The notes below the pieces were generated by a model that made no database searches, was not told where the DNA came from, and saw nothing but the letters and a program-made list of their open reading frames with translations. This document shows positions 1 to 64,000 of a stretch of 64,000 nucleotides of DNA, in pieces. Position numbers and translations under genes: made by a program. The stretch covers positions 155,142-219,141 of the forward strand of contig JAJYFL010000004.1 in the NCBI GenBank assembly GCA_021790935.1, written 5' to 3'. How positions within the stretch are numbered: the first letter of the stretch is position 1; each line of letters starts with the position of its first letter. The DNA is from a bacterium. GTDB lineage: Bacteria > Vulcanimicrobiota > Vulcanimicrobiia > Vulcanimicrobiales > Vulcanimicrobiaceae.

Positions 1-185
1 CGCGCATCCGTCTGCCGCGCCGGGTTGTAGACGATAGGTGCCGGGGTGACGTTGACCAAGATGTAAACCGATATCTGGTCCTGAATCGTCTGGAGGAAGC
101 TCGCCTGTGAGTTCGAGGCGGCGGCCAGCACGAGCGCGAGGCCCAGCAGGCACAGGAGCGCCGCGCGCGCTGCAGTCGGTTTCAT
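1..185 (-). CDS. secreted pilin-like protein, C-terminus beyond window (partial)
   Basis: The ATG at 185 opens a frame that stays open to the window edge. The 61 visible residues start with a classical signal peptide (MKPTAARAALLCLLGLALVL, then Ala-rich), followed by a segment resembling the start of the mature part of the two larger secreted proteins upstream. Its ATG overlaps the TGA of the upstream gene (ATGA), so the two are probably translationally coupled. I infer a third secreted structural protein of the chaperone/usher-like locus. The C-terminal part is not in the window, so the family cannot be named. Confidence 0.6.
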   Translation of the reverse strand, partial: MKPTAARAALLCLLGLALVLAAASNSQASFLQTIQDQISVYILVNVTPAPIVYNPARQTDA

Positions 186-838
186 TTCGCAACTACCGTA
201 TAGACGATCCAAACGTAGTACGGGCCGTTGGTGGCGGCGCTCGGCACCTTGAGTTGATAGTCGATATAGTAATCCGCAGAGGCGGCGCTCGAGGAGTACG
301 TTGGCAACGGATACGTCGTGTAAGTGATGGTCGGCGGCGTGCCGGGCCCGCCACCGGACACCGCGCCCGCAGTCTTGTAGAACGGCAAGGACGGCGAGTA
401 GCCCGTATTCAAATCGGATGTCGATCCGCTGGTCGAGGGCAGATAGTACAGCGTCTGACTGAGCGTGTAGGTCGAACCGTCGGCTTGATTGGTGAAATCC
501 GCCGCGCCCTCGCCGTAGACGTCGAAGCCGGCCGCGTCGTTGGTCGTAACGTTGAGGTGCGTCGCATACTTATAGAGATAATCGTCGCCCGCCAGCACGG
601 GCCCGAAGTCGACGGCGCACCCTTGGAAGCAGGAGCCCGGACCGGGAACCGGGCTCGGCTGCGTGCCGAAGACGGCCGGCACCGTTCCGAATCCCAGCGC
701 GTAGTTCGGCGTGAGCGCCACGGTCACGATCGGCATCGCGCTCCACTTGAACGTTACGGCGCCGGTCGCATCGGCGCGTGCGATCGCACCCGCGACCGCC
801 GACACGGCCAGGATGCAGATGGCAAGCCAGGTTCGCAA
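182..838 (-). CDS. secreted pilin-like protein (218 aa)
   Basis: The signal peptide (about residues 1-22) is followed by a beta-rich, Thr/Ser/Tyr-rich mature protein with two cysteines near residues 69 and 73 (SCFQGC). The mature start (VTFKWS) resembles that of the larger secreted protein two genes upstream (VTIKWN), and both end in a similar strand (VYTVVAK / VTYTLVTN), so they look paralogous. The TTG start is preceded by AAGGAG at good spacing. It lies directly downstream of the chaperone-like gene, and its stop overlaps the next start by 4 bp. I infer a fibre or coat subunit handled by the neighbouring chaperone; a WxL/spore-coat-U-like adhesin is an alternative. Confidence 0.6.
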   Translation of the reverse strand: MRTWLAICILAVSAVAGAIARADATGAVTFKWSAMPIVTVALTPNYALGFGTVPAVFGTQPSPVPGPGSCFQGCAVDFGPVLAGDDYLYKYATHLNVTTNDAAGFDVYGEGAADFTNQADGSTYTLSQTLYYLPSTSGSTSDLNTGYSPSLPFYKTAGAVSGGGPGTPPTITYTTYPLPTYSSSAASADYYIDYQLKVPSAATNGPYYVWIVYTVVAK

Positions 839-871
839 CGTTCACACTCCTTGTGCCGTATCGTTTACGAG

Positions 872-1672
872 CTAACGCGCATCGAAGACGATCTCTCCGC
901 CGGTCATGCTCTTGCCGCCGTAGTCGATCGTTGCGATTGCCCGGTACTTGCCGGGCGGCAACCGCTTTCCGGTCAGCTCGATCAAACGGTCTCCGCCCCG
1001 CTCCACGAGCATCTCGGCCGGCATCGCCACACGTTCGACCGTCGTTCCGGCGCGGAGGATCTGCAGGCTGCCGTTCAGATAGACGTGAGCGTTACCGGTA
1101 TTCCGGAAGAGCACGCGGTAGATCTCGCCTCGCGGATTGGCCGCCGCCGTCATCTTCGAAATCGCTCCGTCCACGCGTACCGTGCCCGGAATCGAGGCAT
1201 AGATCTTCGTAGCGATGCGCGTCGAAAACGAGACCGCGCCGGCCCGCCGGGTCGGCCGCGTTTGAAAGAAGACGATGCCGGCGTACTCGCCGCTCAACTT
1301 CTCTTTAGGGATCGTCAGGGTGAGGCGCACCATCTGCGAGGTCCCGGCCGGGAGGTCGAACTCGCGCGGATTGATCGACGCCCATCGCAGCAGCGAGTCC
1401 GGTCGCGCACCGATCCGCTCGAACGTATAGTTCCCGGTGTCGGTAACGTTGAAATCAACCATGCTTGCCTGAACGTGGGTCATCTGACCGCTTGAATTGC
1501 TGACCGTGATTGGGATGTTGTACGTAGTGCCGGCGGGTATCGAGAGATCGAGTTTGGCGGGCGAGACGACCAGTCCCAACCCGCCGATTTCGGCCGGGAC
1601 CGCGGCCGGAGCCATCATCGCGGCGGCCCCGAACAGCAACCCCAGCGCCACGAAGGCGCGATACTTATTCAT
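872..1672 (-). CDS. PapD-like periplasmic pilus chaperone
   Basis: This 266-aa exported protein has a signal peptide (MNKYRAFVALGLLFGAAAMM, about residues 1-26) and then two Ig-like beta-sandwich halves. The first half carries the pattern typical of fimbrial chaperones: LVVSPAKLDLSIPAG, then NIPITVSN, an R-L-T-L-T-I strand near residue 105, and SGEYAGIVFF. The second half (PRGEIYRVLFRNTGNAHVYL) looks like a C-terminal Ig domain. The family binds unfolded fibre subunits in the periplasm and passes them to an outer-membrane usher; here it sits between two pilin-like genes and downstream of an usher-like barrel. I chose ATG 1672 for the signal peptide; a GTG at 1717 is the alternative. Family assignment is by pattern only. 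Confidence 0.6.
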   Translation of the reverse strand: MNKYRAFVALGLLFGAAAMMAPAAVPAEIGGLGLVVSPAKLDLSIPAGTTYNIPITVSNSSGQMTHVQASMVDFNVTDTGNYTFERIGARPDSLLRWASINPREFDLPAGTSQMVRLTLTIPKEKLSGEYAGIVFFQTRPTRRAGAVSFSTRIATKIYASIPGTVRVDGAISKMTAAANPRGEIYRVLFRNTGNAHVYLNGSLQILRAGTTVERVAMPAEMLVERGGDRLIELTGKRLPPGKYRAIATIDYGGKSMTGGEIVFDAR

Positions 1673-1723
1673 GCGAGGAACTTCGTTGCGCTCTCCCCGA
1701 AAGCCCCGCCGCACCACACCGAG

Positions 1724-2458
1724 CTAGTTCGTAACCAGCGTGTAGGTGACGACCGCCTGATCCGCGCCCTTCGCGGTGAGTTTGGGAACCAGCAGAACGT
1801 AGTCCTCACCGATATAGGCGGGGTTCTGCGTATCGTTGTTCGTGTTCACGATGTCGGTCGCCGCAGCCGGAACCGCCGTCGCGTTCACGGAAGTGCCGGC
1901 ATACGTCAGCGCGGCGCACGTCGCACCCAGCCAGCTCGCAGCCGCGACGTCGGTCGTGTCGGTGGCCGCCGCGGCCGTAAGGCCAACCGAGCTGATGCCG
2001 GTCGCACTCCACGCAGCAGGCTTGTTCGCCTGAATCGCGATGCCGCAGAGCGACTCACCGTTTGCCGGAGCGGTCGTCAGCGATTCTTGCACGGCTACGC
2101 CGGCCGTGTCGTTGGTCGACACTTGCGCTTCAGCTGCGTTCAGGCCCACGCATCCTGTGGTCTGGGCGAGATCCGGCGTAATGTTGCCGTAATCCAACGT
2201 CAAGGCCGTGGTGCCGTTGCCGACCGGGGCCGCACCGCCGCCCGCGCACGTGCCGATGCCGGTGTTGGCGATCGTCAAGGGCGCGATGGCCGTCGCTCCG
2301 CCCGCACCGGTGTTGGTGTAGTTGCCCTCCAAAATAAGGGAGGCGGTTGCTTGAATGTTCCACTTGATGGTGACGGTGTTGGCTGCGGCAGCCGGGAGCG
2401 TCGTGGCAACGATCGACGCGATCGACGCAGCCGCCGCGAGGGTCAAGAGCTTTTTCAC
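1724..2458 (-). CDS. secreted pilin-like protein (244 aa)
   Basis: The GTG start at 2458 is preceded by AAAGGA at 6 nt. A Lys-Lys signal peptide (residues 1-25, ending near AAA) is followed by a very Ala/Thr-rich mature protein that opens with NTVTIKWNIQATASL and ends with VVTYTLVTN. Four Cys (near residues 74, 103, 138, 181) could form disulfides. The composition (low charge, high Thr/Ala/Gly) and position between the usher-like barrel and the chaperone suggest the major exported subunit. Paralogous to the 218-aa protein downstream. No named family recognised. Confidence 0.6.
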   Translation of the reverse strand: MKKLLTLAAAASIASIVATTLPAAAANTVTIKWNIQATASLILEGNYTNTGAGGATAIAPLTIANTGIGTCAGGGAAPVGNGTTALTLDYGNITPDLAQTTGCVGLNAAEAQVSTNDTAGVAVQESLTTAPANGESLCGIAIQANKPAAWSATGISSVGLTAAAATDTTDVAAASWLGATCAALTYAGTSVNATAVPAAATDIVNTNNDTQNPAYIGEDYVLLVPKLTAKGADQAVVTYTLVTN

Positions 2459-2516
2459 GATAAATCCTTTCAGAACACGCGATTTGACGAGCCGTCCTGG
2501 CTCTTTGCGAAAAGCG

Positions 2517-5500
2517 CTACCTGAGGGTTATCGGCAGATCGCCCTGCTTGGTTAGCAGAACCCCGCGCATCGGTTGTATAGAAACCTTTACAGTGAAGCG
2601 GTAGACGCGGCCGACCACCGGCTCGCCCAAGCGCGTCACCTGGCCGTCCTGCCAGCGGATCTCGTCGCCCGGGCGGACGTCGGCCAAGAAGCGCGCCTGT
2701 ACCGCGACGTATTGCCCTCGCGCCGGGTTGTGCGGCGTCATGGTAAAGACGACCAGCGGCACCCGGCCATCGATGGTCAGCTCCGCCGAAGCAACCTTCC
2801 GCCCGGCGATGAGGGCGGCGACCGCCGTTCGGCCGTCGCGAGCGGTCTGCGGCACATCCAGCATCCCCAGCCAAGCCTCTTGCGGCTTTACGTACGTCAG
2901 CGCGAAGGTGTCTCCGAAGCCCGTGACCTCGACGCTCTTCGCAGCGCCGGCTCCCCGGACGCTCACCCGAGTCGCGCCGCCGGGCGGCAGGCGATCCTCG
3001 AGCAGCGATAGGGTGACCGGCGGCGCCTGATTTTCCAGCAGGCTATAGACCACCGGCTTCTGCTTTCGGCCGATCCTGAAGAGAACGCCCTTCACATGCT
3101 CGTCGCCTCGGACCGATATCGTTTGCGGGCCCGACGTGTTCCCGAGGCCTTCGGGGACGGTCTCGGGATCGACGTTCAGCGAATACGTACCGGCCGGCAG
3201 GTTGTCGAGATAGAAGGCTCCGGTCTGGTCGACGATGGCGGCGTAGTTGCCGGGCTCGGCGACGACGTACGCGTTCGGCGGGCTCCCGGCGTATTCGGGC
3301 GCCAGCGATCGATCGTAGACGATCTCACCTTGGATCGAACCCAAGGGGCTGGCAACGAAGTTCAATCTCTCGATCGCGCCATTTTGGACGTCGACGGTCT
3401 TGGTCGCGTCGGTCTTCGAAAAATTCACGGTCGCCGGCAGTGAGGAGGTCTGTACGGTCAGCGTATGCTTGCCGGCGGCCAGACGGCCGAAGCTATAGGC
3501 TCCGAAGACGTCGGTCTGCGCGTAGAGGTTGCTGTCCAGGCGCAGACGTACCCCGGAGAGCGGATAGAGAGAGCCGGAGGCGTTCCGCGCGAAAACATGC
3601 CCGGCGATGCCGCCGTAACTTCCGATGCGGAAGAAAACCTGCCCGGTCTGCCCGCCGAAGACGGTAATGCTCGCATAGGGCTGGTCGGTCGTCACGCCTC
3701 GCGGCAGCGAGGCGGTTTCGACGCTCACCTGATGCTCTCCGGGCGAAACGAAGTTGAACTGGAAGTGACCGGCCAGGTCGGTTCGCTGCACCTGCTGATT
3801 GTCGAGCACGACCTCGACGTTAGCGACTCCCGCTGCCACGGCGCTATTGAAGCCGAACTGATTCTCATTGGCGGCGCCGTTCAGCACGCTTCCGGAGATG
3901 GTCGCGGGCAGATGCGGGTTGATGCGCCCCTGCACGCCGCCGTTGCCGAGCGCAAACGGCGCCGCGAACTGGATGCTGAAGATGCGGGTATGCCCGTCGT
4001 TGGTCGGGTTGATGCTGTCGCGCATCACCTGTAGACCGTAGGTTACGCCGACCGAGAGCGCCGGCGAGATCTGGCGCGTCACCGAGAGCAGCGGCGTTAT
4101 CTGCACCGCATCGCTCTGCGGGCTCACGGTATGCGTAAGTGCGGTAGTGAAGGTAAGCGAGGTCGCGCCGAAGGTGCGGGTCAGCGCGAAGGTGCCTGCC
4201 GAGATCGTCGAACTCTGCCCCGCGCCCACCTGTCGGGTGGCTTGGTAGCCGGCGCTCGCGGAGTAGTCTCCAAACTGCCGCTGGAGCTCGCCGCTATAGG
4301 CCACGAGCGCGATCGGCGACCCGAGGGTCGCCGTCGTGCGGGAGAGCTGCGATCCTACGATCGCACTCATTCCGCCGCGGAGGGTGAACCCCAGCTGCAT
4401 GCCGGCCGTGCCCGTCCAGGCTACGCCGTTCGCCGTCTGCGAGCGCTGGTCCGTATAGTTGAAGAGCGTCGCGATACCGGGGCCGAAAGTTCGGCCGAAG
4501 CTGAGGGTGTCGCGCCGCTGGTCGTTGAGATTGCTGCCTTCGCCGGAGCGCTCGAGGGCCTCGTCGATGCCGTAGGTCGTCTTCCCGTTGCCGCCCTGTA
4601 GCCCAAACGAGGCCAGGTCGTCGCGCTGCATGAGGCCACTGCCGAAGTTCAAGAAGCCGTTGCCGACGCGCCGCACGGTCAAGGTCGAGTAGAGCGCGTT
4701 GCCGCCGTAATCGGCTCGGTACTGGTAGGAGAAGGCGCTGGTCGGTTCGCCGGGATCGGGGTGCGCGCGGCGTTCGACGGCGCCCTCGAAGAGCTGGTTG
4801 AGTTTGCCGCGGCTGGCTGCGACTCCGAGGATCCCCGCGTCCACGGTCTGCGGAGAACCGATGAAACGCCCGCGATCGAGGCCGAACTCGAGGAGTGCGC
4901 TGCCCAGCAGCCGCCGTGCTCGCAGCCCTATCACGCGCATCAGGCGGTATTGCTCGCCGAAGGCCGGACCCTCGAAGAGCGTCACGTCGCCGCCGCGCAG
5001 CGGCATGACGAACGAGAGGCCCCGCAGGGTCGCGCCCAGCGGAACGCCGCCGAGCACGGTCAGCGGTTGGCTGCCCCACAGCAGCCCGTAGGTCGGCGTA
5101 TAGTACCCGGCCTGAAGCTCCCCGAAGGCCGATTCGCGCGCAGAGAGGGCCAGCGGCACCCCAACCGTGAGCGTGGTGGTAGGCGTCCGGCGCTCGATCT
5201 GCCCGAGCATTCCGGCATTCTCGGTCTGTAGATTCGAATTGTAATTCGAGATGCCGACCGCCGCGTTGCCACGCGTCGAGCGCTGGAGTTGCTCGCCCAA
5301 GGCGAGGTTACCGGTTAGTTTGAACGTCAGCGGGCCGCCGCGCCCGGTATGCGGCTCCGGCGAGGCAGCCGGCTTGGCCGCGCCCGGGGTTGGGGCGGGG
5401 CTGGCCGTGGGCGCCGGCACCGGCGCGCCGGTTGCCACCTGCACGCCGCTCGCCAGCACTCGCCCTAGGGTGCTCCAGGCATCGGGGTAGGCAGAAGCCG

Positions 5501-5591
5501 GCCGCATCACGGGCAAGGCCACCAGGGCGAGCCCGGACCAGGCCATGAGCAGCATCCCCAGGAGTCGTAGGCCGTGCCCCAGCCGGCGCAT
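2517..5591 (-). CDS. usher-like outer-membrane beta-barrel with carboxypeptidase-regulatory-like domains
   Basis: This 1024-aa protein probably exports or anchors the small secreted proteins encoded downstream. ATG 5591 is chosen because GGGAGGT precedes it at suitable spacing and a membrane/signal segment follows; the frame is open further upstream without such support. Layout: signal (1-38), Pro/Ala linker (about 45-75), a long alternating beta-strand region (about 80-560) typical of an outer-membrane barrel, then three plug-like carboxypeptidase-regulatory/SdrD-B-like beta domains (about 570-870), and two C-terminal beta domains. Classical FimD ushers also combine barrel and Ig-like domains, but I cannot match the sequence to FimD directly. 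The usher function is inferred from the barrel and the adjacent chaperone and pilin-like genes. Confidence 0.55.
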   Translation of the reverse strand: MRRLGHGLRLLGMLLMAWSGLALVALPVMRPASAYPDAWSTLGRVLASGVQVATGAPVPAPTASPAPTPGAAKPAASPEPHTGRGGPLTFKLTGNLALGEQLQRSTRGNAAVGISNYNSNLQTENAGMLGQIERRTPTTTLTVGVPLALSARESAFGELQAGYYTPTYGLLWGSQPLTVLGGVPLGATLRGLSFVMPLRGGDVTLFEGPAFGEQYRLMRVIGLRARRLLGSALLEFGLDRGRFIGSPQTVDAGILGVAASRGKLNQLFEGAVERRAHPDPGEPTSAFSYQYRADYGGNALYSTLTVRRVGNGFLNFGSGLMQRDDLASFGLQGGNGKTTYGIDEALERSGEGSNLNDQRRDTLSFGRTFGPGIATLFNYTDQRSQTANGVAWTGTAGMQLGFTLRGGMSAIVGSQLSRTTATLGSPIALVAYSGELQRQFGDYSASAGYQATRQVGAGQSSTISAGTFALTRTFGATSLTFTTALTHTVSPQSDAVQITPLLSVTRQISPALSVGVTYGLQVMRDSINPTNDGHTRIFSIQFAAPFALGNGGVQGRINPHLPATISGSVLNGAANENQFGFNSAVAAGVANVEVVLDNQQVQRTDLAGHFQFNFVSPGEHQVSVETASLPRGVTTDQPYASITVFGGQTGQVFFRIGSYGGIAGHVFARNASGSLYPLSGVRLRLDSNLYAQTDVFGAYSFGRLAAGKHTLTVQTSSLPATVNFSKTDATKTVDVQNGAIERLNFVASPLGSIQGEIVYDRSLAPEYAGSPPNAYVVAEPGNYAAIVDQTGAFYLDNLPAGTYSLNVDPETVPEGLGNTSGPQTISVRGDEHVKGVLFRIGRKQKPVVYSLLENQAPPVTLSLLEDRLPPGGATRVSVRGAGAAKSVEVTGFGDTFALTYVKPQEAWLGMLDVPQTARDGRTAVAALIAGRKVASAELTIDGRVPLVVFTMTPHNPARGQYVAVQARFLADVRPGDEIRWQDGQVTRLGEPVVGRVYRFTVKVSIQPMRGVLLTKQGDLPITLR

Positions 5592-5675
5592 CACGTAGCG
5601 ACCTCCCAAAAATGACCCTCTCCTTGATTTCGGAGCCGCGGAGCGCAGCCTTAACACAAACCGACATGCCGCATG

Positions 5676-5702
5676 CAATATTTTGCCGCCGGATGCCGAT
5701 AA
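5676..5702 (+). promoter_or_regulatory. sigma-28 (FliA-type) promoter of the flagellin gene
   Basis: An exact GCCGATAA -10 element lies at 5695-5702. Exactly 11 nt upstream, CAATATTT (5676-5683) resembles the TAAAGTTT -35 element. The flagellin ATG is 43 nt downstream, behind a GGAGG at 5726-5730. This is the expected promoter class for late flagellar genes. Confidence 0.75.
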
Positions 5703-5744
5703 ACGTAATCACAGGGGAGTTTCACGGAGGAAACATCTCTCTTC

Positions 5745-7109
5745 ATGGATGTGCTGGGGAGCACGGGGCCGGTTCTGCTGAACCTGGCCCGTACTCAATT
5801 TGACGAGCAGCGGCAAGTAAACGCGCTGGCCAGTGGCCTGCGCGTTCAAAGCGCTGCCGACAACCCCAGCGGCTACGCGATCGCGCAAACCATCCAAACG
5901 CGAGTGAGCGGTCTTCAGCAGGGCGTCCAAAACGTCCAGGCCGCGAGCAATCTCTTGAACGTCGCCGACGCGACCATGGCCGGCGTGCAAGCCATCCTGC
6001 AGCGCATCCATACCCTCATCGTGCAGTCACGTTCGGATCTCCAGTCGAACAACGATCTCCAGAACATCCAAACCGAGATCAGCCAGCTGCTCAACGAGAT
6101 CGACAAAATCGCGAGCGACGCGCAGTTCAACGGACTCCAACTCTTCGGCGGTCAGTTCGACAACACGGCCGCCATTGCGCCGAGCGTTACGATCGTTCCG
6201 TCGCAACCGAACGCCGACGGTTCGGCCCCAAGCCCCAACGTCACGAGCGCCGACGGATTCGGTAATCCGGGCCCGCTCGTCAGCAACCTCCAACCGCCAA
6301 TCGCGGGCATCTCGATCCCGGCGCTCATGGAGTACCGCGTGGTCGGTTACGCCAATCCTGCGATCGACCCGGACAGCGGCACCAACGTCGGTCCGGGCGT
6401 CTACCTCCAACTCATCGCCTACAGCACCGCGGGAGCCTCGTTCGGCGCCGGACCGCAGATGGTCGATACGGCGGCCGTGCCCGTCAATATCGGTCCAATC
6501 TCCGGCGTGAGCACGCCGACGCCTTCCGGCGGCGGCACGCTCCTGCAGAATTATACCATCGCGAATCTGACGGCAAGCGATGTCGGCACCGCGATGACGG
6601 TCGTCACATCGCTTGGGAAAGCTGCTGGCACCGGTACGGCGCTCACGGTCAACTCCGGCGGGCAGGAAGGCTCCACCGTTTCGATCGGCATTCCGACCCT
6701 CTCGACCAGTTCGCTCGGCGTTGCGGGCATCTCGGTGTTGCCGCCCACGGTCGTCAACTTCAACAACCAAGTAACGGGGTCCAGTTCGAGCAATCAATAT
6801 GCCGCGAGCTACGCCGAGATCGCCGTGCAAAACGCCATCGCGCAGCTCGGCCAACAACGCGCACAAATCGGTGCGCAAGCCGTCATGCTTCAAGAAGACG
6901 CCGGCGATGCGTCGACGCAGATCGTAAACCAAGTCGCCGCGATAAGCGCCATTCGCGATACCAACATCGGCGCCGCGGTGACGGCGCTCACGAAGGATCA
7001 GATACTCAATCACATCGGCACGAGCGTGCTGGCGCAGATGCAAGGTAACGCGCATCTCGTCGTGCAGTTAGTTGGTCGATCGTTCGCACGGGCACCGGTG
7101 CGGGGATAG
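5745..7109 (+). CDS. fliC: flagellin
   Basis: This 454-aa protein polymerises into the flagellar filament after export through the flagellar type III apparatus. The conserved N-terminal D0/D1 helices are clear (ASGLRVQSAADNPSGYAIAQ, then GLQQGVQNVQAASNLLNVAD and the NGLQLFGG region, residues 20-140). A variable beta-rich central part spans roughly 145-350. The C-terminal D1/D0 helices follow (AIAQLGQQRAQIGAQAVMLQ, then VAAISAIRDTNIGAAVTALT, residues 360-430). There is no signal peptide, as expected. It is the only flagellar gene here, so the rest of the apparatus must be elsewhere. The tail after the usual helix (ending SFARAPVRG) is a little longer than normal, and its codons coincide with one arm of an inverted repeat. 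Confidence 0.9.
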   Translation: MDVLGSTGPVLLNLARTQFDEQRQVNALASGLRVQSAADNPSGYAIAQTIQTRVSGLQQGVQNVQAASNLLNVADATMAGVQAILQRIHTLIVQSRSDLQSNNDLQNIQTEISQLLNEIDKIASDAQFNGLQLFGGQFDNTAAIAPSVTIVPSQPNADGSAPSPNVTSADGFGNPGPLVSNLQPPIAGISIPALMEYRVVGYANPAIDPDSGTNVGPGVYLQLIAYSTAGASFGAGPQMVDTAAVPVNIGPISGVSTPTPSGGGTLLQNYTIANLTASDVGTAMTVVTSLGKAAGTGTALTVNSGGQEGSTVSIGIPTLSTSSLGVAGISVLPPTVVNFNNQVTGSSSSNQYAASYAEIAVQNAIAQLGQQRAQIGAQAVMLQEDAGDASTQIVNQVAAISAIRDTNIGAAVTALTKDQILNHIGTSVLAQMQGNAHLVVQLVGRSFARAPVRG

Positions 7110-7166
7110 CGGTCGGCGCTCCCCAGCACGCCGCTCTACCCCGCACGGCCCAGCGAACGATCGACC
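7074..7166. terminator. inverted repeat at the flagellin 3' end, possible bidirectional terminator
   Basis: A 14-bp arm at 7074-7087 is the perfect reverse complement of 7153-7166. The left arm lies within the last codons of the flagellin gene and the right arm just outside the stop of the convergent gene at 7175. The 65-nt interior is GC-rich and can itself fold. There is no U-tract, so a terminator role is inferred from the convergent setting. Confidence 0.4.
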
Positions 7167-7174
7167 CCGCCCCG

Positions 7175-7891
7175 TTAACCGCCTGACGTCATGGAGAAGT
7201 GCGGGCAGAGCAGCGTACGGTCTGGCTTGGTCGCGATAGCGTCGATCATGCCCATCGTCACGTCGAAATGCTGGAACGAAGCCCAGGCCGCCGGCGAGGG
7301 AGGGAAACGCACGGGGATACGAATGTAGTGGTGGCCGCCGCTTGCGGAGGTAAGGCGCAGCGCGACCACCCGCGAACCCGGCTCTTCGATGCCCTTCAGC
7401 GAGAAGATCGACGCGTAATACGCCCCGAAGCTCGATTCGTTCTCCACCAGATCGGGCACCGGCTCGCCCACGGGTCCCTTGCACTTCACGGTCCGCGGAA
7501 AGACGACCACCGTCGGATGGACGTATATCGGTACGCCATCCTTGATCGTTCCCGCGACGATATCCGGCGCGGGTTCGGGCGAGGTCGTGCCGCGTTCGGC
7601 GAGGTTCACATAGACCTGCCGGTCCTGCAAGGGCAGGACCGCGAGAAACTCCACGGCGCTGCAACCGTACTGCGGCACGTCGAGCGATAGATGGTAAACG
7701 CCCGTCGGCACCTCGACCTCGATCGTCTTTCGTTCCGAGCTCCCACGCCTAATGTGGAGCACTTCGTCGACCTGCGGCTTGCGCACCGGATTGGCAAGCA
7801 CCACGTGCACGGCGACCGACGTTTCGGGCGCGAGCCGCGCAACGGATTTGCATAGCGCGACGTGCAGGATGACATGCGAGAACCCGTACAT
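7175..7891 (-). CDS. hypothetical protein (238 aa)
   Basis: I chose ATG 7891 because a GGAAGGTG lies at correct distance upstream; the same frame is open to 8353 but without a supported start. The protein is beta-rich with segments such as RKTIEVEVPTGVYHLSLDVP and a C-terminal half with HHYIRIPVRF. It contains a DUF4397- or DUF6941-like beta sandwich feel, but no family is recognised with confidence. No obvious signal peptide or membrane segment from this start. It is convergent with the flagellin gene. Confidence 0.5.
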   Translation of the reverse strand: MYGFSHVILHVALCKSVARLAPETSVAVHVVLANPVRKPQVDEVLHIRRGSSERKTIEVEVPTGVYHLSLDVPQYGCSAVEFLAVLPLQDRQVYVNLAERGTTSPEPAPDIVAGTIKDGVPIYVHPTVVVFPRTVKCKGPVGEPVPDLVENESSFGAYYASIFSLKGIEEPGSRVVALRLTSASGGHHYIRIPVRFPPSPAAWASFQHFDVTMGMIDAIATKPDRTLLCPHFSMTSGG

Positions 7892-8002
7892 GCTCGACAC
7901 CTTCCGCGCCGAAGCAGCGCCCCCCGCCAAAGCGAGAGAGCGCCGGGCAGCGCCCCGATACGCCGGCGATTGACCTGCCCGCGGTCTGGGAAAGCGTGTG
8001 GC

Positions 8003-8167
8003 ATGAACAGCAAGCAAAAAAAAGCTGAGGGAGAGCGCGAGAAGCGCCTGCTTGAGCAGGCGGTGATCTCCGCCGACGACACCGGCATGCTCGCGAACGA
8101 ACGCGACATCACCGAAGAGGAACTGCATCCACCCCATAAGGACGGCCGGTCCACTCGTCATCGTTAA
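8003..8167 (+). CDS. small charged hypothetical protein (54 aa)
   Basis: The ATG at 8003 opens a Lys/Glu/Arg-rich frame (MNSKQKKAEGEREKRLLEQA) ending in a His/Arg-rich tail. It probably forms a helix followed by a disordered tail. It ends 21 nt before the channel gene on the same strand, so it may be a leader gene of that unit. The opposite strand of the same DNA can encode a hydrophobic segment but lacks a start there. Existence is uncertain because of its small size. Confidence 0.4.
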   Translation: MNSKQKKAEGEREKRLLEQAVISADDTGMLANERDITEEELHPPHKDGRSTRHR

Positions 8168-8188
8168 CTGTCGTACGACGTACAACTC

Positions 8189-8839
8189 TTGAGAAGCCAT
8201 CCGCCGCAAGACGCTGAGAGCACCGCGCGGATCGAAGCGCTCAGCGACAGCATCTTCGCCGTTGCGATGACGCTGCTCGTTCTCGACATCAAGGTTCCGG
8301 CGCATGTGGGCGACAAGAACCTCCTGCCGTACATCGCACCGGTGTGGCATCATGTGAGAACGTTCGCGGTCAGCTTCTTTATCGTCGGGCTATATTGGGT
8401 CTTGCACCACCGCGTTTTCGCGTTCATCCAGCGCTCGGACCGGGCGCTGCTGTGGATCAATCTCGTGTTCATGCTCTTCGTCGTGATAACGCCGTTTTCG
8501 ACCGGGTTGCTGGGCGCATTCGACGATAGCCGTACCGCGATCACCATCTATGGCCTCAACGTCATCGTCCTGGGTCTCGCGCTCCAAGGCACGTGGTGGT
8601 ACGCCACTCATCGTCACCGGTTGGTCGCCCCCGGGCTCGAGCTGCGCCTGATCCGCTCCGAGACCCTGCGCATCCTCGTCATGCCGGCCGTCTGCGTGCT
8701 GGCAATCGCGGTCTCGTTCTTGAGCACAACGGCCAGCATCGGGCTCTACCTCCTCGCACCGCTTCTCTATCTGTGGCCCGCACGCCGAACGACCGGCGCG
8801 AGCGATGATGCGCTGCAGACGGAGCAGACGCATCGATGA
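8189..8839 (+). CDS. TMEM175-family (DUF1211) potassium-channel-like membrane protein
   Basis: The N-terminal motif RIEALSDSIFAVAMTLLVLD (residues 14-33) matches the family signature R-x3-(F/L)-S-D-x2-(F/A)-A-(I/V)-x2-T-L-L-V-L on pore helix 1. About six hydrophobic segments follow, at roughly 20-38, 58-78, 86-105, 118-138, 160-180 and 183-200. At 216 aa it is the single-domain bacterial length; these proteins form tetrameric cation channels in the inner membrane with K+ selectivity. The TTG at 8189 is the only start before the motif, so the start is less sure than the identity. Confidence 0.8.
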   Translation: MRSHPPQDAESTARIEALSDSIFAVAMTLLVLDIKVPAHVGDKNLLPYIAPVWHHVRTFAVSFFIVGLYWVLHHRVFAFIQRSDRALLWINLVFMLFVVITPFSTGLLGAFDDSRTAITIYGLNVIVLGLALQGTWWYATHRHRLVAPGLELRLIRSETLRILVMPAVCVLAIAVSFLSTTASIGLYLLAPLLYLWPARRTTGASDDALQTEQTHR

Positions 8840-8845
8840 ACTACT

Positions 8846-8872
8846 CCACCTGACGCTGCGCGTACAGGGTGG
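8846..8872 (-). repeat. hairpin at the tnpB-side end, probable omega-RNA 3' scaffold
   Basis: CCACCTG and ACGC pair with GCGT and CAGGGTGG around a tiny loop, with one bulge. It lies 13 nt past the tnpB stop on the coding strand. In IS605-family elements the omega RNA covers the 3' end of tnpB and ends at the element's right end, so this hairpin is the natural candidate for its 3' scaffold. Confidence 0.45.
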
Positions 8873-8885
8873 AATTTCGTGTTGC

Positions 8886-10130
8886 TCACGCGAATTGCGC
8901 GAGGCACCCGGTCGGTTCCCGGCCGGTGCGGGCTAGCGCCCACAAGAGATTGACGCGCGCGGCGTTTTGATCGCGCGAAAGAACCAAGCCGCAAGAGCAA
9001 ACGTGCTGCCGTACCGAGAGCGCCTTCCCCGTGCCGTCCCGGAACGGGACAGGCTTGCGCTGCTTCCCGCAGGCGCTGCACGTTTGGCTCGGCTTGACCT
9101 TGCGCGATGGAACCTCGACGAACGCGACACCAGCTTCTACCGCTTTGTATCGGACCATATCGAGAAATGCGCGTGGGGCCGTCGCGAGAATCTCGCGATT
9201 CAAGCCCGCTTTCTGGGCGACGTTGCGCCCCGGTGATTCGGCCGTTCCCTTGGCGGAACGGACCATATTCTTGATCGAGAGGGACTCGGTGGCGATCAGA
9301 TCCACCGCCGCAACGAGCTTTGCCGAGCGTTGGTGCAAGAAGTCCAGCCGTTTGGCGGTGGTCTTGCGGTGGATCGCGCTGACGCGTCTGCGCGCCTTGG
9401 CGCGATTGTTCGACCGTTTGGCCTTGCGTGCGAGGTCTTGCTGCGCGCTTTCGAGCCTCGCCTTCATGCGGGCGAAGAAGCGCGGGTTCTCGATGGCCGA
9501 GAAAGCCTGGTCTTCATGCGCGAGCGTGGCGAACGTCTCGACGCCCCAATCGAGGCCAATCGCGTCGGTCCCGCCTTTACGTTGGGGCTCGCAGGCAAGC
9601 GTGAGGCTCGCATACCAGCCTCCGGCCTTGTGCGCAATCTCACACGTCTTGACTTCGCCCGGCGTTCGCGCGCGTCCGCGTACCGGGATTGTGCCGATGC
9701 CGGAGAGGCGCAACCGGCCGTGCCGGTTGCCGGCTCCCGGCACGAACCGAAAGCCGTCGCCATGCGTCTTGTATCCCCAGCCGGAGAAACGGTCGAACGC
9801 TTTGAACCGCGGGAAGCCTGGCGTCTCGCCTCTCTTGCAACGCCGAAAGAAGGATGCGAACGCCAGATGCAGACGGTGCAGCGTGACCTGCGCCGACTGC
9901 GCGTTGAGCCCGGCATAGCGTTCATCGCTGGCGCGCAGGTCGGTGAGATCGCGCATCTGATCGTACGCCGACAGACTCTTGCGCTGGAGCCGCCAGGCCG
10001 CGATACGCTGTTCGAGTGCGGCGTTATAGAGCCGTTGGTGCAAGCCGAGCATGTCAAGCAAGGCTGCTTCTTGTGAGCGCGAAGGATAGAGGCGATAGGC
10101 GACCTTGCGCGAGACGGGTTCCATCCTCAT
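8886..10130 (-). CDS. tnpB: TnpB RNA-guided nuclease of IS605 family (OrfB)
   Basis: This 414-aa protein is the omega-RNA-guided DNA nuclease associated with IS605-type transposons, related to Cas12. The split RuvC triad is visible: D in GLDWGVETFATL (about residue 193), E in ATESLSIKNM (about 285), and D in SRDQNAARVNLL (about 390). The zinc-ribbon is present as CSACGK, with the second pair in HVCSCG. The N-terminal Tyr-Arg-Leu-Tyr-Pro motif (VAYRLYPS) is standard. ATG 10130 or the ATG two codons later are both plausible. All catalytic elements appear intact, so it may still be active as a nuclease even though its tnpA partner is a pseudogene. Confidence 0.9.
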   Translation of the reverse strand: MRMEPVSRKVAYRLYPSRSQEAALLDMLGLHQRLYNAALEQRIAAWRLQRKSLSAYDQMRDLTDLRASDERYAGLNAQSAQVTLHRLHLAFASFFRRCKRGETPGFPRFKAFDRFSGWGYKTHGDGFRFVPGAGNRHGRLRLSGIGTIPVRGRARTPGEVKTCEIAHKAGGWYASLTLACEPQRKGGTDAIGLDWGVETFATLAHEDQAFSAIENPRFFARMKARLESAQQDLARKAKRSNNRAKARRRVSAIHRKTTAKRLDFLHQRSAKLVAAVDLIATESLSIKNMVRSAKGTAESPGRNVAQKAGLNREILATAPRAFLDMVRYKAVEAGVAFVEVPSRKVKPSQTCSACGKQRKPVPFRDGTGKALSVRQHVCSCGLVLSRDQNAARVNLLWALARTGREPTGCLAQFA

Positions 10131-10164
10131 ATAGTGTACCTTCGTTATGGTAGCCAAACAAGAG

Positions 10165-10452
10165 ATGAGGGCGCTCTGCCACAGTGTTTTCAATCTCCAT
10201 CGCCATTATAGTTCTCGTCACGGAGTATCGTCGCCGTCGCATCGACGCAGCGATCCTCGCACGCCTCCAAACGATCTTTGGGAATCTGGCAAAGCGGTGG
10301 GGCTACGAGCTTCTGGAGTTTAACGGCGAGGTCGCGTCTGATCCGTCTTCTGGAGCCGTTCGTATTGCATCGTCAGTTGCGGCGGCGCTCCGCTCTCGGT
10401 GCTCAAGCAGTACGTCCAAGGCCAAGTTGGCGTGGAGAGCGGCGAGCCTTGA
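10165..10452 (+). pseudogene. tnpA: tnpA (IS200/IS605 Y1 transposase) remnant with internal deletion and frameshifts
   Basis: Three frame fragments add up to a degraded TnpA. ATG 10165 gives MRALCHSVFNLHRH, matching the usual N-terminus. The next frame gives VLVTEYRRRR through ARLQTIFGNLAKRWGYELLEFNGE (10214-10329). A third frame gives FWSRSYCIVSCGGAPLSVLK then QYV (10348-10416), the C-terminal region with the catalytic tyrosine, ending at TGA 10450-10452. The stretch between FNGE and FWSRSY, which in TnpA carries the HUH metal-binding motif and the following helices, is missing. The gene cannot make a functional transposase. Confidence 0.8.
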
Positions 10453-10516
10453 GCGCCCTGCCGGGCGCTCAAGGCGCTTCACCACCAGCCAACGGCGGGA
10501 GACGCCGTATGGCTGG
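10449..10516. repeat. two hairpins after tnpA, probable element end
   Basis: The first is a perfect 10-bp stem (10449-10458 with 10463-10472, loop TGCC) overlapping the tnpA stop. The second is a long imperfect stem (CCAGCCAACGGCG at 10485-10497 pairing with CGCCGTATGGCTGG at 10503-10516). One is probably the subterminal hairpin of the element end; the first could also terminate tnpA transcription. Confidence 0.5.
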
Positions 10517-10552
10517 AGCACTGCGCCGCTCTTTGGTAGGCGGCGGACTGGC

Positions 10553-12118
10553 TTAGCGGATTTGCGTTAAGACGTATAAGGAGATATCGTGCAGGTCGCG
10601 TTTGGACATCTTCCAGCGCGGCATCACGGGGCTCAGCGTATCCCCATTATTATCGACTCCAGTCGAAATCGCACGCTCGAATAGCGCGACCGTCCACGGT
10701 GTCGTCCCTCCGTTCATGGACCCCATCGAGCCCATCGAACCCATCGAGCCCATCCGGTCTAACATGTGCGCGTGAGGGCCGAGTCTCGCGCTGACCGCTC
10801 CATCTGCGAGCCGCACGCCGCCGGCGCCGTTGGGACCGTGGCAAACCGCGCAACTCTGATAGAATCGCGACGGGTCTGCCGTCGTGATTCGCGCGCCGTT
10901 CACGTCCTTACCGGTAAAGAAGATCGAGCGTCCGTTCGCAATCGCAGCGGCATCGGCGGACGCCGGCACCGGTATGGCCCTCGCGATCGTTCCAGGTGGG
11001 AACCGGTTACGATACCACGGACCGGCCCAAAGCACTTGATAGTTCAGCGCCGGTCTCTTGCCGGCGCTCGCGAGATCCTCGAGGGTTACGATGACGTTCG
11101 GCCGTAGGTTGAAGGCGGCATCGGCTATATAGTTGACTGCCGAACTGCCCAGCCCGTCGTCCGTATGTTCGTACCGAAGATCGACGTGCAGCCACGGCAG
11201 CGGGCCGTAGATCGTCTCGAACGAGACGCCGTGGCTGTTGGCCGGTGGCGACGCGCCGTCGTTGGGATTATCGTCACGGCCAACGATTCCCATCGCCATG
11301 AGTTCGTATCGATCGCCGCTGTACGAGGCAAGCGCCGCCTCACGTGTATAGCTGTCGTTCGCGCCGGACGGCAGAGGATACGAGCCACGTAGTCCGGCTA
11401 TGCCGCCGGACCATCTCGATTCGGGAGACAAGTACTGTATCGAACCCGTCCAGGCCGCGCCCTCGCCCGCGCTGTGAAAAGCGCTCTCGATCGGCCCAGC
11501 CCCAGTCAAATAGGACACGTTGCCTATCCATCCAAGATGCCCGACCTGCGTGTACGATGCACCCCACCGGTTGTCGGCAAGCATCGAATCGTTCGATCCA
11601 ACCTGCAAGTTCGCGAGCCCATACCCGGAGAGCGAGAGCGGCTGGCTCGTCCATGGCGCAAAGACCGGTGTCGGGAACTTCCCGATCTGCAGGCTGCCGT
11701 CTCCACGGGCGAGCCCGTTGTAGGCGACCCATAGCTGATCGACCGCACTAGCAGGGAAACCGCCCGTTTCGACCGGCACCGATGCGAAATACGAAACCTT
11801 GGGTCCGATGAAACCGGCGGATAGGAACTGCACGAGCGCGCTGTGGACGCTCGCTTCCAAGGCCACCGGCAGGCTCCGGTTCTGCATCATCTGCAAGTGT
11901 TTGTTGAGGCCTCTGGAAAAATTCGTCATCAAGACGTAGCGGCCGTACCTATTGAGTTGAGGCACCGCCGTGTGGCAGAGACCGCAGTTCACGCCGCCTT
12001 GTCCGTTCGCAAGGACGGGGATCGCCAGCGCCGGTTTCGGGGCACCCAGCGACCACGCGAAAACCATCGCAGTGGAAAGCGCCGTAGCTTTCGTGATGAT
12101 GCAAGAAAACGGTTTCAT
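10553..12118 (-). CDS. c-type cytochrome / porin-like beta-barrel fusion (two CXXCH)
   Basis: This 521-aa exported protein has a signal peptide (residues 1-32). A first haem-binding CGLCH lies near residue 45 in a short segment (NCGLCHTAVPQLNRYGRYV). A long alternating beta-strand region with aromatic girdles (about 80-390) looks like an outer-membrane porin. A C-terminal cytochrome c domain has CAVCHGPNGAGG near 435 and a candidate axial Met in VMPRWKMSKRDLHD. A tandem Met-Gly-Ser repeat (MGSMGSMGSMGSM) near residue 465 lies inside this domain. It starts 5 nt after an upstream secreted DUF1579-like gene. I infer electron transfer at or through the outer membrane; the substrate is unknown. 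Confidence 0.65.
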   Translation of the reverse strand: MKPFSCIITKATALSTAMVFAWSLGAPKPALAIPVLANGQGGVNCGLCHTAVPQLNRYGRYVLMTNFSRGLNKHLQMMQNRSLPVALEASVHSALVQFLSAGFIGPKVSYFASVPVETGGFPASAVDQLWVAYNGLARGDGSLQIGKFPTPVFAPWTSQPLSLSGYGLANLQVGSNDSMLADNRWGASYTQVGHLGWIGNVSYLTGAGPIESAFHSAGEGAAWTGSIQYLSPESRWSGGIAGLRGSYPLPSGANDSYTREAALASYSGDRYELMAMGIVGRDDNPNDGASPPANSHGVSFETIYGPLPWLHVDLRYEHTDDGLGSSAVNYIADAAFNLRPNVIVTLEDLASAGKRPALNYQVLWAGPWYRNRFPPGTIARAIPVPASADAAAIANGRSIFFTGKDVNGARITTADPSRFYQSCAVCHGPNGAGGVRLADGAVSARLGPHAHMLDRMGSMGSMGSMGSMNGGTTPWTVALFERAISTGVDNNGDTLSPVMPRWKMSKRDLHDISLYVLTQIR

Positions 12119-12123
12119 TTGCG

Positions 12124-12600
12124 CTAGCGACGACAAACCTCGGTCACGATGTAAGCGTGATCGGCCGACTCGACAACCCAATCGAAGCTGCCGTTATTTT
12201 TCGGATGCATGGAAACCGTCGCACCGTTGTCGTTCCTTGTGCTGGTAAACACTCCGTTAACCCAGCCTTCGACGGTCTTGGTGAAGACCCCGCCGGGCGT
12301 GAATTGATATGCGACGAGCTTACCCTTCCGAGAATCGAACCCCCACATCTGGACCTCCCAGTCTCCACCGGTCTGGCGCTCTTCCATCCATTTCCCGTCA
12401 GGAGAGAATGTGTAGGTAAGATCGAACGCCTCGCTATTGGATACCCCGCCCCGAACGACGCATCGCCAACTCCCCGCCATAAATCGCAGCCTCGCAATGG
12501 CATCTGCCGATTGTTTGGCCGAGGCAGAGCCCATCAAGAAAAATGCGAGCGCCGCGGCTGCGAGGGGAAAAACTACAACAGTACGTCGGAGCAAGAGCAT
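12124..12600 (-). CDS. secreted DUF1579-like beta-barrel protein (158 aa)
   Basis: ATG 12600 follows GGAGGTG at good spacing and gives a signal peptide ending near SASA (about residue 28). The mature protein has FMAGSWRCVV, then FSPDGKWMEERQTGGDWEV and a C-terminal beta strand set. This pattern (G-x-W, then a series of antiparallel strands) is typical of DUF1579/nitrobindin-like or lipocalin-like small barrels. One Cys follows the Trp and one is near the C-terminus. It heads a two-gene unit with the cytochrome-porin 5 nt downstream, so a role in the same envelope process is inferred. Ligand unknown. Confidence 0.6.
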   Translation of the reverse strand: MLLLRRTVVVFPLAAAALAFFLMGSASAKQSADAIARLRFMAGSWRCVVRGGVSNSEAFDLTYTFSPDGKWMEERQTGGDWEVQMWGFDSRKGKLVAYQFTPGGVFTKTVEGWVNGVFTSTRNDNGATVSMHPKNNGSFDWVVESADHAYIVTEVCRR

Positions 12601-12868
12601 GCACACCTCCAGGCGGCTTGGGTTCGGCAGTCGGCCTTTCGAACCTAGCAGGTTGCGGGGAAGCGAGAGCCCGCGTTCCACGCTTCGCAGCGATGCAAAA
12701 CGGTGACGAGCACAATCGCGAGCTGACGGCAGATCAGTTGGACCCATCGCCCTTTGACCGTTTGCCGATCGCAAATCACGTGGCCGGCCTCATGGTAGAT
12801 CGTGATGGGGAGCGTCACCACAAGGAGTGCGAGGGCAATGTCGGCGCGTGCAGAATCGACGGTCTGTC
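12601..12868. promoter_or_regulatory. divergent intergenic region
   Basis: The 268 bp between the secreted DUF1579-like gene (minus) and the propeller gene (plus) must hold both promoters. I could not pick convincing -35/-10 pairs. The minus strand holds an open frame of 73 codons (12866-12645) encoding a hydrophobic segment followed by an HEAGH motif, but with only weak internal GTG starts. Confidence 0.35.
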
Positions 12869-13912
12869 ATGTCTAGGTTCGCGGCTTTGGCGTTGCTGCT
12901 GCTCGGTATTCCCGGCGCGCTGGCCGGTGCTGTTCGACCGCAAGCCGCGGCCGGCGCGAGCCGACTCTTCGTCGCCAATGTGGATAGCGATACCGTGACA
13001 GAGTACGTGAGTCCGTCCACCAAACCAATAACCATTCGCAAAGGCATAAACGCCCCAGAGGCTCTAGCGCTAGATGCTTCAGGCGATCTATTCGTCGCGA
13101 ACTGCGGCGAGCCGTGTGGAGGAAGAGGCAGGGGCGAGGTGACGGAGTACGCGCCGCCTTACACCGGTACGCCGATCACCATTGTCGTTGGCGTAGACGT
13201 TCCAGAGGCCGTGGCGCTCGATGCCTCGGGCGATCTATTCGTCGCGAACTCAAGCACGATAACGGAATATCGCCCACCTTACACGGCCGCACCGGCTGCG
13301 ACGATCGGCAATGGCTGGGGCGCCTCCCATGCCCTGGTGATCACTAAGTCGAGCAACCTGCTCGTCGCCAATTGCGACTTGGGGTGTATGGAAGGACACG
13401 ACCCCGGCACGGTAACGGTCTTCACGCCGCCTTACGCTGGTACGGCGGCGACCATCGTTAACGGCATAAAGTACCCAGAGGCCTTAGCGCTGGATTCCTC
13501 AGCCGATCTCTTCGTCGAAAACGCTCGCACGGTGATGGAGTACACTCCACCGTACACCGGAACGCCGACGACCGTCAGCACGGGCGAGATAGGCGGAGGC
13601 ATAGCCCTGGACGGCAAGGATAACCTCTTCATAGCGAAATGTATCTCGTCCTGCGCAGCAAACCGCAGAGACGCCGTGCTGCTGTATGCACCGCCCTACA
13701 CCAGCGCACCGAGAATCATCCGTAAGTGCATAAGAGACCCTCTTGCCATAACCTTGGATGCCGTCGGTAATCTCTTTGTCGCAGAAGACGGTTCGGAGTG
13801 CGGGGGAAGAGGCACGGGCGAGGTGACCGAATACGCGCCGCCCTATACGGGCGCGCCAACGACCATCAGTAACGGCGTGAATCATCCCGTGGCTTTACTC
13901 GTGACGCGCTGA
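12869..13912 (+). CDS. secreted seven-repeat beta-propeller protein (NHL-like)
   Basis: The signal peptide (MSRFAALALLLLGIPGALAG) is followed by seven repeats of about 40-50 residues. The consensus is E-A-L-A-L-D-A-S-G-D-L-F-V-A-N, then an insert, then V-T-E-Y-x-P-P-Y-T-G-T-P and a short loop. The last repeat ends in VALLVTR, which could close the ring with the first strand. Repeats 2, 4, 6 and 7 carry a longer Cys-containing insert (such as NCGEPCGG) with paired Cys. NHL/YVTN-like propellers bind proteins, glycans or small ligands; nothing points to a specific one. ATG 12869 is chosen for the signal peptide; a GTG at 12827 is the alternative. Confidence 0.7.
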   Translation: MSRFAALALLLLGIPGALAGAVRPQAAAGASRLFVANVDSDTVTEYVSPSTKPITIRKGINAPEALALDASGDLFVANCGEPCGGRGRGEVTEYAPPYTGTPITIVVGVDVPEAVALDASGDLFVANSSTITEYRPPYTAAPAATIGNGWGASHALVITKSSNLLVANCDLGCMEGHDPGTVTVFTPPYAGTAATIVNGIKYPEALALDSSADLFVENARTVMEYTPPYTGTPTTVSTGEIGGGIALDGKDNLFIAKCISSCAANRRDAVLLYAPPYTSAPRIIRKCIRDPLAITLDAVGNLFVAEDGSECGGRGTGEVTEYAPPYTGAPTTISNGVNHPVALLVTR

Positions 13913-14130
13913 TGGCGCCACAAGAGCGTCCCCGCTACACCGGTTAGCATCGATGATCTGAGGTCCCCGCGCCACGCTACAAGACGCTGCGAAGCCCGCC
14001 ATCGCTTTGAGCTACGCGGCCGAGAGGCCTCGCATCCCCGATGAAAGCGCCAGGGCTGGAGTTGCCCCGTTTCGGTTCGCTTAACTCCTATCCCGGCCCG
14101 GGTTGACCGCTGCCCCTATACTTAAGGGGA
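13913..14130. other. intergenic, nothing recognised
   Basis: About 220 bp after the propeller gene with no open frame, tRNA or clear terminator that I can support. Near its end, CCCCT and AGGGG (14114-14130) form a short stem around a TATACT-like sequence just before the riboswitch; it could be part of the promoter. Confidence 0.4.
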
Positions 14131-14133
14131 GAT

Positions 14134-14250
14134 ACCTCGCTTGGTGAGGCCTCCACGCGATACAAAGGCCGCTGCCCGGAAACGCCGAGAGGCGGCTTGA
14201 GCCGGCGGCGGCTCTACGGCGCGTGGTGCTGAAACTTGCCCGGTCACTGC
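14134..14250 (+). promoter_or_regulatory. M-box (ykoK) magnesium riboswitch
   Basis: The conserved M-box blocks occur in the right order: TTGGTGAGGCCTCC (14141-14154), GATAC (14159-14163), CCGCTGCCCGGAAACGCCGA (14169-14188), a variable GC-rich stem, and GTGGTGCTGAAACTTGCCC (14222-14240). The motif folds around several Mg ions and lowers expression of downstream Mg-transport genes when Mg is plentiful. The GTG start of the MgtE-like gene lies about 45 nt downstream. I see no clear intrinsic terminator, so control of translation is possible. Confidence 0.85.
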
Positions 14251-14292
14251 GCCGTGCGGACGGTATACTGTATAGAAAGGCGGTGATATGCG

Positions 14293-15597
14293 GTGGCGTT
14301 TCAGGGCGGATTCATCTCAGAGTTAGTCGGGCGCAAGGCGACGGTGAACCAACTGTCGATCGGCCGGGTCTCGGATTTTCTCATCAACGACCCCGACGAT
14401 TCGTTCCCACAGATCGACGGCCTCGTCATAAGAACGTCGCAGGGCCTGCGCTTCGCGCCCATCGCGACGGTCTCCGACGTCGATGCCGAGGGCACCGTCG
14501 CGCTCACCGTGGCTCCCAAGGAGCCCGCACCGCCCGACGCGGACGCCCTCTACCTCATCTCCGATCTGCTCGACAAACAGATCGTCGACGTCGACGGCCG
14601 CAAAGTCGTCCGGATCAACGATCTGGAGATCGCCAACACCGGGGGAACGCTGCGCGTCGTAGCCGCCGACGTCGGCGTCGCGGGCCTGCTCCGCCGGCTC
14701 GGGCTGAAAGCGTTCGGTAAGCGCTTCACGCCCTGGATATACCACAACGTGCCGCGCTCGATGATTGCGTGGGATTCGGTCGCGCCCATTCGGGAGAAGA
14801 ATCCGTCGCAGGTGCACCTTGCCATCAAGGAGAGCAAACTCGCGCGGCTCCACCCCTCGGAGCTCGCCGAGATCATCAGCGACCTCTCGGCTCGCGGAGC
14901 CGCGGCCGTCATCCACCAACTCGACGACGAAACTGCCGCCGACGCGCTCGAGCACCTCGACGCCGAGACGCAAAAATCGATCATCGAAGATGTCGGCACG
15001 GAACGGGCTGCGGACATCATCGAAGAGATGGACTCGGACGATGCCGCCGATCTGCTCTTGGAGCTCCCCGAAGAGCAGCAGACGCAACTACTGGCCGAGA
15101 TGAACGAATACACCGCCGGCGAGTTACGCGAGCTCGTGAAGTACCCGGAGGACACGGCCGGCGGCATGATGACCACCGACTACGTGTGGATCTATCCACA
15201 CCGGAGCGCCGAAGCGACCATCCGAAAGATTCGCGAGATCGCGCCGACCTCGGAGTTCATCTACTACCTCTACGTCCTCGACGAGCGCGACACGCTGCTC
15301 GGCGTCCTCACGCTTCGCGCGCTGCTGCTTGCGCCTCCCGGTGCCAAGATCGACCACATCATGGAGACCCATCTCGTTACGGTGGCGACGGACACGCACG
15401 CGCGCGACGTCGCCGCCACGATCGCCCGCTACGATCTGCTCGCCGTTCCGGTCGTCGACGAATCCGGCAGAATGCTTGGTATCGTCACGGTCGACGACGC
15501 CATCGACGCGATCATGCCCGAAGACCTCGCCAAGAAGCTGCCGCATTTCACCGCGCGATATCACAATCCAGCCGCCGTAGCCGCACCCGGCAGTTAA
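14293..15597 (+). CDS. MgtE-like cytosolic protein (PRC-barrel-like, MgtE_N, CBS pair) without membrane domain
   Basis: This 434-aa protein contains only cytoplasmic modules. An N-terminal PRC-barrel-like half (about 1-130) carries VSDFLINDPDDSFPQIDGLV and IVDVDGRKVVRINDLEI. The MgtE N superhelical domain (about 175-285) has HPSELAEIISDL, then LDAETQKSIIEDV and IIEEMDSDDAADLLLELP. A CBS pair (about 288-420) begins with YPEDTAGGMMTTDYVWI. True MgtE channels continue with five transmembrane helices after CBS; this one stops at residue 434 with none. The GTG start at 14293 follows AAGGCGGTG. The M-box upstream ties it to Mg homeostasis; a Mg-sensing regulatory partner for another transporter is my inference. 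Confidence 0.85.
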   Translation: MAFQGGFISELVGRKATVNQLSIGRVSDFLINDPDDSFPQIDGLVIRTSQGLRFAPIATVSDVDAEGTVALTVAPKEPAPPDADALYLISDLLDKQIVDVDGRKVVRINDLEIANTGGTLRVVAADVGVAGLLRRLGLKAFGKRFTPWIYHNVPRSMIAWDSVAPIREKNPSQVHLAIKESKLARLHPSELAEIISDLSARGAAAVIHQLDDETAADALEHLDAETQKSIIEDVGTERAADIIEEMDSDDAADLLLELPEEQQTQLLAEMNEYTAGELRELVKYPEDTAGGMMTTDYVWIYPHRSAEATIRKIREIAPTSEFIYYLYVLDERDTLLGVLTLRALLLAPPGAKIDHIMETHLVTVATDTHARDVAATIARYDLLAVPVVDESGRMLGIVTVDDAIDAIMPEDLAKKLPHFTARYHNPAAVAAPGS

Positions 15598-15604
15598 CGC
15601 AGCG

Positions 15605-17344
15605 TTATCGGGGATCGGCCGGTTCTCGGCGCCGGAGGTCCGGACTCTGCGGCGGCCCGATCGAGGCGTCTTCGTCGAAAAACACCCATCTGTTTCTGCC
15701 CGCATTCTTAGCCCGATAGAGCGCGCGGTCGGCCTTCTCCACCAGATCGTCGACGCTATCTCCGTCGTATGGGTACAGCGCCACGCCGACGCTCACGTAC
15801 ACGCGATGCGCCACCCCGTCGAGTACCAGAGGCTCGGCCATCGCGGCGACGAGCTTGCTCGCCAGGTCGCTCGCGTTGCTCGTGCTCTTTACGACCGGCT
15901 GCAAGATGACGAACTCGTCCCCACCGAAGCGCGCTATCGTATCGCTTTCGCGCAGCGTGACGAGCAGGCGGTCGGCCACCATCTTCAGCACGACGTCACC
16001 CACGGCGTGCCCATAGCCGTCGTTGATCTCCTTGAAGTGGTCGAGATCCAGATACATGACGGCGAATCCGTGGCCGTAGCGTTTGCTGGCCGCTAGCGTC
16101 TGCCGAATGCGATCGGCGAAAAGCACGCGATTTGGAAGCCCGGTCAACGAATCGAAAAACGCCAGGTGCTCGATTCGCCCGGCGTGCTGCGCGCGCTCCA
16201 GGATTGCGCATACGAACAGCCCCATCAACTGAATGAGCTCGCGGTCGCTCTCGTCCAGGCCGGCGGCCCGCTCGCGATGGCTAGCGAAGACGATGGCCCC
16301 GCAGGCTCGCCCGCCAACCACGAGCTTCGATGCGAACAGCGTGCGCCACGGCGGCTCGTCGAACTCGGTTACGAGTGCGGTCTGCAGATCGTCGTCCAGT
16401 AGTTGCGAGAGCGAACCTTCCATCGGCAGCAGCATCCCGGGCGCGACCGGCGGCGCCTCACCGACCGCGTTGAGAATGCGCTCCGCGCCCGCGTCGAACT
16501 CCGTGAGATACCCGTACTCGAACCCAAAGATCCGGCAGCCGAGCGCAAGCGTTTTGTCGATCTGCTCGGCCTCCGAATTGCCCTGCTCCGTGGCCACGAG
16601 GTAAAGTTCGCGCATGCGCTCGTTCTGTCGCTCGATGGCGCGTTCGGCCCGGCGCTGCGCGGCCACGTCTCTGGCAATCGCGTAGGCGCCCACAACGCGC
16701 TCGCCGTCGCGAAGCGGCACGACGTTCATGCGCACCTCGGTGCGATCGCCGTGCCGGTCCAGCAGGAGCGCGTCGAACGCCGACGCCGTGCCGCGGCTGG
16801 CCTCGCGAAATGCCTCCTCCGCCGCCGCCCGGCCCTCCGGCGCGATGAGTTCGGTCCAGGGCCGGCCGGCCACGCTCTCCGAGGCGTTTCCAGTGACGCT
16901 CTCGAGCGCCGCGTTGATGCGCACGATCGTACCGTCGGCGCCGACCGAAGCAATCGCATCGGGGTGATAGTCGAAGAGCGTACGCGCGGGTTCTCGTGGG
17001 AGACGCAGCTGCTCGAACGCTCCAAGCACTTCACCGCGGCGTTCCGCGGGCAGCCAGCAGGAGTCGACGGCTACGCTGGAACCGTCCTTACGGCGAAAGG
17101 ACGTTGCGAACCGCCGGCTGTTTCCGCGGAGCGCTGCCTGCAGCGCAGAGTCCGCCGGGCCGCGATCTCCGAGCCTTCGGTCGTCGTAACGCCTGCCCAC
17201 GAGCTCTGAGGCGGGGCTCCCCAGCAGGTCGCACGCTGCCGCGTTGACGGCCACCACGGTCCCCGCGCGATCGTAGAGGAGTATGCCGTCGGGGTTGCCG
17301 GCGTATAGCGAAGGAAGCAGCTCTCGCAGCACTTGCGCGTCCAT
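15605..17344 (-). CDS. diguanylate cyclase with PAS-PAS-GAF sensory modules
   Basis: This 579-aa protein makes cyclic di-GMP from two GTP. Domain order: PAS (about 12-115), PAS (about 118-230), a short coiled linker (RRAERAIERQNERMRELYLV), GAF (about 250-390) and GGDEF (about 400-565). The active site reads GGDEF (FGGDEFVIL). The inhibitory I-site RxxD is present five residues upstream (RESDTIARF), so product feedback is likely. There is no membrane segment or signal peptide, so it should sense a cytosolic signal. It is convergent with the MgtE-like gene and divergent from the PucR-type regulator. Confidence 0.92.
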   Translation of the reverse strand: MDAQVLRELLPSLYAGNPDGILLYDRAGTVVAVNAAACDLLGSPASELVGRRYDDRRLGDRGPADSALQAALRGNSRRFATSFRRKDGSSVAVDSCWLPAERRGEVLGAFEQLRLPREPARTLFDYHPDAIASVGADGTIVRINAALESVTGNASESVAGRPWTELIAPEGRAAAEEAFREASRGTASAFDALLLDRHGDRTEVRMNVVPLRDGERVVGAYAIARDVAAQRRAERAIERQNERMRELYLVATEQGNSEAEQIDKTLALGCRIFGFEYGYLTEFDAGAERILNAVGEAPPVAPGMLLPMEGSLSQLLDDDLQTALVTEFDEPPWRTLFASKLVVGGRACGAIVFASHRERAAGLDESDRELIQLMGLFVCAILERAQHAGRIEHLAFFDSLTGLPNRVLFADRIRQTLAASKRYGHGFAVMYLDLDHFKEINDGYGHAVGDVVLKMVADRLLVTLRESDTIARFGGDEFVILQPVVKSTSNASDLASKLVAAMAEPLVLDGVAHRVYVSVGVALYPYDGDSVDDLVEKADRALYRAKNAGRNRWVFFDEDASIGPPQSPDLRRREPADPR

Positions 17345-17386
17345 CCTGTCGAAGTGTCCGTTCGGCTCTTCGCCGAAGATGCCGGT

Positions 17387-18589
17387 ATGACCGCCGAGGA
17401 CCTCGTCGCGTTCGCCGAGAGTCTGGCCCGTATCGCCGCCGACGGCGGCGGTGCCACGGCCTTGGCCGCCCAGCTCGCTCGGCGGACCGGCGTCGGAGTT
17501 CTCGTCGAGGACGCGCAGTGGCGGAGGCTAGCCGCCGCGGGCCCCGCGGCCGGGGTGCCCGGAACCGTTCGCGACCTGTTGGCGGCGGCGGCCGCACCTA
17601 CGCCCTCCATCCAGCGCCTGATCGACGGCCGCGCCGGGCGCGCGCTCTCCATTCGGGCAGGCGAAGCGCATCTCGGCTACCTCTCCATCTTCCCGAGCGA
17701 TCCCTCGCAGCAGCCCGCCGACGGCGAGTTCGATACGCTCGAACACGCGATGCGCTTGACGGCGTCGGCCATCGCGCTGGAGCTGGCGCGCGGCCCGGCC
17801 GGGGGACGGGGGTCGAGCCGAACCTTTTGGGAGCAGCTCGAAGCGCGCGCCTACCACGATGCGACGGCCGCCCGCGACGACGCCGCGGCACGCGGAATCG
17901 TGCTCGCAACGCACTACGTCGCGATCGATATCGAGCCGGAATCCACCGTCGAGATGCGCGCCGCGGCCGAGCGCGCCGAGGTTCGGTCGCTGGCGCGCGA
18001 GGCCTTTCACGGCGGCGAGGCGGATCTCGGCGCGCTCGAGCGCGGGGCATCGCTCCTCTTCTTCGTTCCCTGCAACCGCGAGATCGATGCCGCCAACGCG
18101 CGCACCGCCGCTGCCCTGCTGCCGCGCGGGCTCGCGAAGAGAGCCGAGCACCTGCGGATCGGCGGCGGCGTCGGCAGCCGCGTCCCGCTGCTCTCACTGC
18201 ACCGGTCGATCGAACAAGCCGCCGCCGCACTCGCCATCGCACGGCGCATCTTCGGCGCCGGACGCGTGGCGGTCTACGAGGATCTCGGCGCATACCCGCT
18301 CCTACTCGAGGGTGCCGGGATGCCGGCGCTTCAGGAGTTCGCGCGGCGCACGCTCGCACCGCTACGCGCCTACGACGAGAAGCACCAGACCGAACTCGAG
18401 CGTACGCTCAAGCGCTACTTCGCCGCGCGACAGAACGTGAAGGTCGCGGCCGCCGAGCTCAACGTCCATCGGCACACGGTCCTCTACCGCTTGCGCCAGA
18501 TCAACGAAATCTGCAGTTGCACGCTAGACGATATTCACGATCAACTCACTTTCCGAATGGCGGTAGCAATCGATGCACTCAACGGATAG
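17387..18589 (+). CDS. PucR/CdaR-type transcriptional regulator
   Basis: This 400-aa regulator has a GAF-like N-terminal half (about 1-150), a GGDEF-like degenerate domain found in the CdaR/PucR family (about 165-310), and a C-terminal helix-turn-helix. The HTH shows the family signature: L-x-x-T-L-x-x-Y-F-A-A-R-Q-N, then AAAELNVHRHTVLYRLRQI. Such proteins usually activate purine, amine or sugar-acid catabolism genes. ATG 17387 is preferred over an upstream start that would overlap the divergent cyclase gene. Its 3' end overlaps the glutamine-synthetase-like gene by 17 bp, so it probably co-transcribes with and controls that gene. Confidence 0.85.
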   Translation: MTAEDLVAFAESLARIAADGGGATALAAQLARRTGVGVLVEDAQWRRLAAAGPAAGVPGTVRDLLAAAAAPTPSIQRLIDGRAGRALSIRAGEAHLGYLSIFPSDPSQQPADGEFDTLEHAMRLTASAIALELARGPAGGRGSSRTFWEQLEARAYHDATAARDDAAARGIVLATHYVAIDIEPESTVEMRAAAERAEVRSLAREAFHGGEADLGALERGASLLFFVPCNREIDAANARTAAALLPRGLAKRAEHLRIGGGVGSRVPLLSLHRSIEQAAAALAIARRIFGAGRVAVYEDLGAYPLLLEGAGMPALQEFARRTLAPLRAYDEKHQTELERTLKRYFAARQNVKVAAAELNVHRHTVLYRLRQINEICSCTLDDIHDQLTFRMAVAIDALNG

Positions 18590-19895
18590 CGGCTACAAGC
18601 GCCCGGCAGCCAAGCGCGACGCGCTCAAGATCGCGAAAGAGCGCAACGTCCGGTTCGTGCGGCTCGTTTTCGCCGATATCCTCGGCGTCAGCAAGAACGT
18701 CTCTATTCCCGCAGGCGAACTCGACGCCGCACTCGACGGCAAGGTTACCTTCGACGGCGGCTCGATCGACGGGTTCGTGCGCGGCGAGGAACTCGACATG
18801 GTGCTGCGCCCCGACCCATCGACGTTCGCGCTCTACCCGTGGGCGAGCGGTGACGGAACCGAGGCGCGCTTGCTCTGCGATATCTCGATGCCCGACGGCT
18901 CTCCCTTTGAAGGGTGCCCGCGCACCACGCTCAAGCGAGCCGTCGAGGAATCGCGCGCGACGCTCCCCGATGCCGCTGCCGGCTTGGAGGTCGAGTTCTA
19001 TCTCTTCGAGTCGCACGAAAGCGAGTACGGTTCGACGCGGACCGCCGATGTCGGCTCCTACTTCGATTTCTCCGCCAACGACCGCGGTGAGGACGCTCGC
19101 AACGCCATCGTCGCGGCCCTGCAGTCGATGGGGGTCGCCGTCGCCAGCGCCCACCACGAACACGGGCCCGGACAGCACGAGATCGACTTCGCAGCGGGAA
19201 CGTTGCTGGAGGCCGCGGACAACCTCCTCACGCTGCGCACGATCGCCAAGCACGTTGCGGCGCGGTACGGTCTGGACGCCACCTTCATGCCCAAGCCGTT
19301 GGAAGACCGCGCCGGGAGCGGCCTGCACGTCGATTTCCAGATGGAGGCGCCGGAGGCAGAACTCGACGATCTCACGCTCTACTTTGTCGGCGGACTGCTT
19401 GCGCACGCTCCGGCGGCGACGGCGATATGCAACGCCACGGTCAACTCGTACAAGCGGCTGGTCGCCGCATGGGACGCACCGATCTACACCGTTTGGTCGC
19501 AGCGCAGCGCCAACGCGCTCGTGCGCGTTCCTGCGGCGCACGGGCCCTCGCACGTGGAGATACGCAGCCCCGATCCGGCGTGCAACCCGTACCTCGCGCT
19601 CGCCGTGCTCCTGCGCGCGGGCATCGACGGCATCGCGTGCCGAACGCTCCCAGGCGATCCGCTCGTCGGTTCTACGTACGAGCTTTCCGAAGGCGAGCGC
19701 CACGAGCGCGGCATCGGCACGTTGCCAAAATCGCTGCGCCAAGCGATCGTGGAACTCGACCGGGATCGGGTCGTGCGCGCCGCATTGGGCGATCACGTCT
19801 ATCACGCGTTTCGCGACGCGAAACTCGCCGAGTACGAGCGTTACCGCCGGGCCGTCCACCCGTGGGAGCACCGCGCCTACCTGCGGCTCTATTAA
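18573..19895 (+). CDS. type I glutamine-synthetase-like ligase
   Basis: The 440-aa length and motif order match GlnA type I: beta-grasp DGGSIDGFVRGEELDMVLRP, metal ligands in GLEVEFYLFE, the HHEHGPGQHEIDF block, GSGLH, NATVNSYKRLV, and RSPDPACNPYLA. Two positions differ from classical enzymes. The residue two after the GSG-x-H histidine is Asp rather than the usual His or Asn. The normally strict NRS before the I-R-V-P strand reads SAN, so the Arg that contacts ATP phosphates appears replaced. The adenylylation tyrosine region is absent. It may therefore be a gamma-glutamyl-amine or polyamine ligase rather than an ammonia-assimilating GlnA. Its position behind a PucR-type regulator and beside a decarboxylase supports an amine role. 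Confidence 0.8.
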   Translation: MHSTDSGYKRPAAKRDALKIAKERNVRFVRLVFADILGVSKNVSIPAGELDAALDGKVTFDGGSIDGFVRGEELDMVLRPDPSTFALYPWASGDGTEARLLCDISMPDGSPFEGCPRTTLKRAVEESRATLPDAAAGLEVEFYLFESHESEYGSTRTADVGSYFDFSANDRGEDARNAIVAALQSMGVAVASAHHEHGPGQHEIDFAAGTLLEAADNLLTLRTIAKHVAARYGLDATFMPKPLEDRAGSGLHVDFQMEAPEAELDDLTLYFVGGLLAHAPAATAICNATVNSYKRLVAAWDAPIYTVWSQRSANALVRVPAAHGPSHVEIRSPDPACNPYLALAVLLRAGIDGIACRTLPGDPLVGSTYELSEGERHERGIGTLPKSLRQAIVELDRDRVVRAALGDHVYHAFRDAKLAEYERYRRAVHPWEHRAYLRLY

Positions 19896-19902
19896 CGGGC
19901 TG

Positions 19903-21327
19903 CTAAGCCGCTCGCGCGGCCTCGCGCAGGATCCCCCACGCCGCCCGCACGTCATCGCTCGTCGTCTGCACGTTGCCGATGGCCATGCGTAGCGCGAAGG
20001 CTCCGTTGATCTTCGTATGCGAAACGAACATCTCGCCGCTCGCATTGACCGTCTCCATGATCCGCTCGTTCAGCGCGTCGGCGGCGGCCAGCCCCGAGGC
20101 CGTGGCGGGATCGAGTTCCGGCGGGCGGTACCGGAAGCACACCACGGAGAATGGATGCGGCGCGAGCACCTCCCAACCCGGTTCGTCCGCGATCCATCGC
20201 GCTAGTTCTTGCGCGAGCGCGACGTGCGCGCGCAAGCGTTCGCGAATCCCTTCGGCTCCCAAATGACGCAACACGAACCACAGTTTGAGCGCGCGGAAGC
20301 GGCGCCCCAGCTGTAGGCCGTAATCCATGTAGTTTCGCACGCCGTGCTCGGGAGTTCGCAGATACTCGGGAACCAAACTAAAGGTGCGGCGCAGCATCTC
20401 GGGGTCGCGAACGTAGAGCGCCGAGCAGTCCATCGGCGTGAAGAGCCACTTGTGCGGGTTTACGACGATCGAATCGGCGCGTTCGACGCCATCGAGCACC
20501 GCGCGAAACTCCGGCACGATGGCGGCCGCGCCCGCATAGGCCGCATCGACGTGCAGCCATACGCCGTAGCGCTCGGCGATCGGCGCAATGCGCTGGACCG
20601 GGTCGCGCGCGGTCGTCGAGGTCGTGCCGACGGTCGCGACGACGCACATCGCCTTGTATCCCGCTGCGGCGTCGACCGCGAGCGCCCGGTCGAGCTCCTC
20701 CGGATCCATCGCGAACTCGCTATCGCACGGCACGCGCACGACGTTGTCGCGCCCGATCCCGAGAGCGATCGCGCCCTTTTCGATATGCGAGTGCGTGTGT
20801 TCGGTGACGTAGACGCGCAGCACCGGCAGATCGCGGCCAGCCATTCCTGCCTCTCGGATACCGAGGTCCAGCGATTCGCGGGCCGCAGCCAACGCCGTGA
20901 AGCCTCCGACCGAAGCGGTATCGTAGATGATACCGGTAAAGCGGTCCGGCAAACCGAGCAGCCGCCCGAGCCAGCGCATGACGACCTCCTCGAGCTCGGT
21001 CGCCGCCGGGGAGGTGCGCCAAAGCATCGCCTTCACATCCAGCGCGGCGGCCAAGGCCTCGGCGGCGATACCGGCCGGCGTGGCGCTCGTGGCGAAATAC
21101 GCGAAGAAGCGCGGATGGTTCCAATGCGTGATACCGGGCATGACGATCCGCTCGAAATCCGCCACGATCGCCTCGAACGGCTCCGGGCTTTCGGGGGCGC
21201 TCTCCGGCAGCAGTGCGGCCACCTCGCCCGGCCGCATCTTCGAGAGCACCGGATACTCCCGCACGTTCGCCAAATATCGCTCTATCCAGCGGGCAGCAAT
21301 CGCGCACTCGTTATCGAACGTATCCAT
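19903..21327 (-). CDS. group II PLP-dependent (aromatic amino acid) decarboxylase
   Basis: This 474-aa enzyme belongs to the aromatic-L-amino-acid/glutamate decarboxylase family. The PLP lysine is in VVNPHKWLFTPMDCSALYVR (about residues 295-314). The preceding HVDAAYAG carries the PLP-contact Asp, and VTEHTHSHIEKGA carries the ring-stacking His. The N-terminal HWNHPRFFAYF block is diagnostic. Substrates in the family include Dopa, tryptophan and tyrosine; product would be an amine plus CO2. It is convergent with the GS-like gene (8 bp between stops), so the amine could feed a gamma-glutamyl ligase, which is inference. Confidence 0.9.
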   Translation of the reverse strand: MDTFDNECAIAARWIERYLANVREYPVLSKMRPGEVAALLPESAPESPEPFEAIVADFERIVMPGITHWNHPRFFAYFATSATPAGIAAEALAAALDVKAMLWRTSPAATELEEVVMRWLGRLLGLPDRFTGIIYDTASVGGFTALAAARESLDLGIREAGMAGRDLPVLRVYVTEHTHSHIEKGAIALGIGRDNVVRVPCDSEFAMDPEELDRALAVDAAAGYKAMCVVATVGTTSTTARDPVQRIAPIAERYGVWLHVDAAYAGAAAIVPEFRAVLDGVERADSIVVNPHKWLFTPMDCSALYVRDPEMLRRTFSLVPEYLRTPEHGVRNYMDYGLQLGRRFRALKLWFVLRHLGAEGIRERLRAHVALAQELARWIADEPGWEVLAPHPFSVVCFRYRPPELDPATASGLAAADALNERIMETVNASGEMFVSHTKINGAFALRMAIGNVQTTSDDVRAAWGILREAARAA

Positions 21328-21374
21328 GCAGGGTTTCTTATTTTTGCATCCTTTCAGGGGGTCCCGCCGTAACG

Positions 21375-22409
21375 ATGAAGTACCGAACGTATCCGAACAC
21401 CGACCTGACGGTCAGCGAGATCGGCTTTGGGCTCTGGACGACCGCCACCGATTGGTGGGGCGGGATCTCAGACTCGCAAGCGGTCGCTATGCTGCAGGAG
21501 GCGCGGGATCTGGGCATCACCCTCTTCGACGCGGCCGATGTCTACGGCAACGGTCGCAGCGAAGAGCAGCTCGCCGCCGCCTTCAAGCACTGCCGCGACG
21601 AGGTCGTCTATGCAACGAAGTTCGGTTACGATTTTTACAACAACGGCAGCACCAGACGTGGAGAACGCGAACTGCCGCAGGATTTTTCGCCCGAGTTCGT
21701 GCGCTTTGCCTTGGAAGGGTCGCTACGCCGCCTACAGACCGATCGCATCGACATCTACCAGGTCCATAACGCGCGCCTCGAACACATCCTCGACGACCGG
21801 CTCTTCGACGTGCTCGAAGCGCTCAAACGAGAGGGCAAGATCCGTATGTACGGGGTCGCGCTCGGACCGGCGATCGGCTGGCTCTACGAAGGCGTCGACG
21901 CGGCCAAGCTGCGCAACGTCTCGAGCCTCCAGATCATTTGGAACATCCTCGAGCAGTTCCCCGGGAACCGGCAGATCGAAGCGGCCCGCGAAGCCGGGGC
22001 CGATACCGGCTACATGATTCGCGTTCCGCATTCCAGCGGCATGCTCGAGGGCCACTACACCGCCGAGACGGTCTTCCCGGAGGGCGACCACCGCCGCCAT
22101 CGTCCCAAACACTGGCTCCTCAACGGCGTGCGCAAAGTCGAAGCGTTGCGTTTTCTCGAGCGGCCCGACCGTACGCTCGGGCAAGCCGCCGAACAGTGGC
22201 TGCTCGCCGAACCGCGCGTCATGACGGTGCTGCCGAACATCTACAACCACGAGCAGCTGCGGGAGTTCGCGAAAGCGCCCGAGACGCCGGCGCTCACGCA
22301 AGACGAACTCGACCGCGTCGCCGAGCTCTGCGCGGCCAACTTCGGCATCGACGACGAGCCGCCGGGAGCGTTCAAGGGCACGATGGCGCGCGACGAAGCC
22401 GCCGTATGA
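21375..22409 (+). CDS. aldo/keto reductase
   Basis: This 344-aa NADPH-dependent oxidoreductase has the family motifs [34 protein letters not shown] (catalytic Asp, Tyr), ATKFGYDF (Lys), and RIDIYQVHN (His region). The TIM-barrel continues with [12 protein letters not shown] and a C-terminal helical segment. It likely reduces or oxidises a carbonyl metabolite in the cytosol. ATG 21375 matches the usual start before [17 protein letters not shown]. It shares a 4-bp ATGA overlap with ridA and is divergent from the decarboxylase (47-bp spacer). It may process the aldehyde formed from the amine; this is inference. Confidence 0.9.
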
Positions 22410-22795
22410 TGGAGGCCATCCGCTCGAACGGCGCGCCCGCGCCGATCGGACCGTACAGCCAGGCGATCCGCAGCGGCGGCGATCTCTATTGCAGCGGGCA
22501 GATAGCGCTCGATCCCGAGACGAGCGATCTCATCGCCGGCGACGTCTCCGAGCAGACCGATCGCGCTTTGCGCAATCTCGGCGCGGTACTCGAAGCTGCC
22601 GGCATGGATCTCGGCAACGTCGTCAAGACGACGATCTTTCTGGTCGACATGAACGACTTCGCCGCCGTCAATGCCGTCTACGCGCGTTACTTCGAACGCA
22701 CGAAGCCCGCGCGCTCGACCGTTGCGGTGGCGGCACTTCCCAAAGGCGCTCGCGTCGAGATCGAGGCGCTAGCGCGCTCCGCTACGGCTTCTTAA
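22406..22795 (+). CDS. ridA: RidA/YjgF-family enamine/imine deaminase
   Basis: The 129-aa size and motifs ([22 protein letters not shown], residues 9-30; [40 protein letters not shown], residues 101-120) are those of RidA. The Arg that positions the substrate carboxylate is conserved in PARSTV. These trimers hydrolyse reactive enamine/imine intermediates made by PLP enzymes. It is translationally coupled to the aldo/keto reductase (ATGA) and sits one operon away from a PLP decarboxylase, which fits. Its last 14 bp overlap the convergent TPR gene. Confidence 0.93.
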
Positions 22796-23972
22796 CCGGC
22801 GGCGGCTGCATGCGCGCGAGCCGAGCTTGAGCGATGCGCCGAACGTCCGGGTCCGCAGAGCCGGTTGCCGCCTTGAATTCCGAGAGCGCGAGCGCCACTT
22901 TGCCTTGGTCCGCGTACGCCTTCCCCAGCAGGAAGTGAAGGCGCCCGTCGTCGGGGGCGACTGCGAGTCCCTTGAGCAGCGCCGATTCGGCGAGCGCATA
23001 GAGTTTGTGTTGCTGGTACTCCCAACCAAGATCGATGTAGGCATCTACGGAGTACGGGTAGACGGTCAGCGCCTCGACGTAGTACCTTATCGCACGCCTC
23101 CAGTCGCCGCGCGAATCGGCGAGATAACCAAAATTCACCAGCGCCTCGGGGCGTTCCGGGCGCAGACCGTGCGCTACGACCAGCGCCGCTTGAGCTTTGT
23201 CGAGCCGGTTCTCCTCGAGATACGCGGCGCCGAGATTGACGATGCACGAGTACCCGCGCGGTGCTTGCGCACGGCAGCGCTTGAAGTAACCGACGGCCTT
23301 GGCATAATCCATCTCGTCCAGATACGAGAGCCCGAGCCCATTGAGCGCCAGCAGCGAGTTGGGCGCGTTATCCATCGCCCGCTTGAAATACAGAATCGCC
23401 AGATCCGGGCGGTACAGCGCGCGGTAGACCTGCGCGAGCTGGATCTGCGCGTTCGGATCGGCCGGATACGCCGAGGCTTCACGTTTTGCCTCGAACACGT
23501 ATTCCGCAAGGTCGCCTTTGCGCTCGTGCAAGCGCACGAGATTGGGGACCGAATCGGTGCCGGGCAGGCTGAGGTCGAATTGGCGTATCGCGGCGTCGAT
23601 GCGGTTCTCGGTCGCGTATACCGAACCCAACCGGTTGTGCGTCTCGCGATCGTTCGGATGGCGTGCGAGGATCGCTTTGTAGGCTGCCTCGGCGTGTGGG
23701 AAATCCCCCTGGCGATAATAGAGATCGCCCAGCAGGCGAGCGGGACCCGACTGGTCTGGATGTGCGGCGACGTACAGCGCGAGCAGTCGGACTGCTTTCC
23801 CCAGGTTACCCTCTGCGACGAATCCGCGCGCTTGCAGCATTGCGGCACTCGGTTCCGACGGCATATGGATGACGATCGGCGGGTTCACCTCGACCTGAGC
23901 GGCCGGAGCCGCGACCGGCAGAACGGCCGCCGCCAGCGCCGCCAAGATTGCCAAACGAAGAGACTTACGCAT
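22782..23972 (-). CDS. exported TPR-repeat protein
   Basis: This 396-aa protein has a signal peptide ([20 protein letters not shown], about residues 1-25) followed by about nine tetratricopeptide repeats covering the rest. Typical repeats are [40 protein letters not shown] and [26 protein letters not shown] lies at ideal distance before ATG 23972. TPR solenoids bind proteins; in the periplasm they often serve outer-membrane assembly or secretion. It lies close to the large exported-protein operon, but in a different orientation relative to the small genes between them. The specific partner is not identifiable. Confidence 0.8.
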
Positions 23973-24081
23973 CGGTCGCCTCCTCCGCTTCTCCCGGAGA
24001 ACTCCGCTACCTGAAGGATTCTACACCAAAGCGCGGATGCCCACGCGGAGCCGGTGGCCGCCGCATGGAACTCCCCCGACT

Positions 24082-24432
24082 ATGCCGCAGGCAGAGTTGC
24101 TCGGATTGGGCGGCGCCTTTATCGCGGGCGTCGTATTCGTGGTGGTCGCCGCGTGGCCGCGCCGGGCCGCGGTAGGCGACCTCCCGCCCGATCTCGGCGC
24201 ACCGCCCGAAGATATTTACTGGCCGCTGCTGCTGGGAACGGGCGAGCGGAGCTTCGAACCGAGCATGCGCCTGCGCATTATCATCGAGCTCGGCAGGCGC
24301 GGCGAAGAATGGTGCGTCCCGGTGCTGCTCTGCGCGAGAGAACAGGAGCACGACCCGGCTCTGCTCGCCGCTATCGACCGCGCGCTGGGACCGGTCGGGC
24401 GGCCGGTCTTCGCGCCGCCGCCTGCACGGTGA
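24082..24432 (+). CDS. small membrane-anchored hypothetical protein (116 aa)
   Basis: ATG 24082 opens a frame with one N-terminal membrane helix (LLGLGGAFIAGVVFVVVAAW) and a cytosolic helical part. The latter has RLRIIIELGRRGEEWCVPVL and PALLAAIDRAL, which look like one or two HEAT-like helices. It is 7 nt from the next gene on the same strand. No family recognised. Confidence 0.6.
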   Translation: MPQAELLGLGGAFIAGVVFVVVAAWPRRAAVGDLPPDLGAPPEDIYWPLLLGTGERSFEPSMRLRIIIELGRRGEEWCVPVLLCAREQEHDPALLAAIDRALGPVGRPVFAPPPAR

Positions 24433-24439
24433 ACGCGCC

Positions 24440-24880
24440 GTGACGGCCGTCACGTACTACCTCGCAGCGGCGAGTGCGGGCGCGTACGCCGCCGGAGCGC
24501 TCCTCGTCATCGCGGGACGCTGGCGGATCTCGCTCCGAGCGCCGCAGCTCGTGCTTCCGGCGATCGCCTTCTTCCTGCTCGACCGCTACGTGAGCGAGGG
24601 CCGCGCCGTCACCTCGATCCTCGCCGCAGCTTTGCTCGCGGCCTCGCTGCTCTCGATCGCTTCGCGCCCGCCGCGCTCGATGCTCGCGGCGATCTTCGCC
24701 GTCGCGCTGGTCGCGACGATGCTGGACGTCGTGGTCGCGGGGTTCTTCAACTACACCGACGCGGGCGCGTTGCGCGCGGCGGTTCCCGTTCTGCTTGCGA
24801 TTCCGGCATTCGCCGCCGCCGTGGCGGCGCTCTTGGCGATCACTTCCCCCATCCGAAGATACGGTCGATCAGAGTCGTGA
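24440..24880 (+). CDS. hypothetical integral membrane protein (146 aa)
   Basis: The GTG start at 24440 gives a protein made almost entirely of membrane helices, about five (near residues 5-27, 35-50, 57-74, 79-105, 110-135). It is coupled to the preceding small membrane protein with a 7-nt spacer, so the two probably act together. Its 3' end overlaps the convergent barrel gene by 41 bp. No motif points to a function. Confidence 0.6.
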   Translation: MTAVTYYLAAASAGAYAAGALLVIAGRWRISLRAPQLVLPAIAFFLLDRYVSEGRAVTSILAAALLAASLLSIASRPPRSMLAAIFAVALVATMLDVVVAGFFNYTDAGALRAAVPVLLAIPAFAAAVAALLAITSPIRRYGRSES

Positions 24881-27800
24881 GCGTCACGTACAGGCCCTTG
24901 CGCTGTGGAGCGCCGGTCAGCGTGGGGTCCGCGGCGGTCGAGAGGTTGTACCCAACGGCCAGTCGCGCGCTGTTCCCGAGCTGGTAACCGACTTCAACGG
25001 CGAGATCGCTCGTCCGCCCGCCCGAAACCTGCGGAACGAAGATTTGGCGGAGCGCCGCACCAACGTCGAAGCGCGGGCCGAGGTTTTGCCGCGCTCGCAG
25101 GGAGAGCATCGCCGTTCGCGCCACATAGTAACCGCCTCCGTCCAATTTATACGCGGCGCGGCCGGCCAGCTCGAATCCGCCTCCGGGCCGGAATATCTCT
25201 TCGAGCGACGCTACGTCGCCCAGAGAGCCGAAGGCGTAACCGTTTCCGGTGGTGCGCCGGTAGTCAAAGAGCGAGATGAAGCGATCGTTCCGCGCGGGCC
25301 GGTACGCGAGCGAGAGCCGGTCGTTTATCGCAACGTTGCCCGGGGAATACGCGTGCGCGATCGTTCCGACGATGGAGACGTTGGGTGAGATGTGCCCTGC
25401 GATTCCACCGGAGAGTGTCGACCCGCCGGCAAAGCCGCTGCGGGTCTGGTATCCGAGCGACGCACGCAATGTGCCGGCATTGGCATAGTCGAGCACGCCA
25501 CCCCAGACCGAAAACCCCTGCGCGTTGCGCCCGACGGCGGCTGCAGACTGCACGAAGAAGTTTCCGCCGAGGTCGTGCCCGATCTTGAACTTCTCGTGTA
25601 CCCCAAGCGCGCTGTAGATATCCTTGCTGCTGCCGGTTCCATCGATGAGATAATCCGAGCTGACGGTCGTCGCGGGGCTGAGCGCGCGCTCGAATCCGAT
25701 CTGCGTGGATCGGGTCGACGCGCTCCCGTACATGAGGTTCGCCGTCGAATCGGCAAACGACGAGGCCGGTTGGTCGCTCAGTAACTCGCGTACGTAGAAA
25801 CGGCCGTGCTTCTTCAGATCGTACGAGAGCTGCGCCATCGTCTGCGTCGGCATCGTCGAACCGGCGTCTTTCCCTCCGACCGTCAGGTTCTGCTGCACGT
25901 GGAGCGCCAGCCGATCGGTGGCCTTATAATCGACGCCGAGTTGCACCTGCGATTGGGTCCCACTCGCAAACGCGGGAGCTCCGGGCGAAGGTGCGGCGGT
26001 CGGCCGCGTCTGGGGTGTTCCAATGCTCTGCCGGTGTTCGTCGAAACCAAGCAATACCGAGAGACGCCGGCTGAGAAACCGCTGGAACGCTACGGTAAGA
26101 TCGCCTTGCGCGGCAGCCTGACCGAATCCGCGATTCGTTTGCCCGTCGACCGCGATGCTGAGCGAACTTCGATTGGGCGTTGCGCGCGTCCACGCGAGGC
26201 GGTACGACTGAAGCCCGGGCGCGGAGAGACCGCCGAATGGGTTCGCGAATCCTGAAGAGGTGCTCTCGTAGGATGCATCGAGCCGATCGCGCGGCGTGCT
26301 CTCGGTCAACATGAAACTCAACGCGTCGCCTCCCGTCCCCGCGGGAAACGGATCGATCGGATTCGGAACGGCTCCACGACTGGTCGCGTGCGTCAGCGTC
26401 CATCCTCCGCCACGAAGTTTCTGAGATATGGACTGCGAGAAGAGCGCAAAATTCTGCGAGCCGTTGGCGTCGTTGATGTATCCCAGCCGCAGTTGCGTGG
26501 CGCCGCCGCGCCCGATGCCGAACTGCACGCTGCCGCCCGTCGTTCGCGAACGCACGCCCGGACCTTCATACTGATAGGTGATCTCGATCGCCTGTGGGTT
26601 GAAGCGGTCGTCGTACGGCAGCGGAATGTTGATGAAACGCAGCGTCCCCGTCGCATAGTCGATCGTGTAATCGACGTTGCGAATGAGCGGCGTCTGGGCG
26701 ATAACCGCGCCGGTTCGCCGGTCGAGGGTCACGAGCGTGAGGTAATCCGAACCGACGACGATATCCGGCTGCAGCGGCTGCGGGATCGTCGAGAGCCCCG
26801 TCACCGGAACGGTCGTCGCCACATACGCGACGTCGTCGCGCGCCGTGAACGCGAGCACGCGGGTGCGCCCCCCTCTACCCGCCGTTACGTCGACCTTGGC
26901 GCCGCTCAGCAACTCGTGAAACGCAGCGACGTCCGGCATCCCCGTATCGGCTACGAACTGGCCCCACATGGCGCTATCTCGCCCGCGGTCGATGCGCGCG
27001 TAGAGATGATCGTTCGAGTGGAAGTCGCTCGAAAGCGTAGACGAGTCGCCGTACGTCAGGTACGGGCGCTCGTTCGGGTCCTGGACGTATGGGCCGAACG
27101 ACGAGACGGGCGCGAGCCGGTTCTGCGATTCGTATGCGATCGTGGCCAGCGTCCTCTTGCCGATCTGACCGGTCGCAAAAAAAGCCAGACGCTGGCGCTT
27201 GGAACCACCGCCGTCGTAAAGGCCGTCGCCGTTCACCGGTCCGGGCACCGCACCCATGCCGACCGAAGCCAAGCCGTCGACGATCGGCTTGCGCAGGAAT
27301 GGATAGACGTAAAACTCCTGGGTCTCGGAGATCTGCCCGGCGATCACGTGCAGCTCGATCCCACCCGGAAGCAAACCCGGTACGATCGGAATATCGACGA
27401 CTCCGCCGACGCCGAGCGGTTGCTCCACGGCGCGGCCGCGCGCGCCGGCTTCGGGCGCAGGCGTTGCGGCCGGTTTGCTCGGAGCGCTTTCGAAACGCGC
27501 GTCGCCGCGCACCAGCGTCACGCGGACGCGCGCGCCCGGCATCGCGGCATGGTCCCAGCGGTCGAAGACCCGGATGGTCAGGTGCCGGGCGGTCGTGCCG
27601 TCGGCGACGAGCGGAGCCGAGAGTGCGACGCGCACCGAAGCCGGTTCGCCGGGGCCGTAGATCGTCTCGGAGATCGTCTCGCCGCGCGCGCCGCGCGCGC
27701 CCAATCCCGTCGCGGTCACGGTGTTGGGCCCCGGACCGACCGGAACGCCGTAAAAGAAATACTGCGTCTCGCCGGTCTTGACGTTGACCGTGCGCTTCCC

Positions 27801-28133
27801 GAGATGTTCGAGCGAGACGATCTCACCATCGACCGCCAACTCGACACCGGCACCGCGAACGGTCGACACCGTGACTTGGGCCGCCGAACTCGGCGACGCA
27901 TAGTTCTCCGCGGGGCTCACGAACGAGACGGGCAACGCGCCCGTTGCCGTATACGTGAGATGCGTGAGATCGCCATAGCGCATCCCTCCGCCTTTCGCAC
28001 CCGCGCCCGCTACGGCGCGGACGGCGACCGGCACGGGCGCGACCGCCGAGAGCGAGAACTCGTGCGTAACGACGACGAGCAAGGCCGCCACGCCGAGCGC
28101 GAACGCGCGGTTCGGCGCGGTCGCGCGCCTCAC
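24840..28133 (-). CDS. large outer-membrane beta-barrel protein, last gene of DUF11 operon
   Basis: This 1097-aa protein starts with GTG 28133 (GTGA overlap with the upstream gene) and a signal/anchor region (about 1-45). Two or three beta-sandwich domains follow (about 50-290), one with a plug-like YFFYGVPVGPGPNTVTATG. Then comes a long region of alternating strands (about 290-1097) ending in a hydrophobic strand typical of barrels. It contains RNVDYTIDYATGTLRFINIP near residue 485, a motif style I associate with large surface proteins exported beside DUF11 proteins. I infer an outer-membrane anchor or translocation partner for the three exported proteins encoded upstream. It is not a TonB receptor by any visible plug motif. 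Confidence 0.55.
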   Translation of the reverse strand: MRRATAPNRAFALGVAALLVVVTHEFSLSAVAPVPVAVRAVAGAGAKGGGMRYGDLTHLTYTATGALPVSFVSPAENYASPSSAAQVTVSTVRGAGVELAVDGEIVSLEHLGKRTVNVKTGETQYFFYGVPVGPGPNTVTATGLGARGARGETISETIYGPGEPASVRVALSAPLVADGTTARHLTIRVFDRWDHAAMPGARVRVTLVRGDARFESAPSKPAATPAPEAGARGRAVEQPLGVGGVVDIPIVPGLLPGGIELHVIAGQISETQEFYVYPFLRKPIVDGLASVGMGAVPGPVNGDGLYDGGGSKRQRLAFFATGQIGKRTLATIAYESQNRLAPVSSFGPYVQDPNERPYLTYGDSSTLSSDFHSNDHLYARIDRGRDSAMWGQFVADTGMPDVAAFHELLSGAKVDVTAGRGGRTRVLAFTARDDVAYVATTVPVTGLSTIPQPLQPDIVVGSDYLTLVTLDRRTGAVIAQTPLIRNVDYTIDYATGTLRFINIPLPYDDRFNPQAIEITYQYEGPGVRSRTTGGSVQFGIGRGGATQLRLGYINDANGSQNFALFSQSISQKLRGGGWTLTHATSRGAVPNPIDPFPAGTGGDALSFMLTESTPRDRLDASYESTSSGFANPFGGLSAPGLQSYRLAWTRATPNRSSLSIAVDGQTNRGFGQAAAQGDLTVAFQRFLSRRLSVLLGFDEHRQSIGTPQTRPTAAPSPGAPAFASGTQSQVQLGVDYKATDRLALHVQQNLTVGGKDAGSTMPTQTMAQLSYDLKKHGRFYVRELLSDQPASSFADSTANLMYGSASTRSTQIGFERALSPATTVSSDYLIDGTGSSKDIYSALGVHEKFKIGHDLGGNFFVQSAAAVGRNAQGFSVWGGVLDYANAGTLRASLGYQTRSGFAGGSTLSGGIAGHISPNVSIVGTIAHAYSPGNVAINDRLSLAYRPARNDRFISLFDYRRTTGNGYAFGSLGDVASLEEIFRPGGGFELAGRAAYKLDGGGYYVARTAMLSLRARQNLGPRFDVGAALRQIFVPQVSGGRTSDLAVEVGYQLGNSARLAVGYNLSTAADPTLTGAPQRKGLYVTLTTLIDRIFGWGK

Positions 28134-30295
28134 CGTACCGGCTCCAACGCGAAGTCGATCTCATCCATGACGCCATCGTCGAAGATGCCGTGCACGAGCC
28201 GCTGCAACGAGCGGTTGGAGTTCATGCGCGCGCCGCCGTAGGGCCGCGCGTTCGCCGGCAGCGTGCTTGCGTCCAGACGCAAGACGTGCATGCCGGGCCG
28301 CACGCCGGGAAACGAGTAGCGGCCCTGCGCATCGGTGACGGCCGACGTCCCGTCTTCGAGAAAGATGCGCACGCCCGGGACACCCGTATCGCCGCGTGTG
28401 AATCGCCCGGTGCGCATCGCGTCGATGAAGACTCGCCCGACGATAACGCGCCGCTGCGAAAACGCACCGGCGACGACGCGCACGCTGGCGGACGAACTTC
28501 CGGAGAATGCCGAAGTCGTTCCGGGGATAGTTGCGTTGACGATCGCCGTGTTGTCGAGGATCGTGCCGTCGGCGACTGACGGATAGACGATCGCCGCATA
28601 TTCGATCGTATGGTTCGCGCCGGGCGCGAGAGCCGGCAGGGTCCAGGTGAGGAGGCGCCCTCGAACCGTGGGTTCGGCCGGAGTACCGTCGAGCCGCCCG
28701 CTCCCGGTTCCGTACACGAGCCCCGCCGGAAGGGTATCGGCGACGGTCGTGACCCCGACCGGGGCGTTCGTCGCGTTCGAGAACGTCACCGTATAGAGCA
28801 GTCGATCGCCGGGCTGCGCGATCTGCCGGTCGACGCTCTTGCTGACGACGATGGTTCGCGATGCGAAGAGCGGCACGTTCCCGAACAGACCGACGACGTC
28901 GTCTAGCGTGACGGCCTTGGTCGTGAGCGCGTAACCGCCCGCGACGGCGAGCGGCTGGCCGTCGAGTGCCTTCGCCGTCACGTCGTATAAAGAAGCGCCG
29001 AGCGTCGGAAGTATCGTCAACGCAATCTTGCGGTTGAGGTATCCGGGCGCAGCTATCGTCAGGTAGAACTGCGAGCCGCCCGCCGCGATCGCCGAGGGCG
29101 ACAGCGCGAATCCATAGAGGCCGGAGGGGCCGGTAATCAGCGGATCCTGTGCGTTCGCGTTCGCGCTGCCGCTCGCGCCGCGCACCGCGCTCGCTTGCAG
29201 CGCCGGCAGTTGACCGTTCGCCGCGAGCAGCGTTACCGTCGCGCCCGCTACCGGGGCTTTCTGACCGGCCAGCCCGCTGTAGACTTCGTCGGCAGTTCCG
29301 AGGAGGACGCTAGCGGGCGTCGTGTTCTGCGCGGCGATGCCGTCGGCCGAGATCGACGCCACGTTGACGATCGTCTGGCCGACCGCGTCGCCTTGAAGCA
29401 CCGTTGCCACGAACGAGACGTCCAGCGTAGCGCCGGCGGCTAGCGCTGGGACGCGGACGGTCAGCATCTGCCCGGAGAGCGCTGCGGCGGCGCCCGCAGG
29501 CGTGCCGTCGATATTGACCGTCGACGCGGTCGTCGCGAGCCCAGTCGGAAGCTGGTCGCTAACGACGACGTTGGTCGCCGGAGAGCCGCCGCCGTTGACC
29601 GCTACGATATCGAACGTCACGCTCCCGCCCGGCTGCGCCTGCACGATCGTCGATCCATCGACCGATTTGAGCACCGGGGCGTTCGGCCCGGACGGGCCGT
29701 GGAGCTGCGGCCCGGTTGCGGTCACCACCCACTGCTCGCCGGTATCGCTCTGCAGGCCGTTGTTCGTCCCCGTCGCCGTGGTCTCTGCGGTAAGCTGGAT
29801 CGGGATCGACTGACCGACCGAGAGGCCGGCCGTTGAAGCGACCACGACCACGTCGACGCTGCCACCGGGCTGCACCGCCGGCGAGACGCTCGACGTGGCC
29901 GGACCGATCGGAGCGCCGGCCGGCGTAACGAACTCCGCCGAGACCAAACGCAGCGCTCCGGTGGTGAGCGATGTGACGCGATATGCGTCGGCGATGTTGC
30001 TGGTGTTGGTAATGGCGAAGGTGCGCGTCGCGTTCTGGCCCACCGCGACGCCGTCGGTCGTGGAATTAGCTTGCGTTTCTTTGGGCGTAACCACGAGTGC
30101 CGCAAGCTTCGCAATCGTCGCGGTTACGATGTTGGAGGTGATAGCATAGTTGCGATCGGTCGCGTCCGCAAAGGTCGCCGAGACCGTATTGCTGATCGCC
30201 GTGCCGCCCGGCAATGCACCGGCACCGCACAGCCCCGGCGAGAGCCAGAGCAGCACGGCGAAGATCGCTACGAGCTGCCGGGCCGGAATCCGCAC
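28130..30295 (-). CDS. exported DUF11-repeat protein with SdrD-B-like domain
   Basis: This 721-aa protein starts with GTG 30295 after GGAGAG and has a signal peptide (about 1-27). The N-terminal module NTVSATFADATDRNYAITSN resembles one in the next gene. DUF11-type Ig domains follow, with the signature P-G-x-x-x-x-Y-x-x-x-x-x-N at GDRLLYTVTFSNATNAPVGV and PDGLP-type VADTLPAGLVYGTGSGRLDG. Near the C-terminus an SdrD-B-like collagen-binding-type domain reads GVPGVRIFLEDGTSAVTDAQ then GRYSFPGVRPG. Such proteins are usually surface adhesins or fibre stalks. It overlaps the barrel gene by 4 bp. Confidence 0.65.
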   Translation of the reverse strand: MRIPARQLVAIFAVLLWLSPGLCGAGALPGGTAISNTVSATFADATDRNYAITSNIVTATIAKLAALVVTPKETQANSTTDGVAVGQNATRTFAITNTSNIADAYRVTSLTTGALRLVSAEFVTPAGAPIGPATSSVSPAVQPGGSVDVVVVASTAGLSVGQSIPIQLTAETTATGTNNGLQSDTGEQWVVTATGPQLHGPSGPNAPVLKSVDGSTIVQAQPGGSVTFDIVAVNGGGSPATNVVVSDQLPTGLATTASTVNIDGTPAGAAAALSGQMLTVRVPALAAGATLDVSFVATVLQGDAVGQTIVNVASISADGIAAQNTTPASVLLGTADEVYSGLAGQKAPVAGATVTLLAANGQLPALQASAVRGASGSANANAQDPLITGPSGLYGFALSPSAIAAGGSQFYLTIAAPGYLNRKIALTILPTLGASLYDVTAKALDGQPLAVAGGYALTTKAVTLDDVVGLFGNVPLFASRTIVVSKSVDRQIAQPGDRLLYTVTFSNATNAPVGVTTVADTLPAGLVYGTGSGRLDGTPAEPTVRGRLLTWTLPALAPGANHTIEYAAIVYPSVADGTILDNTAIVNATIPGTTSAFSGSSSASVRVVAGAFSQRRVIVGRVFIDAMRTGRFTRGDTGVPGVRIFLEDGTSAVTDAQGRYSFPGVRPGMHVLRLDASTLPANARPYGGARMNSNRSLQRLVHGIFDDGVMDEIDFALEPVR

Positions 30296-30314
30296 GGGAG
30301 CTCTCCGATGACGA

Positions 30315-32708
30315 TTACTTCACCGTAACGGTGAATGTAATCGCCCCCTGCCACCCTTGTGTACTCGAGAAGCTGCCGCCGTTGTATTTCTCTGGAACGA
30401 GTTGGAAGCTTGTACCGCCGACCTGGTCGGTGAACTTCGTATCGCTCGCGGCAAACGTGCCGGTGCCGGATCCCGCCGGGAAGCCGGTATAATATGTGAA
30501 GACGCCGCCCGCCATCGTATCCGTCGGCTGCGTTATCGCGCTCGCAAACGTCGCCCAATTGTTCTGCGTCGTGGAGGAGACCGTCACCGTGGTTCCGTCC
30601 TCGTCGACCGCGAACGTCCCCGCTTTGGTCGTCGCATACGCAAACGACTGCGTGTTGTCGCTCGTGCCCATCACCAGGTTGCGGTAGTCGACGGTATAAC
30701 TGATGACGCCGCCCGGACAGACGAAGGTACTCGACTGTTGCGAGACGCCGGACGGGCAGCCAGTGGACGCGATCGTCTCCGATTTCGTCAGCGCGACGAA
30801 GCCCGAGTAGAGTTCGTCGTGCGTGTCGTTGCTCTGCGCGCTGCTTCCCACGCTGACGGCGTGCACCAGCGCGTCGAAGCGCTCGAAGTACGGGGTTGCG
30901 ATCGGAACGACGAATTTGACGTAATAGGTGAGCATCGCGCCCGACGCGACCGCCACGTTGCTAGCCGTCGCCGAGGGGCTGCCGTCGGTCGCGCCGCCCA
31001 GCGCCACGCTGCACGCGTTGTCGGAGTAGACGCCGACCTTCCAGCCCGTTACGGGAGTGCCGCCGCTGGTGGCGGGAATCGGATAGGCCGTCGGCACGTT
31101 CGCGGTGATGTTGTAGTCGTCGTTGAGGTTGCCGCTGTTCTGCAGCTCGTTCGGGACGCAGAGCGTGACGGCGGCGCTCGTCGTCGCGGTGGTCGCGGGC
31201 GTACCGGGCGTCGTACTCGTGTTCTGGACGTTGTCGGCGGCGACTCCGAACGGGAACGCGGTGAAGTCGTCGTTCGTGCTGGTCGCCACAATTCCGTCGT
31301 AGGAGCCGGAAGATCCCGGGAAGCCGAGCGGCCCGTTTAGTGCGCCGTACTGCGAGAGCGCGCTGTTGCTCGTGGTGTTCGATGCGCCCGGGACCACGGC
31401 GCCGGTGTAGTTGATCCCCTCTCCGCTCACCGTCAGCGCCGTGCCGCTCGCGCTATCGGCCGTCCCGCCGGGGATGCCCGGCCCCAGGATATGTTCGGTT
31501 GACTGGTTGTCGCCGATGACGCCGTCGGCAATATTCGAAACGGAGCCGGCATTGCCCGCACCGGCTCCCGTGGGTTGCGCGACGACGAACGACAACGTCA
31601 CCGCAGACTGCGAACTGACGCTCACCGTGCCGGGCGTGGTACCCGGATCGGAGCAGAGTTCGAGTCCCGCGGTACCTCCGCAAGATCCGCCGTGGATGAA
31701 GACGGCGATATACGTCACCGAGCCGTTGGTCGGCAGATTGCCGGTTGCCTTGATCCAATTACTCGACCCGCTGGAGTTGGTCGAGTAATAGAGATCGGCG
31801 ACGGCTCCCGAGGCAAAGCCGTACGTCGCGTTGGAAGTGACGGTCACGGCACCGGAGTTTGCGAGCGCCAGCGGTGCGCCGCCGAACTGCGGAACCCTGT
31901 CGCTAATCAGCACGCCCGGGGTCGCCGCCCCGAGCAGCGTCTGCGCCGAAAGCAGGTCTTTCGCACCGAATTGACCGCCGTTGTTGGCGTAAATCGTATA
32001 GGTGATCGCGCCGGTCGTTCCATTTTGCGCGCTGGTCTTATACAGGTCGAGCCGCGCGTCGGCCAGCACGTTATTGGTCTCGGTAGCGGACTGCGCCGCC
32101 GACGTCTCGGCCGTCGCCGAGCCAACCGCCGCTTGCGTGATCGTAGCCGTCACGGTCGAAGAGACCGTCTTGCCGGAGCCCGCCGGTGCCGTCGTCGCAA
32201 GCGTATAGTACGCGGAAACGACGACCGAGCTCCCGATCGCGATCTGCTGGCCCGCAAGGTAGGTATTCAACGCTCCATACGTCGCGTATTTCGTGGTCGT
32301 GCCGCCGATGGTCACGGCGTATTCGCAAGCGCTGCCGCCGCACGCCGTACCCCCGTCGCCAAGCGTCGCCGAACTCGCGTCCGTTCCGCCCAAGACCGCG
32401 TCGGCGGTCAACTGGAAGTCGCCGCTCGCGTTACCCGTATTGACCAAGGTATAGGAATCGGTGACGATCTGACCGGGAGCGTAGTTCGCGCCGGTCCCCG
32501 CCGCGTTCGTTAAACTGGGTGCGTTCTGCACGGTGATCGTGACGATATTCGACTGCGTCTGGTAGCTGTTGCCGCCGGAGTCCTGGTAGGTCGCGCTGGC
32601 CGAGTTCGTGATGCTGGTGTTGGGCGGCGTCGCGGCCTGCGCCAATCTCACGGCGGAGAGGCAACAAGAAATCGCGCCGATGAGTATCACCGCGCGCAGG
32701 GTTCTCAT
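30315..32708 (-). CDS. large exported DUF11-like surface protein (797 aa)
   Basis: The signal peptide (MRTLRAVILIGAISCCLSAV) is followed by NTSITNSASATYQDSGGNSY, a module shared with the 721-aa neighbour. The rest is Thr/Ser/Gly/Ala-rich beta sandwiches with few charges and scattered Cys pairs, for example SGCPSG-type CPSGVSQQSSTFVCPGGVIS. No membrane segment except the signal. It looks like a structural surface protein. It overlaps the 161-aa gene upstream by 4 bp, and is separated from the 721-aa gene by 19 bp, so all four are one operon. Confidence 0.6.
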   Translation of the reverse strand: MRTLRAVILIGAISCCLSAVRLAQAATPPNTSITNSASATYQDSGGNSYQTQSNIVTITVQNAPSLTNAAGTGANYAPGQIVTDSYTLVNTGNASGDFQLTADAVLGGTDASSATLGDGGTACGGSACEYAVTIGGTTTKYATYGALNTYLAGQQIAIGSSVVVSAYYTLATTAPAGSGKTVSSTVTATITQAAVGSATAETSAAQSATETNNVLADARLDLYKTSAQNGTTGAITYTIYANNGGQFGAKDLLSAQTLLGAATPGVLISDRVPQFGGAPLALANSGAVTVTSNATYGFASGAVADLYYSTNSSGSSNWIKATGNLPTNGSVTYIAVFIHGGSCGGTAGLELCSDPGTTPGTVSVSSQSAVTLSFVVAQPTGAGAGNAGSVSNIADGVIGDNQSTEHILGPGIPGGTADSASGTALTVSGEGINYTGAVVPGASNTTSNSALSQYGALNGPLGFPGSSGSYDGIVATSTNDDFTAFPFGVAADNVQNTSTTPGTPATTATTSAAVTLCVPNELQNSGNLNDDYNITANVPTAYPIPATSGGTPVTGWKVGVYSDNACSVALGGATDGSPSATASNVAVASGAMLTYYVKFVVPIATPYFERFDALVHAVSVGSSAQSNDTHDELYSGFVALTKSETIASTGCPSGVSQQSSTFVCPGGVISYTVDYRNLVMGTSDNTQSFAYATTKAGTFAVDEDGTTVTVSSTTQNNWATFASAITQPTDTMAGGVFTYYTGFPAGSGTGTFAASDTKFTDQVGGTSFQLVPEKYNGGSFSSTQGWQGAITFTVTVK

Positions 32709-33190
32709 CTAACGCGCACCTCGTAGAAGTAATGGAAGACCGCCTTCGGGGCGAGCGCGCGGCTCGTGCGCCAGCGCACCGCGACGTACGCCGAGGCAGG
32801 TGCGGGTCTTCGTACGAGGCCATGAGGAGTCTTCACGGCGACGGTCGGGCGGACGGACCAGGTCTTACCGTCGAGCGAGTACTCGAGCACCGTCTGTGGC
32901 GCGGGGCTAGCGCTGCCGCTGACGTAGCTCGTGCCCTTGGGAACCGGCCCCACCGTTACGAGCCTCAGTGCGGCCGAGGTGCCCCTATTAACCGCGGCGA
33001 TCGTATAGCGGACCAGGTCGTTCTTCTTGAGTACGACCTTAGCGACCGGGATCTGCACGGTCCGGCCGTCCGCCTGCTTGGCGATCAGCACACCCGTCAA
33101 ATGCAGTGCGATTACCGGCTTGCCGAGAGCGACGGCTCCGCATCCCAACCAAGCCGCGAGCAACAATGCTCCGGCGCGAAAGCGATCCAT
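32705..33190 (-). CDS. small exported DUF11-like protein (161 aa), first gene of operon
   Basis: A signal peptide (MDRFRAGALLLAAWLGCGAV) precedes one DUF11-like Ig domain with LKKNDLVRYTIAAVNRGTSA and VTVGPVPKGTSYVSGSASPA, ending with WRTSRALAPKAVFHYFYEVR. It heads the four-gene exported-protein operon, 130 bp downstream of the nuoN stop. It may be a chaperone-like or minor subunit of the same structure as the larger DUF11 proteins. Function unknown. Confidence 0.6.
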   Translation of the reverse strand: MDRFRAGALLLAAWLGCGAVALGKPVIALHLTGVLIAKQADGRTVQIPVAKVVLKKNDLVRYTIAAVNRGTSAALRLVTVGPVPKGTSYVSGSASPAPQTVLEYSLDGKTWSVRPTVAVKTPHGLVRRPAPASAYVAVRWRTSRALAPKAVFHYFYEVRVR

Positions 33191-33320
33191 CGCTACCCAG
33201 CCTCTCCAGTGCCTCGCACCCGCGCGAGGTCGATTACTACCTTTTTACCAGGATGGGCGGGTTATGTAAAGGGATTGTATGGCTGGCTGACCGACATTTG
33301 ACCTTTGGTTAAGGTGACCG

Positions 33321-34754
33321 CTACTTCACGAGCGGCAGTACGTTGCTCGGCGTCAGCGGATAAAACGTCATCACGAGAACACCCGCCAAGCAGATCGCCA
33401 GGCTCAGCCATGCGAGCGGCGCGACCGGCCGTACGTCCACCACGCGATGCGACGGCGCCCGGTCGTACATCGCCCGGATAACTTTGAAATACGCATAGAG
33501 CGAGATCGCCGTACCGATAATCAGCAGTGCCGCGAGCCACGCGTAGCCCGATCCCACGTTGGTAGCCAAGATGAAGACCTTCCCGAGGAACCCGGCGGTC
33601 GGGGGGAAGCCCGCGAGCGCGAGCAGGAAGAAGGTCATCGCGGCAGCCAGTGCGGGGCGGCGATACCCTAGGCCGTGCAGCGCCGCAACGTGCGAACCTT
33701 CTTCTTTGTCGGTAGAACAGAGCGCGACGACCGCAAACGCGCCGAGATTCATGAACGTGTACGCGACCAGATAGTAAATCGCGTACCGTAAGCCCTGCGA
33801 GGTTCCACCCGCGAGCGCCGCCACGATATACCCGATCTGCGCGATGCCCGAATATGCCAGAAGACGCTTGATATCGGTCTGCGCCAGCATCCCGAGATTC
33901 CCGACCAGCATCGAAGCGCCGGCCACGATCCAGATCGGCAGCAACAGATGCGCGGCGGCACCGCTCGGCAGCGCCGCATACGCGAACCGCGCGAAGACGG
34001 CCAACGCCCCGGCTTTGGTGACCACGCTCATGAATGCCGTGACCGGAAGCGGTGCGCCCTCGTAAACATCCGGCGCCCAGACGTGAAACGGCACCAGACT
34101 CAGTTTGAAAGTGAGGCCGACCAGAAAGAGCCCGCAGCCCATCCAAAAGAACGGCGATGCCGCGACGCTCGCCGCCGTCAGGGCCGAGAGCGCGACGCTG
34201 CCGCTCGCACCGAAGAGCAGCGCCATGCCGTAGAGCATGAAGCCCGATGCCGCCGAGGAGAGGATGAGGTACTTGAGGGCGGCTTCCCGCGCGGTCGCCC
34301 GCGCGGCCAGCCCGCACAGGCAGTAGAGCGCGAGCGAGAGCAGCTCGAGGCCGAGGAAGATCGTCATGAGATTCGCCGCGCCGGCCATCAGCATCGCACC
34401 GCTCGTGCCCCAAAGCATCAGCGCGACGACGCCCGCCATGCGCTCTTCGCTGCCGATCGCGCCATAGAGCACGAGCGAAAAGCCGGCCGCGAGAAGGATG
34501 ATCTCTTCGAATACGACGGTGAATCCGCCGAGCACGAAGCCGCCGCCGAACGCGGCGTAGTTTTGGCCATAGCTCTGCGCGCAGATGACGGCGGCCGCGC
34601 CGAGACCGAGAACGCCGAGGAGTAGCGAGACGTAGCGGTTCGAGTGCCGTTTGGCGAACAGATCGGCAAGCAGCACGACCAACGCCGTGATGCCGACGAC
34701 GAAGAGCGGCGTCACCGCCGCCCAATCGGCCTGGGAATAGAGGTTCGTCGTCAT
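33321..34754 (-). CDS. nuoN: NADH-quinone oxidoreductase subunit N
   Basis: Last gene of the complex I operon; 477 aa, about 14 membrane helices. It is one of the three antiporter-like proton-pumping subunits. Family marks: LAGFPPTAGFLGKVFILA, FHVWAPDVYEGAP with charged channel residues, and LLAYSGIAQIGYIVAAL. Its start overlaps the nuoM stop by 4 bp. Length and motif order are normal. Confidence 0.95.
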   Translation of the reverse strand: MTTNLYSQADWAAVTPLFVVGITALVVLLADLFAKRHSNRYVSLLLGVLGLGAAAVICAQSYGQNYAAFGGGFVLGGFTVVFEEIILLAAGFSLVLYGAIGSEERMAGVVALMLWGTSGAMLMAGAANLMTIFLGLELLSLALYCLCGLAARATAREAALKYLILSSAASGFMLYGMALLFGASGSVALSALTAASVAASPFFWMGCGLFLVGLTFKLSLVPFHVWAPDVYEGAPLPVTAFMSVVTKAGALAVFARFAYAALPSGAAAHLLLPIWIVAGASMLVGNLGMLAQTDIKRLLAYSGIAQIGYIVAALAGGTSQGLRYAIYYLVAYTFMNLGAFAVVALCSTDKEEGSHVAALHGLGYRRPALAAAMTFFLLALAGFPPTAGFLGKVFILATNVGSGYAWLAALLIIGTAISLYAYFKVIRAMYDRAPSHRVVDVRPVAPLAWLSLAICLAGVLVMTFYPLTPSNVLPLVK

Positions 34755-36139
34755 TTCGTCACCATCGCAAGGGCGCTCGTCAACAGATGTGGATTGACGC
34801 CGATCGCTACGAGCGCGGCCAGCAGAGGCGCCATCGCAAGCCCTTCGAGCAGCGTCAAGTCCCGGCGTACCGGGAGATCCGCGACCTGCGGTCCGTTTAT
34901 CGCGCCTTGCAGTAGCCGCAGCATGTAGGCTGCTGCGACGACGATCGCAACGAGCGCGACGAGCGCCGGCCAGATGTTGCCCGCCTGGACGACGCCCGTG
35001 AGGATCACGATCTCGCCGGCGAAACCGGCGAGGCCGGGCAGCCCGAGCGCAGCCAAGGCCGCGATCGTAAAGGCTCCGGCGAGACGCGGGTTGGCTTTAC
35101 CCAAGCCGCCGAGACGCGCGAGCGAGCGCGACTCTTCGCGTTCCTCGACGTAGCCGATCACGAGAAAGAGCGCCGCACTGAAGAGCCCGTGCGCGATGAT
35201 GTAGACCAGCGCACCTTGCAGCGCGATCGCATTGAAGCTGAAGATCGCGATGAGGATCAAGCCTAAGTGCGAGAGCGACGAGTAGGCCACGATGCGTTTC
35301 GCGTCGGTCTGCGCGAGCGCGGCGAAGGCGCCGTAGAGCAGCGAGATCGAGCCCAAGACGATGAAGAACGCCGACGCGTCGTGCATGCTCGCGCTCGCGA
35401 ACGGCAACGCAATCGCGATGAAGCCGTAGAGGCCGGCCTTCGACTGGACGGCACTGACGACCGCAACCATCGGCGACGGCGTGTCGGCGTAGGTTGCCGG
35501 CATCCACGTGTGCAGCGGCCAGACCGGCGTCTTCACCAAGAAAGCGAAGGCGAACCCGGCGAAGATCCACGGTGCCCACGTACCGGCGAGCGGATGCGCG
35601 GCCTGCCCGATAACGTCGGTCGACCCATAGGCCATCCCGAAAGCCGCCGTGGCGAGCAAGAGCGCCAGGCCCCCCGCGAAGTTGTAGATGAGGTAACGCC
35701 AGGCCGTATCGCGGCGTTCGCCCCAGCCGGCGAGCGCGAAGAAGACCGGCAACAGCATGAGATCCCAGAAGAGTGCGAACGCGAGCAGGTCTTTGGCCGT
35801 GAATACCCCCATCATCGCGCCCTCGAGCAACAGCAGCAGCGCGATGAAGTTACGCGTACGCGGAACGTTGCAGGCGAGAACCGCGCAGAACGTGCACAGG
35901 GCCAGCAGCAGCACGATCCAGAACGATATGCCGTCCGTGTTGAAATGAAACGCCGCCGTGAAGGGCCGCGAGAGCCAGCGAACCGTGAAGTCCCCGCCGC
36001 CTCGCGCAAAGATCGCTTCGAAAAAGGTCACGGCCGCGACGGCGCACCCTACCACCTTGGAGAGCACCTTGTCGCCGGACGGCGCGAGGAAGAGCAGCGA
36101 TCCTGCAACGATCGGCAGTACGATGAGTAGGATCGTCAT
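34751..36139 (-). CDS. nuoM: NADH-quinone oxidoreductase subunit M
   Basis: This 462-aa antiporter-like subunit has about 13-14 helices. Recognisable segments are FWDLMLLPVFFALAGWG (the E/D on helix 5), LHTWMPATYADTPSPM, and KRIVAYSSLSHLGLILIAIF with the proton-channel Lys/His. It is at the short end for NuoM. It starts 4 bp inside the nuoL region boundary (adjacent) and overlaps nuoN by 4 bp. Confidence 0.95.
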   Translation of the reverse strand: MTILLIVLPIVAGSLLFLAPSGDKVLSKVVGCAVAAVTFFEAIFARGGGDFTVRWLSRPFTAAFHFNTDGISFWIVLLLALCTFCAVLACNVPRTRNFIALLLLLEGAMMGVFTAKDLLAFALFWDLMLLPVFFALAGWGERRDTAWRYLIYNFAGGLALLLATAAFGMAYGSTDVIGQAAHPLAGTWAPWIFAGFAFAFLVKTPVWPLHTWMPATYADTPSPMVAVVSAVQSKAGLYGFIAIALPFASASMHDASAFFIVLGSISLLYGAFAALAQTDAKRIVAYSSLSHLGLILIAIFSFNAIALQGALVYIIAHGLFSAALFLVIGYVEEREESRSLARLGGLGKANPRLAGAFTIAALAALGLPGLAGFAGEIVILTGVVQAGNIWPALVALVAIVVAAAYMLRLLQGAINGPQVADLPVRRDLTLLEGLAMAPLLAALVAIGVNPHLLTSALAMVTK

Positions 36140-38089
36140 TTAACGCACGCCTCCAGCAAGCGCATAGTACGCGATGAAGCAGGCGGCACCGAAAACGACG
36201 ATCAGCACGTACGCACGCACCAGGCCGGTTTGGGCACTCCGCACGAGCGCTCCCAACCATTGGCTGGAGACCGCCGTCTCCTGTACCGCACCGTCGATGA
36301 CGCGCGGGTCGAAGAAGCGGCCGAATATCTCGCCCAGCAGCTGAGCCGGCCGCACGAACAACCATTCGATGGCGTCGTCGAAGTAGAACAGATGCACCAA
36401 CGGCGCCGGCATACGCGCGGACTCGCGCGCCAGCCGCGCCGGCGCGTTCGCGAGGGCCTCCTTTGTAGCGTAGCGCAGGTACGCGATGCCGATACCACAG
36501 AGTACGACGACGAGCGCGATGACCGTCGTCAGCCCCTCGCCGATCGCCGGCCGCGGCAGGCTTTCGGGGGGGAAGGTCTGCGCGAAGAAGCGCGACCAGG
36601 GCGATGCACCTCCGCCGATCAGCACGTACCCCGCGATCGTCGCAAAGACCGCCAGAATGCCCACCGGGACCGCCATGAGCCAGCCCGGCGCGTGCGCGGG
36701 CCGACCGCCTGGGCCCGCGTGGCCGGCGCCCGGCGCCGAGGTGGCAACGGTGCCGCGGTACTCGCCCAAGAACGTCACGAAGAAGAGCCGGAACATATAG
36801 TAGGCCGTGATTCCGGCGGTGAGAATCCCGACTGCATAGAGCCACGGATGGCCGTGCTGCAGCATACCGTAGATCACGGCGTCCTTACTGAAAAACCCCG
36901 AGAAACCGGGAATGCCGCTGATCGCCAGCACGCCGGCCAGCATGCACCAAAATGCGAACGGCAGCTTCTTCATCAATCCACCCATGCGGCGCACGTCCTG
37001 TTCGTCGCCGAGCTCGTGGATGATGATGCCCGAACCCAAGAAAAGCAGCGCTTTGAAAAAGGCATGCGTAAAGAAATGCGCGACGCCGGCTGCATACGCA
37101 CCGGCGCCCACGCCCATGATCATGTACCCGATCTGCGACATCGTCGAATACGCGAGGATTCGCTTGATGTCCCATTGAGCGATCCCGAGAATCGCACCGA
37201 CGAGCGCCGTCAGGCCGCCGATCGTGCCGACCAGCATCTGCGCGTCGGGCGAAGCGTTCCACAGCGGCCAGCAACGCGCCACGAGGTAGACGCCCGCCGT
37301 GACCATCGTGGCGGCGTGGATGAGCGCGGAGACCGGCGTCGGACCCTCCATCGCATCGGGCAGCCACGTGTGCAGCGGGATCTGCGCCGACTTCGCGGCC
37401 GCGCCCACGAACAGACACAGGCAGACCAAGAACAGCAGGCTGCCCAGCCGGTCGACGTGCGCGAAGACGTCGCCGAACGAGATCGACCCGATCCTCGAAA
37501 ACATGATGAAGATCGCAAACATGATCGCAACGTCGCCGACGACGTTGATGACGAAAGCCTTGCGCGCCGCCGCAACCGCCGACGGTTTATGGAACCAAAA
37601 ACCGATCAGGAAGTACGACGCCAGGCCGACCAGGCCCCAACCCACCAGCAAACCGACGAAATTATCCGAGAGCACCAGCGTGAGCATGGCGAAGACGAAA
37701 AAGTTCATGTAGGCGAAGAAGCGCGCAATCGCGCGGTCGGTATACATGTAGCCGATCGAGTAGACGTGTATCAGGAAGCCGACGCCCGTGATGATCAGCA
37801 CCCACAGCAGCGAGAGCGGGTCGAGCAGCAGCCCGAAATTCCATCCGGGCATCCACGAGAAGAGGTGCGCGTGCGCGCCCAGCGCCCCACCGGCGCTCTG
37901 CGTCGCCGCTCCCCACGAGAGCAACGTCGCGACGAACGACGCGCCGATCGTCGCGCTGCCAAGCGCGCCTGCCGTACGTTTCAGCTGCGGCCCAAACGCC
38001 CAGCACGCAACCGCGCCCAGCAGCGGGAGCAGCCAAATGACGTACAGCAACGGATAGTAACCGTCAACCCCCATGCCGTGATGCATCAC
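36140..38089 (-). CDS. nuoL: NADH-quinone oxidoreductase subunit L
   Basis: At 649 aa this is the largest membrane subunit of complex I, the distal antiporter-like pump with the lateral C-terminal helix. Family marks: LHTWLPDAMEGPTPVSALIH, KRILAYSTMSQIGYMIMGVG, and GIPGFSGFFSKDAVIYGML. It starts at one of two adjacent ATGs at 38089 or 38086. It is the only nuo gene not tightly coupled to the one before it; a 490-bp repeat-rich gap separates it from nuoK. Confidence 0.95.
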   Translation of the reverse strand: MMHHGMGVDGYYPLLYVIWLLPLLGAVACWAFGPQLKRTAGALGSATIGASFVATLLSWGAATQSAGGALGAHAHLFSWMPGWNFGLLLDPLSLLWVLIITGVGFLIHVYSIGYMYTDRAIARFFAYMNFFVFAMLTLVLSDNFVGLLVGWGLVGLASYFLIGFWFHKPSAVAAARKAFVINVVGDVAIMFAIFIMFSRIGSISFGDVFAHVDRLGSLLFLVCLCLFVGAAAKSAQIPLHTWLPDAMEGPTPVSALIHAATMVTAGVYLVARCWPLWNASPDAQMLVGTIGGLTALVGAILGIAQWDIKRILAYSTMSQIGYMIMGVGAGAYAAGVAHFFTHAFFKALLFLGSGIIIHELGDEQDVRRMGGLMKKLPFAFWCMLAGVLAISGIPGFSGFFSKDAVIYGMLQHGHPWLYAVGILTAGITAYYMFRLFFVTFLGEYRGTVATSAPGAGHAGPGGRPAHAPGWLMAVPVGILAVFATIAGYVLIGGGASPWSRFFAQTFPPESLPRPAIGEGLTTVIALVVVLCGIGIAYLRYATKEALANAPARLARESARMPAPLVHLFYFDDAIEWLFVRPAQLLGEIFGRFFDPRVIDGAVQETAVSSQWLGALVRSAQTGLVRAYVLIVVFGAACFIAYYALAGGVR

Positions 38090-38137
38090 GCGAGCAAACT
38101 CCCTCTACGCACGCCAGTCTCCAGTAAAACCCTGGTG

Positions 38138-38289
38138 AGAATGGCGCATCCGCGCTGCGCGCTGCGCGCCCCCCGTCGGCAAAGCCGCCGGGGCCCCCGG
38201 CCTTCGGCCCTGATCAGAATGGCGCATCCGCGCTGCGCGCTGCGCGCCCCCCGTCGGCAAAGCCGCCGGGGCCCCCGGCCTTCGGCCCT
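38138..38289. repeat. two identical 74-bp direct repeats in the nuoK-nuoL gap
   Basis: Copy 1 (38138-38211) and copy 2 (38216-38289) are identical over 74 bp and separated by GATC. The unit is extremely GC-rich and holds internal complementary blocks (such as GGCCTTCGGCC and GCCGCCGGGGCC-type runs), so each copy can fold. Identity of the copies suggests a recent duplication or conversion. It resembles a REP-like dispersed element; no other copy was seen in this window. Confidence 0.85.
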
Positions 38290-38336
38290 CGCGCACTTTC
38301 ATCCGCTTCCACGTGGCGCTCAAGTGCCATGGGTTA

Positions 38337-38375
38337 CTCATCTCTCATCTCTCATTTCTCATCTCTCATCTCTCG
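38337..38375. repeat. heptanucleotide TCATCTC microsatellite
   Basis: Five consecutive units of TCATCTC (one reads TCATTTC) follow the 74-bp repeats in the nuoK-nuoL gap. The tract is pyrimidine-rich on the plus strand, so purine-rich on the nuo coding strand. It could vary in length by slippage. Confidence 0.75.
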
Positions 38376-38424
38376 CAATTCTCTCGCTTTGATGGTAGGC
38401 CGCGTTCCGCACCTCGCCGCGGGG

Positions 38425-38564
38425 CGTTGGCCGGCATACGTTCCTCGCGGGGGCTCTGAGAATCGCGCGGAGGCAGGATGCCGGGAGCGCGATTTCAGGC
38501 AGTAGCGTTTTCGCAAGGATGCGAAAACGCGGGCGTCCCCGCGAGGAACGTATGCCGGCCAACG
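38425..38564. repeat. MITE-like palindromic element with 28-bp perfect terminal inverted repeats
   Basis: The 28-bp arms 38425-38452 and 38537-38564 are exact reverse complements. Inside are an 11-bp perfect hairpin (GCGTTTTCGCA at 38505-38515 with its complement at 38520-38530) and an 8-bp inverted pair (AATCGCGC at 38461, GCGCGATT at 38487). No open frame. The 140-bp size and nested palindromes suit a non-autonomous mobile element, or an RNA structure between nuoK and nuoL. No target duplication was visible. Confidence 0.75.
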
Positions 38565-38579
38565 GCCCGAGACTCCGAG

Positions 38580-38900
38580 CTACCCCTTCATCAAAGCCAC
38601 CTCATCCACATCGACGTTTCGCGCCGTTCGGAAGACTGCGACCACGATAGCGAGCCCAATGGCCGCCTCGGCGGCGGCCACGGTGATGACCAAAAACGCA
38701 AAGATATGTCCGGCGTCGTTCATCCAAGCACGCGCGAACGCCAGGAAGAGCAGGTTCGCCGCATTCCACATCAGTTCGATGCTCATCAGCATGACGAGCG
38801 GGTTGCGCCGCAGCATGACACCGGCCACGCCGATGAAAAAGATCACCGCGGAGAGCCCGACGTAATTCGCAAGAGCGACGGGCAGGAGCGTTTGCGTCAT
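38580..38900 (-). CDS. nuoK: NADH-quinone oxidoreductase subunit K
   Basis: This 106-aa, three-helix subunit links the Q-module to the antiporter-like pumps. The two buried glutamates are in LMSIELMWNAANLLFL and ITVAAAEAAIGLAIVV. Normal length. Its start overlaps the nuoJ stop by 4 bp, while its 3' side faces the repeat-rich gap. Confidence 0.96.
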   Translation of the reverse strand: MTQTLLPVALANYVGLSAVIFFIGVAGVMLRRNPLVMLMSIELMWNAANLLFLAFARAWMNDAGHIFAFLVITVAAAEAAIGLAIVVAVFRTARNVDVDEVALMKG

Positions 38901-39505
38901 TGCCTCTCACCTCCGCGTAACGCCGCTTCGCGCATCTCCCGCTCGGCGCGGCGCGCGCGCTTGCGCGACGGCACGTATGGCACGGCTTCGCCTGCCAGCA
39001 GCACCACCCCAACGACGGCGACCATTAAAATGAACGCCGTGATCTCGAACGGCAGCAGGTTCGTCGTGAAGAGCGCCCGGCCGAAATCGGCGACCGAGCC
39101 GAAGACGCCCGGCGCGCCGACCGGGCCGGCCGGCGCCGCCGCCGCGATCGGTACGGGATGCGCGGGCACGCCGCGCGAGACGCCGTACACGAGCAGGCCC
39201 AGCGCGATCAGCGCCAGTATCGCCGCCGGCACCGCGGCCTTCGGCATGCGGTTCGGACCCATCGAGAAGGGCGCCACGCCGCTGCTGAGCAACGCGATCA
39301 CGAACAGAAAGAGGACCAAAATCGCGCCGCTATACACGATGATCTGCACGACGGCCAAGAACTCCGCCGAGAGCGAGAGATACAGGATGGCAAGAGCGGC
39401 AAAGTGCAGCAGCAAGCCGACCACGCTGTGAACGGGCTTCTTGGCGGCGACCACCCAGACGGCGCTGCCGATCAATACGATCGCGAGTCCCCAGAAGAGG
39501 ATCAT
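38897..39505 (-). CDS. nuoJ: NADH-quinone oxidoreductase subunit J
   Basis: The 202-aa membrane subunit has five helices. The conserved segment VVQIIVYSGAILVLFLFVIA is the helix-3 pi-bulge region that couples quinone reduction to proton movement. The Arg/Ala/Glu-rich C-terminal tail is cytosolic. It overlaps nuoI and nuoK by 4 bp each. Confidence 0.95.
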   Translation of the reverse strand: MILFWGLAIVLIGSAVWVVAAKKPVHSVVGLLLHFAALAILYLSLSAEFLAVVQIIVYSGAILVLFLFVIALLSSGVAPFSMGPNRMPKAAVPAAILALIALGLLVYGVSRGVPAHPVPIAAAAPAGPVGAPGVFGSVADFGRALFTTNLLPFEITAFILMVAVVGVVLLAGEAVPYVPSRKRARRAEREMREAALRGGERQ

Positions 39506-40107
39506 CCGGCGAGTCCTTTCCGCTGCGTCTTGAGAATCTCACCGCGCTTCGTCGCGGAGTAGCCCGTTGCGATATCCATCGTCGACTTGATGTCGGCAAC
39601 GCGTCCGAGGTCCTCCGGAATCCCGCCCGGACGCTCGTCCGGCGGCCGGCCGAGGCCGGCCTCGGGCGGCACCAGTAGCCGGTCCTTCGCATAGATGAAC
39701 GCGCCACGGCGATAGTCGGCCATCTCGAAGCGCGGGGTCAGCACGATGGCGTCGGTCGGGCACGCCTCCTCGCACATCCCGCAGAAGATGCAGCGCAGCT
39801 CGTCGATCTCGTAGCGCGCAGCGTACCGCTCGCCCGGCGAGCGGCGATCGGCCGGCGCGTTCTCCGCGCCGACGACCGTGATGGCGTTGGCCGGGCAAGC
39901 GCTCGAACAGAGCTCGCAGCCGATGCAGCGTTCCTTGCCGTCTCCGTAGCGCCGCAATTCGTGTAGGCCATGGAAGCGCGGCGCGTGCTGTTTCTTCACC
40001 GACGGGTACTGGATCGTCGGTTTCTTGCGGAACATGAACGAAAAGGTGACCGCAAGTCCCTTAGCGAGCGCGATGACGTTGAACAAGCGTTTGCGTGATG
40101 GTGCCAT
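39502..40107 (-). CDS. nuoI: NADH-quinone oxidoreductase subunit I
   Basis: This 201-aa peripheral subunit carries two ferredoxin-type 4Fe-4S clusters (N6a, N6b) that pass electrons to NuoB. Both motifs are complete: CIGCELCSSACPANAI (about residue 61) and CIFCGMCEEACPTDAI (about 101). The start is 4 nt downstream of the nuoH stop. The C-terminal tail beyond the second cluster is Pro/Gly-rich. Confidence 0.96.
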   Translation of the reverse strand: MAPSRKRLFNVIALAKGLAVTFSFMFRKKPTIQYPSVKKQHAPRFHGLHELRRYGDGKERCIGCELCSSACPANAITVVGAENAPADRRSPGERYAARYEIDELRCIFCGMCEEACPTDAIVLTPRFEMADYRRGAFIYAKDRLLVPPEAGLGRPPDERPGGIPEDLGRVADIKSTMDIATGYSATKRGEILKTQRKGLAG

Positions 40108-40111
40108 CTGC

Positions 40112-41092
40112 CTATCCTGTAAACGCGACGACGATCGCCGTCACCACGAGATTGAGCATCGCGATCGGGAGCAAGACCTTCCAGCCGAACGCCATCAAAC
40201 GGTCGTAACGGATCCGCGGGAAGGTCGAGCGCAGCCACACGTACACGAACATGAAGAGCGCGACCTTCGCCACGAACCACGCTACGCCCGGGATTATCGA
40301 TAGGCCCGCGACCGGGCTCCATCCGCCTAAGAAGAGCAGCGTCGCGATGCACGAGACGGTCAGCATGTTGATGTACTCGGCGATGAAGAATAGACCGAAC
40401 CGCAGCCCCGAGTACTCGGTATTGAAGCCGCCGACCAGTTCGGCGTCCGCTTCGACCAAATCGAACGGCGCGCGGTTGGTCTCGGCCACGGCCGTGATGA
40501 GATAGACCGCGAAGCCCACGAACTGCGGGATGACGAACCAGAGGCGGTGCTGCGCGTCGACGATGCCGGCAAGCGACGTGGTGCCCGCCAGAATCAGCAC
40601 GCCGATCAGCGACATCGACATCGAGAGCTCGTAGCTGATCATCTGCGCGGTCGCGCGCACGCTTCCCAGCAGCGGGTACTTCGAGCCGGAGGCCCACCCG
40701 CCGAGCGAGATGCCGTAGACGCCGATCGACGTGAGCGCGAGAACGAACAGGATACCCGCGTTCACGTTGCCGATGGCCCACAGGTTGCCGGGGGCAGGCT
40801 CCGAGAACGGAATCACGGCGTACACCGAGAAGGCCGTCACGAGCGAGATGAACGGCGCCAAACGATAGATCAACGGATCCGCCGTGTTTGGCGTCAGATC
40901 TTCCTTCATGATGAGTTTGACCGCATCGACGGCCGGCTGCAACAGGCCCCACGGCCCCACGCGATTGGGTCCCGGACGCATCTGCATCCAGCCCATAACC
41001 TTCCGCTCGGCGAGCATCGCATAGGCGAAGCTCGTGATCACGACCAGCAAAAGCACGGCGGACTTGATCAGCACGATCAGCCACGGGTTCAT
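40112..41092 (-). CDS. nuoH: NADH-quinone oxidoreductase subunit H
   Basis: The 326-aa, eight-helix subunit forms most of the quinone-entry chamber. Diagnostic segments: AERKVMGWMQMRPGPNRVGP and GLLQPAVDAVKLIMKED, then AETNRAPFDLVEADAELVGG and WLRSTFPRIRYDRLM. All conserved charged residues of these loops are present. ATGA overlap with nuoG. Confidence 0.97.
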   Translation of the reverse strand: MNPWLIVLIKSAVLLLVVITSFAYAMLAERKVMGWMQMRPGPNRVGPWGLLQPAVDAVKLIMKEDLTPNTADPLIYRLAPFISLVTAFSVYAVIPFSEPAPGNLWAIGNVNAGILFVLALTSIGVYGISLGGWASGSKYPLLGSVRATAQMISYELSMSMSLIGVLILAGTTSLAGIVDAQHRLWFVIPQFVGFAVYLITAVAETNRAPFDLVEADAELVGGFNTEYSGLRFGLFFIAEYINMLTVSCIATLLFLGGWSPVAGLSIIPGVAWFVAKVALFMFVYVWLRSTFPRIRYDRLMAFGWKVLLPIAMLNLVVTAIVVAFTG

Positions 41093-43410
41093 CGGGCCGC
41101 CTCCGCCGCGTTACGGCGCACGTTCGTCAATTTTACGAGCGCGCGCTCACCGAGCGCGTTCGCCGGATCGTCCGGCAAGCCGCCCACCAATGCCGCTACG
41201 CCCTGCGGCAATCCCGCCCGCACCTCCACCAACACGTCGACCACCCCCTGAGCCTGTCGAACGGTGCCCCACGCGGTTATGTCGACGTAGTCGCCGGTAG
41301 CGAGACCGAACCGGGCGGCGTCATCGGGCGCGATCGCGACCTGCGGCAGCGGGCGCAGATCGGCGAGCCGCGCGTCATGCGCGATGGTTCCACCGCCGGC
41401 GAAGATGCGTGACTCCACGACGAGGCGCAAGGCATCGCCGTCACCCTCCGGCGCACTCCCGCCGCGCGCTTCCGGCTGTTCGAAGCGTGCGTCGCCGAAA
41501 GCAAAGCCCTCCGGCGCGCGCGCCAAATGCGAGATGACGGCCGTCTCCAACTCATCCTGCGCGGGCAAAGCGACGTGCAGCGCCTGCGCGAGCCCGATCA
41601 GCATCTCGAAATCCGAGAGCGCGCCCTCGGGCGCGTCGAGACCTTCAGCCGCATTGACCGGCAATGCGTCGCCGGCCACATTCGTCGTGGTGCCGTTCTT
41701 CTCGAACGCACCGCGGGCCGGCAAAACGAGCGTCGCGAGTTTCGCCGTCTGCGTCATGAAGAGCTCGCTCACCACGACGAACGGCGTCTTTTCGAGCGCT
41801 TCGCGCACGCCCGGTCCGTCGGGGAAATGCAGCGCCGGATTCGCTCCGAGTATCGAAAGGACGCGCATCTTCCCGGCGCGCGCATCCTCGAGCATCGCCG
41901 CAAAGCCGTGCCCCGCGCCGCCTGCGGGCGCCGCGTAACCGGGACCAAACGACGGGTGCATCCCCATCGCTTCCGCGCCGCGCGCGTTGGCCTGCTCTCC
42001 GGTGATGTAGGCGGCAAGATCGATGCCGGCAGGCAACCGGGCCGCGAGATCGCGCCCCAGCGCGAGGTCGACGCCGTCCCAGATGACGGCGACGCGTTTT
42101 GCGCCGGGCGGCAGCTGCTCGACGGCTTCGCCAACGGTGGCGACGTCGGCGCACGAGCCCGAGATCGGCGGGCGGCTCTGCACGGGTGCGACGCGAATCA
42201 GCTGGGCACCGCGGCGCATCGCCTTTCGCACGCGCAGTTCTAAGATCGGTGCGCGTTCCGCCGGCGACTCGCCGATCTCGAGAATCGCCTCCGCACGGTC
42301 GATATCGGCTAAGCGCCCACCGCCCTTGCCCGGTGTCGCCTGGCGCTGCCGCCCGGCCCGCCAGTCGAGATTGCGAACGCCGGCGCTTCGAAAGACGTGC
42401 TGCAGCAGATAGGCCTCTTCGTTGGTGAGCCGGCCACCGCCCAATGCCCCAACGCTTCCGGGATCGGCGGCAACCGCATCGGCGATCGCCCGCGCCCAGA
42501 GCGCGAGCGCGTCGTCCCAGCCGATCTGCACGAACTCACCATCGCGCTTGTAGAGCGGCTGCGTGAGGCGGTGGAGATCGTCGTAGAAACCGATGTTGTA
42601 ACGGCCGCGATCGCAGAGCCAGCCGTCGGAGATCGGGTCGTCTTCGACCAGCATCGTCCGCCGCACGCCGCCTAGGCGCGTGTCGAGGAACGCTCCGCAT
42701 CCGACGGCGCATTGCGTGCAGGTCGTGCGCGTACGGCGCAGATCCCACGGACGCGATTTGAAACGGTACGTCTTCGAGGTCAGCGCTCCGACGGGGCAGA
42801 GCTCGGTGACGTTCCCGGTATAGTTGTGGCGGTACGCGTCGCCGGTCGCCGTCGCGACGATATTATGTACGCCGCGATCCTTCAGCACCAGCTGCCGCTC
42901 GCCCACGATGAGATCGTCGAAGCGCACGCAGCGCTGGCAGACGACGCAGCGCTCCTCGTCGAGAACGATCGTGGGCCCTAAGTCTTCGGCTTTGGGCTTG
43001 CCGATCTTCGCATCCGCGCTGCGCGAGAATCCCCGGCCGTAAGCCAGCGAGAAATCCTGGAGATCGCACTCGCCACCCTTGTCGCAGATCGGACAGTCGA
43101 GCGGATGGTTCACGAGATAGAGCTCCAGCACCGCGCGCCGCCCGTCGGCGGCTTTCTCGCTCTGCGTGTGCACGACCATGCCGTCGGTTACCACCGTATT
43201 GCAGCCGATCTGCAGCTTCGGCATCCCTTCGATCTCGACCAAGCAGATGCGACAGAGGCCGGCCGGGCCCATCTTTGGGTGATAGCAGTATACCGGAATC
43301 TCTCGCTGGATCCGTTTGGCAGCTTCGACGACCAGCGTCCCCTTGGGAACGCCGAAGGTCACGCCGTCGATCGTAACGCTGACCATATCGACGGTCGGGT
43401 TGTCGGGCAT
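41089..43410 (-). CDS. nuoG: NADH-quinone oxidoreductase subunit G
   Basis: This 773-aa iron-sulfur subunit is the NADH-module scaffold. In order: a 2Fe-2S ferredoxin domain (YCYHPKMGPAGLCRIC, about residue 40-55), the His/Cys cluster motif HPLDCPICDKGGECDLQD, the 4Fe-4S motif RCVVCQRCVRF, and a molybdopterin-oxidoreductase-like domain opening with CTQCAVGCGAF. The long C-terminal region keeps the fold but binds no molybdenum cofactor in complex I. Its start abuts the nuoF stop (1-bp overlap). Confidence 0.95.
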   Translation of the reverse strand: MPDNPTVDMVSVTIDGVTFGVPKGTLVVEAAKRIQREIPVYCYHPKMGPAGLCRICLVEIEGMPKLQIGCNTVVTDGMVVHTQSEKAADGRRAVLELYLVNHPLDCPICDKGGECDLQDFSLAYGRGFSRSADAKIGKPKAEDLGPTIVLDEERCVVCQRCVRFDDLIVGERQLVLKDRGVHNIVATATGDAYRHNYTGNVTELCPVGALTSKTYRFKSRPWDLRRTRTTCTQCAVGCGAFLDTRLGGVRRTMLVEDDPISDGWLCDRGRYNIGFYDDLHRLTQPLYKRDGEFVQIGWDDALALWARAIADAVAADPGSVGALGGGRLTNEEAYLLQHVFRSAGVRNLDWRAGRQRQATPGKGGGRLADIDRAEAILEIGESPAERAPILELRVRKAMRRGAQLIRVAPVQSRPPISGSCADVATVGEAVEQLPPGAKRVAVIWDGVDLALGRDLAARLPAGIDLAAYITGEQANARGAEAMGMHPSFGPGYAAPAGGAGHGFAAMLEDARAGKMRVLSILGANPALHFPDGPGVREALEKTPFVVVSELFMTQTAKLATLVLPARGAFEKNGTTTNVAGDALPVNAAEGLDAPEGALSDFEMLIGLAQALHVALPAQDELETAVISHLARAPEGFAFGDARFEQPEARGGSAPEGDGDALRLVVESRIFAGGGTIAHDARLADLRPLPQVAIAPDDAARFGLATGDYVDITAWGTVRQAQGVVDVLVEVRAGLPQGVAALVGGLPDDPANALGERALVKLTNVRRNAAEAAR

Positions 43411-44669
43411 CAGGCAGGTACCGTTTCTTTCAGGACGCGCGCTTCAAACTGCTCCGGAAAACGCTTGAGGACCGACGCCAAGAACGGCTCGATCGAATCG
43501 CCCAGCGGGCAGAGGTTCAAACCGGTGATCTCCGCGCTCACCTTGTGCAGCATCTCGATGTCGGATTGCAGCCCGCGACCATGCACGAAGCGCTCGAGCA
43601 CCGTCTCGAGCCAGTGCCCGCCCTCGCGGCAGGGCGTACACTGGCCGCACGACTCGTGCGCGTAGAACCGCACCAAATTATACGCAGCTTTCACGAAATC
43701 CGTCGTATCGTCCATCACGACCACCGCTCCCGAGCCGAGCATCGTACCGGCTTTTGCGAGCGACTCGTAGTCGTACGGAAGATCGAGCTGCTCCTCAAAG
43801 ATGCACGCCGACGACCCCCCGCCCGGCTGGATCGCCGCAAGCGTGCGTCCCGGGCGCAGGCCGCCGGCGATCTCGAGCAGTTCGCGCACCGGCGTTCCGA
43901 GCGGCACCTCGTAGTTACCCGGCTTGCGGACGTGCCCGCTGATCGAAACGATCTTGTAGCCCTTGCTGCGCTCGGTTCCGACCGAAGCGAACCATTGCGA
44001 GCCTCTCTTGAGAATCGGTACGAGATAGGCGAGCGTTTCGACGTTGTTGACGACCGTCGGCATTCCGTAAAGCCCCGCGACCGCCGGGAAGGGCGGCTTT
44101 AAGCGCGGCTCGCCTCGTTTGCCTTCGAGCGAGTTGAGCAGCGCGGTCTCTTCGCCGCAGATGTACGCACCCGCACCGCGGTGCACGGTAACCTCCAGGT
44201 CGTAGCCCGTGCCGAACAGATTCTTGCCGATGTAGCCCGCCGCGCGCGCTTGGCGCACGGCTTCGCTAAAGATCTCGTATCCGCGCTTGAACTCGCCGCG
44301 GATATAGATGAACGCGTGGTGCGAGCCGATGCCGTAAGCCCCCAGCAGCATGCCCTCGAGCACGAGGTGCGGCGTCTCCTCGATCAGCATGTGGTCTTTG
44401 AACGTACCCGGTTCTGCTTCGTCGCAGTTGCAGACGAGATAACGCGGTTTGTCGTTGCCCGGCAGGAACGACCATTTACGCCCGGTCGGAAAGCCGGCGC
44501 CGCCGCGGCCCCGCAGGCCCGACGCATCGCAGAGGTCGAGCACGTCGCGCTGCGACATCTCCGCGAACGCGCGCCGCAGCTGCACGTATCCGCCGCGTTC
44601 CTCGTATGTTGCGATATCGCGCAGGTTCGCCTCGCCGATCCCTTCGGTGAGCACTTTGACGACCGGCAT
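43410..44669 (-). CDS. nuoF: NADH-quinone oxidoreductase subunit F
   Basis: This 419-aa subunit binds FMN and NADH. The glycine-rich NADH/FMN loop reads GRGGAGFPTGRKWSFLPG, followed by VCNCDEAEPGTFKD. The N3 4Fe-4S motif is ESCGQCTPCREG near residue 345, with the fourth Cys in LCPLGDS. Normal length. Overlaps nuoE by 1 bp. Confidence 0.97.
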   Translation of the reverse strand: MPVVKVLTEGIGEANLRDIATYEERGGYVQLRRAFAEMSQRDVLDLCDASGLRGRGGAGFPTGRKWSFLPGNDKPRYLVCNCDEAEPGTFKDHMLIEETPHLVLEGMLLGAYGIGSHHAFIYIRGEFKRGYEIFSEAVRQARAAGYIGKNLFGTGYDLEVTVHRGAGAYICGEETALLNSLEGKRGEPRLKPPFPAVAGLYGMPTVVNNVETLAYLVPILKRGSQWFASVGTERSKGYKIVSISGHVRKPGNYEVPLGTPVRELLEIAGGLRPGRTLAAIQPGGGSSACIFEEQLDLPYDYESLAKAGTMLGSGAVVVMDDTTDFVKAAYNLVRFYAHESCGQCTPCREGGHWLETVLERFVHGRGLQSDIEMLHKVSAEITGLNLCPLGDSIEPFLASVLKRFPEQFEARVLKETVPA

Positions 44670-45433
44670 CAGCGGGCTGCCTCCGCCTCTTCATCGACGA
44701 TCTTAGGCAACGTGGGCTCGGCGTTCGCGAGCCGTTCGAGCGTGCGCCCGCGGAAGAGCCCCTCGTTCGCGACGATGCGGTCGAGCATGACGACGCCGCT
44801 GCGGTCGCCGAGACCGCTCGCGTTGTTCGGATGGCTCTGCCCCTGCGCCCCGGCCGATTTCGTTCCGTGCGAGACCTGCGCGTCTTGCACCACCGTCCAC
44901 GTCCTTGCCGGCACTTGCGTCTGCGCCATCGGCGCCGTCGCATAGGTGCCGCCGCGCATCGCCGCGAGCATGTCGTCGATCCCTTGGGGAGTCAGGTGGT
45001 AGACGAACTCGAGATTCACCTGCATGCAGCTCGCGCGGTCGCATGCCGCCAGACACTCGACTTCCTCGTACGAAAAGAGCCCGTCGGCGGTGGTTTCGAG
45101 ATGACCGATGCCCAAGCGCTCGCGCAGGTGCGCCATGATCTCTTCGGCGCCGTTGATCGTGCACGCGAGACCCCGGCAAACCTGCAGCACGTACTTGCCG
45201 ACCGGCCGGCGAAAGAACAGCGTATAAAACGAAACGGTCGACTCGACGACCGCCGGCGAGAGCGCGAGCATCTCCGCCACCGCACGCATGGCGTCGCGGC
45301 TCACGAAGCCTTGACGCTCCTGGAAGAGATGCGTCAGCGGCAGGAGCGCGGAGCGTGAATCTTCGTATTGCGCGACGATCTCCACGCAGCGCGGTCGCAA
45401 CTCCTCGAGCAACGCGCGGAATCCTTCGCTCAT
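44669..45433 (-). CDS. nuoE: NADH-quinone oxidoreductase subunit E with C-terminal extension
   Basis: The thioredoxin-like domain (about 1-165) carries the N1a 2Fe-2S ligands in CRGLAC and CLAACDRASC. The protein is 254 aa, roughly 80-90 residues longer than usual NuoE. The extra part is Ala/Gln/Ser-rich, then ends in LDRIVANEGLFRGRTLERLA, which resembles the linker at the start of NuoF. Coupled by overlaps to nuoD and nuoF. Confidence 0.94.
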   Translation of the reverse strand: MSEGFRALLEELRPRCVEIVAQYEDSRSALLPLTHLFQERQGFVSRDAMRAVAEMLALSPAVVESTVSFYTLFFRRPVGKYVLQVCRGLACTINGAEEIMAHLRERLGIGHLETTADGLFSYEEVECLAACDRASCMQVNLEFVYHLTPQGIDDMLAAMRGGTYATAPMAQTQVPARTWTVVQDAQVSHGTKSAGAQGQSHPNNASGLGDRSGVVMLDRIVANEGLFRGRTLERLANAEPTLPKIVDEEAEAAR

Positions 45434-46647
45434 CGGTCGACCTCGCCGAAGACGGGGTCGAGCGAACCGATCATCACGACCAGATCGGCGATCAAGTTGC
45501 CCGGCGCAAGACCTTTGAGCGCTTGGAGATTATACATTGAGGGCGGCCTCGTGCGAATGCGGTAGGGACGGTTTCCGCCGTCCGAAACGATGTAGAAAGC
45601 CAGCTCGCCGCGCGGGCCCTCGACGGCCTGGTAGACGTCGCCCGGCGGCACCCGGAATCCCTCGCTCACGATCTTGAAGTGATGGATCAGCGCTTCCATC
45701 GATAGCGCGATCGTCTCTTTCGGCGGCTGAAAAATCTTTGTGTCGTCGGTCATCACCGGGCCGGGGCGGAGCGCCTTGCGCACCTGTTCGACGATGCGCA
45801 TCGACTCCTCCATCTCATCCAAACGAACGAGAAAGCGCGCGTAGGCGTCGCCTTCCGAGCGCGTCGGTACGTCGAAACGATAACTTTCGTAACCGCAGTA
45901 CGGGAACGCCTTGCGCACGTCGTACGCAATGCCGCTCGCACGCAGGCTTGGCCCGGTGACGCTCCACGCCAAGGCGTCCTCCGGCGACAAGACGCCGACG
46001 TCGATCGTCCGATCCTGCACGATCGGGTTGCCCACAAGCAACGTGCGTAACGCTTTCATGCGGCCGGGAAACTTCTCGATCAGCGCGTCCAGACGCTCGG
46101 TGAAGCCATCCGGCAGATCGCCGTTGAGCCCGCCGACTCGGAAGTAGTTTGGGTGCATGCGGGCGCCACCCGTAGCCTCTTGCAGATCGAGGATATTCTC
46201 GCGGAGATCGAAGCAGTAGAAAAATATCGAAAGCGCGCCGAGGTCGATGCCATGCGTCCCCAGCCAAACGCAGTGAGACGCGATACGCGTCAACTCGGCG
46301 AAGAGCACGCGCACCTGGCGCGCGCGCTCTGGGATCGCATCGGCAACACCCAGCAGGCGCTCGACGCCGAGCACGTAGCAGAGTGCGTTGGAGAGCGGCG
46401 CGAGGTAGTCCATACGCTCGACGACCGTCTGCGCCTGCGACCAGAACAAGTTCTCGGCCGACTTTTCGATACCGGTGTGGAGATAACCGATCTCGGGCTC
46501 CGCCTTTACGACGTTCTCGCCTTCGATTTCAAGCATGATCTGCAATACGCCATGGGTCGATGGATGCTGTGGCCCCATCGAAAGCACCATGACGTTCCCG
46601 TCCTGCGAGACGAGTTCCGGCGAGAGCGGAGTCGTACCGAACGTCAC
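45430..46647 (-). CDS. nuoD: NADH-quinone oxidoreductase subunit D
   Basis: The 405-aa, 49-kDa-type subunit forms the quinone site with NuoB. Diagnostic segments: [20 protein letters not shown] (N-terminus, residues 26-45), [26 protein letters not shown] with the Tyr/His region, and the C-terminus [18 protein letters not shown]. Normal length. ATGA overlaps on both sides. Confidence 0.97.
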
Positions 46648-47228
46648 GCGTTCTTCTCCCGCTGCAGCGCTTCGAGCGTCCGGCCCGAGGGCGGCGCGCC
46701 CGCCTGCACGTTGCTCTTCAACGCAAACGCAGGGCGCGGAGAGCGTTCCCGCGCCGGTCCGCGCAGCGGATAGTCCTTGCGTAGCGGGTGCCCTTCCCAG
46801 TCGGCAGGCATCTGAATGCGGCGCAGATCGGGATGCCCTTCGAATGTGATGCCGAAGAGATCGTAGGCTTCGCGCTCGGCCCAGTCGGCCGATCTCCAGA
46901 GATCGCTCGCCGTCGGCACCGACGGATGCTCGGCCGGGAGCCCGCAGAGCACGCGCACGCGCTCCGGCGTTCCGATCTCGCTCGCGCTCGCGGCCGCCGG
47001 CGGCAGCTTCAGCAGATGGTAAACGACGTCGAAACGCGGCGTCCGCTGCGGATAATCGACCGCGCCCAAATCCAGAAGCATCGTGAAGCCTTCCGCCTTC
47101 AACGAACTCAAGCGCGCGTGCAGCCCCGCGGGGTCGACGCGTTCGATGCGCGCATCGTCGATCGGCGGACGAAGGCTCGGCGGATCGATCGCAAGCCCCG
47201 TGATCGATGGCCTCTGCGTACTTGGCAT
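46644..47228 (-). CDS. nuoC: NADH-quinone oxidoreductase subunit C
   Basis: The 194-aa, 30-kDa-type subunit ends with the signature [20 protein letters not shown] and [10 protein letters not shown]. The first half gives the alpha/beta fold with [20 protein letters not shown]. The Pro/Arg-rich tail after the signature is common. It is separated from nuoB by 43 bp, the largest gap in the nuoA-K part of the operon. Confidence 0.95.
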
Positions 47229-47271
47229 GCGTCTTCCTTACTGAAGCGTTCGAACGGATGCGGGTTTGAGA

Positions 47272-47745
47272 TTACGCACGGGTTAACAATCCGCCGCGCC
47301 CGCCTTCGCGGATCTGCTGCTGAATCAAGTTGACGGCATAGAGCAGGCCGTCGGGCGTCGGCGGACAACCGGGCACGTAGACGTCGACCGGAACGACCGT
47401 GTCGACCCCCTGCACGATCGCGTAGTTGTCGAAGACGCCGCCCGAGCTCGCGCAGGCGCCCATCGAGATAACCCATTTCGGATCGGCCATCTGATCGTAG
47501 AGGCGCTTGACGACCGGCGCCATCTTCTGCGAAACGCGTCCGGAGACGATCATGAGGTCCGCTTGGCGCGGAGAGGGCCGGAAAACTTCGGAACCTAAGC
47601 GCGCGATGTCGTACTCGGCGGAGGTCGCCGTCATCATCTCGATCGCGCAGCAGGCCAAGCCCATCGTGAGCGGCCAGACGCTCGAGCTCTGCGCCCAACG
47701 AACGACATCGTCAACGCGTGCCAGCAGAAACTGTCCGGGGCTCAT
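47272..47745 (-). CDS. nuoB: NADH-quinone oxidoreductase subunit B
   Basis: The 157-aa subunit holds the terminal N2 4Fe-4S cluster. The tandem Cys pair lies in [10 protein letters not shown] (about residue 33), the other ligands in [13 protein letters not shown] and [15 protein letters not shown] 47745 is the correct start because it overlaps the nuoA stop as ATGA; the frame is open further upstream without support. Confidence 0.97.
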
Positions 47746-48125
47746 CTCCACTCTAAGCCGCCGTTCTTCCAGACGAAGGCATACCCGATCGCCAAGACGA
47801 CGATGAACGCGACCATCTCGGCAAGACCGAAGACGCGCAGCACGTGCATCTGCACCGCCCAGGGGTAGAAGGACGCCGCTTCGACGTCGAAGATCACGAA
47901 CAGCATCGCGATCAAGTAAAACTTCACTGGGAATCGGCCGGAGACGCTCGACGTAGGCTCGACGCCGCACTCGTACGCGCGCTCTTTTTCAGGATTGGGT
48001 TTGCGTTGCGCCAGCAGCCCCGGCAACAGGCTGAACGCGAGCGCGGCCGCCACGGCGACGGCCACGAAGACGGCTACCGGTCCATACGGATTCATGTTTG
48101 TGAAATTTTTCACAAGCGGATGCAT
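47742..48125 (-). CDS. nuoA: NADH-quinone oxidoreductase subunit A
   Basis: First gene of the nuo operon; 127 aa with three helices. Diagnostic segment: [20 protein letters not shown], then [19 protein letters not shown] with conserved acidic residues. Two starts are possible: ATG 48125 (preceded by GAGGG) or ATG 48095. The Rex-like palindrome lies between them, so the choice decides whether the operator is in the coding region or the leader. Confidence 0.95.
48098..48115. promoter_or_regulatory. Rex-type (or CRP/FNR-type) operator at the head of the nuo operon
   Basis: TTGTGAAATTTTTCACAA is a perfect 8-2-8 palindrome in GC-rich DNA. It fits the Rex operator consensus TTGTGAA-N4-TTCACAA exactly, and also TGTGA-N6-TCACA of CRP-family factors. 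Rex senses the NADH/NAD+ ratio and is known to control nuo operons in Streptomyces, so Rex is the better guess here. It overlaps or directly precedes the nuoA start. Confidence 0.7.
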
Positions 48126-48205
48126 TAACCCTCGTTGGATGGTATCAGTGCGATCTTTGGATGGTTCGATAGGAGAGAACGCGCTCCGGACCGCATGAAA
48201 TCGTC

Positions 48206-48655
48206 ATGAAGTTGTTGGTATGTGGCCTAGTCTTCCTGCTCGGCGCCGCCAACGGCGGCGGCTGCAGCAATCCCAACTACATCGGCGTTCAACAGTACGG
48301 TTCGATCACCGGGCGCGTGCTGGACGCATCGGACAACCAGCCCGTTCCGAGCGCCCTCGTCTCGGTTGGTTCGCTCTATACCGCGTATACCGACGCGCAA
48401 GGGGCCTTCACGCTCGGCAGGATTCCGATCGGGCACCAGATGGTAACCGCCACCGCCCCCGGCTACTCACGCGCGAGCCGGACGGTCCGCGTCGTGCAAA
48501 GCCAGACGGCGTCGATCGACTACCTGCGTCTCGCGCCGCTGACCGGCGGACCGACCGCGCCGCCGCCCGCGCCGCCACCGACACCGGCGCCGACGGCAGA
48601 ACCAAGCGCTACGCCCGCGCCGGCCGAAAACGGCTCAACTCCGACAGCCTCCTAG
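48206..48655 (+). CDS. candidate lipoprotein with carboxypeptidase-regulatory-like domain
   Basis: The 149-aa protein has a signal peptide with a possible lipobox (AANGGGC, Cys about residue 20, weak). One CarboxypepD-regulatory-like beta domain follows (about 30-112): GSITGRVLDASDNQPVPSAL, then AYTDAQGAFTLGRIPIGHQM. The C-terminal 40 residues are Pro/Ala/Thr-rich and disordered. It is divergent from nuoA (80-bp spacer) and overlaps the convergent sqdB by 4 bp. A role in surface anchoring is suggested only by the domain. Confidence 0.65.
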   Translation: MKLLVCGLVFLLGAANGGGCSNPNYIGVQQYGSITGRVLDASDNQPVPSALVSVGSLYTAYTDAQGAFTLGRIPIGHQMVTATAPGYSRASRTVRVVQSQTASIDYLRLAPLTGGPTAPPPAPPPTPAPTAEPSATPAPAENGSTPTAS

Positions 48656-49836
48656 CCGACTCGCTCCGCGGTTGCGGCAGACTCCGCCCCGCGCCATCTA
48701 ACCTTCGGCAGGACGTGTGCGGGATCGATGCGCTCCACATTCTTGGTGCCGACCTCGATCAGCTGGGCGATCAGCGCGTCGTCGAGATGCCGCGGCGTCA
48801 GGCCGAGGTCCATCAAGCGCGTGTTGACGGTTTGGTAGTAATGCTCGTCCTTCTCGGCACGCGGATTGTCGTAGTAGAGCACCGGCACTTTGATGCCGAG
48901 CTCGCGCGCGACCACTTCGACCCGCCTCGCCAGCTCGAGCACGCCGAAGACCTCGGTAAACTGGTTGAATACTCGATACTCCCCGGGCTGCGCCGGATTG
49001 AGAATCGCCAGCTCGATGCAGGCGACGGTATCGCGAATGTCGAGGAACGCGCGCGTCTGTCCGCCGCGTCCGTAGACGGTCAGCGGGTGGCGCAAGGCGG
49101 CTTGCACGCAGAAACGGTTCAGGACCGTGCCGTAGACTCCGTCGTAATCGAAACGGTTCACCAGGGGTGCGGAGAGGAACGTCTCCGGCGTTTCGATTCC
49201 GTAAACGATACCTTGGTTCAAGTCGGTCGCACGCAGCTGCCAGGTGCGGCAGGCGAAGTAGATCTGATCGCTGTCGCTCACCTTGGTCAGGTGGTAGAAC
49301 GAGCCCGGCTGTTTGGGAAACGGCAGCGTATCGGTACGGCCCTTGTGCTCGACCGTAATGAAGCCTTCCTCGATATCGATGTTGGGCGTTCCGTACTCGC
49401 CCATCGTACCGAGTTTCACGAGGTGGGTCTCCGGAGCCACCTCGTGCAAAGCCCAGAGCAGGTTCAGATTCCCGACCGTATTGTTCAGATGCGTGCGCAA
49501 CGCGTGGTCGTGGTCGATCATCGAATACGGCGCGCTGCGCTGCTGTCCGAAGTGAACGACCGCGTCCGGCTGCGTCTCGCGCAGGGTTCTGCAGACGTCT
49601 TCGTACACCGTCACATCGCGCGGGAGATAGGCGATCGTACGGCTCGTCCGGTCGTGCCACTCGCGCAGGCGCGATTCGATCGGCGCGATCCGCGTGAGCG
49701 ACGTTATGCCGAGCTCTGCGTCCCACCGCCGGCGAATCAGATTATCCACGATCGTCACGTCGTGACCGCGTGCAGATAAGTGAAGTGCGGTGGCCCAGCC
49801 GCAGTAACCGTCTCCGCCGATAACGAGTATTCTCAT
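48652..49836 (-). CDS. sqdB: UDP-sulfoquinovose synthase
   Basis: This 394-aa extended short-chain dehydrogenase makes UDP-sulfoquinovose from UDP-glucose and sulfite, the head-group donor for the sulfolipid SQDG. The SQD1-specific nucleotide loop GGDGYCGWATALHLSARGHD is near exact. Other SQD1 marks: NLIRRRWDAELG, FGQQRSAPYSMID, and FYHLTKVSDSDQIYFACRTW with the catalytic Tyr/Lys. ATG 49836 overlaps the glycosyltransferase stop (ATGA), so both form a unit that could build sulfolipid or a sulfoquinovose-containing glycan. Confidence 0.9.
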   Translation of the reverse strand: MRILVIGGDGYCGWATALHLSARGHDVTIVDNLIRRRWDAELGITSLTRIAPIESRLREWHDRTSRTIAYLPRDVTVYEDVCRTLRETQPDAVVHFGQQRSAPYSMIDHDHALRTHLNNTVGNLNLLWALHEVAPETHLVKLGTMGEYGTPNIDIEEGFITVEHKGRTDTLPFPKQPGSFYHLTKVSDSDQIYFACRTWQLRATDLNQGIVYGIETPETFLSAPLVNRFDYDGVYGTVLNRFCVQAALRHPLTVYGRGGQTRAFLDIRDTVACIELAILNPAQPGEYRVFNQFTEVFGVLELARRVEVVARELGIKVPVLYYDNPRAEKDEHYYQTVNTRLMDLGLTPRHLDDALIAQLIEVGTKNVERIDPAHVLPKVRWRGAESAATAERVG

Positions 49837-51044
49837 GCCGTCCTCTCTGCAAGTACCGCGCCGGGTGCGACCCCCGGAAAGCATATCTGGAAAAAGCGCC
49901 GGGCGATCCCTGAAAGAGCGTAGCCTTGGGCACGCCCGAACGCCGCCTCCGCGTACCGGCGCCACGCCCGCTCCGCAGCGAGCGCTTCGATTGCCCGCGC
50001 CAAAGCTCTTTCGTCCCCCGGCCGCACGCCGATGCCGGCCCCGTCGATCCACTCCGGAATCCCGCCCACCGCGTAAGCGACGGCCGGACGGCCGCGCGCC
50101 TGTGCTTCGATGCCGACGAGCCCAAAGGGCTCGTCCCACAACGAGGGAAGCGCTACCACGCTCGACCGATCGATCTGGGCGCGTAGCGCCGCCTGGTTCA
50201 AGAAACCAACGTGGTCGGCGGTGACGCGCAGGCGCTCGGCCTCGGCGAGGGCAAGGCCCGTCTGCGAACTGCGCTCGCTCGCGATCCGCAGGAGTGGGCG
50301 CCGCTCGGGCGCGATCGACGCGATAGCGCGGACGAGCGGGAGCAGCCCCTTCTGCGGTACTGCCCGCCCGGCGAAGAGCACGGCGGCCGCAGGCATCGCA
50401 CCCACTCCCGCCGCGTAGGCTTCCGGGGGCAGCGGCGGCGGAAGGATCTCGACCCGCGTTCGCGCGATGCCGTGGCGCTCGCACTCGCGCCCCATGAACG
50501 CCCCGCTCGCAACGACCGCATCGGCGCCGGCTAGCGCCTCGAGCGCCAGCAGCCGCCGCCGCACGCGCGCTATGCTTTCCAGGCGCGGTCCGCAGACGCA
50601 GCCGCGGAGCAGCGCGTTGACGACGCACGCTCCTCCGGCGCGCGCCGCGCAGCGCCCTGGGAACTGCGGGAAGACGCGATCGCCGTTCGGGCAGAAGGGC
50701 CGGTGGTCGTGAACGCGCGCGACCCACCTGGGGCGCGTCCGCGCCAGATTCAGGATCCCGGTATCGAAGACGTTTGAGGTCAGCACGACGGCGGGCCGGC
50801 GGCTCTCCATCAATCGGCGCAGCTCCGCCGCCGCGCGCGCCGAAGGCGCACCATGCTCGTCCGACCAGTCCACCTGCTCCACCGCATCGATCCCGAAAGC
50901 GTCCGCCTGCTCCACGCGGCGGGCGGCGATCGATACGCGGGCCCCCAGCGACTGCAGGGCCGGCAAGAGGCGTTCCAGATACCGTTCGGTCCCGCCGGAC
51001 CTTCCGACCGTATCGCAGAGCACCAGCAGTTCGTGAGAGCGCAT
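49833..51044 (-). CDS. GT4-family glycosyltransferase, possible sulfoquinovosyltransferase
   Basis: The 403-aa protein has the GT-B fold. N-terminal acceptor domain: VLCDTVGRSGGTERYLERLL. C-terminal donor domain: VLFAGRAVPQKGLLPLVRAI and the E-x7-E type motif LWDEPFGLVGIEAQARGRPA. An inserted Cys-rich loop (near residues 115-150, with CPNG, RCAARAGGAC, GCVCG) is unusual and may bind metal. Being coupled with sqdB, it may transfer sulfoquinovose to diacylglycerol (SqdX-like) or to a polysaccharide; sequence alone does not decide. Confidence 0.75.
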   Translation of the reverse strand: MRSHELLVLCDTVGRSGGTERYLERLLPALQSLGARVSIAARRVEQADAFGIDAVEQVDWSDEHGAPSARAAAELRRLMESRRPAVVLTSNVFDTGILNLARTRPRWVARVHDHRPFCPNGDRVFPQFPGRCAARAGGACVVNALLRGCVCGPRLESIARVRRRLLALEALAGADAVVASGAFMGRECERHGIARTRVEILPPPLPPEAYAAGVGAMPAAAVLFAGRAVPQKGLLPLVRAIASIAPERRPLLRIASERSSQTGLALAEAERLRVTADHVGFLNQAALRAQIDRSSVVALPSLWDEPFGLVGIEAQARGRPAVAYAVGGIPEWIDGAGIGVRPGDERALARAIEALAAERAWRRYAEAAFGRAQGYALSGIARRFFQICFPGVAPGAVLAERTA

Positions 51045-51110
51045 GCTTACGTACCGTACACGAACTGTCTGAAGATTTACTGTAGAAAACGTTACAGGCG
51101 GGTTAGATTA

Positions 51111-52235
51111 CTAGCCGAGGCCTCGAGGGGCCACCTGTAGGTGGGCGAGCGCAGCGCGCAGGGCGTCGATTCCCTCGCCCGTCTTGGCGCTGAGGAGCAT
51201 CGCGCCGGCCGGCAGCGGCGGCTCGCCGTGGGGAGCGTCCGCCTTGTTGAAGGCGACCAGCCGCGGCTTGGCTTCCAGGCCGAGCTCGCGCAGGGTCGCG
51301 TCGACCGCCTCCATCTGCCGGGGCCAATCGGGGTTGCTCGCGTCCACCACGTGCACCAGCAGATCGGCTTCGTCCAGCTCTTCGAGCGTCGCGCGGAAGG
51401 CCGCCACGAGATCCTTCGGGAGGTCGGTGATGAAGCCGACCGTATCGGTCAGGCGAACGTAAGCGCCGGGCGCGAGATAGACGCGGCGCATGGTGGTGTC
51501 CAGTGTGGCAAACGGCCGATCTGCCACCAAGACGTCGGTTCGGGCGAGCCGGTTCAACAGCGACGACTTGCCGACATTGGTATAACCGACGAGCGCGACG
51601 AGCGGCTCCTGCCGCGGCGCGGCGCGGCGCGTGGCACGCTGCCGGCGAACCTCGTCGAGCTGCCGCCTCAGCACGGAGACGCGCTCTTGAATGCGGCGGC
51701 GATCGACTTCGAGCCTCGTCTCTCCGGGGCCGCGCGTACCGATACCGCCGCCGAGGCGCGAAAGCTCGGCGTTGACGCCGATGAGATTCGACTGCCGGTA
51801 GCGCAACTGCGCGAGCTCGACCTGCAGTTTGCCCTCGCGGCTGCGTGCGTGCCGCGCGAATACGTCGAGGATCAGCATCGTCCGGTCGACGATCGGCAGC
51901 GGCACGACGCGTTCGAGGTTCTTGCGCTGGCGCGGGCGCAGATCGTTCAGCACGAGCAGCAGTCCCGCATCGAGCTCCTTCGCGCGTTCGGCGATCTCGA
52001 GCGCCTTGCCGCTTCCGACCAGCGTCGCGGCATCGACGCGCTCGCGCCGTTGAACGATCCGCTCTACCACGTCGGCGCCTGCAGCTTCGGCGAGCGCCTC
52101 GAACTCGAGGAGCTCCGGTTCGATGGGGCGGCGCGGATCTTCGATATCGACGGCGACGACGAGCGCGCGCGGCCGCAGGGGGCGGGTGCCGTGCACGGTT
52201 AGCGCGCCAACGGCCGCAGGTGCGCGACCAGCCAT
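51111..52235 (-). CDS. hflX: ribosome-associated GTPase HflX
   Basis: HflX splits stalled ribosomes and couples to ribosome rescue. The HflX N-domain (LVGSGKALEIAERAKELDAG, then the glycine-rich RLGGGIGTRGPGETRLEVDR) precedes the G domain with GYTNVGKSSLLNRL (Walker A), DTVGF (G3) and FNKAD (G4). ATG 52235 follows GGGGAT and gives 374 aa; it overlaps the 3' end of btuF by 37 bp. A GTG at 52196 just after the btuF stop is the alternative. Length and all motifs are normal. Confidence 0.93.
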   Translation of the reverse strand: MAGRAPAAVGALTVHGTRPLRPRALVVAVDIEDPRRPIEPELLEFEALAEAAGADVVERIVQRRERVDAATLVGSGKALEIAERAKELDAGLLLVLNDLRPRQRKNLERVVPLPIVDRTMLILDVFARHARSREGKLQVELAQLRYRQSNLIGVNAELSRLGGGIGTRGPGETRLEVDRRRIQERVSVLRRQLDEVRRQRATRRAAPRQEPLVALVGYTNVGKSSLLNRLARTDVLVADRPFATLDTTMRRVYLAPGAYVRLTDTVGFITDLPKDLVAAFRATLEELDEADLLVHVVDASNPDWPRQMEAVDATLRELGLEAKPRLVAFNKADAPHGEPPLPAGAMLLSAKTGEGIDALRAALAHLQVAPRGLG

Positions 52236-53056
52236 GCGATCCCCATGTTGTACTCGGGTCCTGGCTGTTCGAGTATCGACGGCCGCTCCACGACGAAGAC
52301 CCGATGGCGACGAACCGCGCGCAGCGATCTCCACGGTTCGCGATAGAGAACGGCGGGAAGATCCGCCGCCTTCACGGTGACGATCGCGTCGGGCTGCAAT
52401 TCGAGAAGGGCCTCAGCGCTGTACTGCCCCCAGGGCGCGGGAAGCGCCGTCACCGCGTTCTCTCCACCGGCTAGCCGAATCAGCGTCGACACGTAGGAGC
52501 CGGGCCCGGCCGTCCAGATCGGCTCCGACTGCAGCACCACAAAGACGCGCGGCCGGCGGCGAAAGTGCTCGGAGGCTTGGATGCGGCGCGTCCGGCCGCG
52601 CAGGCGCGCGATGAGCCGGCGAGCGCTCTCGCGGTGCCCGCTGAGCGCCCCCAACTCCTCGATGTCGCGGAAGATATCTAGGTAGGTATCGTCTTTGAAG
52701 AAACGCGTAGGAACGCCGGCCTCGCGAAGCGACTGCGTTAGGCGCGCCTGGGCGGCGATTCCAACCACCACATCGGGTTTCAGCGCGACGATGCGCTCCG
52801 CGTCGATGCCGACGGCATCCCCGACGCGCGGCACGTTCTTCGCGCACGGGATGCTCGCGCTGTAGGCGGAGACGCCGACGATCTGGCGGCCGGCACCGAT
52901 CGCGCAGAGATCGGCCGTCAACGAGGGGACGAGCGATACGATACGATGGGCGGTCGCGGGCACGCGCGGTGCGCGGGCGCCGCTGCAGGCGGCCAACGCC
53001 ATCGCAGCAGCGGCGACGGCCACGATCCGTAGAGCGAGCGCGGAGTGGTTACGCAA
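52199..53056 (-). CDS. btuF: cobalamin ABC transporter substrate-binding lipoprotein
   Basis: The 285-aa protein starts with TTG 53056; signal peptide and lipobox MALAAC put the acylated Cys near residue 25. The class III binding-protein fold is clear: RIVSLVPSLTADLCAIGAGR, then ERIVALKPDVVVGIAAQARL and FKDDTYLDIFRDIEELGALS. It delivers cobalamin (or a related corrinoid) to BtuC. It is transcribed away from the riboswitch-controlled btuB-btuC-btuD, sharing the intergenic region. Confidence 0.88.
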   Translation of the reverse strand: MRNHSALALRIVAVAAAAMALAACSGARAPRVPATAHRIVSLVPSLTADLCAIGAGRQIVGVSAYSASIPCAKNVPRVGDAVGIDAERIVALKPDVVVGIAAQARLTQSLREAGVPTRFFKDDTYLDIFRDIEELGALSGHRESARRLIARLRGRTRRIQASEHFRRRPRVFVVLQSEPIWTAGPGSYVSTLIRLAGGENAVTALPAPWGQYSAEALLELQPDAIVTVKAADLPAVLYREPWRSLRAVRRHRVFVVERPSILEQPGPEYNMGIAWLVAHLRPLAR

Positions 53057-53084
53057 GGCTTCTGGCTGTTCCGGAGACCAGGAA

Positions 53085-53249
53085 CGCCGGCCTGCACCTG
53101 CGTAAAGAGTCCCTTCGCGTCTGCGCGGGGAAGCCGGTGGGAAACCGGCACGGTCGCGCCACTGTAAGCGGGGAGCCGCCCGACGTCACTGCCGCAAGAG
53201 CGGCGGGAAGACCCGGGCAAACGGGCTATGATCCGCGAGTCAGGACATC
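53085..53249 (+). promoter_or_regulatory. cobalamin riboswitch
   Basis: The conserved core occurs in order: AAGCCGGTGGGAAACCGGCA (53131-53150), CGGTCGCGCCACTGTAAGCG (53151-53170), GGGAGCCGCC, a GC-rich stem, and the closing GATCCGCGAGTCAGGAC (53231-53247). The plus strand places it in the leader of the TonB receptor gene, 50 nt before its GTG. It represses uptake genes when adenosylcobalamin is plentiful. Confidence 0.93.
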
Positions 53250-53297
53250 CTAGCAGACGACGTGCATTCCGCCTCGCGTTCAAGGAAGGATTTGCTT

Positions 53298-55229
53298 GTG
53301 ACCCTACGCGTCTTCACGCGTGCGCTCTGCGCCGTATTTTTCGTTCTATTAGCCTTCTCAATGGCTGCCGGCACGGTTGCCGCGCAGCCGGCACCGTCTC
53401 CGTCTGCATCCCCCTCGCCGGCACCGCTACGAGAGATCGCCCACGTCTTCACCAGCGACCGCGCGACCGAGAGGCTCGCGGGCGCGGCCCGAACGACCTA
53501 CGTCGTGACCAAGCAAGAGATAATCCGCCACGGCTACCAGACCGTTGGGGAGGCCATTGCATCGCTACCGGGCGTGAACCTCGTTCGCTACGGCGCCTTC
53601 GGCGCTTCGGCGAATTTCGGCATACGTGGTAGTTCGAGCTCGCAGGTGCTCGTGCTCGTCAACGGCATGCCGGTAGCCGGCGCCGAGATCGATAACGTCG
53701 ATTTGGAGATCCTCCCAACCAGCGGCGTCGCACGCATCGAGGTCGTCGAGGGGGGCGGCTCGACCCTCTACGGCTCGGGCTCCATCGGCGGCATCGTCAA
53801 CATCATCACGACGCCCGGTGCGCGCCGCACCTTCGCTGCCATATCTTCCGGTTCGTTCGACACGCATTCGCTCGACGTCGAGACCAAGTACGTCTCCTTC
53901 GTGCGCACGATCGCGCGCAACGACTTCGCGCTTCCCAACGGCACCACGCGCCCGAACGACGACAGCGAACTAACCGCCGCACGCTTCACGCTTCATCGCC
54001 GGCTCGGCGGAGTCGAAGCGACGTTCGCCGGCGGCATATCGGCTCAGCACCTGGGCGTGCCCGGTCCGGATGGTTACATCTCGCCGACCAGCCGCGAAAA
54101 CACCGTCGACAAGGACGTCCTACTCGCCTTTGCCCGCCGCACGGCGCACGCGGCGTCGACGCTGGATTTTAGCGCAACGGCGCTGCAGACCGCCTACACC
54201 TGCGACACGCCCGTCGACCCGAGCTGCTTCAACAGTTACCTCGGTGCGGGAGCGCCGCCGTTCGCGCAGCTGCTCTCGGAGGGCCGCGTGCAAGCGAGCC
54301 TGCGCAACGTGGTTTCAAACGGGCGATCGCGCACGATCTACGGCTTCGATCTCGCGCGCGACGTCGCGCGCGTAGACGACGGCATCGATCCGCTCGCGAT
54401 CCATGCGTTCTCGCAGACCGCGGCGTACGTTCAGCAAAATTGGCTGCTCGGGAGCGGCGCGAGCTTCTATGCCGGCGTGCGCGGCGAACGAGACGGCACC
54501 CAAGGCGGCGCGGTCTCGCCTTCGATAGGAGGCATCGTGCGCCTGTCGTCTGCCCTGACGCTCAAGGCCAACGCGGCGACCGCCTTCCGCGCGCCGACCG
54601 CCGTCGATCTCTACTACCCGGGCTTTAGCAACCCCGCGCTGCAGGACGAGCGCACGCGGGTCGGCGACGTCTCGCTGCTCGACTCGACGCTGCTTGGCGG
54701 GGCGTCGCTGACGTGGTTCGACACGAGCGGAACCAATCTCATCGTCCTCGATGCGAACTACGTTCCGCGCAACGTCGGCCACGCCTCGATCGCCGGCTTG
54801 ACGTTCGCCGTGCGCACCGTACCGCTCCACCGCGTCTACGCCGCGTTGAACGTCACCAACCTCTACCGCGCGCAAGATCTCGGCACCAATCCGAGCACCG
54901 ACATCTACGCCGGTCAGCGCCTCCCCGGGCGCGGCCCGGTCTTTGCGAGCAATCTCGAGATCGGTTACATTGGAAAACCACGCGCGGCGCTGCACGGCGC
55001 GGGCGTAACGATTCATACGTCGGGGCAGCGTGGATACGTCGACCCGACGCAGCCGCTCTTCGATCAGCCGGTAGCTTTCAGCTCGATCGACGCGTTCGCG
55101 CGCTTTCGGCTGGCGCCGAGCATGCTGCTGACGCTGCGGGGGTACGATCTCGGCAACGAACGGTACGGCGAGATCGGCGGTTATCCGATGCCCGGGCGCT
55201 CGTTCGCGCTCGAACTGAGCGATCGGTAG
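53298..55229 (+). CDS. btuB: TonB-dependent receptor, BtuB-like
   Basis: This 643-aa outer-membrane receptor imports cobalamin using TonB energy. GTG 53298 is chosen because GGAAGGA precedes it by 7 nt; the frame is open upstream, inside the riboswitch end. The signal peptide is followed by a Pro/Ser-rich linker, then a plug domain (ARTTYVVTKQEIIRHGYQTV, FGIRGSSSSQVLVLVNGMPV, EVVEGGGSTLYGSGSIGGIV) and a 22-strand-type barrel. The barrel ends in a short hydrophobic strand (GRSFALELSDR). Riboswitch leader and btuC/btuD downstream fix the substrate. Confidence 0.9.
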   Translation: MTLRVFTRALCAVFFVLLAFSMAAGTVAAQPAPSPSASPSPAPLREIAHVFTSDRATERLAGAARTTYVVTKQEIIRHGYQTVGEAIASLPGVNLVRYGAFGASANFGIRGSSSSQVLVLVNGMPVAGAEIDNVDLEILPTSGVARIEVVEGGGSTLYGSGSIGGIVNIITTPGARRTFAAISSGSFDTHSLDVETKYVSFVRTIARNDFALPNGTTRPNDDSELTAARFTLHRRLGGVEATFAGGISAQHLGVPGPDGYISPTSRENTVDKDVLLAFARRTAHAASTLDFSATALQTAYTCDTPVDPSCFNSYLGAGAPPFAQLLSEGRVQASLRNVVSNGRSRTIYGFDLARDVARVDDGIDPLAIHAFSQTAAYVQQNWLLGSGASFYAGVRGERDGTQGGAVSPSIGGIVRLSSALTLKANAATAFRAPTAVDLYYPGFSNPALQDERTRVGDVSLLDSTLLGGASLTWFDTSGTNLIVLDANYVPRNVGHASIAGLTFAVRTVPLHRVYAALNVTNLYRAQDLGTNPSTDIYAGQRLPGRGPVFASNLEIGYIGKPRAALHGAGVTIHTSGQRGYVDPTQPLFDQPVAFSSIDAFARFRLAPSMLLTLRGYDLGNERYGEIGGYPMPGRSFALELSDR

Positions 55230-55230
55230 C

Positions 55231-56214
55231 GTGGCCGCCCGGCTGGCAGCTCTCGCGCTCGTCGCGCTGCTCGCGATGCTCGTCGGCCTGCTGGTCGGCG
55301 GCGTACCGCTACCGCTCGCAACCGTTCTCGCAGCGCTCGCACACCCGCATACCCTTGGCGATGCGGGTACCATCGTCTGGGCCATCCGGCTGCCGCGCGT
55401 CTGCGTCGCGGCTACGGTCGGTGCGTCGCTGGCGATCTCGGGCGCGCTCCTTCAAGGCATGCTGCGCAACCCAATCGTCGATCCCTACCTTACCGGCGTG
55501 AGCGCGGGCGCGGCCGCGGCGATCGCCATCTGCGTCGTGCTCGGCGTCACGCTTGCGCTGCTTCCCGCGATCGGTTTCGCGGCCGGAATCGCGACCGCGC
55601 TCGTGGTCGCCGCGCTCGCGCGCCGCGGCACCGGCATCGACGTCAATCGCCTGATCCTAGCCGGCATATCACTCTCGGCGCTCTTCTCCGCCGTCATCGC
55701 GATCGTGCTGACGCGGGCACAGGCGAGCGGTTACGCTTCCGCGATCCTCTCGTGGCTCGCCGGATCGATGGCCGGCCGCGGATGGCACGAGCTCGCTTTC
55801 GCGTTGCCGTATGCGCTCGGCGGCCTGCTGCTCGCGCTGCTCGCCGTCCCCGCGCTCAACGCACTGCGTTTGGGCGACACGCGCGCCGCCGCGATCGGCG
55901 TCGACGTCGACCGCGCGCAGTGGACGATATTGGCGGCGGCGTCGCTGCTGACCGCCAGCGCCGTCTCGCTCTCCGGCATGGTCGGCTTCGTCGGCCTGAT
56001 CGTGCCGCACATCGCTCGCCGCGTCGTCGGGTCGGACGCGCGGCGGCTCATCGCCGCGTCGGTGCTGCTCGGTGCGGCGCTGACCGTCCTCGCCGACGCC
56101 GCCGCCCGCACGCTCTTCGCACCCGCCGAGCTCCCGGTCGGCGTGCTGCTGGCGTTCATCGGCGTACCGGCGTTTCTCTATCTCTACCTGCGCGGCGGAA
56201 GGCAGTTCGCGTGA
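55231..56214 (+). CDS. btuC: cobalamin ABC transporter permease
   Basis: The 327-aa FecCD-family permease has about ten helices. Family marks: RLPRVCVAATVGASLAISGA, LQGMLRNPIVDPYLTGVSAG, and SLSGMVGFVGLIVPHIARRV near residue 245 (the coupling helix region). GTG 55231 begins one nucleotide after the receptor stop. It overlaps the ATPase gene as GTGA. Confidence 0.93.
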   Translation: MAARLAALALVALLAMLVGLLVGGVPLPLATVLAALAHPHTLGDAGTIVWAIRLPRVCVAATVGASLAISGALLQGMLRNPIVDPYLTGVSAGAAAAIAICVVLGVTLALLPAIGFAAGIATALVVAALARRGTGIDVNRLILAGISLSALFSAVIAIVLTRAQASGYASAILSWLAGSMAGRGWHELAFALPYALGGLLLALLAVPALNALRLGDTRAAAIGVDVDRAQWTILAAASLLTASAVSLSGMVGFVGLIVPHIARRVVGSDARRLIAASVLLGAALTVLADAAARTLFAPAELPVGVLLAFIGVPAFLYLYLRGGRQFA

Positions 56215-57005
56215 TCCAGGCGCGCGAGCTGCGCGTGAGAGCCGGCACGCGCACGCTGTTGGAAGGCGTGAACTTCGACGTGCGGGAGCGCGAGTTCGTG
56301 GCGGTACTCGGGCCCAACGGCGCCGGCAAGACGACGCTGCTGCGCGCGATCGCCGGTACGGGGGACTTCGCAGGCGGCACGCTGCGGGTCGGCGGCCGCC
56401 CGATCGAATCGCTGGGCGCGAACGAGCGCGCGCGGACGATTGCATACATGGCGAGCGACGACGCGTTCGCCGAGAACATGTGCGTGCGCGACGTAGTCGC
56501 AATGGGCCGCTACAGCTTCCATCACTGGTGGCAATGGCACGAAGAGCCGCGCGACCGCGAGGCCGTCGATGCGGCGCTGCGGGCCGTAGGGATGGAACTC
56601 TTCGCGGACCGGGCGTTCCCGACGCTCTCGACCGGCGAGCGCCAGCGCATCTGGCTGGCGCTAGGGCTCGCCCAGGAGGCACCGTTGCTCTTGCTCGACG
56701 AGCCTACGAGCCACCTCGATATCCGGGTCGGGCACGAGATCCTCGAACTGCTGCGCCATCGCGTTGCCGCGGGAAAGACGGTCGTCTGCGCGCTTCACGA
56801 TCTCAACGAAGCCGCCGCGTATGCCGACCGCATCATGCTCTTAGGGTGCGGGCGGATGCTCGCCTTCGACCCGCCGGAACTACTGCTACGCTCCCCGCTG
56901 CTCGAGGATGCGTACGGAATACCGATGGAGGCGGTCGCCGCACCGTCGGGCATCCTGCGCGTCTTTCCGCGCGTCACCAATCGTCGGAGTCGCTGCTCCT
57001 CGTGA
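56211..57005 (+). CDS. btuD: cobalamin ABC transporter ATP-binding protein
   Basis: The 264-aa ATPase has Walker A GPNGAGKTTLL, an ABC signature LSTGERQR (LSGGQ variant), Walker B LLLLDEPTSHLD and the switch His in CALHDL. It powers corrinoid import with BtuC and BtuF. GTG 56211 overlaps the btuC stop. Its last 32 bp overlap the convergent small secreted-protein gene. Confidence 0.93.
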   Translation: MIQARELRVRAGTRTLLEGVNFDVREREFVAVLGPNGAGKTTLLRAIAGTGDFAGGTLRVGGRPIESLGANERARTIAYMASDDAFAENMCVRDVVAMGRYSFHHWWQWHEEPRDREAVDAALRAVGMELFADRAFPTLSTGERQRIWLALGLAQEAPLLLLDEPTSHLDIRVGHEILELLRHRVAAGKTVVCALHDLNEAAAYADRIMLLGCGRMLAFDPPELLLRSPLLEDAYGIPMEAVAAPSGILRVFPRVTNRRSRCSS

Positions 57006-57378
57006 AGATGTCGGAGGACTTCACCCAACCGTAGCGCCCGCGATAGCGCCCGCTGGTGATGCGAATGGCAATCGCGTCGTCCGTAGCGAAGTGGTATCTT
57101 GCATGGACGACCCCCGGCTCGCAGCGCTCCACGACGGCATACGTCCCCGGATGGGCCAGCATCGCATGCGGCATGAGCGAGGATATCGCGGCAACCGAAT
57201 CGGCCGAGTACTCGACCAAGCGCAGCTTCGAATCCCAGACGAGTACGTCGGGATCTTCCGCCGGCCCAAAGAGGCGGACGTGCTGATCTCGGCTCACGCT
57301 GCAGTTCGCGGCTGCCGCGGGCGCGCCGAGCGCGGCCAGCAACCCGAGCGCTAGCGCCGGCAGCAGCAGGTTACGCAT
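56974..57378 (-). CDS. small secreted protein, SH3-like (134 aa)
   Basis: ATG 57378 gives a signal peptide (MRNLLLPALALGLLAALGAP) and a mature part of about 110 residues with two Cys (ANCSV and VERCEPG) likely forming a disulfide. The C-terminal strands (AIRITSGRYRGRYGWVKSSD) resemble an SH3b-type fold. It overlaps the phosphatase gene upstream by 8 bp on the same strand, so both are one unit. Function unknown. Confidence 0.6.
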   Translation of the reverse strand: MRNLLLPALALGLLAALGAPAAAANCSVSRDQHVRLFGPAEDPDVLVWDSKLRLVEYSADSVAAISSLMPHAMLAHPGTYAVVERCEPGVVHARYHFATDDAIAIRITSGRYRGRYGWVKSSDIFTRSSDSDDW

Positions 57379-58798
57379 CGCCACCGTCGGCAGGCGGTTC
57401 GATGACGCGGATGACGAGGACGGCGAGATCGTCGCGCAAGGCGTCACCGCTGCGAACGCGCACTTGCGCCACCAAGCCGTCGGCAAGCAGCTGCGGGTCC
57501 CAGCTGCCGCGCTCGATCAAACGCATCGCGCCATCGGCTTCGAGCAACGCGCCGCGCGCATCGCGCGCCTCGGTCAGCCCGTCGGTTGCCAGCACGATCA
57601 TGTCACCATCTCCGAGGTTTAGCGTCTTTGTCTCGAACTTCTCCTCCATCACTCCCAGCACCGGGCCCGTAACCGCAAGCTGCCGCACGCCATCTTGTGC
57701 GCGGCGGACGTACGCCACATCGTGCCCCGCACTGGCGTACTCCAAACGCAACGTCTGGGTATCGAGCATCCCGACGAACATCGAAACGAACATATACGGA
57801 TCGTTTACCGTGCGCGGGAACGCCGTATTGAACTCCTGCAGGATGAAACCCGGATCGCTGCGGCGCAGCGCGATGCCGCGAATCGTGAACTTGATGAAGG
57901 CGGTCAGGACGGCGGCATCGACGCCCTTGCCGCTGACGTCGGCGATGAGCAGCAGGGCCATGCGATCGGAGAGCTGGTAGACGTCGAAGACGTCTCCCCC
58001 TACGGCCAAATGGCTACTGGCTGCGCCGTAAGCGCTGCCCACCTTGCAGCGTGGCAGGGGAACGTGTTCGCTGCGGAATGCGCGCTGCAACGTTTGCGTC
58101 GTCATGCGCTCCTCGTCCAGTTCGCGGTTGAGGCGCGAGCGGTAGACGTTAAACAGTATGGCTAGCAGACCAAACGCGACCAGCCAAAACAGGCGCACGT
58201 ACAGCGATTGGTTGATCTGCTCTTGGGTTTGGCGGCCCACGGCGCGGCTACGGCGGTCGAGCAACGCCTCGATGGCAAGCGCGTCCTTGGTCTCTTCGTC
58301 GAGCAGGATCTTACCGCGCTTGTCGATCTCGCGCGGGTGGAGCCCCGGATGCCGCAGGAGCGGCTGCGCTACTTCCTGATGCCAGTCCCGGTGCGCGAGC
58401 TCGTAGTCCGCCAGCGCACCTTGCGCCTCTTGGAGGTGTTCGCGGTCGAGTTCGCTCTGCAGCAACCGCACTTTGCTTTCGAACTCGAGTTTGGACGCCT
58501 GATACGCATCCAGGTACGCAGGGTCGTGCGTGATAACGAATTTAGCAATGTAATTCTCCTCGTCGAGCTGCAGTTTGAGCGTCTCTTCGAGGGTCAGTTG
58601 CCCTTGCTGGATTTGCGTCTCGCGCTGGAACGAATCTTTGATCTGCTGGCGCGTCGCAAGCGCTCCGGTGACCGCTATCGCGAGCGCGAAGAACAGAATC
58701 GCCGTAGCGGTGAGGGTGCCCCTCCCGCGCTGCACCTCTTGGAGTACTCGCGAGCGCAAACGCTTCACGCGCCCATCCTCGGTATTCGGCCTCGCCAA
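57371..58798 (-). CDS. CHASE3-like sensor with SpoIIE/PP2C-type phosphatase domain
   Basis: This 475-aa membrane protein has one helix near 30-50, an extracytoplasmic helical CHASE3-like sensor (about 52-205), a second helix (about 208-228), a short coil, and a SpoIIE/RsbU-type serine phosphatase (about 245-465). Metal-binding motifs are seen in AVGGDVFDVYQLSDRMALLL, IADVSGKGVDAAV, and ATDGLTEARDA, followed by DDLAVLVIRV. Such proteins dephosphorylate anti-sigma-factor antagonists in partner-switching. No antagonist or anti-sigma gene lies nearby. Confidence 0.85.
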   Translation of the reverse strand: MARPNTEDGRVKRLRSRVLQEVQRGRGTLTATAILFFALAIAVTGALATRQQIKDSFQRETQIQQGQLTLEETLKLQLDEENYIAKFVITHDPAYLDAYQASKLEFESKVRLLQSELDREHLQEAQGALADYELAHRDWHQEVAQPLLRHPGLHPREIDKRGKILLDEETKDALAIEALLDRRSRAVGRQTQEQINQSLYVRLFWLVAFGLLAILFNVYRSRLNRELDEERMTTQTLQRAFRSEHVPLPRCKVGSAYGAASSHLAVGGDVFDVYQLSDRMALLLIADVSGKGVDAAVLTAFIKFTIRGIALRRSDPGFILQEFNTAFPRTVNDPYMFVSMFVGMLDTQTLRLEYASAGHDVAYVRRAQDGVRQLAVTGPVLGVMEEKFETKTLNLGDGDMIVLATDGLTEARDARGALLEADGAMRLIERGSWDPQLLADGLVAQVRVRSGDALRDDLAVLVIRVIEPPADGGDA

Positions 58799-58855
58799 GC
58801 CTCAGACACGGCACATATCATAGGGGGAAACAACCAAACCTCCGAAGCGTGCTTT

Positions 58856-60205
58856 ATGCAGACGCAGTTGAATACGGCTATCTTCAAGAGTTACGACGTC
58901 CGCGGGATTTATCCGTCAGAGCTCAACGAGGCCGTGGCGTACCGGATCGGCCGGTGCTTCGTGCCGTTGCTCTCCGCGAAAACCGTCGCGGTGGGCCGCG
59001 ACATGCGCCCTTCCGGAACGGCGCTCTTCGAGGCATTTGCCGCAGGCGCGACGCAAGCGGGTGCGGATGTGCTGGACGTCGGGCTGGTCTCCACCGACGC
59101 CCTGTATTTCGCAGTAGGGAACTACGCGCTCGACGGCGGCGTCATGATCACCGCATCGCACAACCCCGCCAAGTACAACGGCTTGAAATTCGTGCGCGAC
59201 CAAGCGCAGGCGATCTCGCTCGAGACGGGCCTCTCGAAGATCCGCGATGAGGTCGCCTCCGGTACGCTTCCACCCAAGGCCGAGCGGCCCGGCAGGACGA
59301 TCGCCAAGCATATCCTCGACGATTTTGCGAAGCACTGTCTCTCCTTCATCGATCCCACGCAGATCAAACCGTTCAAAATCGCTATCGATGCGGGTAACGG
59401 AATGGCCGGCGAAACCGTCCCATACGTCTTCAAACATCTCCCGTGCGAGATCGTCCCGCTCTACTTCCAGCTGGACGGTAACTTTCCAAACCACCCCGCT
59501 AGCCCGATCGAGCCGGAGAACATGGTCGATCTACAAGCTGCCGTGATCGAGCACCGGTGCGATCTTGGCGTTGCGTTCGACGGAGATGCCGACCGTATGT
59601 TCATCGTCGACGAGAAAGGCGCCCTGGTCGACGGCAGCACGGTGACGGCGCTGGTCGCGATCAACGCGCTCGAGCACTATCCGGGAAGCCGCATCCTCTA
59701 TAACCTGATCTGCAGCCGCAGCGTCCCGGAGATCGTCGAAAGGCACGGGGGTACGCCGATTCGCTCGCAAGTCGGGCACTCGCTCATCAAGAAAACGATG
59801 CGCGAGCTCGACGTCGTCTTCGGCGGCGAGCATAGCGGGCATTTTTACTTCAAGAACAACTGGTACGCGGATTCGGGCATGATCGCGCTCATGGCTTGCC
59901 TCGAGGTCTTCTCGAAGTCCGGCCAACCGGTGAGCCGGACGATCGCGCCGATCGATACACGCTTTCGGTCCGGCGAGATCAACACCGAGGTGGCGGATGC
60001 TCGCGCGAAGATGAAGGAGATCGAAGGCTACTACAAGGATGCGCAGATCGATCGCCTCGACGGCGTGACCATCTCGTACCCCGATTGGTGGATGAATCTT
60101 CGCCCTTCGAATACCGAGCCGCTCCTCCGTTTGAACGTGGAAGGCGATACCAAAGCGCTCATGGAGCGCCATCGCGACGAGGCGCTGAACCTGATCCGCA
60201 GCTGA
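58856..60205 (+). CDS. manB: phosphomannomutase/phosphoglucomutase
   Basis: The 449-aa alpha-D-phosphohexomutase interconverts hexose 1- and 6-phosphates for polysaccharide and LPS precursors. The phosphoserine loop is MITASHNPAKYNGLKF, metal loop AFDGDADRMFIVDE, sugar loop GGEHSGHFYF, and phosphate loop RPSNTEPLLRLNVE. The N-terminus IFKSYDVRGIYP is standard. ATG 58856 is the first ATG; the frame is open upstream without support. It is followed by nagA on the same strand. Confidence 0.93.
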   Translation: MQTQLNTAIFKSYDVRGIYPSELNEAVAYRIGRCFVPLLSAKTVAVGRDMRPSGTALFEAFAAGATQAGADVLDVGLVSTDALYFAVGNYALDGGVMITASHNPAKYNGLKFVRDQAQAISLETGLSKIRDEVASGTLPPKAERPGRTIAKHILDDFAKHCLSFIDPTQIKPFKIAIDAGNGMAGETVPYVFKHLPCEIVPLYFQLDGNFPNHPASPIEPENMVDLQAAVIEHRCDLGVAFDGDADRMFIVDEKGALVDGSTVTALVAINALEHYPGSRILYNLICSRSVPEIVERHGGTPIRSQVGHSLIKKTMRELDVVFGGEHSGHFYFKNNWYADSGMIALMACLEVFSKSGQPVSRTIAPIDTRFRSGEINTEVADARAKMKEIEGYYKDAQIDRLDGVTISYPDWWMNLRPSNTEPLLRLNVEGDTKALMERHRDEALNLIRS

Positions 60206-60258
60206 TCCATCGGCGATCTCCTTTCGATGAGGAGACCGCATCCGAGCGGCGAAGCAAC

Positions 60259-61446
60259 TTGGGTTCTCTGAAGGAGGCCACCCCTACGTCTGACCGTTTC
60301 ATTTTGGGTCCCGCCGCGCTTGCGATAGGCGACGGGTCCTCCGTCCACGGGCGCCTCGTCGTCTTGAATGGCCGCATCAGCGAGGTGCTCGCGCCGGATG
60401 GCCCGGCCGACTTCATGCTCGCGCCCGGTACGACGATCGCGCCGGGGCTGATCGACATCCACACCCACGGGGCGGGTCAGTTTCTCTTCAACCGCGACCA
60501 GGGCAACGCCGTACCCGGCGCCGCGGCCGAATACGCCCGCCAAGGTGCGACGGCCTTCGTCGCCGGCGTCATGACCGCACCGTGGGAATCGATGCTGCAC
60601 GCGGCAGGCGAGATCGTGGAAGCCGCGCACAGTTTGGAAGAGTCCGCTCCACTCGGCGCTCGATGCCTCGGCATTCACTTTGAAGGGCCCTTCCTCAACG
60701 CGAAGTTTCGCCGCGTTCATCGCCAAGAGTGGATCATCCCGGCGACGCCCGAGCGCGCGCGCGCGCTCGTCGACGCATGCCGCGGCGGTTGCCTCATCGT
60801 CACGATGGCCCCGGAGATCGACGGCGCCGGCGATGCCGCGCGCCACCTGCTCGAACAGGGCGTCGTCTGTTCGGCGGGCCACACGGGCGCGCGCTATCGC
60901 GAGGGCATGCTCGCCATCGGTCTCGGCTTCCGATCCCTGACCCATGCGTTCAACGCAATGCCGCCGCTGGATCATCGCGATCCGTCGATCCTCGCTGCGT
61001 TCATCCAGGACAAGCGCACCACGGTGCAACTCATCTGCGATGGCAAGCACGTAGCGCCGGTAATGGTCGACATCCTCTATCGCACGCTCGGCGACCGCAT
61101 CGTGTTGGCGACCGACAGCATGCCGGCCGCGGGCCCCGGGTACCGCATCGAGGGCGGCGTGATGCGTGCCGAAGACGGCACCATCGCCGGCAGCGCCCTT
61201 ACCATCGACCGGGCCGTGCGCAACTATATGTCCTACACCGAACTCCCCTTCGCGCGTTCCGTCGCCGCAGCCAGTTACGCGCCGGCCAAACTGCTGGGCT
61301 ACGACAGCGAGATGGGCCGCATCCGTAAAGGCTTGCGCGCGGATCTATCGTTCTGGGACAAGGACTACCGAGTCGTGGGAACGATGGTCGGCGGCACGAT
61401 GGTGCACGGCAAGTGCCTCACGCCGTCAGCGGCACAGGCTAGCTGA
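60259..61446 (+). CDS. nagA: N-acetylglucosamine-6-phosphate deacetylase
   Basis: The amidohydrolase removes acetate from GlcNAc-6-P in amino-sugar recycling. Motifs: LIDIHTHGAGQFLFN (metal HxH; the usual HGxxG form), GIHFEGPFLN (metal Glu), SAGHTGARY, THAFNAMPPLDHRDPS, and ATDSMPAAG (catalytic Asp). The N-terminus is uncertain. TTG 60259 gives 395 aa, but the best Shine-Dalgarno (GAAGGAGG) is downstream of it, where no standard start lies in frame. Confidence 0.88.
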   Translation: MGSLKEATPTSDRFILGPAALAIGDGSSVHGRLVVLNGRISEVLAPDGPADFMLAPGTTIAPGLIDIHTHGAGQFLFNRDQGNAVPGAAAEYARQGATAFVAGVMTAPWESMLHAAGEIVEAAHSLEESAPLGARCLGIHFEGPFLNAKFRRVHRQEWIIPATPERARALVDACRGGCLIVTMAPEIDGAGDAARHLLEQGVVCSAGHTGARYREGMLAIGLGFRSLTHAFNAMPPLDHRDPSILAAFIQDKRTTVQLICDGKHVAPVMVDILYRTLGDRIVLATDSMPAAGPGYRIEGGVMRAEDGTIAGSALTIDRAVRNYMSYTELPFARSVAAASYAPAKLLGYDSEMGRIRKGLRADLSFWDKDYRVVGTMVGGTMVHGKCLTPSAAQAS

Positions 61447-61538
61447 TCGCCTACAAACGCACCTCCACGAGTTCCGAGGCAGCGGCTAGACGAGTCTCCG
61501 TTCCAGAAATCTTCTGCGCTCGATGTAGGCACGTTTGA

Positions 61539-61758
61539 TTATGTGCGCTTTCGCGCAGCCACGTAGGTCAACGCCAGCCATGGCATAAGCGCAAGAAATA
61601 CGACTAGCCAAACTACTTCGACTTTGGGCCGAAGGTAGAGTGACGTAATCGCGATGATTGCGATCGCTGAGTAGAACCAGCGCCGCATCAGCGCGCGCGA
61701 AGACTCTCCGCTTTTCGATTCGACGCCGTCAGCCGGAAACTGCCGAGCGAACCATTCC
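61539..61758 (-). pseudogene. small membrane-protein gene whose start was replaced by the IS end
   Basis: The frame ends with two hydrophobic helices (FYSAIAIIAITSLYL and WLVVFLALMPWLALTYVA). Read upstream it continues into the right end of the TnpB element, whose hairpin adds an artificial N-terminus (MRGRILGLQAGEYVKE). The element thus cut off the native 5' end. An ATG at 61688 could still give a 49-residue two-helix product. No family recognised. Confidence 0.5.
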
Positions 61759-61768
61759 TTGACATACT

Positions 61769-61788
61769 CCCCGGCCTGAAGGCCGAGG
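61769..61788 (-). repeat. right-end hairpin / omega-RNA 3' scaffold
   Basis: CCTCGGCC-TTCA-GGCCGGGG forms an 8-bp stem (one G-T wobble) 17 nt past the tnpB stop. In these elements the omega RNA ends just beyond this hairpin and the following host sequence acts as guide. Confidence 0.6.
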
Positions 61789-61805
61789 ATTCTTCCACGC
61801 ATCGC

Positions 61806-62996
61806 TTATGCGACACGCTGAGTTTCCTGCTTCGCCGACTCGCCCAACGGCGAATCTCCACAGGCGATCCGGGCCTGTCCGGCCCTTCGTAGGATGTTGA
61901 TCGCGGCGTTCGTGTCGGCGTTGGCGACGTGTCCGCACGCAACGCAGCGAAACGCCGCCTGGGTCTGCCGGTTCTCTCGACTGACATGGCCGCACTGCGC
62001 GCACGTTCGGCTCGTGTCGCGTGGATCGACGAGCAGCAGCATCCCGCCGTTCCAAGCCAGCTTATAGCCGATCTGTTGCCGGAACTCTCCCCAGCCCTGA
62101 TCGAGAATGCGCCGGTTCAGCCCGCCCTTGGCGCGCACGTTGGTCCCCGGCTGCTCGACCGTCCCTTTGGCCGAAGCCGCCATGTTGGTGATCCGCAGGT
62201 CTTCCATCACGACGACCGCGTGGTTCTGGCTGATCGTCGTGCTGGCCTGGTGAAGCATATCGTTGCGAAGATTCGCGATCTTGCGTTGGAGGCGCGACAC
62301 CTTGGTTTTGGCCTTGCGCCAATTGGCCGAGAACTTGCGTTTGCGCGCCACGCGGCGCTGGTGGAAGGCCAGGCGTCTCTCGTGCTTCTTGAAGGCGTTG
62401 GCACCTTCGATGAACGTGCCGTCCGAAAGCGCGGCGAACTTTGCTACGCCCAGGTCGATCCCGACCGCCGAACCCGAGGCGTGAACCGGCTTGTCCACCT
62501 CGCGCTCGGTCTGAATCGTAACGTACCAATGGTCGTCGGCGCACGATATCGTGACGTTCTTGGGAGTTCCTTCGATCTCGCGGCTCATGCGAAAGCCGAT
62601 CCAACCGATCTTCGGAAGAGAGAGGCCGCTGCCGTCGATGGCAAAGCCCTGCGGAAAGCGGATGCCCTGCGGTCGTCCTCGCTTCTTGAAGCGTGGGAAT
62701 CGCGCAGCGAGATGAGGATCGGATGCGCGCTGATAGGCTATCGCCAGGTCTTTGAGCGTCTGCTGCAACGGCTGGGAATGAACCTCACGCAAGAACGGGT
62801 ACTCGCCCTTGAGGGAGACGAGATACTCACACATCGCCGTGTAGCCAAGTCGCCTCTCGCCGCGTTCATGCCGCAGTTCGTTCTGCGCGAGCAGTTCGTT
62901 CCAGACGAAGCGCGAGCATCCGACGAAGCGGCGCAATATCGCTGCCTCGGCCTGTGTCGGCTTCAACCGGAAACGATATCCCTGGCAGCGAACCAC
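61806..62996 (-). CDS. tnpB: TnpB RNA-guided nuclease (OrfB), second copy type
   Basis: This 396-aa TnpB has the intact RuvC triad: D in GIDLGVAKFAAL (about 175), E in VVMEDLRITNM (about 260), D in NADTNAAINILR (about 345). The zinc ribbon is CAQCGH and CVACGH. The N-terminal GYRFRLKPTQAEAAILRRF is standard. GTG 62996 is chosen as the start matching that N-terminus; an ATG at 63059 would add 21 residues. It is only distantly similar to the TnpB at 8886, so the two elements are independent arrivals. Confidence 0.9.
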   Translation of the reverse strand: MVRCQGYRFRLKPTQAEAAILRRFVGCSRFVWNELLAQNELRHERGERRLGYTAMCEYLVSLKGEYPFLREVHSQPLQQTLKDLAIAYQRASDPHLAARFPRFKKRGRPQGIRFPQGFAIDGSGLSLPKIGWIGFRMSREIEGTPKNVTISCADDHWYVTIQTEREVDKPVHASGSAVGIDLGVAKFAALSDGTFIEGANAFKKHERRLAFHQRRVARKRKFSANWRKAKTKVSRLQRKIANLRNDMLHQASTTISQNHAVVVMEDLRITNMAASAKGTVEQPGTNVRAKGGLNRRILDQGWGEFRQQIGYKLAWNGGMLLLVDPRDTSRTCAQCGHVSRENRQTQAAFRCVACGHVANADTNAAINILRRAGQARIACGDSPLGESAKQETQRVA

Positions 62997-63078
62997 GTAC
63001 CCATGATAGCATTGGCCTATGGCGAATGAAAGGCCCGTTCGAAAACCAACGGACGCCATTGTAGGCGCTACGCGCCTA

Positions 63079-63120
63079 GCGCCTTATATCCCCGGCCTAA
63101 ACGCCGGGGCTTTACGGCGC
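63079..63120. repeat. left-end palindrome of the TnpB element
   Basis: Nested stems: GCGCC (63079-63083) pairs with GGCGC (63116-63120), and CCCCGGC (63090-63096) pairs with GCCGGGG (63103-63109). This is the expected subterminal structure upstream of tnpB. Confidence 0.6.
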
Positions 63121-63620
63121 GCCCGGTAAGCCGAGCCGCCGGTTCGGCACGAGGTGAAGTCCTCATCGGCCCGGCGGACGCAAAAGACCCTTGCTGCATG
63201 GTCATAAGGGCGCACCTCTCCCACCGTTTGCCTTCCAGCGCACGACAGTTGACCTCTACGTCAAAGCGAAGGCACTCTGTGCGCGCATGTAATCACACGC
63301 TGCGTGGTGCGTGCATGCGATCATACGCTGCGCAGTACACGCGTAAGCACATGCGTGGCACGCGTAAGCACGGCCCCGAAACGCCTCTCGCCCGGCGCGG
63401 CCTACCAACCGCCGGGGCCGACCGGACGTTTGGACCGCTCTGTGTAGTATCCCTCGGCGAAACCCAAGCTCAACATCAAACCCTGGTTCGCGAGGATAGA
63501 AGGTCCGATCGGATCGATCGGTGTCCCGACCCCCGTTAGATGGTTGACCGCGTAGGTGGTCGCTGGCGTTCGTGCGCCTTCACCCAGGGGCATTCGGATG
63601 CGCTCCGCGAATCCCATCGC
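63121..63620. other. gene-poor tract with short direct repeats and a possible gene remnant
   Basis: No intact gene is supported. It holds the hairpin GCCGAGCC-GCC-GGTTCGGC near 63131, a run of degenerate repeats at 63270-63371, and on the minus strand a coding-like C-terminus (63415-63600) with SILANQGLMLSLGFAEGYYT that lacks a start of its own. It separates the TnpB element from the HicBA pair. Confidence 0.5.
63270..63371. repeat. short degenerate direct repeats
   Basis: CACGCGTAAGCAC occurs exactly at 63338-63350 and 63359-63371 (21-bp period). Just upstream ATCACACGCTGCG and ATCATACGCTGCG repeat with about 27-bp period. Function unknown; could be replication-slippage products. Confidence 0.6.
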
Positions 63621-63860
63621 ATGGCCGAACTGAAGTACACCGTGATATTGGAGCCGGACCAGGATGCCTTTCAAGTCATCGTGCCGGCCCTTCCCGAGAT
63701 CGCGACGTTCGGGGCCTCGGTCGAGGAAGCGTTGGCGATGGCCCGGGAAGCCATCGAACTCGCGCTTGCGGTCCGTAAAGACGAGGGTGAAGAGATTCCG
63801 CCGAGCGATTCTTCGGCCACGCGGGTTGAAGCGGTCGCGGTCACGCTCCCTGCGGCTTGA
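63621..63860 (+). CDS. hicB: HicB-family antitoxin
   Basis: The 79-aa protein has the HicB partial RNase-H-like fold: YTVILEPDQDAFQVIVPALP (residues 5-24), then TFGASVEEALAMAREAIELA and EGEEIPPSD. There is no C-terminal DNA-binding domain, as in the short HicB class. ATG 63621 is chosen because it begins right before the first strand. The hicA start codon follows its stop directly. Confidence 0.88.
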   Translation: MAELKYTVILEPDQDAFQVIVPALPEIATFGASVEEALAMAREAIELALAVRKDEGEEIPPSDSSATRVEAVAVTLPAA

Positions 63861-64000
63861 TTGAGCAGGCTCCCGCAGGTTCGCCCGAGCCGCCTGGTTC
63901 AAGCGTTGCGGCGCGCTGGCTTTGAACCGCTTGGTCAGCATGGCTCGCACCTTGCGCTGAGGCGTGGTCCCGTGAAGGTCATCGTACCGATGCACGCGGG
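63861..64000 (+). CDS. hicA: HicA-family mRNA interferase toxin (partial, runs off window)
   Basis: The TTG at 63861 directly follows the hicB stop and opens a frame giving SRLPQVRPSRLVQALRRAG, then FEPLGQHGSHLALRR and VKVIVPMH. This is the HicA dsRBD-like fold, with the catalytic His in GSH. The visible 46 residues cover most of a usual 60-85-aa HicA. Gene order hicB-hicA is the reverse of the more common order. Confidence 0.8.
   Translation, partial: MSRLPQVRPSRLVQALRRAGFEPLGQHGSHLALRRGPVKVIVPMHA

Follow-up and report, generated by a model that had tools for sequence, protein, structure and literature searches.

A conserved four-gene cluster pairing a very large predicted outer-membrane barrel with putative isopeptide-locked stalk proteins in Eremiobacterota and other phyla

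The window analysed here, meaning the whole stretch of 64,000 nucleotides, belongs to a bacterial genome of 2.65 Mb (98.8% complete) whose close relatives with names are Candidatus Eremiobacterota/WPS-2. Between 24840 and 33190 the list of open reading frames places four adjacent genes on the minus strand, encoding proteins of 161, 797, 721 and 1097 residues that we call p161, p797, duf721 and barrel1097. An earlier note, made from the letters alone, had described four coupled genes with signal peptides, and the frames lie exactly where it put them. The junctions p161/p797, p797/duf721 and duf721/barrel1097 measure -4, +19 and -4 bases, for which reason we consider the genes coupled, and all four proteins open with a hydrophobic, signal-like stretch, as read by eye from the sequence. 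The features of the cluster, with the basis of each assignment in brackets, are as follows:

32705..33190, minus strand: p161, small exported DUF11-like Ig-domain protein, first gene (ORF, DUF11, homologues)
30315..32708, minus strand: p797, exported string of Ig-like beta domains (AF2 model, fold matches)
28130..30295, minus strand: duf721, exported stalk protein (Pfam/NCBIfam, profile match to 9IFR)
29318..29677, minus strand: duf721 DUF11 domain 1, putative triad K210-D247-N311 (homologue conservation)
28517..28849, minus strand: duf721 DUF11 domain 2, putative triad K486-D520-N582 (homologue conservation, 9IFR alignment)
28271..28435, minus strand: duf721 SdrD_B-like domain, aa 621-675 (Pfam 29.6 bits, just below the cut-off of 29.7)
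24840..28133, minus strand: barrel1097, very large predicted outer-membrane beta-barrel with N-terminal beta domains (AF2, fold matches, amphipathicity)
27264..27956, minus strand: barrel1097 N-terminal beta domains, aa 60-290 (AF2 pLDDT mostly ~80-92)
26559..27281, minus strand: barrel family signature region, aa 285-525 (alignment A6)
24876..24902, minus strand: C-terminal beta-signal RKGLYVTL, last strand of barrel1097 (cross-phylum alignment)

Scans for promoters and terminators at the cluster gave no signal above chance. The flanks hold NuoL/M/N-type complex I subunits, a TPR protein and an aldo-keto reductase. A convergent plus-strand frame for a membrane-type protein (24440-24880) overlaps the 3' end of barrel1097 by 41 bases and, like its neighbour at 24037-24432, has no Pfam family. 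The genome encodes an Omp85/BamA-family protein, and a typical LPS outer membrane has been seen by electron microscopy in a cultivated member of the phylum (PMC9758169). The earlier note had seen no sortase beside the genes, and a search of the entire genome with PF04203 returned no match, with positive controls matched.

The domains of duf721 run in the order NTxSAT module, DUF11, CarboxypepD_reg-like, DUF11 and SdrD_B-like. The NTxSATxxD module at its N-terminus (TAISNTVSATFAD) has a counterpart at the N-terminus of p797 (NTxSATYxD; TSITNSASATYQD), just as had been noticed from the sequence. Two stretches match DUF11 in Pfam (E=4.6e-20, 72.5 bits against a cut-off of 24.6), and NCBIfam finds the isopeptide-forming fimbrial domain RrgB_K2N (E=7.4e-14). 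DUF11, DUF7933 and SdrD_B have been named as isopeptide families, and the isopeptide bond is proven in the DUF11 ('CLIPPER') domain whose crystal structure is 9IFR (PMC12617251); the duf721 profile matches this structure with E=9.1e-5. In the first DUF11 domain K210, D247 and N311 are each kept in 22 of 22 homologues, with a spacing that is CLIPPER-like when compared with PMC12617251. The second triad aligns with the Lys, Asp and Asn of 9IFR, and its residues are retained in most homologues (K486 and D520 in 20/22 each, N582 in 21/22). We predict from these alignments that duf721 is a stalk with putative internally cross-linked DUF11 domains. The SdrD-B-like domain that the earlier note had proposed is a real match, but one that falls just short of the Pfam threshold. 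It directly precedes the barrel where the two proteins are fused, and the same domain order is seen in a gammaproteobacterial fusion (L089 6764-12934). Conservation tends to be highest in duf721 (mean pairwise identity 46%), and the four proteins evolve at relative rates too similar to settle the matter.

Calling the exported proteins DUF11 proteins, as the earlier note did, proved right for duf721 and, by a small margin, for p161 (25.0 bits against 24.6 in Pfam), but not for p797, which has no DUF11 match and no significant Pfam family. We found no meaningful sequence relatives of p797 among solved structures. Its AF2 model (pLDDT 78.4, pTM 0.62) is almost entirely beta, with fold matches to integrin alpha (legs), RTX adhesin repeats and the CupB6 tip adhesin, and the protein is predicted on this basis to be a string of Ig-like domains, not a recognised DUF11 protein. 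The amphipathicity of its strands is not clearly beyond chance. The columns of K224, D270 and N386 are conserved in p797, but they are spaced by 46 and 162 residues against 33 and 91 in CLIPPER, and we do not claim an isopeptide bond for this protein because the spacing is so unlike. The C-terminal domain (aa ~617-797) is conserved, and a genome-wide search of the host showed p797 to be its sole carrier. Homologues of p161, at 31-50% identity, stand first in order in 22 Eremiobacterota loci, and its HMM finds matches in clusters of Gammaproteobacteria, Cyanobacteria and Deinococcota; p161 lacks the isopeptide Lys-Asp-Asn residues.

The largest protein, barrel1097, matches no family in Pfam or NCBIfam and has no meaningful sequence relatives among solved structures. 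The earlier note had taken it for an outer-membrane barrel, and the AF2 prediction, made from 25 homologues and of moderate confidence (pLDDT 68.2, pTM 0.51), supports this: the model contains ~32 long antiparallel strands starting at aa 513. Its best fold matches are outer-membrane barrels, LptD first, with FimD, MtrB and siderophore receptors lower in the ranking, at low Foldseek TM-scores of 0.10-0.20. Strand amphipathicity is 2.32 against 1.43+/-0.18 in shuffled sequences, a value reached by none of 500 shuffles. The C-terminal beta-signal follows the pattern G-x-x-[hydrophobic/aromatic]-x-[hydrophobic], in which G1080 is invariant in all 14 cross-phylum barrels. Model, fold matches, amphipathicity and beta-signal together argue for a predicted outer-membrane beta-barrel; its closure and number of strands are not fixed by the model, given the pTM and the TM-scores. 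The second of the N-terminal domains is Big_1/Invasin_D3-like, and matches to these families occur in 4/25 barrel homologues and also in cyanobacterial relatives. The stretch most conserved over four phyla in alignment A6, the cross-phylum barrel profile that we also used for genome sampling, is aa 285-525, with the signature motifs YxTYGDxS..SxDxLYxRxDxGRxSxMWGxF and GSDxxxL..DRRTG..L.R..DYxIDYxxG.L.F.

The barrel family was found in 30 of 148 related genomes, a patchy distribution. We counted gene order at loci that include a long barrel together with its upstream DNA (intact flanks), using tblastn and reconstruction of open reading frames. The order p161-p797-duf721-barrel is kept on one strand at all 22 such Eremiobacterota loci, the window being the 23rd (23/23). 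This colinearity is far beyond chance, and supports the earlier note in treating the four genes as a unit. The genes flanking the cluster differ at many loci; nuoN, the TPR protein and the aldo-keto reductase recur, so the conservation of the cluster is in part vertical inheritance.

Directly downstream of the barrel, most Eremiobacterota loci carry a fifth exported gene that is absent from the cluster in the window. It is long and highly variable, its product being glycine-rich in several relatives or carrying DUF11, and by blastp and tblastn several of the fifth proteins have the same C-terminal domain as p797, joined to N-terminal parts that are different. The fifth gene of the window's cluster may have been lost to another site, or may never have been present. 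Elsewhere in the host genome, a 481-residue protein (G000:C17:26018-27463; L064 9018-10463) that stands alone between an MFS transporter and tsaD is 45% identical to the fifth gene of one relative (L047). The same genome holds a pair of adjacent large DUF11 proteins of 1255 and 1100 residues (G000:C33:93436-100887; L063 6436-13887) with no barrel of the barrel1097 family adjoining.

Some Eremiobacterota loci are built differently. At one (L061; G047:C43:12000-31000) duf721 and the barrel are fused in a single frame of 1663 codons and p161 lies on the opposite strand, an arrangement that is intermediate between the split and the fused forms. Three loci in other genomes of the phylum (L058, L059 and L060) hold a paralogous barrel class of ~990 residues that lacks p161, p797 and duf721; directly after this barrel comes a large protein carrying DUF7933 isopeptide-type repeats, 7 of them at L059 and 3 at L060. 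Barrels of Eremiobacterota type are also found in an assembly titled Rhodospirillales bacterium BOG_genome_mining.22 (CAJCIN01; L084, L086). The matching genome (G017) falls within the family to which the window belongs, so this title is probably wrong.

The cluster recurs in at least four phyla, namely Eremiobacterota, Deinococcota, Cyanobacteria and Pseudomonadota (Gammaproteobacteria). Among GTDB genomes, scanning turned up distant barrels in a Thermaceae MAG (L090) and a Granulosicoccaceae MAG (L089), the latter with a p161-like gene (161 aa), a p797-like gene (1022 aa), a duf721-barrel fusion of 2056 aa and OmpA-family genes in that order. Plasmid searches added relatives in Cyanobacteria and in alpha-, beta- and gammaproteobacteria. 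Sampling with A6 found matches in 52 of 86 Deinococcota genomes at E<1e-30 (55 at E<=0.001) and in 35 of 299 Pseudomonadota genomes at E<1e-50 (49 at E<=0.001, some of the weak ones being matches to the Ig domain only). We inspected 20 A6-matched loci for gene content. The four genes are present in unchanged order at 6/6 Deinococcota loci checked; at both cyanobacterial loci (2/2) all four are present in the order p797, p161, duf721, barrel, so that p797 and p161 have changed places. In several Gammaproteobacteria p161 and a p797-like gene accompany a fused duf721-barrel, and other Pseudomonadota have a giant DUF11/SdrD_B protein and the barrel alone. Existing annotation of these relatives is piecemeal (DUF11, OmpA family, TonB-dependent receptor, hypothetical).

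Fusions of duf721 with the barrel occur in the Granulosicoccaceae genome, on an Acinetobacter plasmid (L091), at other Pseudomonadota loci and at the Eremiobacterota locus L061. Since the two are one chain in many Gammaproteobacteria, they very probably function together as one complex, to judge from these sequences. Giant DUF11/SdrD_B proteins lie beside the barrel in Devosia (L092), Eleftheria (L094) and at L138, L140, L142, L144 and L146. A putative isopeptide-domain stalk (DUF11, SdrD_B or DUF7933 proteins) is the barrel's constant companion, as suggested by the conserved duf721 triads and the DUF7933 proteins beside the paralogous barrels. On a plasmid of Synechococcus sp. NIES-970 (L093 7945-12573) an OmpA-like domain is fused to the C-terminus of the barrel, and OmpA-family genes lie downstream of gammaproteobacterial barrel genes; OmpA-type domains typically bind peptidoglycan.

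We read the cluster as encoding a surface fibre with internally cross-linked domains on an outer-membrane platform, with the large barrel as anchor and possibly exporter, and give this reading a probability of about one half. All four proteins would reach the periplasm via Sec, and BAM would fold barrel1097 into the outer membrane. There duf721 would form a rod whose Ig-like domains are locked by isopeptide bonds between Lys and Asn, with the N-terminal Ig domains of the barrel as its docking site; in many Gammaproteobacteria it is the N-terminal half of the barrel chain itself. The platform would carry p797 and p161, as well as the variable fifth protein at loci that have it, giving an extended adhesive or coating fibre whose exposed part is probably p797 with the fifth protein. 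Most likely the barrel acts as an anchor; it may serve as an exit route as well. The earlier note had the barrel anchoring or exporting the DUF11 proteins as a surface structure. The tie between them is borne out by conserved order and fusion, and anchoring and complex formation are well supported, but we infer the surface location, export, the order of assembly, passage through the barrel and adhesion. Counted against the fibre are the moderate confidence and low TM-scores of the barrel model, the N-terminal position of duf721 in the fusions, which would suit a periplasmic stalk equally well, the patchy occurrence of the barrel and the lack of isopeptide residues in p161.

The barrel could also be a secretion pore of two-partner or usher-like kind, which we hold possible but doubtful, with p797 and the fifth protein as cargo, p161 as periplasmic escort, duf721 as periplasmic gate and the C-terminal domain common to p797 and several fifth proteins as recognition signal. 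The differing N-terminal parts attached to this domain and the high variability of the downstream gene argue for a pore; a barrel modelled with at least ~32 strands could let folded domains through, and 3/14 barrel members show a weak local match to the SprA-translocon motif (best E 1.4e-4). In the window's protein, however, this motif amounts to 23 residues and 12.9 bits against a curated cut-off of 200, and no usher, POTRA, T9SS or autotransporter domain was found. Moreover, p797 alone carries the C-terminal domain within the host genome, so there is no cargo set, and a general cargo-sorting domain is disfavoured. A structural barrel whose duf721 and p797 stalks remain periplasmic and link the outer membrane with the cell wall seems less likely still. 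The N- and C-termini of outer-membrane barrels are normally on the periplasmic side, and the N-terminal fusion of duf721 could equally be compatible with a stalk lying wholly in the periplasm, where its tendency to be the most conserved protein would fit a buried partner. The OmpA-type domains fused to or beside the barrel in Cyanobacteria and Gammaproteobacteria point the same way, yet the Eremiobacterota operon has none, and the long, variable and in several relatives glycine-rich fifth protein is more like an exposed one. The known DUF11/CLIPPER proteins whose domains have been crystallised or imaged are, moreover, fibres or hooks on the cell surface (PMC12617251, PMC13319060). That the barrel is an uptake porin or a receptor served by accessory binding proteins is very improbable: homologues from Devosia and other plasmids bear the automatic label 'TonB-dependent receptor', but the plug or TonB-receptor Pfam domain is found in 0/25 members, there are no conserved transporter genes, and the constant partners are stalk proteins.

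The domains of the proposed fibre are of a known kind, and neither a name nor a description of the barrel family or the four-gene cluster was found in Pfam, NCBIfam or the open-access literature searched. The earlier note's idea of an undescribed assembly system holds to this extent, but the cluster is widespread and not peculiar to the window or its host genome, occurring commonly among Deinococcota, Cyanobacteria and Pseudomonadota. It is a recent finding that DUF11 domains are fibre domains locked by isopeptide bonds, and the ways of holding or exporting such fibres at the outer membrane are known mainly for OmpA-type and T9SS-type anchors. The cluster offers a candidate for a platform devoted to this task, namely a barrel of very large size, without a family in Pfam or NCBIfam, that is constantly paired with putative isopeptide stalks. 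In our samples ~60% of Deinococcota genomes and ~12% of those from Pseudomonadota carry the barrel, so the idea is open to experiment in tractable laboratory bacteria, for example Thermus or Deinococcus. More speculatively, and with the odds well against it, the barrel might be the outer-membrane machine of an unrecognised ancient secretion and assembly pathway common to all four phyla, exporting Ig-like and isopeptide-locked proteins and building a surface fibre from them with no chaperone, usher, sortase or secretion ATPase of a known type.

Set beside known systems, the cluster is not a chaperone-usher, T9SS, autotransporter, two-partner, TonB-receptor or sortase system. Chaperone-usher pili likewise have exported Ig-like subunits beside a large outer-membrane barrel gene, and FimD is among our fold matches; the subunits here, however, are long multi-domain chains, and Pfam detects no usher (PF00577) in the barrel and no PapD-type chaperone domain in the cluster. 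SprA/Sov of the T9SS resembles barrel1097 as a very large single-chain barrel and by the short local motif (TIGR04189), to which the likeness is confined, and homology to SprA was rejected. No T9SS partner and no match to a C-terminal sorting-domain model was found in the cluster, and a T9SS-like sorting domain in p797 was also rejected, its C-terminal domain being unique within the host genome. Pfam domains of autotransporters, two-partner secretion (POTRA) and TonB receptors or their plugs are found in none of 25 barrels. Intimin and invasin (inverse autotransporters) share with the cluster a Big_1/Invasin_D3-like Ig domain on the same chain as a barrel, but intimin has an N-terminal 12-strand barrel, whereas here the Ig domains precede a C-terminal barrel with ~32 predicted strands. 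The Acinetobacter fil operon (FilF) was also compared, with nothing pointing to kinship.

Two further parallels concern the fibre. The GhpA/GhlA grappling hooks are extended fibres of DUF11 Ig-like beads (PMC13319060), as we infer for the cluster from its genes, but each is a single giant protein (49 DUF11 domains in GhlA), a barrel partner is undescribed for the hooks, and signal-peptide-independent secretion has been proposed for them. Among the fibrillar CLIPPER adhesins of Gram-negative bacteria (DUF11, PF01345; PMC12617251), that of Acinetobacter silvestris (9IFR) has the same K-D-N residues as the two DUF11 domains of duf721. This adhesin is one chain ending in an OmpA-like anchor, whereas the anchor of the cluster would be a very large barrel, separate from or fused to its stalk, accompanied by p161 and p797.
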